This document shows, piece by piece, positions 1 to 39,392 of a stretch of DNA of 39,392 nt. A model generated the notes under the pieces. That model was not told the origin of the DNA. It ran no database searches and saw nothing but the letters and a program-made list of their open reading frames with translations. The position numbers and the translations under genes were made by a program. Every line of letters begins with the position of its first letter. The first letter of the stretch is position 1. The DNA comes from Chloroflexota bacterium (GTDB lineage: Bacteria; Chloroflexota; Anaerolineae; Anaerolineales; UBA11858), in the NCBI GenBank assembly GCA_030609055.1, contig JAUWCZ010000008.1:1-39392 (forward strand). Reading direction: 5' to 3'.

Positions 1-1486
1 CATCTGCATAACCATGGGTTGTTGCATATATTACGATTATCTGGTAAGCAATTGGCACTGGGGAAAACTGGGGTTGTTTCAGGATCTCTCGTAACCGACG
101 TCCTCTATCTAACCTGGCTTGGGTTGCTTTATCCAGATCAGAACCAAACTGTGCGAAAGCAGCCAGCTCACGGAAGGCAGCCATCTCCAACCTCAATTGA
201 CCAGCCACCTGTTTCATTGCTTTTAACTGGGCATCGCCACCAACCCGGGAAACGGAGATGCCCGCATTAATAGCCGGTCTAATTCCAGAATAAAACAGGT
301 CATTTTCCAAATATATCTGACCATCCGTTATTGAGATTACATTGGTGGGCACGTAGGCAGACACATCTCCAAGCAGAGTCTCGATGATCGGGAGCGCTGT
401 TAATGAACCACCTGCTCCTTTGACTTTAACTAATTTTGTCCCTGCTCCAGCTTCCAGGTCTTTTTCCGCATCCGGTTTAGCCAGAGGTCCGAGGTATACT
501 TTTTTGTTTACAGCATCATCGATGGTAGCTTGATCATCCTTATATTCTTTTGGCACAATAACAAAATGATCCGCCATCCGTGCTGCTCGTTCCAGCAGCC
601 GGGAATGTAGGTAAAATAAATCTCCCGGGTAAGCTTCACGACCGGGTGGGCGGCGGAGCAGCAAGGAGAGTTCACGATAAGACCAGGCATGCTTGGATAG
701 ATCGTCATAGACAATGAGTGCGTCGCGTCCGGTCTCCATAAACTCTTCTCCCATCGCACAACCGGCATAGGGAGCTATATATTGAAGAGCGCTGGGTTCA
801 TCTGCAGAGGCGACAACAATAATGGTGTGATCCATAGCCCCGTATTCTTCCAGGGTCGCTACTGTTCTGGCAACACCGGCTTTCTTCTGTCCGATTGCGA
901 CATATATGCAAATTACGTCTTCACCTTTTTGGTTGATTATGGTATCCAGGGCAATGGCAGTTTTCCCTGTCTGTCTATCACCGATGATTAATTCTCTTTG
1001 ACCGCGGCCAATCGGAATCATGGAGTCAATTGCTTTGATTCCAGTTTGAATGGGCCGGTCGACATCTTTCCGTTCAATAACCCCGGGGGCAATTCTTTCA
1101 ATAGGCCGGAATCCGGTTTGGCGAATGGGTCCTTTTCCATCAATCGGCTGCCCGATCGCGTTAACAACCCTGCCAATTAGCCCATCTCCCACGGGTACGG
1201 AGGTGATCCGGTTTGTTGATCGGACTTCCATCCCTTCTACGATATCATCGTATTCCCCCATGATAATAACTCCCACAAGATCCTTCTCTAGGTTAAACGC
1301 TGTACCAAAAATGCCGTTTTCAAACTGAACCAGTTCCTGGGCTTGGACATCGGATAATCCTCTCACCCGGGCAATCCCATCCCCGGCTTCTAGGACAGTG
1401 CCAACACTCTGAACACCTGCTACCGGTTCAAAATCATCAATGAACTTTTTGAATTCAGCAGTAATCTGTTTTATTGATTCGGTCAC
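1..1486 (-). CDS. atpA: ATP synthase F1 subunit alpha (3' end outside window)
   Basis: Catalytic-core alpha subunit of the F1Fo ATP synthase. It is absent from the ORF track because the frame is still open at base 1; I translated it on the minus strand for 495 complete codons. The start is GTG at 1486, preceded by GGAGG four bases upstream. The Walker A loop GDRQTGKT, the [21 protein letters not shown] region and the [10 protein letters not shown] and [13 protein letters not shown] blocks are clear. Between LERAAR and GSLTALP there are about 55 residues (start of insert [10 protein letters not shown]), against roughly 10 in Bacillus-type and about 20 in E. coli-type alpha subunits, so a lineage-specific insertion is present. 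The gene upstream is ruvA, not atpH, so the atp genes are split here and atpA probably begins its own transcript in the 226-bp gap (1487-1712), where I see no convincing promoter. Confidence 0.97.
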
Positions 1487-1712
1487 GATACCTCCGTACA
1501 ATAATAGTTGCTGATAACAATTCGATAATTGCACAAAACCATGTAACGGGTACGCTGCTGCTACTCCCCGGATGCACCCAATCTAAAAAAATATCCTGGA
1601 ATTCAATTCAGAAAAAACCTTCCGAAAATTCTCTATTTTTACAAAGAAAACACCTTTTCCAACAGCAGAAATGATAACTGATTGTAGGCAGATTGTCCAG
1701 CAGTGATGGTCT

Positions 1713-2288
1713 TTAACTGAAATATCGCAGGGCAATAGTTAGCCGAGTTTCCAGGTCAAGCGGTGCTTCCTCTGGAATAGTCTGGAGAGCAGCTTGGGCT
1801 TCCAGAACACTGTAACCTAACGTTGTTAACGCTTCCTGCACTTGGGCGTTTATCCCAGCAGTTTCAGGTGAAATAATGAAATCTTCCTCAAAAGGTATCC
1901 GATCTTCCAGTGAGAGTAGAATTTTTTGGGCTGTTTTCTTACCAATCCCAGATACCTGTGAAAAAATCACTTCCTGCTTATTCAGTACAGCCCTCTTGAT
2001 CACTTCCGGTGTATGGGTGGATAGTGTTTCCAGCGCTAATCTGGGACCAACACCATTCACCTTAATTAGCTGCTGAAATAACATCACCTCGTCCTGGTCC
2101 TGAAAACCAAACAAGGTAAGGGAATCTTCCCTGACGATAAGGTGGGTGTATAATGACAATTTTTCCCCCCGGCGAAGGTTTATGAGAAGAAATCTGGTGA
2201 CATAGACAAGGTAACCAAGTCCACCGACTTCAATGACTACGTTATCTTCTCCTACCAGGAGCACATTTCCTTGAATACTGGCAATCAT
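1713..2288 (-). CDS. ruvA: Holliday junction branch migration protein RuvA
   Basis: RuvA binds the four-way junction and loads the RuvB motor during recombination and repair. The 191-residue length fits the family. The N-terminal OB-fold begins MIASIQGNV, and the two helix-hairpin-helix motifs appear as VNGVGPRLAL and VSGIGKKTAQKIL. A short C-terminal UBA-like domain III (region ALTTLGYSVLEAQAAL) would contact RuvB. The start has AGGGG eight bases upstream. It lies 11 bp after the MgtC-like gene in a yebC-ruvC-(mgtC-like)-ruvA run. ruvB is not in this window. Confidence 0.97.
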   Translation of the reverse strand: MIASIQGNVLLVGEDNVVIEVGGLGYLVYVTRFLLINLRRGEKLSLYTHLIVREDSLTLFGFQDQDEVMLFQQLIKVNGVGPRLALETLSTHTPEVIKRAVLNKQEVIFSQVSGIGKKTAQKILLSLEDRIPFEEDFIISPETAGINAQVQEALTTLGYSVLEAQAALQTIPEEAPLDLETRLTIALRYFS

Positions 2289-2299
2289 GTTGTTTTCCC

Positions 2300-3565
2300 C
2301 TACAGCACTAATACAAAACTCAGTCCAACTACCAGCATAATTATCATTGCTGGCCAGATAAATTTTCGCAGCTTTCGGGAGCCCAGGGAAAAAACCAGCA
2401 CTCCTTTCGAAGCGGTATTTGATAATGTCGCTAAGATAATCGCTCTTTTTCCTGTAATTAACGCAACACTATGTCCTGCTTTAGTGAGATCAGCGATAGA
2501 TAATGTGATTGCATCCACATCTGCAAGACCGGCCAAAAAACTGGTCAGATAAAGACCACGATCCCCAATATACACCTCTGCGGCTTTTGAGAGCAGTAAA
2601 ACCAACGCAAAAATCAATCCAAACTTTATCGCAGGACCAAGTTCAAATGGATTTGATAGTTTTAATTCTTCTTCGTCAATTGCAGATTGAGAGAAAAAGA
2701 GATACAAAGCGTAAACTGAGCCAGAGGCCCCCATTGCTGCCATCGCCGGCCAGATATAAGGCAGAAGGTTGCTATTTACTACAGCAACTTCAATAATCAC
2801 CCGGAAAAACATAATCACCCAAGCTGCAATGATTGCTACTGCAAACGGTTTATCCAATCCATCCTGGGTGGTACTGCGCTGTGAGAAGCTTAGCGTAGTA
2901 GCCGTGCTAGATGCTAAACCTCCCAGCAATCCACTAAAGCCAATGCCTTTTTTGGGACCTACTATCTTGATCAGGATGTACCCCAGAAAATTGATTCCGG
3001 AAATAAAAACCACCATCTTCCAAACCTGATAAGGATTTAACACATTTAGCGGAGGAGGACCGAATGTCGTATCCGGTAAGATAGGAAGGACAATTGCTGT
3101 GATAACCGCAAATTGCAGGGTGGCAAAAACATCTTCCTGAGTAATCACTTTTACAAATTGACGGAGCTCCCATTTCACTGCCAGAAGAACCGTTGTAACC
3201 ACTCCCAACGCGGCGGCAAATTCTACTGAATGGAGATAGCAAATCCCGCCGATGAGAATGGTGATAAGGGCAGCCACTTCAGAAGTTAGACCAATTTCAT
3301 CTCGTTCAGTCGCAGTAATAAAATAGGCCACAATCACCATCGTCCCCAGAAGAGTGATCAGACCAATGAACACCCAAGGTGCATGCATGAGGTCCGACAT
3401 TAAGGCTGCAGATGCCCCAAAAAGGCTCATCAAAGCATAAGTTCTTGCACCGGCAAACAAGCCTCCCCCCTTGACATTGCTGTAGGCATATTCCCTTTGC
3501 ATTCCGATCAGCACACCGATCAGTAAAGCCGCCCCAAAACGAAGAAAAAGGTCTTGATTAATCAT
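2300..3565 (-). CDS. MgtC/SapB family membrane protein with DUF4010
   Basis: Integral membrane protein of about 421 residues with many hydrophobic helices. The N-terminal part matches the MgtC/SapB pattern (LLIGVLIGMQREY, then GARTYALMSLFG). The rest looks like the DUF4010 region, with GLLGGLASSTATTLSFSQRS and FLAGLADVDAITLSIADL. The track's ORF starts at 3655, but that extension runs over the ruvC reading frame. ATG at 3565 fits the family N-terminus and overlaps the ruvC stop by eight bases (ATGATTAA), suggesting translational coupling; an AGGAGG lies about 16 bases upstream, unusually far. Substrate and role are unknown. MgtC proteins are linked to Mg2+ homeostasis and related membrane functions, but the genomic company here (ruv genes) gives no hint. 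Confidence 0.85.
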   Translation of the reverse strand: MINQDLFLRFGAALLIGVLIGMQREYAYSNVKGGGLFAGARTYALMSLFGASAALMSDLMHAPWVFIGLITLLGTMVIVAYFITATERDEIGLTSEVAALITILIGGICYLHSVEFAAALGVVTTVLLAVKWELRQFVKVITQEDVFATLQFAVITAIVLPILPDTTFGPPPLNVLNPYQVWKMVVFISGINFLGYILIKIVGPKKGIGFSGLLGGLASSTATTLSFSQRSTTQDGLDKPFAVAIIAAWVIMFFRVIIEVAVVNSNLLPYIWPAMAAMGASGSVYALYLFFSQSAIDEEELKLSNPFELGPAIKFGLIFALVLLLSKAAEVYIGDRGLYLTSFLAGLADVDAITLSIADLTKAGHSVALITGKRAIILATLSNTASKGVLVFSLGSRKLRKFIWPAMIIMLVVGLSFVLVL

Positions 3566-4067
3566 GATCTGTAATATGATTCCTCCTGGTTGTATGTAAG
3601 TGACAAATAGCAACCGCCAATGCGTCCGCTGCATCATCAGGCTGGGGTATTTCACTCAGATGCAGAAGTACTTTTACCATTTGCTGGATCTGGTTTTTGT
3701 CCGCATTTCCGTATCCCACAACAGCCTGTTTAATTTCTAAAGGTGTATACTCACCTACTGGTAACTCTGAAGCGGCGGCAGCAATTAGGGCAGCACCTCT
3801 TCCCTGACCAACACTGATTGCTGTCTTAACATTCTTTTGGAAATATAACTTCTCTACTGCACAATAATCGACTTGATGTTTTTTTAATATCTCATTCAGG
3901 GATCGAAAGAGATGAAGCAAACGCTTAGGTTCTTCCCAATCACTAGGCGTCTTTACCACGCCATGCGTAATCCATTCCAACTCTCCATTATCCAACTCTT
4001 GGACAAGGCCATATCCGGTGATAGCAGTGCCTGGATCTATCCCAATCACAATCCTCGACTTTGCCAT
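3558..4067 (-). CDS. ruvC: Crossover junction endodeoxyribonuclease RuvC
   Basis: Holliday junction resolvase. Acidic active-site residues are in place: Asp in VIGIDPG near the N-terminus, Glu in AVEKLYF, and the paired Asp in PDDAADALAVA near the C-terminus. The track begins at a TTG (4079), but ATG at 4067 gives the standard family N-terminus (MAKSRIVIGIDPG) and about 169 residues. It begins five bases after the yebC stop, with AGGGG about a dozen bases upstream inside the end of yebC. The stop overlaps the start of the MgtC/DUF4010 gene. Confidence 0.96.
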   Translation of the reverse strand: MAKSRIVIGIDPGTAITGYGLVQELDNGELEWITHGVVKTPSDWEEPKRLLHLFRSLNEILKKHQVDYCAVEKLYFQKNVKTAISVGQGRGAALIAAAASELPVGEYTPLEIKQAVVGYGNADKNQIQQMVKVLLHLSEIPQPDDAADALAVAICHLHTTRRNHITDHD

Positions 4068-4071
4068 CAAT

Positions 4072-4821
4072 TTACACAAACCCCTCTAACGCTTCATCTG
4101 TGATTTTCAGGTTTGTGTAAACTTCCTGTACATCATCCAATTCTTCTAGTAAATCAATAATCTTCATCACCTGCAGGGTATCATCCAGATTTAATACAAC
4201 TTCCTGATTGGGATCCATTCTTAATCCGGATGCATCTGGAGTTATATTCGCTTCCTTGAGACTATCGTGAATTGTCTTAAATGATTCTACAGGTCCGATA
4301 ATTTCAAAGTATTCATTTTCTTCGATAACGTCATCCGCTCCAGTTTCAACAGCTATCTCAAATACTTCATCAAAATTGTAGTTTCCGCAGGGAATATTAA
4401 AATAAGATTTCCTGGTAAATTGCCAGGAAACCGATCCCTCCTGCCCCATACTCCCTCCGTGTTTTGCCAGTAGATGTCTGATATCTGATACTGTCCGGTT
4501 TCGATTATCTGTAATGCAGTGTAGGATTACGGCGACACCATGAGGTGCAATACCCTCGTAGTGAATCTTTTCCATACTGGTTGCATCACGATCTTTGCCA
4601 GTACCGCGTTTAATCGCCCTGTCAATATTCGCACTGGGCATATTGGCTGTTTTCGCCCGGTCAATAGCCAAACGCAACCCAAAGTTTATATCTGGGTCAC
4701 CTCCGCCCTCCCGGGAAGCAATCTGTATTTCCTTAGCGAGCTTTGTATAAACTGCGCCTCGCCGGGCGTCCTGTTGGGCTTTTTTGTGTTTTATGGTTGA
4801 CCATTTTGAATGTCCTGACAT
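4072..4821 (-). CDS. yebC: YebC/PmpR-family protein
   Basis: Member of the YebC/TACO1 family, formerly described only as transcriptional regulators and more recently connected with translation of difficult peptides. The signature start MSGHSKWSTIKHKKAQQDA is perfect, followed by the ASREGGGDPDINFGLRLAI and GTGKDR region. The 249-residue length is typical. The SD is GGAGG seven or eight bases before ATG. It is the first gene of the yebC-ruvC-mgtC-like-ruvA unit, and linkage of yebC with ruvC is common in bacteria. Confidence 0.97.
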   Translation of the reverse strand: MSGHSKWSTIKHKKAQQDARRGAVYTKLAKEIQIASREGGGDPDINFGLRLAIDRAKTANMPSANIDRAIKRGTGKDRDATSMEKIHYEGIAPHGVAVILHCITDNRNRTVSDIRHLLAKHGGSMGQEGSVSWQFTRKSYFNIPCGNYNFDEVFEIAVETGADDVIEENEYFEIIGPVESFKTIHDSLKEANITPDASGLRMDPNQEVVLNLDDTLQVMKIIDLLEELDDVQEVYTNLKITDEALEGFV

Positions 4822-4907
4822 TATGAACCTCCAAAAATTAGTGGAATTACAACTGAAAATATCACCTGGTGTTCGGGTATTTTTTTCTCTCCATGCAGGT
4901 TGATCGT

Positions 4908-4913
4908 ATTATA
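4908..4913 (-). promoter_or_regulatory. Candidate -10 element for the yebC-ruvCA unit
   Basis: Reading the minus strand, a perfect TATAAT lies about 87 bp before the yebC start, inside the 155-bp gap after the radical SAM gene. No good -35 hexamer sits at the right distance (GAAGGT at 17 bp), so this is only a likely promoter. Confidence 0.35.
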
Positions 4914-4943
4914 ACATCAGGCACAAGTTTACCTTCCATTTCA

Positions 4944-4973
4944 AAATAACCGACCCTCATATTCAGGTTATTT
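4944..4973 (-). terminator. Weak intrinsic terminator after the radical SAM gene
   Basis: Inverted repeat AAATAACC/GGTTATTT with a 14-base loop begins four bases beyond the radical SAM stop codon. On the minus strand it ends in TTATTTT. The stem is AT-rich and the T tract short, so termination may be partial. Confidence 0.45.
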
Positions 4974-4976
4974 CGC

Positions 4977-5888
4977 CTACCGTTTATCCAAGCGGGTTAG
5001 ACCCAACTTTTTCGCTTCATCAACAACTCCCCGGTATTCATCCAAAGTTATTCTACGATTTATCTCGCTGTGCCTTTGAGCCAGATAGGCAGGTCGATAT
5101 TGATCCATGATGTTTATATATGTATTGAGAGAGATTTCCTCCGCAAGAAAACTCAGAATATCACTGGATCCTGCCAGATCTCCAGGTAACACCAAATGGC
5201 GTATCAGCAGTCCTCTCTCTGCAATTCCTTGCTGATCCAGAACTAAGTCCCCCACTTGCCAGTGCATTTCTTTAACTGCCTGTTGGTTAATTATTGGATA
5301 ATCAGGAATGCTGGAATATTTTTCCCCCACTTTTGCCCGGCTATACTTCATATCCGGCATATAGATATCGATAATACCATTCAGCATTTTCAGAGTTGAG
5401 AGGGAATCATACCCGCCAGTGTTATAAACAAGTGGACTTTGTAATCCTCGCTGGGCTGCGAGATAAACAGCCTGAATTATTTGAGCAGCAACATGAGTTG
5501 GGGATACTAGATTAATGTTATGACATCCCCTGCTTTCTAAATCCAACATCACCTCCGCTAAGGTTTCAACTTCAATCTTAGATCCACTAAGACTTTGGCT
5601 GATATCTGCATTCTGGCAATACAAACAGTTTAGATTACAGCCGCTGAAAAAAATTGTTCCCGATCCCCGCCATCCACGCAGCGGTCCTTCCTCTCCATGA
5701 TGTGGCCCATAACTATTCATCCAGACCCGTTTTCCCACACCGCATATACCTGTTTCTCCCATATTTCGGTTTATGCCACAGTCTCGGGGACAGAGATCAC
5801 AAGTTTCCAATCGCTGCTGTGCTTGAATGACTCTTTTCTCGAGTTCGCCGGAGTTCAATAAACCTGCATAAGCTGGTTGAAAGACCAT
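4977..5888 (-). CDS. PflX-like radical SAM protein (COG1313 type)
   Basis: Radical SAM iron-sulfur protein related to pyruvate formate-lyase activating enzymes. The CxxxCxxC cluster motif is FSGCNLNCLYCQN. It is preceded by a Cys-rich N-terminal segment (CDLCPRDCGINR, then GICGVGK) typical of the PflX/COG1313 group, whose substrate is generally unknown. The track start (5945) has no SD. The inner ATG at 5888 follows AGAGGAAACC and is preferred, giving about 303 residues. It is divergent from the L,D-transpeptidase gene. No glycyl-radical enzyme gene lies nearby to suggest a target. Confidence 0.85.
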   Translation of the reverse strand: MVFQPAYAGLLNSGELEKRVIQAQQRLETCDLCPRDCGINRNMGETGICGVGKRVWMNSYGPHHGEEGPLRGWRGSGTIFFSGCNLNCLYCQNADISQSLSGSKIEVETLAEVMLDLESRGCHNINLVSPTHVAAQIIQAVYLAAQRGLQSPLVYNTGGYDSLSTLKMLNGIIDIYMPDMKYSRAKVGEKYSSIPDYPIINQQAVKEMHWQVGDLVLDQQGIAERGLLIRHLVLPGDLAGSSDILSFLAEEISLNTYINIMDQYRPAYLAQRHSEINRRITLDEYRGVVDEAKKLGLTRLDKR

Positions 5889-5976
5889 GGTTTCCTCTGG
5901 ATACATACCTATTATACCGATTGATAATCCTCCGGAACATCCCATTGACGTTCTTGTCTATATCGGGGTTAACGAC

Positions 5977-6005
5977 TTGAAATTATCTGCTATCTTCGAT
6001 AGAAT
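5977..6005 (+). promoter_or_regulatory. Sigma-70-type promoter for the L,D-transpeptidase gene
   Basis: TTGAAA, a 17-bp spacer and TAGAAT lie directly before the gene. Transcription would begin near 6012, almost on the GGAGG ribosome site, giving a very short leader. Confidence 0.55.
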
Positions 6006-6023
6006 TCCCGTGGAGGCATTAAT

Positions 6024-7091
6024 TTGAATTCCATCTCACGCAAGAGCTTTCTCAAAATTTCTCTCCTGGGGATGATTGGTGCTGGATTCTCTCCAGGTTT
6101 TCAATCATTCCAAACCAGAAGGATTCAGGGATTAATCGGTCGAATCACTTCCGACGATAAAATCATTCCCATCTATAAGGAACCCAGCTTTGAAAGCGAT
6201 GTTGTTCGGGAGACAGCCTTTGATGAACTTCTGCATCTTTATTACGAGCAGGAGGTTAACCAAGAGGATTCTCCACCTCAGCTTTGGTACCGAGTGTGGG
6301 GTGGATTTCTACCAGGGGCGTATGTCCAGCAAACGCGGTACAGATTAAACCAGCCAATAGATACCATCCCAGATTGCGGCAGGCTAGCGGAGATTACCGT
6401 ACCTTTCACAGAAGCATTTACCTTCAATGAATATAAGGGATGGAATAAGAAATATAGGCTTTACTACGAAACAACACATTGGTTGACTGGCATAGCTAAG
6501 GGACCGGATGGGAAAGAATGGTATGAACTTACCTCACAACTATCCAGTTCCCTGGTATATCTTGTCCGAAAAGAACACTTGCGACCAGTACGGGATGTTG
6601 AATATTTACCTACCAGCATACAAAATCCGCCAGAGAACAAGTTAATTAAAGTGTCCTTGAGTGATCAGACATTATCCGCTTATGAGGAGGATAACCTTGT
6701 TTTCCAGACAAAGATCTCCTCCGGCTTAGGTTTTAATGAAGTAACTCTCAAGAATCCAAACGCGACGGCGACTCCCCGAGGTACCTTTTTCGTCACATCC
6801 AAATATCCATCCAAACACATGGGAGGGGTAATTGCAACTGGCGCTCCCGGCAGCTATACACTACCTGGTGTTCCCTGGACAACTTTTTTTATCTATGATA
6901 CTGGCGTTGCATTCCATGGAACATACTGGCATAACAATTTTGGAAACAAAATGAGTCATGGCTGTGTAAATATGAGAAATTGTGACGCAAAATGGATTTT
7001 CCGCTGGGTAAATCCCGCCTACGATCCCCCTTATAAAGATCATTGTGATTGGCACAAAACCGGTAATGGCACTCGAATTGATATTGACTGA
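6024..7091 (+). CDS. Secreted L,D-transpeptidase (YkuD domain)
   Basis: Exported cell-wall enzyme that would form 3-3 peptidoglycan cross-links or anchor proteins. The N-terminus has a Tat-like signal (SRKSFLK followed by a hydrophobic stretch to about residue 27), though the usual second Arg is Lys. The middle has SH3-like stretches. The C-terminal YkuD domain (about 205-340) carries the catalytic motif, with H298 in FHGTYW and H312/C314 in SHGCVNMRNC. The start is TTG at 6024, fixed by GGAGG seven bases upstream. It stands alone between divergent and downstream housekeeping genes. Confidence 0.9.
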   Translation: MNSISRKSFLKISLLGMIGAGFSPGFQSFQTRRIQGLIGRITSDDKIIPIYKEPSFESDVVRETAFDELLHLYYEQEVNQEDSPPQLWYRVWGGFLPGAYVQQTRYRLNQPIDTIPDCGRLAEITVPFTEAFTFNEYKGWNKKYRLYYETTHWLTGIAKGPDGKEWYELTSQLSSSLVYLVRKEHLRPVRDVEYLPTSIQNPPENKLIKVSLSDQTLSAYEEDNLVFQTKISSGLGFNEVTLKNPNATATPRGTFFVTSKYPSKHMGGVIATGAPGSYTLPGVPWTTFFIYDTGVAFHGTYWHNNFGNKMSHGCVNMRNCDAKWIFRWVNPAYDPPYKDHCDWHKTGNGTRIDID

Positions 7092-7129
7092 TCCCGAAGT
7101 TGAAATCCAATCTATGCTAAAATCAACTC

Positions 7130-7585
7130 ATGAGCGGGAAGACAATTACAAAGAACAAAAAAGCATACTTTAATTACCAGATCCTCGATACATATGAAGC
7201 TGGTATTGTTTTGCATGGACCAGAGATAAAATCTATACGCAATCACCAGATTAGCATTGACCAGGCTTATGTTCATGTGGATGGAGAAGAAGCTTGGCTG
7301 ATTGACTCTTATATTCATCCCTATGAACAAGCAAGCTTATACAACCATAATCCGCAACGTCGACGAAAACTCCTGCTGCATAAAAAGGAAATCTTGGAAC
7401 TTTGGGATAAAGTCAGAATTAAGGGCAATACAATTGTTCCTTTAAGAGTTTATCTAGTCAAGGGCATGGCGAAGGTGGAGATCGCAGTTGCTAAAGGGAA
7501 AAAACTCCGGGATAAACGGAAAAAAATTGCAGAAAGAGATGCGGAAAGGCAGGCTGAACGGGATCTTCGACGGATAGGTTTCTAA
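7130..7585 (+). CDS. smpB: SsrA-binding protein SmpB
   Basis: Partner of tmRNA in rescuing stalled ribosomes. Typical blocks are present: NKKAYFNYQILDTYEAGIVL, GPEIKSIRNHQISI, RRRRKLLLHK-like RRRKLLLHKKEI, and a basic C-terminal tail (GKKLRDKRKKIAERD, ending RRIGF). The 151-residue length is standard. No SD precedes the ATG; a TAAAAT hexamer ends six bases before it, so the message may be leaderless. The tmRNA gene itself was not found in this window. Confidence 0.96.
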   Translation: MSGKTITKNKKAYFNYQILDTYEAGIVLHGPEIKSIRNHQISIDQAYVHVDGEEAWLIDSYIHPYEQASLYNHNPQRRRKLLLHKKEILELWDKVRIKGNTIVPLRVYLVKGMAKVEIAVAKGKKLRDKRKKIAERDAERQAERDLRRIGF

Positions 7586-7666
7586 CCCTCTATTCCCTCT
7601 CCCCCCAAGGTTAGACAAAATGGAGATGAGTCCCCCATCAAATACGATAATAGAGGCTATGACTGT

Positions 7667-9229
7667 ATGATCCAAATTAACGGAAGCTCACTGACAATCG
7701 AAGAAATAAAACTGTTAGCCGTTGAGAACGAACCAGTCTCCTTATCCCAGAATGCAAAAAAAACAGTTCAACGCTCCCGTCGTTGGGTCGATGAGATTAT
7801 CAGTCAGGGTAAACCAATTTATGGTATCAATACTGGTTTTGGAATTTTTGCTGATCGGCAGATTTCAAGCCATGAATCCAGGCAACTAAGCCGCAATCTG
7901 ATTCTCAGTCATGCTGTTGGAACAGGGGTTCCATTGCCAAAAGAGGTTGTCCGTGCGGCTATGTTAATTCGCGCGAACACGCTGGCAAAAGGTTTTTCAG
8001 GTGTGCGATCATCCTTGATTGAAACCATGCTGGAAATGCTGAATCGTGGTGTCCATCCAATCATCCCTTCCCAGGGATCGCTTGGATCTTCTGGAGATCT
8101 TGCGCCTCTTTCTCATCTTGGATTGGTGTTATCAACTGATGAAGATGATTTAGATGAGCAATCCGGTTACGCAGAATTTCAAGGCACTATTATGAGCGGG
8201 AAGAAAGCAATGAAGAAAGCTGGAATTCCGCGTATTATCCTAGAAGCCAAAGAAGGAATTGCATTAACAAACGGAGCAACTTTTTCTGCAGCCATTGCTG
8301 CTCTTGCTTGCAATGATATAGAAAATCTCCTCTCTGTGGCTGAAATCGCCTTAGCAATGACTTTAGAGGCGTTATTAGGTATCTCAAGCGCCTTTGATCC
8401 TCGGATCCATAAATCCCGACAGCATCCTGGACAAATCACTGTCGCTGAAAATATAAGGGCACTTACCAAAGACAGCACCCTTCTGGATTCTACAAATCGG
8501 ATCCAAGACGCCTATTCACTGCGGTGTAGTCCCCAAGTGCATGGACCCGCCCGGGAAATCCTTGCGTTTGCAGCTGATGTCATTTCCAGAGAAATCAACG
8601 CAGCCACAGATAACCCGTTATTATTTGGAGAAGGGGAAGCAATTTCGGGAGGTAACTTTCACGGTGAACCAATCGGATTGGTGATGGATTATCTGGGTAT
8701 CGCTATGACTGAGATTTCTGGCATCTCTGAGAGGCGCATCTTCCGGTTATTAGACAACCGTTTAAATGAAAACCTCCCTTCAATGCTGGTCGATCGGCAC
8801 GAGGATGCTGGGTTAAATTCTGGGATGATGATGCCTCAATATACGGCTGCGTCCCTGGTACTTGAAAATCGATCCCTGTCAACACCAGATAGCATTCACT
8901 CACTCCCCACATCGGCTGCCCAGGAAGATCATAACGCGAATTCCCTGACGGCCGCGAGACACACGCGGCAGATCCTTACCAACACGACCCACGTGCTGGC
9001 GATTGAACTGTACACAGCAGCCCGGGCTCTTGATCTCCGGCTTCGAGATTTACCCCAGGCGAAACTTGGAAGGGGGACCTTAGCAGCATTCCAATCTATC
9101 AGAAAAAGCGTTATCTATCATCCTACGGACACGTTATGGGGACCGGAAATTGACGCTGTCCGTAAATTAATTGAGACGAGGGAAATATCCTCCGCTGTAG
9201 CTGGCTCCCTCCCAAAATCAACCCAGTAG
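7667..9229 (+). CDS. hutH: Histidine ammonia-lyase
   Basis: MIO-dependent aromatic amino acid lyase, most likely converting histidine to urocanate. The YGINTGFG motif (Y52), the SHAVG motif expected for the histidine-specific branch, TNGATFSAAI, the AYSLRCSPQVHG block and QEDHN are all present. The 520-residue length fits. The tripeptide that cyclises into MIO is normally Ala-Ser-Gly; here it reads Ser-Ser-Gly (residues 141-143, in GSLGSSGDLAPLSH). No hutU, hutI or hutG lies nearby, so the pathway context is missing. The SD is weak (GAGG about 12 bases upstream). Confidence 0.93.
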   Translation: MIQINGSSLTIEEIKLLAVENEPVSLSQNAKKTVQRSRRWVDEIISQGKPIYGINTGFGIFADRQISSHESRQLSRNLILSHAVGTGVPLPKEVVRAAMLIRANTLAKGFSGVRSSLIETMLEMLNRGVHPIIPSQGSLGSSGDLAPLSHLGLVLSTDEDDLDEQSGYAEFQGTIMSGKKAMKKAGIPRIILEAKEGIALTNGATFSAAIAALACNDIENLLSVAEIALAMTLEALLGISSAFDPRIHKSRQHPGQITVAENIRALTKDSTLLDSTNRIQDAYSLRCSPQVHGPAREILAFAADVISREINAATDNPLLFGEGEAISGGNFHGEPIGLVMDYLGIAMTEISGISERRIFRLLDNRLNENLPSMLVDRHEDAGLNSGMMMPQYTAASLVLENRSLSTPDSIHSLPTSAAQEDHNANSLTAARHTRQILTNTTHVLAIELYTAARALDLRLRDLPQAKLGRGTLAAFQSIRKSVIYHPTDTLWGPEIDAVRKLIETREISSAVAGSLPKSTQ

Positions 9230-9264
9230 GTGTTCAGAACAAGGCAGGAATTAGGAAGGTGGAG

Positions 9265-9696
9265 ATGGAGAATTGCCCCTTTTGTAAAATATTGACGGGA
9301 GAACTGCCCAGCACCCTTGTTTATTCGGATGAGATCTGTACAGCCATGATGGATATCCAACCCTTCAACCCTGGTCATCTGCTGGTCATCCCTAACGAGC
9401 ATATATCAGGTTTCTCCGATCTGCCGCCCGAGACAGGAAAACACATCTTTGGGATAGCACAGAAATTAGCCCAGGCGCTACAAATGAGCGGAATCCAATC
9501 TGATGGGATTAACCTTTTCCTTGCAGACGGAAAGGCTGCAATGCAGGAGGTCCCTCATTTTCATTTGCATATCATACCCCGCTTTGAAGGAGATGGATTT
9601 GAGTTTAGATTCAGTCCCCGCTACTTAGAACTCCCAACCAGAGATGAATTGGAAAAGAATGCCCATCACATACAACAGGCATTGAATATCGACTAA
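9265..9696 (+). CDS. HIT family nucleotide hydrolase/transferase
   Basis: Small histidine-triad protein, probably acting on phosphoramidate or dinucleoside-type substrates. The triad HFHLHIIPR (H98, H100, H102) is intact, and the N-terminal CPFCKIL looks like half of the zinc site found in HinT/Fhit-like members. I prefer ATG at 9265 over the track's GTG at 9259 because AGGAAGG lies five bases before the ATG but only two from the GTG. It begins 35 bp after hutH and may share its transcript. Confidence 0.93.
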   Translation: MENCPFCKILTGELPSTLVYSDEICTAMMDIQPFNPGHLLVIPNEHISGFSDLPPETGKHIFGIAQKLAQALQMSGIQSDGINLFLADGKAAMQEVPHFHLHIIPRFEGDGFEFRFSPRYLELPTRDELEKNAHHIQQALNID

Positions 9697-9756
9697 TACC
9701 GTTCCTAGATCGCTTTATTATTTACGATACAAACTATTACAATCCTCAGATGAACT

Positions 9757-10383
9757 ATGGCGGAAACGAAAAAAAATGATCTCCTGACAGCAGCAATCCT
9801 TGTATCCATTCTCTATGTCGCTGCACAAATGTTATCTGATATAGCCAGTTTACGGATTGTGATGATTGCGGGGTTTTCAATTGATGCCGGTACTTTCATT
9901 TACCCACTGACGTTTACATTAAGAGATATGGTTCACAAAGTTGCCGGGATCAGATCCGCACGAATTCTCATCCTAGCTGCAGCCGGCATCAACATTCTTA
10001 TGGCTTTGTTGTTTAAGGCAGTTGCACTGATGCCGCCAGATTTATCCGTCGGTCCCCAAGTAGAGTTTGGCCTGGTACTTTCTCCAATCTGGCGAATTGT
10101 TGCAGCGTCAATCATAGCTGAAGTGATCTCTGAACTGATTGATACAGAAGGATATAGAATCTGGGTTGAAAGAGTAACCCACAAATACCAATGGGCCCGT
10201 GTATTATTCAGTAATTTACTCAGCATTCCGATTGATAGTTTTATTTTTAGTTTTTTGGCTTTTTGGGGAGTGTTTCCAAACCCTATTGTGATCTCTATCT
10301 TCCTAAGTAACATGATCATCAAGGGTTTGACAACACTTGTGAGTATTCCCGGTATCTACCTTGTCCCAGATCATAATTTATAG
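9757..10383 (+). CDS. VUT/YhhQ-family membrane transporter (putative queuosine precursor transporter)
   Basis: Membrane protein of 208 residues with about six hydrophobic helices. It resembles the VUT (DUF165/YhhQ) family, with PLTFTLRDMVHKVAG, SELIDTEGYRIW and SNLLSIPIDSFIFSFLAFWG at the usual places. YhhQ members import queuosine precursors, so that role is inferred from family membership. I looked upstream for a preQ1 riboswitch and found none. A TACAAT hexamer ends 13 bp before the ATG and no SD is evident, so the leader would be very short. Confidence 0.85.
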   Translation: MAETKKNDLLTAAILVSILYVAAQMLSDIASLRIVMIAGFSIDAGTFIYPLTFTLRDMVHKVAGIRSARILILAAAGINILMALLFKAVALMPPDLSVGPQVEFGLVLSPIWRIVAASIIAEVISELIDTEGYRIWVERVTHKYQWARVLFSNLLSIPIDSFIFSFLAFWGVFPNPIVISIFLSNMIIKGLTTLVSIPGIYLVPDHNL

Positions 10384-10498
10384 AAAAGATGCTGTTAATC
10401 CATTCAAGAGTGCCTCTCGTCTTCTCCATCTACTCTTGATCACATGCTAGAAACCTCAGACTTCAAATTCTTCCTGGATGATTTATCACATTTATCTA

Positions 10499-10527
10499 TT
10501 GCGAGGTCATTAAAATGAGGCTACAAT
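10499..10527 (+). promoter_or_regulatory. Sigma-70-type promoter for the NBR1-Ig lipoprotein
   Basis: TTGCGA, a 17-bp spacer and TACAAT lie about 60 bp before the TTG start of the lipoprotein gene, in a 204-bp gap after the transporter gene. Confidence 0.6.
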
Positions 10528-10587
10528 AAATATGCTCCAGGGGGATAAAATCTACCCTTTCATTCAATCCCTGAGGGAGGTGCTGTT

Positions 10588-11742
10588 TTGCGAATGAAAA
10601 CTAAATACGCCCTAATATTCCTACTATTGCTGTCTCTGATTATGAACTCCTGCAACATGCCACGGAGAGTCATCTCTCCGGCAGAGCAAACTGCGATCAT
10701 TAACACATCTGTCGCTGAAACGGTGGCTGCTGAATCAAGAGATACACCTTCTTCCGATGATCCGGACCCGGCTGTTGTCACGGATACTCCGCAGCTTGGT
10801 ACAGAAGAAACTAACACCCCTGAACCTTCAAATACGCCGGAACCATCGAATACACCAACCCCCTCAGATACACCAATACCCTGCAATCTGGCAAGATTTG
10901 TCAAAGATGTCACCATTCCAGATGGGAAGAAGTTTAATCCCGGGGACACTTTTACAAAAACCTGGCGGTTGAAAAATGTTGGGTCCTGTGCCTGGACTTC
11001 CGGGTACGACATTGTCTTCTCTGGCGGTGACGCGATGGATGCCCCCAGTTCCATCCAGATAACCTCTGGAACAGTCAACCCGGGTCAAAATGTAGATGTT
11101 TCGGTTGATCTGGTCGCACCAGATTCGGCAGGTACCTACCGCGGGAATTGGCAGTTAAGAGATCCATCAGATGTGATCTTTGACATTGAGAACAGCGAAA
11201 GCGGGTTATTCTGGGTTGAGATTGAGGTCGAACCAGAAGAGACCACAGTGGAAATTCCTCTAGCCAGCCGCGGTCAAATTGAAGATGGTGATGAAGTCCG
11301 CACCAATGCAAATAATGCTGGAGATACCGGCATTGATTTAGGGCTACAAGGATTCGTTACTTTTAATGTCAGCGGTATTCCGAACGGCGCAACGATTGTT
11401 TCTGCAAAACTAGTTCCTGTCGGTTTCGATACTTTAGGAGATCCATTTGGGAGCCTGGGATGTCTAAAGGCATATGTCCATAATTACGATACCGTCGGGT
11501 TTGAAGATTTTAAACCCGAAGGTGCTACCGGAGCTTTTGTCACCTTCTGTAGTGAAGCTGATGCGGATAACAGCAGCAAACAATCCATGAAAGCAAGTGG
11601 AATAAGCGGTGTGCAAGATGCGCTGGCGAGCAATCTCTTCCAAATCCGACTCCAGTTTAAGGATATGCATACGGATGGAGATGGGATTGCCGATGTTTTC
11701 CGCAGTACACTAGAAATCGTTGTCACCTACCAAGAGCCTTAA
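10588..11742 (+). CDS. Secreted lipoprotein with NBR1-type Ig-like domain
   Basis: Exported surface protein of unknown function. The start is TTG at 10588 (MRMKTKYA), chosen because GAGGGAGG lies seven bases upstream; the ATG two codons later is 13 bases away. A hydrophobic signal ends in a lipobox-like MNSC with C22. A Thr/Pro/Ser-rich linker of repeated NTPEPS units spans about residues 78-102. The domain at about 103-214 matches the 'Ig-like domain from next to BRCA1' pattern (FVKDVTIPDG, FTKTWRLKNVGSCAWTSGY, APDSAGTYRGNWQLR), common in Anaerolineae secreted proteins. The C-terminal 160 residues look like a beta-sandwich of the DNRLRE/disaggregatase-associated kind; this part is uncertain. 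Confidence 0.85.
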   Translation: MRMKTKYALIFLLLLSLIMNSCNMPRRVISPAEQTAIINTSVAETVAAESRDTPSSDDPDPAVVTDTPQLGTEETNTPEPSNTPEPSNTPTPSDTPIPCNLARFVKDVTIPDGKKFNPGDTFTKTWRLKNVGSCAWTSGYDIVFSGGDAMDAPSSIQITSGTVNPGQNVDVSVDLVAPDSAGTYRGNWQLRDPSDVIFDIENSESGLFWVEIEVEPEETTVEIPLASRGQIEDGDEVRTNANNAGDTGIDLGLQGFVTFNVSGIPNGATIVSAKLVPVGFDTLGDPFGSLGCLKAYVHNYDTVGFEDFKPEGATGAFVTFCSEADADNSSKQSMKASGISGVQDALASNLFQIRLQFKDMHTDGDGIADVFRSTLEIVVTYQEP

Positions 11743-11817
11743 GTAATACATGAAGCTTGGATGGGGATCAAATTGCCTAACCATGAAAACCTGAATACAA
11801 AAAGCAGGATCAAATTG

Positions 11818-11852
11818 AAACACCTCTTGAATAATGAATTCAGGAGGTGTTT
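11818..11852. terminator. Bidirectional intrinsic terminator
   Basis: A 15-bp stem (AAACACCTCTTGAAT with ATTCAGGAGGTGTTT, one G-T pair) encloses a five-base loop AATGA. A-rich and T-rich flanks allow it to work in both directions. It sits between the convergent lipoprotein and PIG-L genes. Confidence 0.88.
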
Positions 11853-11906
11853 TAAATCTTTCAATAAAGTGAAGCAAAAATCTGTTAGTTAATAATTGAT
11901 CCCAAC

Positions 11907-12746
11907 TTAATAAAATAAATCCAGATTATGGGAACAGGATTCAGGTTCTGGCCAGGCCTGCATAAATTGATCTTCTGGTTTTACGCCCATGAGCCACATC
12001 AACCAACGAATGATCCCCCCTGTTAGACGCATCCCACCCTGACTGGCATGGCAGGCCCCCGCGGCATCTTTCTTATCTTTGACCCCGGAGTAGTTAATCC
12101 TGGCGTGGATGGGAAAATCATCTACTGCTAATTGGGTTAAGTCAATATCATTATTCTTTCCATATTTACTAGGATCCCTGCCCAAAAAACGTAAGAGCCT
12201 GACATTAAAGCGGATAAAATGGCGCGGAATAGTGTGGTAAAACAGCTTTTCTGGTTGGTAGGGTGGAAAAAAACTCTTGAAATCTTGATTACCAGCTAGA
12301 TGAAAAGCTTGTGTGGCAGCCTGTTGTATAAACATATGGTCAGGATGTCTATATCCACCGATTGGATCAAAGGTAAGTATCACCTGAGGTTTAATTTGCC
12401 GGATATACTCTGCTATTTGCTCTGCAACCCGATTACTTGGCGCATTAATCAGTGCCTCAGGATGATTATTCTGTGCGCTGCCAGCCATACCAGAATCTCG
12501 ATAATCTAATAAATGAACTGCCGTAATTCCAAGCTGCTCTACAGCACAGTGTAATTCTGACTCCCGTACTTGAGCAACAGATGAAAATCCTTCCATGTAT
12601 TCCGGATCTACTTCACCTGCTTCCCCGCGGGTGGCACATATCAGATGAACTTCGACTCCCTCTTGAGCATATTTCGCCAGTGTACCGCCCATGCCAAATG
12701 ATTCGTCATCAGGGTGAGCCAGGATTGATAATAATGTTTTTTTCAC
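11907..12746 (-). CDS. PIG-L/LmbE family deacetylase
   Basis: Zinc-dependent N-acetyl sugar deacetylase fold, related to LmbE, MshB and BshB. The metal-binding motifs AHPDDE (residues 10-15) and HPDH (in GGYRHPDHMF) are intact. Its true substrate cannot be read from the sequence; a role in a low-molecular-weight thiol or glycolipid pathway is possible. The start is GTG at 12746 (MKKTLLSILAHPDDE), preceded by GGAG nine bases upstream. The track's TTG at 12761 overlaps that SD. It is convergent with the lipoprotein and divergent from the next gene. Confidence 0.9.
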   Translation of the reverse strand: MKKTLLSILAHPDDESFGMGGTLAKYAQEGVEVHLICATRGEAGEVDPEYMEGFSSVAQVRESELHCAVEQLGITAVHLLDYRDSGMAGSAQNNHPEALINAPSNRVAEQIAEYIRQIKPQVILTFDPIGGYRHPDHMFIQQAATQAFHLAGNQDFKSFFPPYQPEKLFYHTIPRHFIRFNVRLLRFLGRDPSKYGKNNDIDLTQLAVDDFPIHARINYSGVKDKKDAAGACHASQGGMRLTGGIIRWLMWLMGVKPEDQFMQAWPEPESCSHNLDLFY

Positions 12747-12801
12747 AAGCCAATTCTCCAAATCAGGAAAATAAGATTACAAATGCGGAAGCACTTGACG
12801 G

Positions 12802-12807
12802 ATTATA
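12802..12807 (-). promoter_or_regulatory. Candidate -10 element for the PIG-L gene
   Basis: A perfect TATAAT on the minus strand lies about 56 bp before the GTG start of the PIG-L gene. The -35 region (CTTCTG) is poor, so confidence is low. Confidence 0.35.
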
Positions 12808-12944
12808 TCATCCTGGATTCCAACCAGAAGTCTGCAGTAAAATAATATATAAGGTTCTTACATCAGACTGAAAATTATTAAAATGAAAAATCACTAGAAC
12901 CAAGCTCAATGAATGGATGATATCTCGAAACCCGGAGGTCCGGT

Positions 12945-13940
12945 ATGCAAATACAACAGGAAACTCTAGAATGGCTGTTATCCGGTGATCCCTCTATCCG
13001 GTGGCAAATCAAGCGCGATATTCTTGAGCAGGGACCGGATGAATTTTTAATAGAAAGGAATTTGATCCCTCACGAAGGCTGGGGAAAGCAGCTGCTTTCC
13101 CACCAGGATCCCTCGGGAACCTGGGGAGGAGGGTTGTATTCACCCAAGTGGATTTCCACTACCTATACCATGCTAGTTCTAAGACGCCTGGGTTTGCCGC
13201 AAGATGTTATACCAGCACAGCTGGGTTGTAAACAGCTTCTCGAAGGGGGATTCTACGAACCGGACGGCGGCATAAATTTTTCCGTATCCTATCAATACAG
13301 TGAAACCTGCATCACCGGTATGGTTCTCTCAATCCTGGCACACTTCCATTATCCTGACAGTCGAGTCCACAGATTGGCAGATCATTTGCTTACTCAACAA
13401 ATGCCTGACGGAGGTTGGAATTGCAGGTCCTTTAAGGGAGATACACACAGCTCATTCCATACAACAATTTCTGCGCTGGAAGGGCTCTTAGCGTATCAAA
13501 TCACATATCCTGAAAATCAAAAGATAATTACCTCAGCTAGAAATAGAGCCCATGAATTTCTCCTCAAGCACAAATTGTACCGATCTCACAGGACCGGAGA
13601 AATCGTTGACCAACGCATGACCAGATTTCCTTTTCCTCCCCGTTGGTATTATGACGTCTTACGAGCATTGGATTATTTTCAAGCCGCGGAAGCTGAAAAG
13701 GATGAACGCTTTAGGGATGCTATCCAGCTCCTCATAAAAAAACAAAACAAGAACCACATTTGGCCAGCCTACCGGGGACCGAGCGGAAGGGTATATTTTG
13801 ATATAGAACAAGCGGGTAAACCCAGTCGATTTAATACATTACGTGCATTAAGAGTATTAAAGTGGTGGAACAATACTCACAATGCTGGATCCTCCCTTGA
13901 CCTTGATATCAGAAGAGAAGATCAGAATAACTCTTATTAA
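12945..13940 (+). CDS. Squalene-cyclase/prenyltransferase-fold protein, function unknown
   Basis: Protein of 331 residues with an alpha/alpha-toroid pattern like terpenoid cyclases and prenyltransferase beta subunits. QW-like blocks appear as DPSGTWGGGLYSPKW, EPDGGINFSV and QMPDGGWNCRS. The cyclase acid motif DxDD is not present and I see no clear zinc ligands of protein prenyltransferases, so it is probably not a standard hopene cyclase. Similar proteins with WGGGLYSPKW and DGGWNCR are usually labelled hypothetical or 'squalene cyclase'. GGAGG lies seven bases before the ATG. The 183-bp gap before it is shared with the divergent PIG-L gene. Confidence 0.75.
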   Translation: MQIQQETLEWLLSGDPSIRWQIKRDILEQGPDEFLIERNLIPHEGWGKQLLSHQDPSGTWGGGLYSPKWISTTYTMLVLRRLGLPQDVIPAQLGCKQLLEGGFYEPDGGINFSVSYQYSETCITGMVLSILAHFHYPDSRVHRLADHLLTQQMPDGGWNCRSFKGDTHSSFHTTISALEGLLAYQITYPENQKIITSARNRAHEFLLKHKLYRSHRTGEIVDQRMTRFPFPPRWYYDVLRALDYFQAAEAEKDERFRDAIQLLIKKQNKNHIWPAYRGPSGRVYFDIEQAGKPSRFNTLRALRVLKWWNNTHNAGSSLDLDIRREDQNNSY

Positions 13941-13965
13941 TCAATTAACATCAGATCAATTACTG

Positions 13966-13993
13966 TTGACAGAACCTTTAATCCTGCTACAAT
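13966..13993 (+). promoter_or_regulatory. Sigma-70-type promoter of the HesB-like selenoprotein
   Basis: A consensus TTGACA, a 16-bp spacer and TACAAT lie about 40 bp before the ATG. It is the best-looking promoter in the window. Confidence 0.75.
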
Positions 13994-14033
13994 CCCTACC
14001 AGCGATTTATAAATTTCAATTGATAGGACAGAT

Positions 14034-14387
14034 ATGGAAAACACACAAAACATTAACCTGACTCCTGAAGCTGCTTCAGCAATCAAGAATTTGCTCGAAG
14101 AGCAAGACCTTCAAGGGTCCTCATTGAGGATATTTCTTGCGGGTGTTGGTTGAGGGGGTCCCCAGTACGGCATGTCCTTGGATGACAAGGTCAGTGATAA
14201 CGACCAGGTTTATTCAAGCCATGACGTAAAGGTCATCGTGGATGACCAAACACTGGCATACCTGCAGAAAGCAACCATTAAATATGTTGAAGAAAATGGC
14301 AGGAGTGGATTTCAAATAGAAAAGGATAATCCAGAAACAGCCTTGTCTGGCTGCGCCAGCTGTGATCCCTCAACCGGTTGTGGATAA
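14034..14387 (+). CDS. HesB/IscA-like selenoprotein (in-frame UGA read as Sec40)
   Basis: A-type iron-sulfur carrier-like protein of 117 residues. The ORF track shows only the part after the UGA (14172-14387). Upstream, ATG at 14034 (AGGA six bases before) is in the same frame and gives MENTQNINLTPEAASAIKNL, a normal HesB start. The only interruption is TGA at 14151-14153, codon 40, in the motif GVG-U-GGPQYGM, where HesB proteins have their first conserved Cys. Further Cys residues sit in the tail (C107, C110, C116; SGCASCDPSTGCG). HesB-like selenoproteins with Sec at this position are a known group. The hairpin after the UGA supports Sec insertion. The alternative internal start at 14172 has no SD and would lose half of the fold. 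The role in Fe-S or redox chemistry is inferred. Confidence 0.88.
14151..14193 (+). promoter_or_regulatory. UGA Sec codon and putative bacterial SECIS hairpin
   Basis: The TGA at 14151-14153 is followed by a hairpin CCTTG-GATGA-CAAGG (14176-14190), extendable by TG/CA across one mismatch. The apical loop begins with G and lies 27 bases after the UGA, inside the 16-37 base range described for bacterial SECIS elements. Confidence 0.72.
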
Positions 14388-14403
14388 TGATCAACCAAAA
14401 TAC

Positions 14404-14437
14404 AAAAACCTGGATCTAACCAAAGATCCAGGTTTTT
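14404..14437. terminator. Bidirectional intrinsic terminator
   Basis: A 13-bp stem AAAAACCTGGATC/GATCCAGGTTTTT with an eight-base loop, followed by further T residues. It lies between the selenoprotein gene and the convergent SH3-protein gene and would serve both. Confidence 0.92.
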
Positions 14438-14455
14438 TTTTGGGCAGCAATATCT

Positions 14456-15085
14456 TTACGCCCTCCGCAAGAAGGATACCACTAGTCCAAATACGCCGAT
14501 CGATACTAATCCCAAGATAATAAAACCGCTGGGAAGCCCTCCAGTCCCGCTCGTAACCGGGGATGATTCATAGGTTGGAATGATCAATAGCGGTGATGGC
14601 GTGAAAGTAGGTTTCCTGGTTGGAGGGATTTCAGAAATAAACTGCGATGCCAGCGTGGGATCTATCGTTGGTGTTGTCTCCGGTGTGGGCGTAGGTGGTT
14701 TTGGGACAATCGGGAGTTCTCCAGTCACTCGCACATACGGGGCATATACCCAAGCAACTCCCTCTGGTACTCCGGGGTAAACAATCTTCACCCAGGTTCC
14801 CCCCTCAGTTCTTGCCAGCGCAGGTACTTCCTGGCGATTTATTAACACGCCGACTTTAGGATAAAAAACATCTGGACCAGATCGAACATTGATCTGGTCC
14901 TCCGGGTCAGAGTAGACAATTGCAATGGGTCCTTTTGGAGTACCTGTTACAGTGGCAATTGCCACTGTTGGTTGTTGTAATGCATCAGATGCTTGAACCA
15001 GATTGGTGCTAACCACAAATAACGCCAATCCAAGAGCAAACATCATAAGCGCAATTAAAGTTGGCAGCTTCCTTATCATACTCAT
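14456..15085 (-). CDS. Membrane-anchored SH3-domain protein
   Basis: Protein of 209 residues with an N-terminal signal or anchor helix (about 8-32) and a bacterial SH3 domain around residues 50-122 (INVRSGPDVFYPKVGVL, GTWVKIVYP, GVAWVYAPYV). A Pro/Thr-rich stretch (PKPPTPTPETTPT) follows, and a C-terminal helix ends in the basic tail FLRRA. The two helices suggest an extracytoplasmic, membrane-tethered domain, perhaps binding cell-wall peptides. Its start overlaps the stop of the HEAT-like gene by four bases (ATGA), with GGAAGG just upstream, so the pair is translationally coupled. Function is not known. Confidence 0.75.
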   Translation of the reverse strand: MSMIRKLPTLIALMMFALGLALFVVSTNLVQASDALQQPTVAIATVTGTPKGPIAIVYSDPEDQINVRSGPDVFYPKVGVLINRQEVPALARTEGGTWVKIVYPGVPEGVAWVYAPYVRVTGELPIVPKPPTPTPETTPTIDPTLASQFISEIPPTRKPTFTPSPLLIIPTYESSPVTSGTGGLPSGFIILGLVSIGVFGLVVSFLRRA

Positions 15086-15741
15086 TTCCTTCCTGTTGGA
15101 AACCTGTTATCTAATTTATCCAGGGCAACTATGGCAAAGGGATAAAGTTGCTCTTCATCTTTAGCTCTTTTACGCACATGAGTTCTGCTTTGATTCTGGT
15201 TTCTTTTCTCAACCCGCTGGATAAGTCCGCGCAAAATACTTACGGATTCCAAAAATCCAACCTCTCCACAAAAGTAGATTGCGTTTTGCCTGATAGAAAG
15301 CGGTTGTTTTTGGTCGTTCACTATACCACCCAACTTATCTCCTGCATAGGAACATAGTTTGAAGATTTCAATCAAACTCTCCTCAGCAGTAAGATATTGC
15401 TCTGAGACTTCCAACAGGGAGAGCAACTGTTCCCTACTGAGTTGGGCTAGGAATCCTTGCAGCTGGATGATCACCTGGTCAGCCGCATGCTCTCCCTGTC
15501 CATCAACTGCTATTACACCACCCAGGGCTTTAACTATATGAGAACGCACTTCCAGATCCGGATCTGAAATTCTGGTGGCTAATAAATAAGCTATCAGCGG
15601 TGATTTCCGAGCTGCACCTTGCCCAACCAGATAATCAAGGGCAGCATCTCTTTCTGCAGCCCTTGGTGAAGTCAATCTCTCTGCTGCCTGCCAGATTTCC
15701 TGACTGAGATTAAAATTCGTACCTGAGTGAAATTTATTCAT
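15082..15741 (-). CDS. HEAT-repeat-like protein, function unknown
   Basis: Helical protein of 219 residues without signal peptide or membrane helix. Segments such as AAERDAALDYLV, DPDLEVRSHIVKALGG, LSIRQNAIYFCGEVG and ESVSILRGLIQ have the spacing of HEAT or Armadillo-type repeats, suggesting a protein-binding scaffold. The C-terminus is strongly basic (RTHVRKRAKDEEQ). It lies 59 bp after the transaldolase stop in the same direction and is coupled to the SH3 protein. I cannot assign a role. Confidence 0.65.
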   Translation of the reverse strand: MNKFHSGTNFNLSQEIWQAAERLTSPRAAERDAALDYLVGQGAARKSPLIAYLLATRISDPDLEVRSHIVKALGGVIAVDGQGEHAADQVIIQLQGFLAQLSREQLLSLLEVSEQYLTAEESLIEIFKLCSYAGDKLGGIVNDQKQPLSIRQNAIYFCGEVGFLESVSILRGLIQRVEKRNQNQSRTHVRKRAKDEEQLYPFAIVALDKLDNRFPTGRK

Positions 15742-15800
15742 GCCAGAAGGATCCGAAAGACCTATTTATGCTTCTTGATTGGACCGGAACCTTATCAATC

Positions 15801-16934
15801 TTAGCTCTGAAACTCAACCATCCGCTTCTGGATTGAATCCAGAAGGGAAGTAAAAGCATCCGCAAAGGCTTTTACACCCTCAGCTTCCAAATCCTGGGTG
15901 GCCTGTTTCATATCAACGCCCAAGTCTGCTAACTCTGCAAAGACATTATGAGCAGATTCAAGATCTTTATCTATACTCCTTTCCGCTACACCATGATCGA
16001 TAAATGTTTTCAGAGTTGCAGGCGGAATAGTGTTAACAGTCATTGGACCAATCAGATCTTCAACATATTTTGTATCCTTATAAGCAGGATTCTTAGTGCT
16101 GGTAGAAGCCCACAAAGCCCGTTGTCGGTTTGCTCCCTGGTCTTTGAGGGACTTGAAACGGGTACCCTCATCTCCAAAGGTTTTCTCGTACTCAACAAAG
16201 GCCAGCTTTCCACTTGCCACAGCAGTCTTTCCAAGCAACTCCGAGAGTCGGGTTTGATTATCGGGATTGGCTGAGGCTTTGAGGGAATCCAGGTTTTGAT
16301 CCACTTTTGTATCAATTCGAGAAATAAAGAACGATGCTACAGAAGCGATATTCTCAATAGAGTCTCCCCTGGATACTCTTCTTTCAAGGCCAGCCAAGTA
16401 GGCTTCTCTCACTTCCTGGTAACGGTCCAAGCTGAAAATCAAAGTGACATTGATGTTAATCCCATCAGCAATGGACTCGGTAATCGCCGGTAATCCTTCC
16501 TGTGTAGCCGGGATTTTTACCATCAGGTTGGGACGATCAACTGTGTTCCACAGCCGTTTTGCATCCTGGATTGTCTGCTCTGTGTCATGCGCAAGATATG
16601 GACTGACTTCCAAACTCACATAGCCATCCCCTCCACCAGTTTTATCATAAAGAGGAAGAAACAAATCAGCTGCAGCCTGGATATCACGGATCGCCAGCTG
16701 TTCATAGATTTGCTCTTTGGAAAAACCTTTATTGGTGAGTTCTTTTATCTCTTCATCGTATTCACTGGATTGGCTGATAGCTTTATTAAATATACTCGGA
16801 TTTGAGGTAATCCCACGAATCTCACCTCTACTAATCATACCCGCTAGAGTTCCATCATTCAGGAGCTTTCTTTCAATGTTGTCATACCACACAGATTGAC
16901 CCAGCTCATGAAGTTTCTTTATCACATCTGTCAT
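15801..16934 (-). CDS. tal: Transaldolase (long, type 2)
   Basis: Moves a dihydroxyacetone unit between sugar phosphates in the non-oxidative pentose phosphate pathway. The Schiff-base lysine is K140 in PNLMVKIPAT. Family blocks include GITSNPSIFNKAI near the N-terminus, NINVTLIFSLDRY and SRIDTKVD. The 377-residue length matches the longer bacterial type rather than the short 220-residue enzymes. It overlaps the end of rpiB by four bases (ATGA), so it is the last gene of a coupled tkt-rpiB-tal operon. Confidence 0.96.
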   Translation of the reverse strand: MTDVIKKLHELGQSVWYDNIERKLLNDGTLAGMISRGEIRGITSNPSIFNKAISQSSEYDEEIKELTNKGFSKEQIYEQLAIRDIQAAADLFLPLYDKTGGGDGYVSLEVSPYLAHDTEQTIQDAKRLWNTVDRPNLMVKIPATQEGLPAITESIADGININVTLIFSLDRYQEVREAYLAGLERRVSRGDSIENIASVASFFISRIDTKVDQNLDSLKASANPDNQTRLSELLGKTAVASGKLAFVEYEKTFGDEGTRFKSLKDQGANRQRALWASTSTKNPAYKDTKYVEDLIGPMTVNTIPPATLKTFIDHGVAERSIDKDLESAHNVFAELADLGVDMKQATQDLEAEGVKAFADAFTSLLDSIQKRMVEFQS

Positions 16935-17398
16935 GAGAGTTTTCCTTCTCTTTCTAATTGTTTTATCATCTCAGTCCGGCGTTTATGGCGTTCTTGCCCT
17001 GGATCATTTCCCAAAAATCTGGCTTCCAGGAATGCCTGTACGAGAACTTCTGCTAATTCTGATTCAATGACAAGACTGCCAAGGCAAAGAACATTCATGT
17101 CATCATGCTCCACACCTTGCTGGGCGCTGTAAGCATCGTGACAGATCGCAGCATATACTCCCCGCATTTTATTAGCAGCTATGCACACTCCAACACCGGA
17201 TCCGCATAAGATAATTCCCCGATCGGCTTTTCCGGATTGGATAGACATACCTACCTTTTCAGAATAATCCGGATAATCCACACTTTCCTCAGAATCGGTT
17301 CCAAAATCTAATACATCATGGCCTGACACTTGGATTACACTTATCACAGTCTCTTTTAGAGGAAATCCAGCATGATCTGTCCCTACAGCGATTCGCAT
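16931..17398 (-). CDS. rpiB: Ribose-5-phosphate isomerase B
   Basis: Interconverts ribose 5-phosphate and ribulose 5-phosphate. RpiB/LacAB-family signatures are clear: IAVGTDHAGFPLK at the N-terminus, VDYPDYSEKV, and the active-site CGSGVGVCIAANK with the catalytic Cys. I use ATG at 17398 (AGGAAGG seven bases upstream). A GTG one codon earlier (17401) is equally in frame and is the track start. Its start overlaps the tkt stop (TGATG) and its stop overlaps the tal start. Confidence 0.96.
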   Translation of the reverse strand: MRIAVGTDHAGFPLKETVISVIQVSGHDVLDFGTDSEESVDYPDYSEKVGMSIQSGKADRGIILCGSGVGVCIAANKMRGVYAAICHDAYSAQQGVEHDDMNVLCLGSLVIESELAEVLVQAFLEARFLGNDPGQERHKRRTEMIKQLEREGKLS

Positions 17399-19413
17399 CA
17401 CAGCACCTTCCTTAGAAGTTCATCCGCTTTGTTTATAACATTATCAGTTGTTAATCCAAACTCCTCATATATTCGCCCTGCGGGAGCTGAAACGCCAAAG
17501 CGGTCAATAGACAGGATTGATCCTTGATCCCCAACCCACTCTCTCCAGCCTTGAGATATTCCAGCTTCAATAGCCAGTCGAGCTTTAAGATGCGACGGTA
17601 AGACTGATTCTCGATAGGATTTATCCTGTTTCCGGAATAGTTCCCAACTAGGGAAAGAGATTATCCTGACATTCACCCCTTTAGCAGCTAATTTATCTCC
17701 TGCATTAATAATCAAATCTACTTCAGAGCCAGATGCCATCAGAATGAGTTCTGGTTCTTGTTCTCCAAGATCAATCAGTACATACGCCCCGCGGACCAAT
17801 TCTTTTGCCGGTGCGTAAATAGTTCGATCCAGGACAGACATGGATTGTCGTGATAGCGCCAGCGCAGTCGGTCCTTTTTGGTAACTAAGGGCAAAAGCCC
17901 AGGCCTGAGCCACCTCATTTGCATCGCCCGGTCGTAAAACCACTAGATTGGGGATCGCCCTCAAGGCGGCGAGATGCTCTACAGGTTGATGAGTAGGACC
18001 ATCTTCTCCTACCCCTATGCTGTCATGGGTGAAAACCCAAATGCTTGGGATATGAGATAAGGCGGAAATCCGAATTGCCGGGCGCATATAATCGGAAAAT
18101 ACAAGGAATGTACCACCATAAGGCTTCACACCACCATGGATAGTCATGCCGTTAATCACGGCCCCCATGCCGTGTTCTCGAACACCAAAGTGAAAATTCC
18201 GTCCTTGGTACATATCAACCTGAAAGGCCGAGTGTCCATCTATCCAGGTCTTATTGGAGGGTGCCAGATCAGCAGATCCTCCGATCAACTCCGGCACATA
18301 GGGAGCAAGCGCGTTGATCACCTTACCGGAAGCAGCTCGGGTTGCCATGCCTTTGGGATCGGCTGCAAATTGTGGGATCCCCTTTTCCCAGTTCTCACTT
18401 AGTTTTCCAGCTAATCGACGTTTTAATTCAGCCGCTTCCTCTGAGTACTCCTTCTCGTAGGCTGAAAACATGGCATTCCAGGAGTTCTCTGCTTCAACTC
18501 CTTGTTTAAGGGCAATCCGGAAATACTCAAGAACATCTTTCGGGAGATAAAAACGGGGTTCAATCGGCCAATCGAGGGCGGTTTTTGCCGCATTGAGTTC
18601 CTCATCTCCAGGAGGAGATCCGTGAGCTGCCGCTGTGTCTTGTTTGGTTGGCAACCCATACCCGATATGCGTCCGACAGACTATCAAGGAGGGCCGTGGA
18701 TCTTCTTTCGCCTGCTGTATCGCCTGGTCTACCGCGGTTACATTATTGCCGTCGTCGACACTAAGGACCTGCCAGCCATAAGATTCAAATCTGGCTCCTC
18801 TGTCCTCGGTAAAAGCTAACTCAGTACTTCCATCTATTGAGATCCGGTTATCATCGTAAAGATATATTACTTTTCCCAGGCGCAGATGACCTGCCAGAGA
18901 CGCTGCTTCCGCAGTCACCCCCTCCATCAAATCTCCATCTGTGACCAGACCATAAGTATGGTGATCAATAATCGGGAAATCTGGTCGATTATAGATAGCA
19001 GCCAAATGTGCTTCTGCAATTGCGAACCCGATTCCGTTGGCGAATCCTTGTCCCAGAGGTCCGGTGGTTGTTTCAACTCCCGGTGTTAAGCCATACTCAG
19101 GATGCCCTGGTGTCAGACTCCCCCATTGGCGAAATTTTTTGATCTCGTCCAGCGATAAATCATAACCTGTAAGGTGCAGTAATGAATACAACAACATGGA
19201 TCCATGTCCACCGGATAAGATAAACCTGTCTCTATCTGGCCAATCTGGATTAGCTGGATTATGTTTCAAATGCCTTGTCCAAAGTGTATATGAAAGAGCT
19301 GCAGTTCCCATCGGCAAACCAGGATGCCCGGAATTTGCTTGTTGGACAGCATCTGCGGATAAGAATCGAATGCTGTTAATCGATTGTTTTTCCAGCGATT
19401 TTCCTTCTCTCAT
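17398..19413 (-). CDS. tkt: Transketolase
   Basis: Thiamine diphosphate enzyme of the pentose phosphate pathway. The 671-residue length is normal. The diphosphate-binding motif GDGDLMEG, the GHGSMLLY block, SGHPGLPMG and the C-terminal [14 protein letters not shown] region are present. The ATG is preceded by AGAGGA about eight bases upstream. It is the first gene of tkt-rpiB-tal, divergent from the electron-transfer operon across a 542-bp intergenic region. Confidence 0.97.
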
Positions 19414-19685
19414 AATGATGTCCTCTTGATCAGTTCACGGATAGTAGAATATGCTATTGAATGGTTGTATGAAAAATAAGTGATGCTATATGGACTGTTT
19501 AATCAATACAATTCTTACTGATAATTCTTCCCTTTCTCTCTACGATAAAATCAATTCCTATTTTACCGCATCTCCTGGATAGACTAGTAACAATTCGAAA
19601 ATATCTCCAGCTGTAATTTCATCCTGCTTTAATCCTCTGAATAGGCATATAAAAAGCAGTCAGGAGCAAAAAAAGTACTGCCGTG

Positions 19686-19713
19686 TTGCCTGTGAAATAT
19701 AGTACAATATAGT
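19686..19713 (+). promoter_or_regulatory. Putative promoter of the Hdr/Etf/Mvh operon
   Basis: TTGCCT, a 16-bp spacer and TATAGT, giving a start near 19720 and a leader of about 235 bases. A second overlapping hexamer TACAAT has no matching -35. Confidence 0.5.
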
Positions 19714-19721
19714 TAGTTTAT

Positions 19722-19739
19722 TTGTGATAAACTTCACTA
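19722..19739. promoter_or_regulatory. Rex- or Crp/Fnr-like palindromic operator
   Basis: TTGTGA-TAAACT-TCACTA differs at one base from the Rex-type consensus TTGTGA-N6-TCACAA and also fits the Crp-like core TGTGA-N6-TCAC. It covers the predicted transcription start, where binding would repress. Rex senses NADH/NAD+, which would suit the operon. Confidence 0.45.
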
Positions 19740-19955
19740 CCTTATTTATTAGTTTCTTTTAAGATATAGATAGTAATTACTTATAGATCTGAAAGGTTTA
19801 CCGATTCGTTCCGGGTTTCATTTTTTTTTTGTGGATCTTACACAAGATGTATTGTTAATCCGAACATCAATATTCAGACAGAAAGGATTAATAATCATCC
19901 TCTAATTAAGAATTAATGAACCCTAATTCTTTTGTTCTGAACAGGAGGGATCACA

Positions 19956-21161
19956 ATGGCCGTGAATGATATTCCTCAACATCCACCTTTCACAGCAGAA
20001 TTCAAAGAGAGTTTGTTTAATATTCCTGAGGGAGAAAAAATCCAAACTTGCCTGCAATGTGCCTGCTGTAGTGGTGTCTGTCCTTTTGGTTTTGCGATGG
20101 AAATTCCTCCCGGCAGGATGATTGCCTGGATGCGGGCGGGGATTCTGGATGAAATGCTGGAATCTGATTCTGTCTGGATGTGTGTATCTTGTTATGCCTG
20201 TACTGAAGTTTGTCCAAAAGGAATCCCCGTTACTCTTGCCCTGATGACCAGGGCTAAAGAAGAAGCTCTTCTGGCAGGTAATGTACCCACAGAACTCCAA
20301 AGCGCTTTGGAATTCTCAGATCAATACAGTAATCCTCTGGGAGAATCTTCCCGTAAACGAGCAGATTGGGCAGAGGAATTAGATTTTGAGATCCCCATTA
20401 TAAGAAAGGTAAAACGCCCTGTAGATGTTTTATGGTTTGTAGGAGATTATGCCTCCTACCATCCGCGAGTAAAAAATGTAACCAAGGCATTTGCTATCTT
20501 ACTCAATAAATTAGGGATAGATTTTGGCATTCTCGGTTCAGATGAGCATAGCGATGGAGATTCGCAAAGGCTTGCCGGCGAAAGGGGTTTGTTCGAAAAG
20601 TTGGCTGAAAAGAATGCCAAAATCCTCAGCCGATGCGAATTTAATGAAATCATAACCACCGATCCCCATGCTTACAATGCGTTCAAGAACGAGTATCCCC
20701 AGCTAGGATTCGATTTTCCAGTGCGACATTATACAGAATTCCTGGTTGATCATCTGGACGAGATAACACCGCTTTTCAAGGAAAATGGAAAGGCAAAGGT
20801 GGCATTTCACGATCCCTGCTACCTCGGACGAGTCAATAAAATCTACGAAGCTCCCCGCCAGCTGATTGAAGCGATACCTGGTGTAGAACTTGTTGAAATG
20901 GCACACAACAAATCCACTAGTTTATGTTGTGGCGGTGGTGGTGGAGGAATGTGGCTGGACGGTTTCCGTTGGGAAAAAGCCGAGTACAGATTATCAGAAT
21001 GGAGAATAAAAGAGGCAGTTGCAGTCAAGGCGGATATTTTGGCGGTTAGCTGCCCTTACGAACCCCCTCGTTTTGAAGATGCAACAAAAGCAATTGCAGG
21101 AGCAAAAAAAATGCTGGTTAAGGACATTGTGGAACTAATAGTTGATGCAATAGACATTTGA
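19956..21161 (+). CDS. Soluble HdrD-like iron-sulfur oxidoreductase
   Basis: Fe-S protein of 401 residues related to HdrD, GlpC and FadF. Two [4Fe-4S] motifs occur at C32-C35-C38-C42 and C76-C79-C82-C86. The rest corresponds to two CCG-type domains. The first has lost its cysteines (FVGDYASYHPR, SDGDSQRLAGE, TTDPHAYN). The second keeps C288, C324-C325 and C366 but ends CPYE instead of CPxC, so the final ligand is missing. No membrane helix is present. SD AGGAGGG. It heads the operon, 11 bp before etfB, and its C-terminal two thirds are clearly paralogous to the membrane protein three genes on. I infer electron exchange with ETF or a soluble partner of the quinone oxidoreductase. Confidence 0.85.
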   Translation: MAVNDIPQHPPFTAEFKESLFNIPEGEKIQTCLQCACCSGVCPFGFAMEIPPGRMIAWMRAGILDEMLESDSVWMCVSCYACTEVCPKGIPVTLALMTRAKEEALLAGNVPTELQSALEFSDQYSNPLGESSRKRADWAEELDFEIPIIRKVKRPVDVLWFVGDYASYHPRVKNVTKAFAILLNKLGIDFGILGSDEHSDGDSQRLAGERGLFEKLAEKNAKILSRCEFNEIITTDPHAYNAFKNEYPQLGFDFPVRHYTEFLVDHLDEITPLFKENGKAKVAFHDPCYLGRVNKIYEAPRQLIEAIPGVELVEMAHNKSTSLCCGGGGGGMWLDGFRWEKAEYRLSEWRIKEAVAVKADILAVSCPYEPPRFEDATKAIAGAKKMLVKDIVELIVDAIDI

Positions 21162-21172
21162 GGAGGAAAAAT

Positions 21173-21940
21173 ATGACTGAAATTGTCGTAATCGCTCGAC
21201 TTGTCCCTGACCTCGTTGAAGAATTAGAAATCGCACCCAGTGGGACAGCCCTGGATCTTTCCTGGCTTCGAGTGATTATCAACGAATTCGACAATCACGC
21301 AATAGAACAGGCAATTATCCTGAAAGAAAGATCCGGTGCAACCGTTACCATCATCAGCCCTGAGGCGGAAGGTGTTGAAGATATGCTCTTCACGACCGCA
21401 GCTAAAGGAGCAGACAGACTGATCAAATTAACTGGTATTGGTGAGGAAAAACCTACCAACCTGTCCCTGGCACAAACCCTGGCAACTATGATCAAGGAGA
21501 TGAACCCAGATCTGGTTCTGAACGGTGTGCAAGCCCACGATGACATCACAGGAGATCTCGCACCACAGCTTGCCCAATTGCTAGATATGCCGTATGTAGG
21601 CTACATCTCGGGAGTTTCCCTGGATGGTGGAAAAGCCAAAGCATATAAGGAATATCCCGGTGGTATTCTTGCTGAAATGGAAATCAACCTTCCCGCAGTT
21701 CTCGGTATCCAGTCCAGTGAAGAACCTCCCCGTTATGTGGCAATCAGTAAGGTTCGGCAAATGATGAATTCTACATCAATTGAAGAAATTCAAAGCAGTG
21801 AATTAGAGACTGAGAGTGGAGTTGTCATCAAGCGCATGTACTTACCAGAAGCCGCTGAACGCGCTGAGATGCTAGAAGGTGATGAGAAAGAAGTTGCGAC
21901 TAAAATAACCTCCATCCTTCAGGATTTAGGCCTGCTGTAA
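21173..21940 (+). CDS. etfB: Electron transfer flavoprotein subunit beta
   Basis: Beta subunit of an ETF. The track begins at 21158, but the ATG at 21173 follows AGGAGG by six bases and gives MTEIVVIARLVPD, close to the usual MKIVVCVKQVPD. The NEFDNHAIEQAI and QAHDDITGDLAPQLAQLL blocks match EtfB consensus positions with noticeable divergence. The 255-residue length is usual. Its place between an HdrD-like protein and etfA/EMO suggests an ETF serving a quinone oxidoreductase. Whether it bifurcates electrons cannot be decided by eye. Confidence 0.92.
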   Translation: MTEIVVIARLVPDLVEELEIAPSGTALDLSWLRVIINEFDNHAIEQAIILKERSGATVTIISPEAEGVEDMLFTTAAKGADRLIKLTGIGEEKPTNLSLAQTLATMIKEMNPDLVLNGVQAHDDITGDLAPQLAQLLDMPYVGYISGVSLDGGKAKAYKEYPGGILAEMEINLPAVLGIQSSEEPPRYVAISKVRQMMNSTSIEEIQSSELETESGVVIKRMYLPEAAERAEMLEGDEKEVATKITSILQDLGLL

Positions 21941-21953
21941 GAGGAGAAATAAA

Positions 21954-22928
21954 ATGACTCAAGATATCTTCTTGCTGATTGAGCACATTCAGGGACAAGT
22001 GTCCGACATATCATACATCATGACAGCCGCAGCCAGGAAATTAGCCCAGAAAGAAGGTGGCAGTGTAATAGGAATTCTTTTGGGAAGTGGTGCGGAACAC
22101 CTAAAAGATACTCTTGCCGTGGATAAAGTCATTTATTGTGACCATCCTGCTCTAGCTGAATTTACATCTGATGCTTACGAACGAACCCTGGTCTCCTTAC
22201 TGACAGAATATTCTCCCCGAGCAGTTTTGTTCGGCAACACAACACTTGGAGCAGACGTCAGCAGCAGTCTTTCCACCAATATGGAATTTCCAATTGTTAG
22301 TTCCTGCATTGAAGTTACTGAATCGGGAAGCCTTATCAGCCAGATTTGCGGCGGAAAGATCATGGTTGAAAGTCAATTGGCCGATAAAACCACACTGATT
22401 ACAGTTAATCCCGGAGGATATAAACCAGAGGCTGGACAAAGCGATTCTACTCCAGAGACTATCAAATTCTCCCCGCCAGATTTGGAAAACCTAAAGGTCA
22501 AACTATCCCAATATATTGAACCGGATATTGGAGATGTGGATATCTCCCAAGAAAAAGTACTGGTTGGTATTGGTCGGGGCATCCAGAGAGAAGACAACAT
22601 CGAATTAGCCGAAAAATTGGCAGAATTGCTGGGCGGTGAGGTGTGTGCCTCGCGTCCTGTGATTGATCAGGGTTGGCTACCAACTTCCCGGCTGGTTGGC
22701 AAGTCGGGAAAAACCGTTAAACCGAATCTATATATCAGTCTGGGGATCAGTGGCGCAACCGAACACACAGAAGGTGTAATTGACAGCAAAACTATTATCG
22801 CCATTAACAGCGATCCAGACGCACCTATCTTTGATATTGCTCAGTATGGAATAGAAGTTGACCTCTTTGATCTCATCGATCCACTTCTTGAACAAATAGA
22901 AAGCGTAAAGAATGAATCAAGCGGATGA
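21954..22928 (+). CDS. etfA: Electron transfer flavoprotein subunit alpha
   Basis: Alpha subunit, 324 residues, carrying the C-terminal FAD domain: SRPVIDQGWLPTSRLVGKSG, KPNLYISLGISGATEH, then AINSDPDAPIFDIAQYGIE. Where most EtfA proteins have GAIQH, this one has GATEH; the flavin-contacting His is kept. The N-terminal Rossmann-like part (FLLIEHIQGQVSDISYIMTAARKL-like) is also typical. SD AGGAG before the ATG; 13 bp after etfB. Together the two subunits would pass electrons from acyl-CoA or other dehydrogenases to the membrane protein encoded next. Confidence 0.94.
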   Translation: MTQDIFLLIEHIQGQVSDISYIMTAAARKLAQKEGGSVIGILLGSGAEHLKDTLAVDKVIYCDHPALAEFTSDAYERTLVSLLTEYSPRAVLFGNTTLGADVSSSLSTNMEFPIVSSCIEVTESGSLISQICGGKIMVESQLADKTTLITVNPGGYKPEAGQSDSTPETIKFSPPDLENLKVKLSQYIEPDIGDVDISQEKVLVGIGRGIQREDNIELAEKLAELLGGEVCASRPVIDQGWLPTSRLVGKSGKTVKPNLYISLGISGATEHTEGVIDSKTIIAINSDPDAPIFDIAQYGIEVDLFDLIDPLLEQIESVKNESSG

Positions 22929-22945
22929 AATGAGGAGAGAACTCC

Positions 22946-24943
22946 ATGCCTGAACGAATTGATTATTGGGGTATCCCCCATCAATGGGGTTCACCGAGCA
23001 TTTTAGTTTATTCGGTGATGTTTCTTGCTGGTGCAATCCTTATTTTCCGATTTTACTTGCGAGCCCGACTATGGTGGAAAGTAGGCCGCCCAGAATCACG
23101 CTGGAACAAACTGCACATCAGATTATATAACCTGATTAAATATTCCATTGTCCAAACGCGCGTTTTAAGACAAAAATATCCGGGAATAATGCATATCGCC
23201 TTGGCCTGGAGTTTTTTCATCTTCTTTTTAGGAACAGCCCTGGCTACCATAGATTCCCACTTTTTCAAATTCTTAAACGGTACGGTTTTTTCTCTCTACA
23301 AGCTGACACTTGATCTATTTACGGTGGTATTTATTGTGGGTGCAATCCTGGCAATCTACCGCAGATATGTGACAAAACCGGAAAGATTAACGTACCAGCC
23401 GCAATTTACCTGGTCACTTATTTTGCTGACTGTAATTGTTTTTAGCGGAATAACAACGGAATCTCTCAGGCTTGCCGTTGAACAACCCATAAATGGTGTT
23501 TGGTCACCCCTGGGATGGTTGATAGCCCAGGCCTTCCTTTTCACAGGCGCTTCAGAGATGACATTAACCAACTGGCATCTTGGAATCTGGTTAGGACACT
23601 TGTTGACAGCCGCGTTTACTGTTATCACTCTGCCGGTTGGATCCCTGCTGCACATATTAACTGGCCCTGTAAATATCTTTTTCTCAGAATTGGACCGGCC
23701 AATGGGTCAACTCCCACCCACGCCAACCGGCAGGGACGGTCAACCCGTTTATGTAAGCATGTTAAATGAGCTCACCTGGAAACAAATCCTCAACGGAGAT
23801 GCCTGCACGGAATGCGGACGTTGTCAGGATATATGTCCCGCTTATGGAGCGGGCTTGCCTCTCAATCCGAAAGATTTGATTCTGGGAATCAGGGAAATGC
23901 TTGAAGAAACTAAAGCATCCCCCAAAGAAAACCGGTATGACCGAAGCTTGTTGGAAAATCCCAAACTCAGTAAAGAGGTGATGTGGTCCTGTACAACTTG
24001 TGCTGCTTGCATCACAGAATGTCCTATCCTGGTTGAACACATAGATACAATCATTGAGATCCGGCGACATCTGGTGATTGAAGGGATGATAGATTCAGAA
24101 CTGCAGGATGCATTGACAAACCTAGGTCAATACGGAAACTCGTTTGGCCAATCTCCTCGTAAACGTGCCCAATGGACCCAGGAATTCGATCCTCCAATTA
24201 AAGACGCAACCAGAGAACCTGTCAAGTATCTCTGGTTTGTAGGTGATTATGCATCCTACAATCCTGCTCTCGCTGAGATGACCACCAAAACTGCCACAGT
24301 ATTTAACCAGGTAGGTTTGGATTTTGGCGTTATGTATAAGGGAGAAAACCACTCTGGAAACGATGTTAGGCGCGTTGGAGAGGAAGGATTGTACGAGATG
24401 CTAGTCGAAAAGAATCTTTCCGCACTTGACCGGTGCCAATATCAGACCATTATCACCACAGATCCGCATACCTATAATACCCTGGTCAATGAATATCCCT
24501 TCCCTGAACCGCAGACTATCTTACACTACAGCGAGTTATTGGCGCAACTAATCAGGGACGGGAGGTTGCAGTTCTCGAATCCTCTAAACTACAGAGTAAC
24601 CTTTCACGATCCCTGCTATCTAGGCCGTTATAACGGAGTTTATGATGCTCCCCGCTTTGTGATCAAGTCTACCGGCTGTGAACTGGTAGAAATGCCCCGA
24701 AATAGGGATCTAGCATTGTGCTGCGGTGCAGGCGGAGGTCGAATATGGATGGAGGAAGGCAATATTCAAGAACGCCCCAGTGAGTCCAGGATTCGGGAGG
24801 CAGTTAAGTTGGACGGCATAGAGCACTTTATCGTTTCCTGTCCTAAAGATATCACGATGTATCAGGATGCAGTAAAAACAACCGGGCATGAAGCTGACAT
24901 TTCGGTTAAGGATCTGATTGAGCTGGTCGTAGAGGCTTTATAG
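22946..24943 (+). CDS. Membrane HdrD/FadF-like ETF:menaquinone oxidoreductase
   Basis: Three-part protein of 665 residues. Residues 1-245 hold about six membrane helices of the NarI/HdrE-like cytochrome b type, with candidate haem ligands H83 (YPGIMH), H211/H218 and H236. Two [4Fe-4S] motifs follow: CTECGRCQDICP (287-298) and CTTCAACITECP (349-360). The C-terminal CCG region is homologous to the soluble protein at 19956. Its first CCG domain lacks cysteines (GDYASYNPA, TTDPHTYN) and its second keeps HDPCYLG and LCCGAGGG but ends CPKD. Proteins of this plan next to etfAB act as ETF:menaquinone oxidoreductases, which I infer here. Confidence 0.88.
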   Translation: MPERIDYWGIPHQWGSPSILVYSVMFLAGAILIFRFYLRARLWWKVGRPESRWNKLHIRLYNLIKYSIVQTRVLRQKYPGIMHIALAWSFFIFFLGTALATIDSHFFKFLNGTVFSLYKLTLDLFTVVFIVGAILAIYRRYVTKPERLTYQPQFTWSLILLTVIVFSGITTESLRLAVEQPINGVWSPLGWLIAQAFLFTGASEMTLTNWHLGIWLGHLLTAAFTVITLPVGSLLHILTGPVNIFFSELDRPMGQLPPTPTGRDGQPVYVSMLNELTWKQILNGDACTECGRCQDICPAYGAGLPLNPKDLILGIREMLEETKASPKENRYDRSLLENPKLSKEVMWSCTTCAACITECPILVEHIDTIIEIRRHLVIEGMIDSELQDALTNLGQYGNSFGQSPRKRAQWTQEFDPPIKDATREPVKYLWFVGDYASYNPALAEMTTKTATVFNQVGLDFGVMYKGENHSGNDVRRVGEEGLYEMLVEKNLSALDRCQYQTIITTDPHTYNTLVNEYPFPEPQTILHYSELLAQLIRDGRLQFSNPLNYRVTFHDPCYLGRYNGVYDAPRFVIKSTGCELVEMPRNRDLALCCGAGGGRIWMEEGNIQERPSESRIREAVKLDGIEHFIVSCPKDITMYQDAVKTTGHEADISVKDLIELVVEAL

Positions 24944-24968
24944 ATTCATTAATATTGGTTTGATTATC

Positions 24969-26975
24969 ATGGAGACTATACCAATTGAGAAAATTCAGAT
25001 AAAGAAGCCAGGAGGTTTCTCAGCCTTGTGGCGTGGTTTACAGGTACCCATACATGTAAAACTCATGTTGGCCTCTGTACTGATGATCGTTATTATTGGC
25101 GTCGTATTTCTGGTTATTGGTGTTCAGCTGATAGGAAACCGGGTTGTTGCAGAAGCACAGGACAAAGTTAGAAATGACCTAAATACTGCCCGAGTAATCT
25201 ATGAAGCTCAATTACAGCAAATCGATACGGTCGTTTCTGATGAAGCTAGACACGAATTTCTTATGGAAGCAGTTACCACTCAGAATGTATCAAGTGCTTT
25301 TGGGGAATTGAATAACATAGCCAATGAGGCAGAGCTGGATATATTTGGGGTCACTAACAATTATGGAAAAGTTCTGCTCCGGACTCATAATCCAAATGCG
25401 ACTGGAGATAATCTGGGCCATCACGAATTTATCAAATCAGTGCTATCTACAGGAGACTCCGTTTTAGGAACTGTTATTTTCTCTGGCGAAGATCTAGACC
25501 AGGAATCTAGCTCACTTGCTGGACAAGCGCGCTTTACTTTGTTTGACACACCTCTTGCTCGTCCAGTCTCTGAAACCATAGAGACTTCAGGGATGATGTT
25601 AATTGCAGCCTCTCCCATATTTAATTCCAGGCAAGAGATTATAGGAGTAATCTTTGGCGGAAAACTACTGAATAGAAATTACGATATTGTTGACCTGATC
25701 AAAGACACTGTATATGAAAATGTGCAATATAAAGGTCAAGATATCGGTACTGCCACAATTTTCCAAGGTGATTTACGTATATCAACCAATGTAAAGTATG
25801 AAGATGGAAGGAGAGCCATAGGTACTCGTGTAAGTGAAGAGGTATACAACCAGGTGATAGTCCAGGGCGAACCCTGGATTGACCGTGCTTATGTTGTTAA
25901 TAACTGGTACATCACTGCTTATGAACCGATTAAGGATGTTGATGAAGAGATCATTGGTATTCTTTATGTTGGGGTACTAGAACAGAAGTATTCAGATATT
26001 AAACGTGAGACTATGCTTACCTTTATAGCGATCACCTTTGCAGGAATCCTAGTCGCGATTGGAGGTTCTTATTTGATCTCCCGACAAGTATCTATCCCAA
26101 TAAAACAAATGGTTGCTGCTTCAAAAGAAGTTGCGTCCGGTAATCTAGAAACCAGGGTCAGAATCGAGACTAATGATGAAATACAATTCCTGGCAGAGTC
26201 ATTTAATGAAATGGCTAAATCGTTGCAGAAACGCGACCGAGATTTAAAAGAGTTTGCTACCCAACGGATTATGCAATCTGATAAATTGGCTTTAATCGGC
26301 CAGCTTTCCGCTAACATCGCCCACGAACTGAACAATCCGCTCCAGGGTATTGTGACTTTCTCTCACCTTCTTCTTGAAGATAATCAAAAGATCGATACGG
26401 ATACTCAATTATCTCTAGAAACGATTGTAGGGCAAGCAAATCGCTGCCGGGATATCATTCGTGGTTTACTAGACTTCTCACGCCAAAGACAACCAGATAA
26501 ATCCTATTTTGATATCAATGCAATCGTCAATGATTGTCTTTCCCTGGTTGAACTTCAAGCCCTTTTTCACAATATTGATATCACCAGAAATCTTCAACCA
26601 AACTTACCAATGGCTGTGATTGATGCATCCCAGATAGAAAGGGTCTTCATGAACATGATTATTAATGCTGCCGAAGCGATGGAAGGAAGTGGAAAGCTAA
26701 CTATCAGTACCAGAGAAATCAATAATACTAATAATATAGAGATCTCCTTCTCTGATACCGGTCCTGGCATTAGTGAGGAAAACCTGAAAAAGATCTTCGA
26801 CCCATTTTTCACTACTAAGGATGTTGGACACGGTACGGGATTGGGCTTGGCGATCAGTTATGGCTTAGTGAAAAGCCATAATGGAACTATTCAAGTTAAT
26901 AGTGAGGTCGGCTCCGGAACGACTTTTATTGTTATATTACCCAAGGAAGGAAACGGCGATAATGGAAAGTATTAG
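24969..26975 (+). CDS. Membrane sensor histidine kinase with Cache-like sensor and HAMP domain
   Basis: Sensor kinase of about 668 residues. Helix 1 lies near 33-56, followed by an extracytoplasmic region of about 300 residues that looks like a Cache sensor ([13 protein letters not shown] at the start and [10 protein letters not shown] at the end), helix 2, then HAMP ([21 protein letters not shown]). The kinase core has H-box [13 protein letters not shown]-box [17 protein letters not shown] and GTGLGLAIS. The ATG at 24969 is preferred to the TTG at 24960, although the SD is poor. It lies 25 bp after the quinone oxidoreductase gene and overlaps the next gene by 14 bp. The ligand is unknown. 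Confidence 0.9.
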
Positions 26976-28080
26976 TACTTTGACAGAAAATCCAAAAATT
27001 CTGGTAATTGATGACGAGGAAATTGTTCGCGAATCATGTTTGCGTATATTGGAGAAACAAGATTACCAGGTCAGAACTGCCGAGGATGGAATCAAGGGAC
27101 TGGAGATATTACAGGAATATCAACCGGACCTGGTGCTTGTTGATCTTAAAATGCCTGGTATGTCCGGATTTGAAGTCTTGGAATCTATTTTTACCTTTGA
27201 TGCCACGATCGTCACTATTGTGATTACCGGCTTCGCAACAGTGGACTCAGCTGTCGAAGCAATGAAAAAAGGTACTTATGATTTTATTCCAAAGCCTTTT
27301 CAGCCTGATGAATTGCGCTTGGTTATTCACCGCGGATTGGAAAGAAGGAAATTGGTATTGGAAACAATTGCCTTACGGAATGAAAAAGAAATGTTGCGAG
27401 AACATTTTGCAGCCATCGTCTCCCATGAGTTGAAATCTCCCCTGGGAGCCGTTCAACAAAATTTATATGTTCTGGCTGAAGATTTAGACCAAAAATTATC
27501 CGAATCACAAAAGGAGAAGGTTCAGCGGCTCCAAAAACGTATCCAGGATCTTATCAAGCTTATTAATACCTGGCTGCGAGTTATCTCAGTAGATATCGAT
27601 AACATACAAGATCAATTCCAACAAATTTCACTGAATCCTATCATTGAACAAGCAATCGAGATCATTGAACCCCACACTGTTAGGAAGGACATCAAAATCT
27701 CGCTTAAGGTACAGGATCAAATTAGCGAGATTGAGGGTGATGAAGGCACATTGACGGAAGCGATAGTCAACCTGCTCACAAATGCTGTAAAGTACTCCAA
27801 GATTGGTGGCAAAATTGAGATCTCCACTCAGCAGAATGGAGACAATGTTCAGATATCAGTATCTGACGATGGTGTCGGCATTGCAGAAGATAATATTTCC
27901 TTCATCTTTTCGGATTTTTATCGCGGAAATAATTTACCCGAAGGAGAAAGAAGCAGTGGTGTTGGATTGTCCATCACAAAGAGAATTATTGAAGCTCATC
28001 ATGGCTCAATTCACGTGGAAAGTGAACTAGGCAAAGGCAGTGTTTTTACTATCAATCTACCAATATCGGAACAGAAATAA
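26962..28080 (+). CDS. Receiver-histidine kinase hybrid
   Basis: Cytoplasmic protein of 372 residues with an N-terminal receiver domain (phospho-acceptor Asp in LVLVDLKMPG, conserved Lys in FIPKPFQPDE) followed by HisKA (VSHELKSPLG) and an ATPase domain (NLLTNAVKYS, DDGVGI, SGVGLSI). The track's upstream start at 26881 runs through the preceding kinase gene. ATG at 26962 starts the receiver correctly and overlaps the upstream stop by 14 bases. No membrane helix and no DNA-binding domain. It could take phosphate from the upstream kinase and pass it to the next receiver. Confidence 0.9.
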   Translation: MESISTLTENPKILVIDDEEIVRESCLRILEKQDYQVRTAEDGIKGLEILQEYQPDLVLVDLKMPGMSGFEVLESIFTFDATIVTIVITGFATVDSAVEAMKKGTYDFIPKPFQPDELRLVIHRGLERRKLVLETIALRNEKEMLREHFAAIVSHELKSPLGAVQQNLYVLAEDLDQKLSESQKEKVQRLQKRIQDLIKLINTWLRVISVDIDNIQDQFQQISLNPIIEQAIEIIEPHTVRKDIKISLKVQDQISEIEGDEGTLTEAIVNLLTNAVKYSKIGGKIEISTQQNGDNVQISVSDDGVGIAEDNISFIFSDFYRGNNLPEGERSSGVGLSITKRIIEAHHGSIHVESELGKGSVFTINLPISEQK

Positions 28081-28121
28081 AACAATAATTATGCAACACA
28101 AGGCTTGTAGGAGGAGGAAAA

Positions 28122-28538
28122 ATGTCAAAGGATGTACAGCTATTGATCATTGATGATGATCCAGATTTTGTAGAAGGAATCCAGTCAATACTCACGAAAG
28201 CCGGGTATGCTGTCGATGTGGCGTATAACCCAAAAGAGGGTTTTAAAGCTTTAAAGTCAAAAAAATATGACCTCCTTCTACTGGATATTATGATGGGTAG
28301 AGGAGCTGAAGGAGTAATGGTAGCCAGAAAAATCAACAAAGATCCTGTTCTGCGTGAAATCCCGGTCTTAATTATCACAGGAATCCGGGAGCAGATGGCA
28401 TTCCTTTTCCCTGGCCAACCAATTCATCCGCGGTTCCTGCCCACAGACGAACTGCTGGAAAAGCCAGTAGAACCAGACTTTTTATTAGAAAAGGTTAACC
28501 ATTTATTGGAATTGGCTAAAGAGAAAAAATCAAACTAA
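28122..28538 (+). CDS. Single-domain response regulator
   Basis: Stand-alone receiver of 138 residues: acidic pocket LLIIDDDPDF, acceptor Asp in LLLLDIMMG, Thr in LIITGI and Lys in LEKPVEPDF. There is no output domain. The loop after IITG is longer than usual (REQMAFLFPGQPIHPRFLPTDE), which may be a specific docking site. SD AGGAGGAGG before the ATG. It sits 18 bp before hdrC, so any output is likely through protein contact or a distant partner. Confidence 0.9.
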   Translation: MSKDVQLLIIDDDPDFVEGIQSILTKAGYAVDVAYNPKEGFKALKSKKYDLLLLDIMMGRGAEGVMVARKINKDPVLREIPVLIITGIREQMAFLFPGQPIHPRFLPTDELLEKPVEPDFLLEKVNHLLELAKEKKSN

Positions 28539-28556
28539 GCAAGGAGGAAGAAACTT

Positions 28557-29120
28557 ATGGCATTAAAACCATCTTTCAGCACTGAGATTTCTAACCTTCT
28601 CTACGCTGCGCACGGAAGCCCTATCAACTCCTGCATCCAATGCGGAACTTGTTCTGGGACATGTCCAGTAGCCAACTACATGGATCAATCTCCTCGTAGA
28701 TTAATCGGGATGATCAACGCAGACCTTAAAGATGATGTCATCGACTGCAATACTTACTGGTTCTGTGCTTCCTGTTATCACTGCACAGTCAGGTGCCCTG
28801 CTGATATTGATATCGCCGGTGTAATGTATGCCGTAAAACGGTATTCAATCTGGCACAAAACCTATGGTGAAGATCTGGTGGGTCCACAATTCTCCGAGGC
28901 TTTTGTAAAGACGATTGTCCGGAGTGGAAGATCCTACGAACCTTTACTTGCACCATCTTATATGACCCATTTTGGTCCCAAGGAATTCTTTCAGGAGGTA
29001 GTAACTGCCTCCAAGATGATGCTAAAAGGCAGGATTCCGGTGTTACCCCCCCGCATCAAAAGGTTAGATAATTTCAAAAACATGATCAGAAAAATCATTC
29101 CTCTAGGAGAGTCATCATGA
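28557..29120 (+). CDS. hdrC: Heterodisulfide reductase-like subunit C
   Basis: Fe-S subunit that connects HdrA with HdrB. Two [4Fe-4S] motifs: CIQCGTCSGTCP (C26, C29, C32, C36) and CASCYHCTVRCP (C70, C73, C76, C80). The 187-residue length and C-terminal helical tail are typical. SD AGGAGG. Its stop overlaps the hdrB start by four bases (ATGA). Bacterial HdrABC sets reduce unknown disulfides or other acceptors rather than the methanogen CoM-CoB disulfide, so the substrate is open. Confidence 0.94.
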   Translation: MALKPSFSTEISNLLYAAHGSPINSCIQCGTCSGTCPVANYMDQSPRRLIGMINADLKDDVIDCNTYWFCASCYHCTVRCPADIDIAGVMYAVKRYSIWHKTYGEDLVGPQFSEAFVKTIVRSGRSYEPLLAPSYMTHFGPKEFFQEVVTASKMMLKGRIPVLPPRIKRLDNFKNMIRKIIPLGESS

Positions 29121-30001
29121 AAAAATTCGCCTATTTCCCGGGTTGCTCCCTAGAGAAAATGGCTTCGAGTTATCACAAATCTGCCCTCGAAACCACAGAA
29201 GTATTTGATATAAAACTCCAGGAACTTGATGACTGGAATTGCTGCGGAGCAACAACCTATTTCCACGTTGATCAATTACTTGCTTATACTCTTGTAGCCC
29301 GCAATCTTGCCTTGGCTGAAAAAGAAGGATTAGACCTGGTAGCACCCTGCAGTGCCTGCTACAAGAATGCGTATTTTACAAATGAGTATGTCAAAGAGGA
29401 TCCAGATCTGGCAGAGCATATCAATTTCGCTCTGGAAGAAGATGACCTGCAGTTTAATGGCAATATTGAAGTCCATCATCTAATCGATGTCTTCGTTAAC
29501 GATGTCGGGGTTGGTAAACTAAAAGAACAGGTAAAGAATCCTCTGAAAGGTTTAAAAATAGCACCCTATTATGGCTGCCAGATAGTCCGTCCCCGTAAAA
29601 ACGGAGAAGACGTAGAGGATCCGCAGTATTTCGAGGACATCATCTCGGCTATGGGGGCGGAACCAGCTAATTTCCCGGAAAGATTACGCTGCTGCGGTGG
29701 ATCGTTGATTATGACCAGCCGAGTAGCCGCCCTGGATATGGTCCGGATTTTACTTCAAAGTGCAGAGAATAACGGTGCCCATGTAATTGCTACTGCCTGC
29801 CCGCTGTGCCAGGTGAACCTGGAATGTTACCAGGCTACGGTCAATGAAGAATTCGGGACCGATTTCAAAATGCCCATTCTCTATTTCACACAGCTGCTTG
29901 GTCTTGCCCTGGGTATATCTCCAAAAAAACTTGGCATCGGAATCGAACTTGTATCAGCAACACCTATATTTTCAAAATTATTACCAAAGGAGGTTAAGTG
30001 A
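29117..30001 (+). CDS. hdrB: Heterodisulfide reductase-like subunit B
   Basis: Catalytic-type subunit with two complete CCG domains of the kind that hold non-cubane [4Fe-4S] clusters: C10, C42-C43, C78/C81 (CSAC) and C153, C191-C192, C227/C230 (CPLC). All ten cysteines are present, unlike in the two HdrD-like proteins of this operon. The 294-residue length is standard. It overlaps hdrC by four bases. A 101-bp gap follows before hdrA, without a clear promoter. Confidence 0.95.
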   Translation: MKKFAYFPGCSLEKMASSYHKSALETTEVFDIKLQELDDWNCCGATTYFHVDQLLAYTLVARNLALAEKEGLDLVAPCSACYKNAYFTNEYVKEDPDLAEHINFALEEDDLQFNGNIEVHHLIDVFVNDVGVGKLKEQVKNPLKGLKIAPYYGCQIVRPRKNGEDVEDPQYFEDIISAMGAEPANFPERLRCCGGSLIMTSRVAALDMVRILLQSAENNGAHVIATACPLCQVNLECYQATVNEEFGTDFKMPILYFTQLLGLALGISPKKLGIGIELVSATPIFSKLLPKEVK

Positions 30002-30102
30002 CCTCCTACTAAGATACCAACACCAAATAGATCAATCTGTTGACTATTGTTTACTAAAGCACAACCTGAGCTCGAAAGACGTTATGAATAGGAGAAAGAC
30101 CT

Positions 30103-33100
30103 ATGAATGATACTAAATCACCCCCTACCCCCAAAGAAAAGGTTGGTGTCTACATCTGCCACTGTGGAACGAACATAGCCAAAGTAGTGGATGTAGTAGA
30201 AGTAGCAAAATGGGCTGAAAAAAATCCCCATGTTGAGATTTCACGTGAAAACAAATTCATGTGCTCCAGCCTTGGACAGGAACTCATTGAACAAGATATC
30301 AAAGAGAAAGGATTAACAAGGATTGTTGTAGCTTCCTGTTCGCCCCACATGCATGAAAGAACATTTCGAACTGCTACAGAAAACGGGGGATTAAACCCCT
30401 TTTTGTTCGAAATGGCAAATATCCGGGAGCACGATTCCTGGACTACCGATGACGAAGAAGCCGCAACCCAAAAAGCAAAGGCACTGGTTAATGGCGCGAT
30501 TGAACGGGTTGTCCACCATCAACCGCTGGAACATATACCGGTAGAAATCAATCCCAACACCCTGATAGTTGGAGGTGGAATCGCTGGGATCACCGCAGCG
30601 CTGGAATTAGCGGATGGAGGAAACCAGGTCTATCTGGTAGAAAAGCAGCCATCCATTGGCGGCCATATGGCGCAGTTGGACAAAACATTTCCAACACTGG
30701 ACTGTTCTGCTTGCATCCTTACTCCCAAGATGTCAGACGTGGGCAACCATCCCAATATTGAGTTAATGACTTACAGTGAGGTGGAGTCGGTTGATGGGTT
30801 TATTGGGAATTTCGATGTTACCGTGAGGAAAAAAACAAGCTCTGTCAATGAAAAATGCACCGCGTGTTCAGACTGTGAGGAAATCTGTCCTGTTATCGTA
30901 TCCTCCGAGTTTGACGTTGGCATGGGTACAAGAACTGCGATATACCGTCCATTTCCTCAAGCAATTCCTAATACATATACTCTTTCACGAACAACGGATG
31001 ACTCCCAATGTGTTGCCGGATGCCCCATTCACCAAAACGCCCATGGCTACATTTCCCTAATTGCAGAAGGAAAATATGAAGAAGCCGTGAAACTCATAGT
31101 TGAGGATAATCCCCTTCCGGGAATTTGTGGTCGTGCTTGCGCGCATCCCTGTGAAGATGTATGCGACCGGGGAAAGGTCGATGAACCCATCTCAATCGCT
31201 TTTTTGAAGCGATTTGCAATGGATAAGGTCGGTGATTATGAATTACTTCGACCGGAAAAAGAGCGAAAAGAACGGGTTGGGATTGTTGGTTCTGGTCCTT
31301 CAGGTCTCGCCTGCGCCTATGATTTAAGAAAGAATGGTTATCAAGTTAAGATCTTCGAAGCATTGCCAGCTGCCGGAGGTATGTTAGCTGTAGGAATTCC
31401 AGAGTACCGGCTTCAAAGTGCTCAGCTTAAAAAAGAAATCGGCAAAATAAAAGATATCGGTGTAGATATCCAGCTTAATACGAAAGTAGGTGAAGATATC
31501 ACTCTGGAAGAGCTAGAAAAGCAATATGATGCAGTGTATATTGCCACAGGTGCCCATGAAGAAAGAAAGATCGGAATACCTGGAGAAGATTTAGCTGGTG
31601 TATTAAGTGGTATCAAGTTCTTAAGAGATGTTAGGCTGGGAAATAAGGTCAAATTAGGTGATAACGTTATCGTGGTTGGAGGTGGTGACTCGGCTATCGA
31701 CACTGCCCGGACAGCCAAACGACTGGGCGTGAAGAACGTCACCATGGTATACAGACGAAGCAGAAAGGAGATGCCAGCTGATTTTGATGAGATAGAAGAG
31801 GCGCTCCAGGAAGGAATAAATATTGAATTCCTAACCAACCCGGTCGAGGTTAAAGGAAAGAAAACTGTAGAGGAAGTAACACTCCAGCGGATGGAACTTG
31901 GTACACCCGATGAAAGTGGTCGGCGAAGACCAATACCAATCGAAGGTTCTGAATTCGATGTTCCTTGCGATAACATCATCATCACCATTGGACAAAGACC
32001 CGATATTGGATCTCTGAAACTAAAAACCAAGGACTGGGGCGGTGTTGAGGTGGATGAAGTCACTTTGCAGACCAGTAAGAAAAAAGTGTTTGCAGGTGGC
32101 GACTGTGTTGTAGGCCCAGACACAATTGTTGGGGCTATGGCACTTGGCAAAACAGCCGCCGAATCAATCCACCGCATGTTTGAGAAACTCGATATGTATG
32201 CGGGTCGAGAAAAAGAAGGAGCCTATCTTAGCAACATTGAAGTTGATATTTCTGGAAGAGAAAAAGCACCTAGAGCCAGGATTCCCACCATTCCCGCTAA
32301 AGAAAGAAGTAGTTTTAAAGAAGTAAATCTAGGGTTCACAGAAGAAGCTGCCCAACAAGAAGCTAATCGATGCCTGCATTGTTCCATCTGCTGCGACTGC
32401 CATTTGTGCACAACTGTTTGTGAGCCAGATGCCATTGATTATTCCATGGAGGATGAGATCGTCGACATCGATGTTGGAAATATCATTATCGCCACTGGAT
32501 ATGAGTTGTTCGATACCCGGCAGATTCCCCAATATGGATATGGGCGTTTGGATAACGTGTTCACCAGTCTCGAATTTGAACGGATGGTGAACGCATCCGG
32601 ACCCACGGAGGGGAAAATTGTTCTCCGTGATTTTGAGTCCGCCCCTGAAAGTGTAGCTATCGTTCATTGTGTGGGATCAAGGGATGAGAACTATCATAAG
32701 TACTGTTCCCAGGTCTGCTGCATGTACTCCCTGAAGTTTGCCCATCTGGTACATGAACGTTTGCCAGATGCTCAAGTATACAACTGCTATATCGATATGC
32801 GGACTCCGGGAAAGGGCTACGAAGAATTCTACGACCGACTTCTCAAAGAAGGTACACACTTCATTCGCGGGAAAGTCGCCGAGGTTACAGACTCAGCCCG
32901 CACTCAGGAAGAGGAAGGTAAGTTGATTGTTCAGGTTGAAGATACCTTGATTGGACGGCAACGCCGAGTTCCTGTAGATATGGTCATCCTCAGCCCTGCA
33001 ATGGAAGCCCAACCAGACTCAAAAGAGACCTCCCAATTGTTCAAGATGGGCTGCGATTTTGATGGATTCTTTATAGAAAAACATCCCAAGCTTGACCCAA

Positions 33101-33516
33101 TAGCAACAATGACAGAAGGAGTCTTTCTTGCCGGTGCTTGCCAAGGTCCCAAAGATGTTCCGGACTCGGTAGCGCAGGGGGCAGCAGCGGCATCCAGGGT
33201 AGCGAGTCTTATCAGCCGGGGAACTGTAATGATGGAACCCATCCGGGCCAGTATCGATGCTGAAGCCTGCTCCGGGTGCAAGATCTGCAACACTATGTGT
33301 CCCTACAACGCTATTGAATTCATCGAAGAAGATGGTGTATCACATGTAATCACAGCACTCTGCCAAGGCTGCGGCACATGCGTAGCAGCTTGTCCCAGCG
33401 GCGTAATAACAGGTGCCCACTTCACTAATGATCAACTAATTTCCCAAATCGAAGGATTATTATGGGATATGCGAGAACTGGAAGCAGTTCCGGCAGGGAA
33501 GGAGGAGAAAAGATGA
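30103..33516 (+). CDS. hdrA: HdrA with inserted NfnB/GltD-type NAD(P)H oxidoreductase module
   Basis: Flavoprotein of 1137 residues, far longer than usual HdrA (about 650). Residues 1-300 are HdrA: GVYICHCGTNI, SCSPHMHERTF, FAD loop GGGIAG (157-162), LDCSACILTPKM and a cluster motif CTACSDCEEICP (252-263). Residues about 303-765 are a complete NfnB/GltD-like module: Cys-rich CVAGCPIH and CGRACAHPCEDVC, FAD loop GSGPSGLACAYDL, NAD(P)H loop GGGDSAIDTARTAKRLG with VYRRSRKEMP, and AGGDCVVGPDTIVGAMALGK. HdrA then resumes with CHLCTTVCEPDAID and ends in two ferredoxin motifs (CSGCKICNTMCP, CQGCGTCVAACP). The frame is open throughout, so the fusion is not a sequencing join. I infer a bifurcating enzyme with two FADs and an extra pyridine nucleotide site. 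SD AGGAG; overlaps mvhD by four bases. Confidence 0.93.
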   Translation: MNDTKSPPTPKEKVGVYICHCGTNIAKVVDVVEVAKWAEKNPHVEISRENKFMCSSLGQELIEQDIKEKGLTRIVVASCSPHMHERTFRTATENGGLNPFLFEMANIREHDSWTTDDEEAATQKAKALVNGAIERVVHHQPLEHIPVEINPNTLIVGGGIAGITAALELADGGNQVYLVEKQPSIGGHMAQLDKTFPTLDCSACILTPKMSDVGNHPNIELMTYSEVESVDGFIGNFDVTVRKKTSSVNEKCTACSDCEEICPVIVSSEFDVGMGTRTAIYRPFPQAIPNTYTLSRTTDDSQCVAGCPIHQNAHGYISLIAEGKYEEAVKLIVEDNPLPGICGRACAHPCEDVCDRGKVDEPISIAFLKRFAMDKVGDYELLRPEKERKERVGIVGSGPSGLACAYDLRKNGYQVKIFEALPAAGGMLAVGIPEYRLQSAQLKKEIGKIKDIGVDIQLNTKVGEDITLEELEKQYDAVYIATGAHEERKIGIPGEDLAGVLSGIKFLRDVRLGNKVKLGDNVIVVGGGDSAIDTARTAKRLGVKNVTMVYRRSRKEMPADFDEIEEALQEGINIEFLTNPVEVKGKKTVEEVTLQRMELGTPDESGRRRPIPIEGSEFDVPCDNIIITIGQRPDIGSLKLKTKDWGGVEVDEVTLQTSKKKVFAGGDCVVGPDTIVGAMALGKTAAESIHRMFEKLDMYAGREKEGAYLSNIEVDISGREKAPRARIPTIPAKERSSFKEVNLGFTEEAAQQEANRCLHCSICCDCHLCTTVCEPDAIDYSMEDEIVDIDVGNIIIATGYELFDTRQIPQYGYGRLDNVFTSLEFERMVNASGPTEGKIVLRDFESAPESVAIVHCVGSRDENYHKYCSQVCCMYSLKFAHLVHERLPDAQVYNCYIDMRTPGKGYEEFYDRLLKEGTHFIRGKVAEVTDSARTQEEEGKLIVQVEDTLIGRQRRVPVDMVILSPAMEAQPDSKETSQLFKMGCDFDGFFIEKHPKLDPIATMTEGVFLAGACQGPKDVPDSVAQGAAAASRVASLISRGTVMMEPIRASIDAEACSGCKICNTMCPYNAIEFIEEDGVSHVITALCQGCGTCVAACPSGVITGAHFTNDQLISQIEGLLWDMRELEAVPAGKEEKR

Positions 33517-33974
33517 GTGAGCAGTTCGAACCCGTAATCGTCGGCTTCCTATGTAACTGGTGTTCCTACCGCGCAGCGGATCTAGCAGGTACCGCGCGCA
33601 TTAAGTACGCACCGAGTCTGAGACCGATCCGGGTAATGTGTTCAGGACGGGTTGACCCGCAGTTTGTGCTCAAAGCGTTTATTAACGGCGCAGATGGTGT
33701 GCTAATTGCCGGCTGCCATCCCGGAGAATGCCATTACCTCAACGGAAATATCAAGACTTTGCGGCGCTTCCTGTTGCTGAAAAATACTCTCTCCCAATGG
33801 GGCATCGAAGATGAAAGAGTCCAGCTCCAATGGGCTTCTGCCTCTGAAGGCATCATATTGGCGGAAAGAGTGAACAAAATGACAGAAGAAATACGAGCTC
33901 TAGGTCCACTCCGATGGTATGACAAAGTTCTGGGTGGAAATGGAGCAGTACCTATCCCCGTAAAGGAGAAATAA
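33513..33974 (+). CDS. mvhD: Hydrogenase-Hdr linker subunit MvhD
   Basis: Small [2Fe-2S] protein that joins the hydrogenase to HdrA. Cysteines sit at C14/C17 (FLCNWC), C43 (VMCSG), C68 and C73 (AGCHPGECHY), as in MvhD/FrhD delta subunits. The track begins at 33462, but ATG at 33513 overlaps the hdrA stop (ATGA) and follows GGAGG, giving 153 residues. A cysteine, not selenocysteine, is used at every site. The coupling with hdrA supports a physical complex. Confidence 0.95.
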   Translation: MSEQFEPVIVGFLCNWCSYRAADLAGTARIKYAPSLRPIRVMCSGRVDPQFVLKAFINGADGVLIAGCHPGECHYLNGNIKTLRRFLLLKNTLSQWGIEDERVQLQWASASEGIILAERVNKMTEEIRALGPLRWYDKVLGGNGAVPIPVKEK

Positions 33975-33975
33975 C

Positions 33976-34995
33976 ATGGGAGCAAAAGAAAAACCAAAAC
34001 TGGCCATGTATTGGGCTTCATCTTGCGGTGGATGTGAGATCTCTGTGCTTAATATTCATGAACACATTCTGACTGTTGATGAGGTGTTTGATATCGTCTT
34101 TTTCCCCTGTATTGCAGATTTTAAGATCAAAGACCTTAAATCCTATCCGGATGGACATATTGATGTCTGCCTCTTTAACGGGGCAATCCGCAATTCAGAA
34201 AATGAAGAAATGGCACATCTATTGCGTAAAAAGTCCAAAATTCTTGTTGCTTATGGATCCTGTGCTTACGAGGGCTGTATCCCAGCTCTTTCAAATCTGA
34301 CGACAAAAGATGCAACGTTTGACAAAGTCTATCTCAATAACCCATCGATAGATAATCCGGACAATGTCATTCCTCAGCAGGTGACGAAAGTAGCGGAAGG
34401 TGAGTTAACTCTACCGTTGTTTTACAATACAGTAAAATCCCTGGATCAGGTAGTTAATGTCGATTATTACCTCCCTGGTTGTCCACCGGAACCTCCCCAG
34501 ATCTGGGCAGTTCTTCAGGTAATTGTGGGTGCACTGCTTGAAGGACAGCCACTTCCCCCAGCTGGCGCGATCGTTGGTGCCGGGACCACAGCACTCTGTG
34601 AAGAATGTGAACGGGAAAAACAAGAGAAAAGCATCGATCGTTTTTACCGACCCTATGAAGTAGTGCCAGACCCGGATGAGTGTCTTCTCGAGCAGGGGCT
34701 TGTCTGCTTGGGAATTGCCACTAGAGCAGGATGCGGCGCACTCTGCCCATCAGTTGGAATAGGTTGTCGGGGTTGTTATGGCCCTCCAGAGGGCGTGATT
34801 GATCAAGGCGCCAAAATGCTCTCAGCTATTGCCTCTGTGATGAATGTTGGTGATGAGAGCATGGAAGAAGATGAGTTGGTAGATAAAATCCAGGAGGTTG
34901 TTGATACAATCGCTGATCCTGCCGGTACATTCTATCGTTTTAGTATGGCACACTCAATTCTCCGACGTGTCAAGAACGGAAAAGGAGATTCGTAA
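33976..34995 (+). CDS. mvhG: [NiFe] hydrogenase small subunit (group 3c-like)
   Basis: Small subunit of an MvhADG-type cytoplasmic hydrogenase, 339 residues. Proximal cluster ligands appear in SSCGGCEIS (C17, C20), GSCAYEGC and LPGCPPEPPQ, and further cysteines in the C-terminal part (CEECEREK, GCGALCPSVGIGCRGC) hold the medial and distal clusters. No Tat signal, so it is cytoplasmic. It starts one base after the mvhD stop and overlaps the mvhA start by one base (TAATG). Confidence 0.95.
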   Translation: MGAKEKPKLAMYWASSCGGCEISVLNIHEHILTVDEVFDIVFFPCIADFKIKDLKSYPDGHIDVCLFNGAIRNSENEEMAHLLRKKSKILVAYGSCAYEGCIPALSNLTTKDATFDKVYLNNPSIDNPDNVIPQQVTKVAEGELTLPLFYNTVKSLDQVVNVDYYLPGCPPEPPQIWAVLQVIVGALLEGQPLPPAGAIVGAGTTALCEECEREKQEKSIDRFYRPYEVVPDPDECLLEQGLVCLGIATRAGCGALCPSVGIGCRGCYGPPEGVIDQGAKMLSAIASVMNVGDESMEEDELVDKIQEVVDTIADPAGTFYRFSMAHSILRRVKNGKGDS

Positions 34996-36482
34996 TGGAA
35001 CGAATAACTATTGACCCCATCACAAGGTTGGAAGGCCACGGAAAAATTGAGATCTTCCTCGATAAAAAAGGAAACGTAGAAAACGCCTATCTGCAAATCC
35101 CGGAGTTAAGAGGATTTGAGCAGTTCTCTATCGGCCGCCCAGCAGAGGAAATGCCCCGTATTACCAACCGGATCTGCGGTGTATGCCCAGAAGCCCATCA
35201 CATGGCAGCTACAAAAGCGCTGGACGCTCTCTTTGATGTAGAACCTGCATCCGTTGTGAAGAAACTGCGGGAACTTTTCTACTCATCGTTTTATGTGACT
35301 GATCATACTGTCCATTTTTATGCGCTGGGCGCACCGGACTTTGTGTTAGGTCCGGATTCGGATCCTGCAACAAGAAATATCCTGGGTGTGATCCACAAAG
35401 TCGGTGTTGACATCGGAATACAGGTAATTGAATGCAGGAAAAGAAATCACGAAGTGATCAAAATGCTCGGTGGACGAGGGATCCATCCTGTGGCTGGATT
35501 GCCCGGCGGATGGAGCAAAGCGATGACCGCGGAAGAACAGAAAATCATTCTGGAGTACGCTAAACAGAATGTTGATTTTGCTTTATTCAGTTTAAAAATC
35601 TTTGATGATATAGTACTTGCCAACCAGGCCTACGTGGACCTGATTGTCTCCGATACCTTCACCCATGAAACCTACTATATGGGTACTGTGGATGACAATA
35701 ACCTTGTGAACTTCTATGATGGCTTGATCCGGGTTACAGGTCCTGACGGAAAGGAATTGGTCAAATATCCTGCCAAAGACTATGCCAAGCATATCGCTGA
35801 ACGGGTTGAACCCTGGTCTTACTTGAAATTCCCCTACTTGAAAAATGTCGGATGGAATGGGTTTGTTGATGGGGTGGACAGTGGCGTTTACTGTGCTACT
35901 CCCTTATCCAGGTTAAATGCCTCTGACGGAATGGCGACTCCCAAGGCTCAGGAGTATTTTGATAGGTTCTACGAAACACTGGGCTCTAAAAAATCCAATG
36001 GCCGCTATGCACCTGTCCATCACCGCCTGGCTACTCACTGGGCTCGGTTAATCGAGCTTCTCTATGCAGCGGAACGAATGTTGGAACTGACTGAAGATCC
36101 AGAAATCACTGATCCAAATGTACGTCCGATTATGACCAACACCCCAACCGAAGGTATCGGCAGTGTTGAAGCGCCCCGGGGCACATTAACCCACCACTAC
36201 AAAACCGACGAAAATGGAATTTTGACTGATGTCAACCTGATTGTTGGAACAACAAACAACAATGCACCCATTGCCATGTCAATTAAAAAAGCGGCGGAAG
36301 GGTTAATCAAAGGTGGGAAAGTTTCCGAAGGCATTCTCAACATGGTAGAAATGGCGTTCAGGAACTACGATCCTTGTATGTCCTGTGCAACCCACTCCCT
36401 GCCCGGACAAATGCCTTTAGAAATTCAGATCCGTGATGCTGAAGGTAATTTGATTGAGACCAGATCTCAGTATGTTGATTAA
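34995..36482 (+). CDS. mvhA: [NiFe] hydrogenase large subunit (group 3c-like)
   Basis: Catalytic subunit, 495 residues. Both nickel-binding motifs are intact: RICGVCPEAHH near the N-terminus (C61, C64) and DPCMSCATH near the C-terminus (C461, C464, H467). Selenocysteine is not used. After His467 follow 28 residues that would be cut off once nickel is inserted, in line with the protease gene downstream. The 3c assignment rests on the MvhD/Hdr company and the small subunit type. SD AGGAG. It supplies electrons from H2 to the Hdr complex, or disposes of them. Confidence 0.96.
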   Translation: MERITIDPITRLEGHGKIEIFLDKKGNVENAYLQIPELRGFEQFSIGRPAEEMPRITNRICGVCPEAHHMAATKALDALFDVEPASVVKKLRELFYSSFYVTDHTVHFYALGAPDFVLGPDSDPATRNILGVIHKVGVDIGIQVIECRKRNHEVIKMLGGRGIHPVAGLPGGWSKAMTAEEQKIILEYAKQNVDFALFSLKIFDDIVLANQAYVDLIVSDTFTHETYYMGTVDDNNLVNFYDGLIRVTGPDGKELVKYPAKDYAKHIAERVEPWSYLKFPYLKNVGWNGFVDGVDSGVYCATPLSRLNASDGMATPKAQEYFDRFYETLGSKKSNGRYAPVHHRLATHWARLIELLYAAERMLELTEDPEITDPNVRPIMTNTPTEGIGSVEAPRGTLTHHYKTDENGILTDVNLIVGTTNNNAPIAMSIKKAAEGLIKGGKVSEGILNMVEMAFRNYDPCMSCATHSLPGQMPLEIQIRDAEGNLIETRSQYVD

Positions 36483-36516
36483 CGCTGAAGGCACCTAAAT
36501 AATCTGGTGTAGAATA

Positions 36517-36560
36517 AAGTAACCAGTGACCGGCAATATCAGGCTGGGATCTGGTTACTT
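36517..36560 (+). repeat. Inverted repeat between mvhA and the protease gene
   Basis: Ten-bp arms AAGTAACCAG/CTGGTTACTT flank 24 bases, and CATTTTTGG follows. It could be a partial terminator or mRNA processing hairpin that lowers expression of the protease compared with the hydrogenase. Confidence 0.55.
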
Positions 36561-36578
36561 CATTTTTGGAATCCATTT

Positions 36579-37067
36579 ATGAAAACTCTCATCATAGGTT
36601 TGGGCAATCCCATCCTGACCGATGACGGTGTCGGTGTCAAAATTGCCCATCAATTGGAAAAGGTCGTCGATCTAAGTGCCCATCCGGACCTGACGATTAC
36701 TGAAGCCAGCGCAGGGGGACTCCGGCTGATGGAAACCATATTGGGCTATGACCGGGTAGTCCTCATTGATGCTTATTACTTAAAACAGGATCAAACCACA
36801 CCAGGTAAGATTCACCGCCTGAGTCTTGATGATCTTCGTTTTGTCAGTCCAACCCAGCACAGTACCTCTGCCCATGATACATCCCTGGTAACCGCCCTGG
36901 ATGCTGCAGATCAATTAGGTTATCAAATCCCACAGGATTTCATCATATATGCCGTTGAAGTAGAAAACATCCTTGAATTCAGCGAAACACCGACTCCCGC
37001 AGTTGCCGCGGCAATCCCGAAAGTGACTTCCGAAATCATCAAAGAATTATCCCTGAAAACCCGCTGA
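36579..37067 (+). CDS. Hydrogenase maturation protease
   Basis: Nickel-dependent endopeptidase that removes the C-terminal peptide of the hydrogenase large subunit; 162 residues. Family motifs are GLGNPILTDDGVG near the N-terminus with the metal-binding Asp, TEASAGGLRLME, and VLIDAYYLK, with His in STSAHDTSL. It lies 96 bp after mvhA behind a hairpin. Its presence completes the hydrogenase set for structural subunits plus cleavage; hypABCDEF are not in the window. Confidence 0.94.
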   Translation: MKTLIIGLGNPILTDDGVGVKIAHQLEKVVDLSAHPDLTITEASAGGLRLMETILGYDRVVLIDAYYLKQDQTTPGKIHRLSLDDLRFVSPTQHSTSAHDTSLVTALDAADQLGYQIPQDFIIYAVEVENILEFSETPTPAVAAAIPKVTSEIIKELSLKTR

Positions 37068-37075
37068 TCGAAACA

Positions 37076-37139
37076 ATAATCCCTCTTCGTCCTATGAAGA
37101 ATGACACCTGTATCGATGTAGGGATTATGTTATATTTTT
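37076..37139 (+). terminator. Putative terminator of the hydrogenase operon
   Basis: Arms ATAATCCCT (37076-37084) and AGGGATTAT (37120-37128) pair over nine bases, with a smaller hairpin CTTC/GAAG inside the loop, followed by GTTATATTTTTA. The long loop makes this a moderate candidate. The remaining gap up to 37325 holds no supported gene. Confidence 0.5.
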
Positions 37140-37325
37140 ATATGTTCCTCTGATGTCACCATACTGGTCAAGGAAAGCCCAAAACCTCAAAGGTTATCCC
37201 CTGATCATCTTTCCAGACGCTGCTCAAATAGGGTACCTGCAGAATGGAAAACATCAAATTCAATCCCTTTGAAATATTAAATAATAACAACTGGTCAGAC
37301 TGCTTTTTCCCAGTCGAGGTCTCCT

Positions 37326-38294
37326 ATGAAAAGTATCTACCGTAAGATCTTTTTTAGTATCCTTACCTTGAGTCTGCTCCTTTTTTCTGCTGCAGTTGTT
37401 CATGCCTACACTACTGCGGGTGATGAAAAGTCAATCCAAGTAGCCGGAGATCAACCACCGCAATCTACTGTAGTTAAACCTGAGAATGATACCTGCATAC
37501 AATGCCATCTGGACGGCTCATTTACGAGTCTTTGGACTCCTCTTGCGCGTTGGGCGGTTTTTGGTTCAGCCGGTGTAGTCTTTTTGTTTGGTATCGCTCG
37601 CAGCGCAAGTGTTTGGAGAACCAGATCTGAATGGATTCCTCTGCCCAAACGCTTGTCAGCCTGGGTGGATGACCGGTATCAGGTATCAGATTTCCTTAAA
37701 CCCATTCTCAGTAAACCCGTACCTGAGTGGCAGAGACGCTGGTGGTATTGTCTGGGGGGGTTAACGTTCTTCTTCTTTATTGTTCAAGGAATGACCGGGA
37801 TTATGTTGGCTTTTTATTACAAACCTACCCCAGCAGAAGCCTATGCCAGTATTCAATTCATCGAAAACGAGGTCTTGTTAGGATCCGCAGTCCGGATGAT
37901 CCACCACTGGTCAGCCAACGCGATGATTGTTCTGGCAGTCGCCCATATGTTGAGAGTCTTTATCATGGGAGCCTATAAACCACCCAGGGAACTCAACTGG
38001 GTGTCCGGTGTGGTTTTAGGGGCAATGACCCTGTTATTTGGATTTACCGGTTATTTACTTCCCTGGGATCAGAGAGCCTACTGGGCAACGACAGTAGGTA
38101 CAGAGATTGCCGGAAGCATACCTGTTATTGGAGAATTGGCTTTGGTTTTTCTGCGAGCTGGATGGAATATCACCAGCCTAACCCTGAGCAGATTCTTTGC
38201 GCTGCATGTCCTAATTTTGCCCCTTATTACTGTAACCACCATGGGAATGCATTTCATCATGGTAAGAAAACAGGGAATCATGAAACCACTCTAA
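37326..38294 (+). CDS. Cytochrome b6-type subunit with N-terminal CxxCH segment
   Basis: Quinol-oxidising cytochrome b of b6 type, 322 residues, with an unusual front end. Residues 1-27 form a signal peptide or helix, then comes a c-type haem site CIQCH (57-61), a helix near 74-92, and a b6-like core from about 130. Core haem ligands are H193 or H194 (RMIHHWSANAM), H207, H294 and H309, with the GFTGYLLPWDQ and FALHVLILPL blocks. C142 in YCLGG aligns with the cysteine that binds the extra haem c(n)/c(i) in b6 proteins. GAGG lies six bases before the ATG. First gene of an operon with the subunit IV and Rieske genes; no cytochrome f or c1 seen. Confidence 0.9.
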   Translation: MKSIYRKIFFSILTLSLLLFSAAVVHAYTTAGDEKSIQVAGDQPPQSTVVKPENDTCIQCHLDGSFTSLWTPLARWAVFGSAGVVFLFGIARSASVWRTRSEWIPLPKRLSAWVDDRYQVSDFLKPILSKPVPEWQRRWWYCLGGLTFFFFIVQGMTGIMLAFYYKPTPAEAYASIQFIENEVLLGSAVRMIHHWSANAMIVLAVAHMLRVFIMGAYKPPRELNWVSGVVLGAMTLLFGFTGYLLPWDQRAYWATTVGTEIAGSIPVIGELALVFLRAGWNITSLTLSRFFALHVLILPLITVTTMGMHFIMVRKQGIMKPL

Positions 38295-38338
38295 CTGGAT
38301 CGAATAGGCTTGTTTTAACGAAAATTAGGAGTCAGCAA

Positions 38339-38734
38339 ATGTCAGAAGAACAAGAAGAAAATAGCGTACCTTTTTATCCTGATCACCTTACCTTGGAAGC
38401 AAAGGTCGCCCTGGTATTCGGGATTCTAGTTGTGCTGACAGGTGTGGTGGGAATGTTTTTACCGGTTGGCCTGGGGGCACCCGCCGATCCGATAGATACC
38501 CCGGTCCACATAAAACCGGAATGGTATTTCCTGTTCCTGTATCAATTACTGAGGTATATACCAAAAACCATTGGAGCTACTGCACCGGTTATCGCAATCC
38601 TCCTCATGGCAGTCTGGCCCTTCCTGGACTCAAAACCTGATTCAACCAAAAAACCAGTCCGGATCAGACTCTGGTTTTCCGTTACTGCCGTCGTTATAAT
38701 CATCGCCCTGACAATTTGGGGGGAGGTTAGCTAA
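38339..38734 (+). CDS. Cytochrome b subunit IV-like protein (PetD-like)
   Basis: Membrane protein of 131 residues matching the C-terminal half of cytochrome b. The Qo-site motif PEWY is at 60-63 (KPEWYFLFLYQLLRYIPK). About three hydrophobic helices are present, at 24-44, 78-96 and 109-128. The track start (38162) lies inside the cytochrome b gene; ATG at 38339 follows AGGAG. Together with the upstream b6-type protein it makes a split cytochrome b. The Rieske gene begins directly after its stop. Confidence 0.92.
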   Translation: MSEEQEENSVPFYPDHLTLEAKVALVFGILVVLTGVVGMFLPVGLGAPADPIDTPVHIKPEWYFLFLYQLLRYIPKTIGATAPVIAILLMAVWPFLDSKPDSTKKPVRIRLWFSVTAVVIIIALTIWGEVS

Positions 38735-39169
38735 ATGAGCGATATTTCTCGCCGTGATTTTATTAACCTGGTAAAGAAGGGTTTAGCTGCTACTGGATTA
38801 ACAGCACTTTTAGCTCCTTTTGTGGCTTACTTCTATCCCCCCAGCCTGGAAGAAAAACCATCAGAACCTGTCAGGGTGGCAAGAGTTGAAGATATCCCGG
38901 CTGGTGAGAGCCTGACAATACCATTTGGTCGGTACCCGGCGATCGTAATTCATACCGAAGAAGGACTAAAAGCATACTCGGCAGTCTGTACGCATTTCTC
39001 ATGTATCGTAAAATGGAACAGCTCAGATAATACTCTTTATTGTCCTTGCCATGAAGGATACTTTGAACCCTTACAAGGAGAAGTGATATCTGGACCTCCT
39101 CCTCTACCGCTGGAAAAAATACCCCTATCTATCGAGAACGGAGAAATATTCATCGGAGGAGCCGCATGA
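38735..39169 (+). CDS. Rieske [2Fe-2S] protein
   Basis: Rieske subunit of the b6-type complex, 144 residues. A Tat-type start SRRDFINLVKKG and one helix (about 15-34) would anchor it outside the membrane. Cluster motifs CTHFSC (C85, H87; C90) and CPCHEG (C103, H106; C105) are complete, including the pair of cysteines for the disulfide. SD GGGGAGG. Its stop overlaps the start of the next gene by four bases (ATGA). Confidence 0.96.
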   Translation: MSDISRRDFINLVKKGLAATGLTALLAPFVAYFYPPSLEEKPSEPVRVARVEDIPAGESLTIPFGRYPAIVIHTEEGLKAYSAVCTHFSCIVKWNSSDNTLYCPCHEGYFEPLQGEVISGPPPLPLEKIPLSIENGEIFIGGAA

Positions 39170-39392
39170 CAACGACTGAAACCCGGATTTCAAAACCCTG
39201 GGCTAGAGTGCGTGATGTGTTTGTTTATGTCCTCGGTCAACTCCGCACAATAATGAAGATTTATCCAGGGATAATGCATTTACTAATCTTCTGGGGGGTG
39301 ATCATCCAGGTTATCGGCACAGCGATAAAGATCATGCAGATGGGATTGTTTGTCCCCTTCATCTGGCCCATATTTTCACAGAATGTATATTT
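39166..39392 (+). CDS. HdrD/FadF-like membrane protein, N-terminal part (runs off window)
   Basis: Only the first 75 codons are visible, not in the ORF track. The sequence TIMKIYPGIMHLLIFWGV followed by VIGTAIKIMQ closely resembles the YPGIMH helix of the membrane HdrD-like protein at 22946, including its candidate haem-ligand His. I therefore expect the same plan: NarI-like membrane domain, two ferredoxin clusters and a CCG domain. It is translationally coupled to the Rieske gene, so it likely belongs to the same complex. Confidence 0.75.
   Translation, partial: MTTTETRISKPWARVRDVFVYVLGQLRTIMKIYPGIMHLLIFWGVIIQVIGTAIKIMQMGLFVPFIWPIFSQNVY

Follow-up and report, generated by a model that had tools for sequence, protein, structure and literature searches.

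An Anaerolineae Rieske/cytochrome b6 operon that includes a gene for an EtfD-like membrane protein

A four-gene operon for a b6-type cytochrome, a subunit IV-like protein, a Rieske protein and an EtfD/HdrD-like membrane protein (HdrM) closes the right end of the window, the whole stretch of 39,392 nucleotides analysed here, and recurs in the same order among Anaerolineae. It looks like a seemingly undescribed wiring of cytoplasmic electrons via menaquinone to periplasmic cytochromes. No paper describing a b6-IV-Rieske-HdrM operon was found in the open-access literature searched, an earlier description elsewhere being possible. From its gene content the operon would work like a menaquinol:cytochrome c reductase provided with its own EtfD-type input enzyme. 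The proposal that this is an Anaerolineae menaquinone enzyme whose Rieske/b core is physically associated with HdrM, electrons running from HdrM to menaquinone and then by a Q cycle to the periplasm, is considered evenly balanced between true and false.

Gene order, contig ends and distribution

Gene order, overlap, cofactor ligands and common clade are features that can be read from the sequences, and those of the window are located as follows.

37326-38294, + strand: b6-type cytochrome, 322 aa (Pfam PF00033 Cytochrome_B, E 1.6e-51)
37494-37508, + strand: CxxCH motif, CIQCH at b6 residues 57-61, predicted c-type heme attachment site, invariant in 35/35 aligned family members
37749-37751, + strand: b6 Cys142 (WWYCLGG), equivalent of the heme ci (cn) cysteine, aligned to YCLGG of b6 in b6f
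38339-38734, + strand: subunit IV-like protein, 131 aa (PF00032 Cytochrom_B_C, E 1.7e-16)
38735-39169, + strand: Rieske protein, 144 aa (PF00355 Rieske, E 5.9e-12)
39166-39392, + strand: HdrM, first 75 residues (84% identity to a 623-aa relative over 75 aa)

The tight linkage of these genes, together with an ATGA overlap of the last pair, had been pointed out in a first-pass annotation, and both are borne out, the linkage by the Pfam matches and the recurring gene order and the overlap at 39166-39169. The true start of subunit IV is 38339, which gives the same length as in relatives, rather than the longer mechanical ORF start at 38162.

The window is the entire contig C91 of a 2.14 Mb assembly (123 contigs, 92% complete), and therefore the HdrM gene is cut by the assembly. 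Although its 75-residue start alone gave no Pfam match, a search of the same genome with a full-length relative located the last 54 aa at G000:C8:1-162 (89% identical to the relative), the middle of the protein falling in the assembly gap between C91 and C8. The join is supported by a sister genome (L033), where the operon is followed by the same downstream genes as on C8. The rightward extension that the first-pass annotation had called for thus yielded the end of the HdrD-like gene and no cytochrome c gene: within 10 kb past the operon, C8 holds no CxxCH-encoding gene, and its next sizeable genes lie on the opposite strand. A cytochrome f gene (petA) was found neither upstream in the window nor in the 10 kb that follow the operon nor, in relatives, between the genes of the core, and no gene for a cytochrome c1/cc subunit was found in the operon, whose sole such feature is the CxxCH stub in b6. 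The earlier statement that cytochrome f and c1 are missing consequently holds for genes, but it overlooked this motif.

When GTDB species genomes were scanned with the b6 N-terminal portion, 43 loci turned up in Chloroflexota, almost all of them from Anaerolineae. Five were left out of the order count because of contig ends or an N-gap, which in L066 begins just past the overlapping ATGA. In all 38 evaluable loci the same four-gene order, which the earlier annotation had proposed searching for, was recovered, with HdrM directly after the Rieske gene and an ATGA/GTGA overlap between them; given this count, gene order and overlap are not due to chance. Matches to the 75-residue HdrM start came from six other genomes of the window's genus and from further genera and families. 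The operon is patchy, being present in 3/396 genomes sampled evenly across the class. The operon HdrM proteins group in a single clade (SH-aLRT 100), outside which fall the other EtfD-like proteins sampled in Chloroflexota, without exception, and no member of this clade was found away from Rieske genes in the genomes searched. Neither the related b6 genes of other phyla (L091-L106) nor the two other b6 genes of the window's genome have an adjoining HdrM.

Two loci depart from the common arrangement. In L054 (SuakinDeep MAG43_1) a REP-type transposase-like gene at 9023-9640 lies between b6 and subunit IV, apparently interrupting the operon. The divergent L089 (1075-5449) has b6 fused to subunit IV, with CxxCH retained and the heme ci cysteine gone, an HdrM with a degenerate CCG1, and two small ORFs preceding the Rieske gene.

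In the window the operon is preceded by an HdrABC-MvhDGA hydrogenase cluster and a maturation protease. This hydrogenase was discarded as a conserved part of the system, since outside the window's genus it adjoins the operon in G015, G019 and G020 alone; at the other loci the operon is on its own, frequently preceded by genes for a sensor kinase and a LuxR-type regulator. The HdrA of the window (30103-33516) has 1137 aa and an internal NAD(P)-binding GltD/NfnB-like domain at about residues 300-700, while a same-genus HdrA (L036) of about 690 aa is apparently without it.

The Rieske/b6 core

The constituents of a Q-cycle core are complete, namely the four b-heme histidines, the PEWY motif, the Rieske ligands and the heme ci cysteine. 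The solved chains closest to the window's b6 are the b6 subunits of b6f (E 1e-61), with whose ligands the bis-His b-heme ligands H193/H207/H294/H309 are aligned, and the 14/15-residue spacing of the histidines is common to the operon b6 and b6f-type complexes. Cys142 is kept in 35/35 of the aligned b6 family, is lost in L089, as mentioned, and is absent from the two other b6 proteins of the window's genome. Subunit IV, whose PDB matches are the cytochrome b C-terminal half and b6f subunit 4, carries PEWY as its Qo motif and, in the alignment of relatives, an invariant Glu20. This residue lies close to the one facing heme ci in b6f, with a register uncertain by one residue; a Glu at the position facing heme ci has been reported for a low-potential heme ci (PMC12954380).

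The N-terminal extension of b6 consists of a signal/TM helix, the CxxCH motif and a second TM helix, followed by the b6 core. The two other b6 proteins of the window's genome have no such motif, and b6 proteins of other phyla lack it at the N-terminus. In general, c-type hemes are attached on the periplasmic side. Taking the b6 N-terminus as cytoplasmic, as in b6f, the motif between the two predicted TM helices would be periplasmic, and a c-type heme is probably built into b6 at this point. No invariant second axial ligand was seen in the alignment of the extension; the heme may have five ligands or draw a sixth from another subunit. Its position was not read from the AlphaFold2 model of b6, which is of low confidence (pLDDT 66.6 overall and <50 around CxxCH).

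The Rieske protein has a twin-Arg-type anchor and the cluster ligands C85, H87, C103 and H106, assigned by family alignment and by alignment with 2e74_D. In the CPCHGSxY motif, Ser is replaced by Gly or Ala and Tyr by Phe in every family member (Gly and Phe in the window), and the same loss of Ser and Tyr is found in the two other Rieske proteins of the window's genome. According to values quoted in PMC12954380, losing Ser or Tyr lowers the potential of the yeast Rieske protein by about 130 or 65 mV, respectively. A low potential is expected because both residues are replaced, and the sequence suggests that the operon cluster is low-potential, as for menaquinol.

With the b6f complexes of cyanobacteria, Heliobacteria and Firmicutes the operon shares split b6 and subunit IV, PEWY, the Rieske protein and the heme ci cysteine. 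In contrast to them it has no gene for cytochrome f or a diheme cytochrome c, but a stub with one c-heme motif on the b6 N-terminus and a gene for an EtfD-like subunit; judged by the missing cytochrome f gene, it does not encode a b6f complex. The nearest named NCBIfam model for the window's b6 is ExtP (261.5 bits, under its cut-off of 290), which belongs to the Geobacter ExtO-ExtP-ExtQ system, where Rieske, cytochrome b and subunit IV-like genes also stand together. That system, however, is linked to multiheme cytochromes and a porin, and no EtfD-like gene is among the products listed in PMC5877670.

The window's genome contains two more Rieske/b6 operons (L006, 5645-8028; L007, 7112-10388), in which subunit IV is fused to a di- or multiheme cytochrome c, and one of which adjoins multiheme cytochromes. 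The genome thus encodes three Rieske/b complexes, and it gave no heme-copper oxidase match. As an acceptor, a heme-copper oxidase was set aside: the window's genus has no credible gene (weak fragments only, in G003), although some relatives possess one.

HdrM and the adjoining flavoprotein

The features of HdrM were taken from full-length relatives; of the window's own protein, 75 N-terminal aa are encoded in the window and 54 C-terminal aa on C8. These relatives (623-635 aa) have Nitrate_red_gam, Fer4 and two CCG domains, that is, a membrane domain of the NarI/EtfD type, a pair of [4Fe-4S] motifs and a pair of CCG motifs, so that the Fe-S/CCG domains anticipated for the partial gene do occur in the family. 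The nearest solved relative is Mycobacterium smegmatis EtfD (9ojn; profile E 3.7e-142), which the AlphaFold2 model of HdrM matches over the whole length with a TM-score of 0.82. By this whole-length homology, the Fe-S module of HdrM is assigned to the cytoplasmic side.

In EtfD a D1-D2-D3-D4-heme b chain leads from the cytoplasm to menaquinone, D1 being a linear [3Fe-4S] cluster with Thr539, and a His capping D2 marks that cluster as non-catalytic; the D1 cysteines are lost in FadF and DgcB (PMC13083937). HdrM has the heme b ligands (His38/His196, equivalent to EtfD His78/241), the eight Fer4 cysteines of both cubane sites, the CCG2 cysteines of the noncubane D2 site and the capping His465, equivalent to EtfD His583. 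This histidine is invariant in operon HdrM, whereas the window's HdrB has CSAC there. At the D1 site HdrM has an Hdr-type Cys427 against Thr539 of EtfD, and the operon proteins, except L089, read CCCCC or CCCCG; the five-Cys CCG1 is found in most of them, and in the window's genus the last Cys is replaced by Gly (CCCCG). Judged by these residues, HdrM is a wire of EtfD type whose first cluster site resembles that of Hdr. The D2 histidine argues that it is not a heterodisulfide reductase, and gene linkage suggests that it may not be an ETF-linked EtfD. In the window etfBA lies about 15 kb upstream with its own FadF, and most operon loci have no etfBA within the flank.

The likeness to EtfD/FadF (PDB 9ojn) comprises the whole-length fold, the heme b ligands, both Fer4 motifs and CCG2 with its capping His. 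HdrM differs in forming its own clade, in the Hdr-type Cys for Thr539, in being encoded with Rieske/b6 instead of etfBA, and in having no long disordered C-terminus. With HdrDE and DsrMK it shares a NarI-like membrane domain with Fer4 and CCG motifs, including two five-Cys CCG motifs in most members, but is set apart from them by the EtfD-type His at D2 and the linkage to a Rieske/b core; no CoM/CoB or two-Cys DsrC partner for HdrM was identified. The FadF-like protein beside etfBA (window 22946-24943) has lost all D1 (CCG1) cysteines (DHSDT), its CCG2 ends in Asp, and it belongs to another subfamily than operon HdrM. A soluble HdrD-like protein (19956-21161) also flanks etfBA.

In 25/32 evaluable loci HdrM is followed by a fifth gene, which encodes an FdhB/FrhB-like flavoprotein and is absent from the window's genus. 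Its product has two conserved Fer4 motifs and matches FdhB of the methanogen FdhAB-HdrABC (formate dehydrogenase-heterodisulfide reductase) complexes with E about 1e-23. FdhB and FrhB are F420-dependent flavoprotein subunits; the operon protein resembles FdhB, but its gene adjoins HdrM. F420 was rejected as a universal donor, CofE being present in 14/21 genomes but missing from G000, the window's own, and from G024 despite the FdhB-like gene there, although this is not decisive. Beside the operon lie dihydrolipoamide dehydrogenase-like genes and, in L060, also an acyltransferase E2-like gene (L060, 31-687 and 8305-9699; L065, 5504-6931), a possible hint as to the donor.

Proposed electron path and alternative readings

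In the preferred scheme, the CCG clusters of HdrM would accept electrons from a cytoplasmic donor, probably presented in most relatives by the adjoining FdhB/FrhB-like flavoprotein, and would pass them through the two cubane [4Fe-4S] clusters and heme b to menaquinone, reduced at the cytoplasmic face. The b6/IV/Rieske core would then oxidise menaquinol at Qo by a Q cycle, one electron being recycled via hemes bL, bH and ci, and the other passing by way of a Rieske cluster of low potential to the one c-type heme on the b6 extension and on to periplasmic cytochromes c. Here we infer heme occupancy, assembly in one particle, direction, donor and final acceptor. The window's genus counts against the scheme in being without the last CCG1 Cys, the donor flavoprotein gene and any credible terminal oxidase.

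The first-pass annotation had proposed an alternative menaquinol complex in which electrons could pass between the b6/Rieske part and an Fe-S module rather than a soluble cytochrome c. The loci do display a Rieske/b6 unit that is conserved, distinct and accompanied by an Fe-S membrane protein of CCG type. The exclusion of cytochrome c, on the other hand, runs against the invariant CxxCH of b6, predicted to be periplasmic, and the placement of the HdrM module in the cytoplasm, as in EtfD. Since the Rieske head and CxxCH would lie across the membrane from the Fe-S chain of HdrM, the two sides could exchange electrons only via menaquinone or via the b hemes of the core and ci. A direct Rieske to Fe-S transfer across the membrane is unlikely on this topology, and coupling by menaquinone or by the cytoplasmic-side heme ci fits better.

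Neighbours in an operon can be separate enzymes on one quinone pool, and the most serious competitor, somewhat improbable in our estimation, is that an EtfD-like menaquinone reductase and a menaquinol:cytochrome c reductase merely share a transcription unit, with the quinone pool as their sole link. EtfD functions alone (PMC13083937), and the window encodes a second EtfD/FadF-like protein, that beside etfBA. Set against two independent enzymes are the strict adjacency with start/stop overlap at all 38 loci and the separate HdrM clade, confined to Rieske loci in the genomes searched. At the opposite extreme would stand a stable five-subunit complex of the Rieske/b6 core with an EtfD/FdhB-like module, in which electrons cross directly at the cytoplasmic face, from heme ci to heme b or Fe-S, linking quinol oxidation to the redox chemistry of a cytoplasmic carrier without free menaquinone, the c-heme stub on b6 being the periplasmic exit. 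This is rated as quite unlikely; if true, it would be a second independent cytoplasm-coupled Rieske/b complex beside the anammox proposal.

In the anammox Rieske/cytochrome b complexes (Kuste4569-4574, Kustd1480-1485), too, the genes of the core accompany those of an Fe-S redox module on the n side, and c hemes lie on the p side; these complexes provide the precedent for a proposed quinol bifurcation through an n-side NAD(P) module (PMC12954380). Applied to the operon, menaquinol would be oxidised at Qo and its two electrons would part: Rieske and heme c would carry the high-potential one to the periplasm, and hemes b and ci would hand the low-potential one to HdrM and the FdhB-like protein, either directly or by way of menaquinone, reducing a cytoplasmic carrier. 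The conserved heme ci cysteine and the cytoplasmic Fe-S/flavin module, always part of the operon, agree with such a scheme. Nevertheless, the anammox system has multiheme c subunits, a module for NAD(P) reduction and a Rieske protein of high potential (about +300 mV, which the scheme needs; PMC12954380), whereas the operon combines a single c-heme motif with a membrane subunit of EtfD type, and its Rieske protein, with Gly/Ala and Phe throughout, is expected to be low-potential. No n-side NAD(P)-reductase subunit was found in the operon, the relatives having only the FdhB/FrhB-like protein, and HdrM looks less like a docked reductase than like EtfD, which reduces menaquinone at a quinone site of its own. 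Bifurcation is thus regarded as unlikely.

Least probable is that HdrM is a true disulfide oxidoreductase of heterodisulfide type, serving for instance a DsrC-type thiol carrier recycled by the upstream HdrABC-Mvh. Consistent with it, the five-Cys CCG1 of most members includes the Hdr-type Cys427 (Thr in EtfD), Mvh/HdrABC genes adjoin the operon in the window's genus, and DsrC occurs in 17/19 operon genomes against 13/59 others (Fisher p 2e-7, kinship ignored). But the invariant His465 caps D2 as in a non-catalytic cluster, CCG1 is incomplete in the window's genus, the Mvh/Hdr linkage is lineage-specific, and the DsrC proteins retain just the final one of the C-terminal Cys pair, so that no internal disulfide is possible. 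With this one C-terminal Cys, a DsrE2/pyridine-nucleotide-disulfide-oxidoreductase-like cluster as surroundings and dsrAB not in view, DsrC was also rejected as a thiol partner in the main reading. The conserved cluster in question (L141, 9101-11840, and similar loci L140-L151) co-occurs with the Rieske/HdrM operon and encodes an ArsR-type regulator, a pyridine-nucleotide-disulfide-oxidoreductase-like protein, possibly of sulfide:quinone type, a Pfam-less protein, a single-cysteine DsrC/TusE-like protein and a DsrE2-like protein.

Complex III relatives differ mostly in their periplasmic cytochromes. A core that always comes with a cytoplasmic-facing EtfD/Hdr-type wire, usually joined by an FdhB-like flavoprotein, and in which a single heme motif on b6 replaces cytochrome f, would mean that the modules feeding and draining the quinone pool can come as one package. 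Such a system would also point to a route of energy conservation in widespread uncultured Anaerolineae without heme-copper oxidases, and would open the function of heme ci to testing in a respiratory setting.
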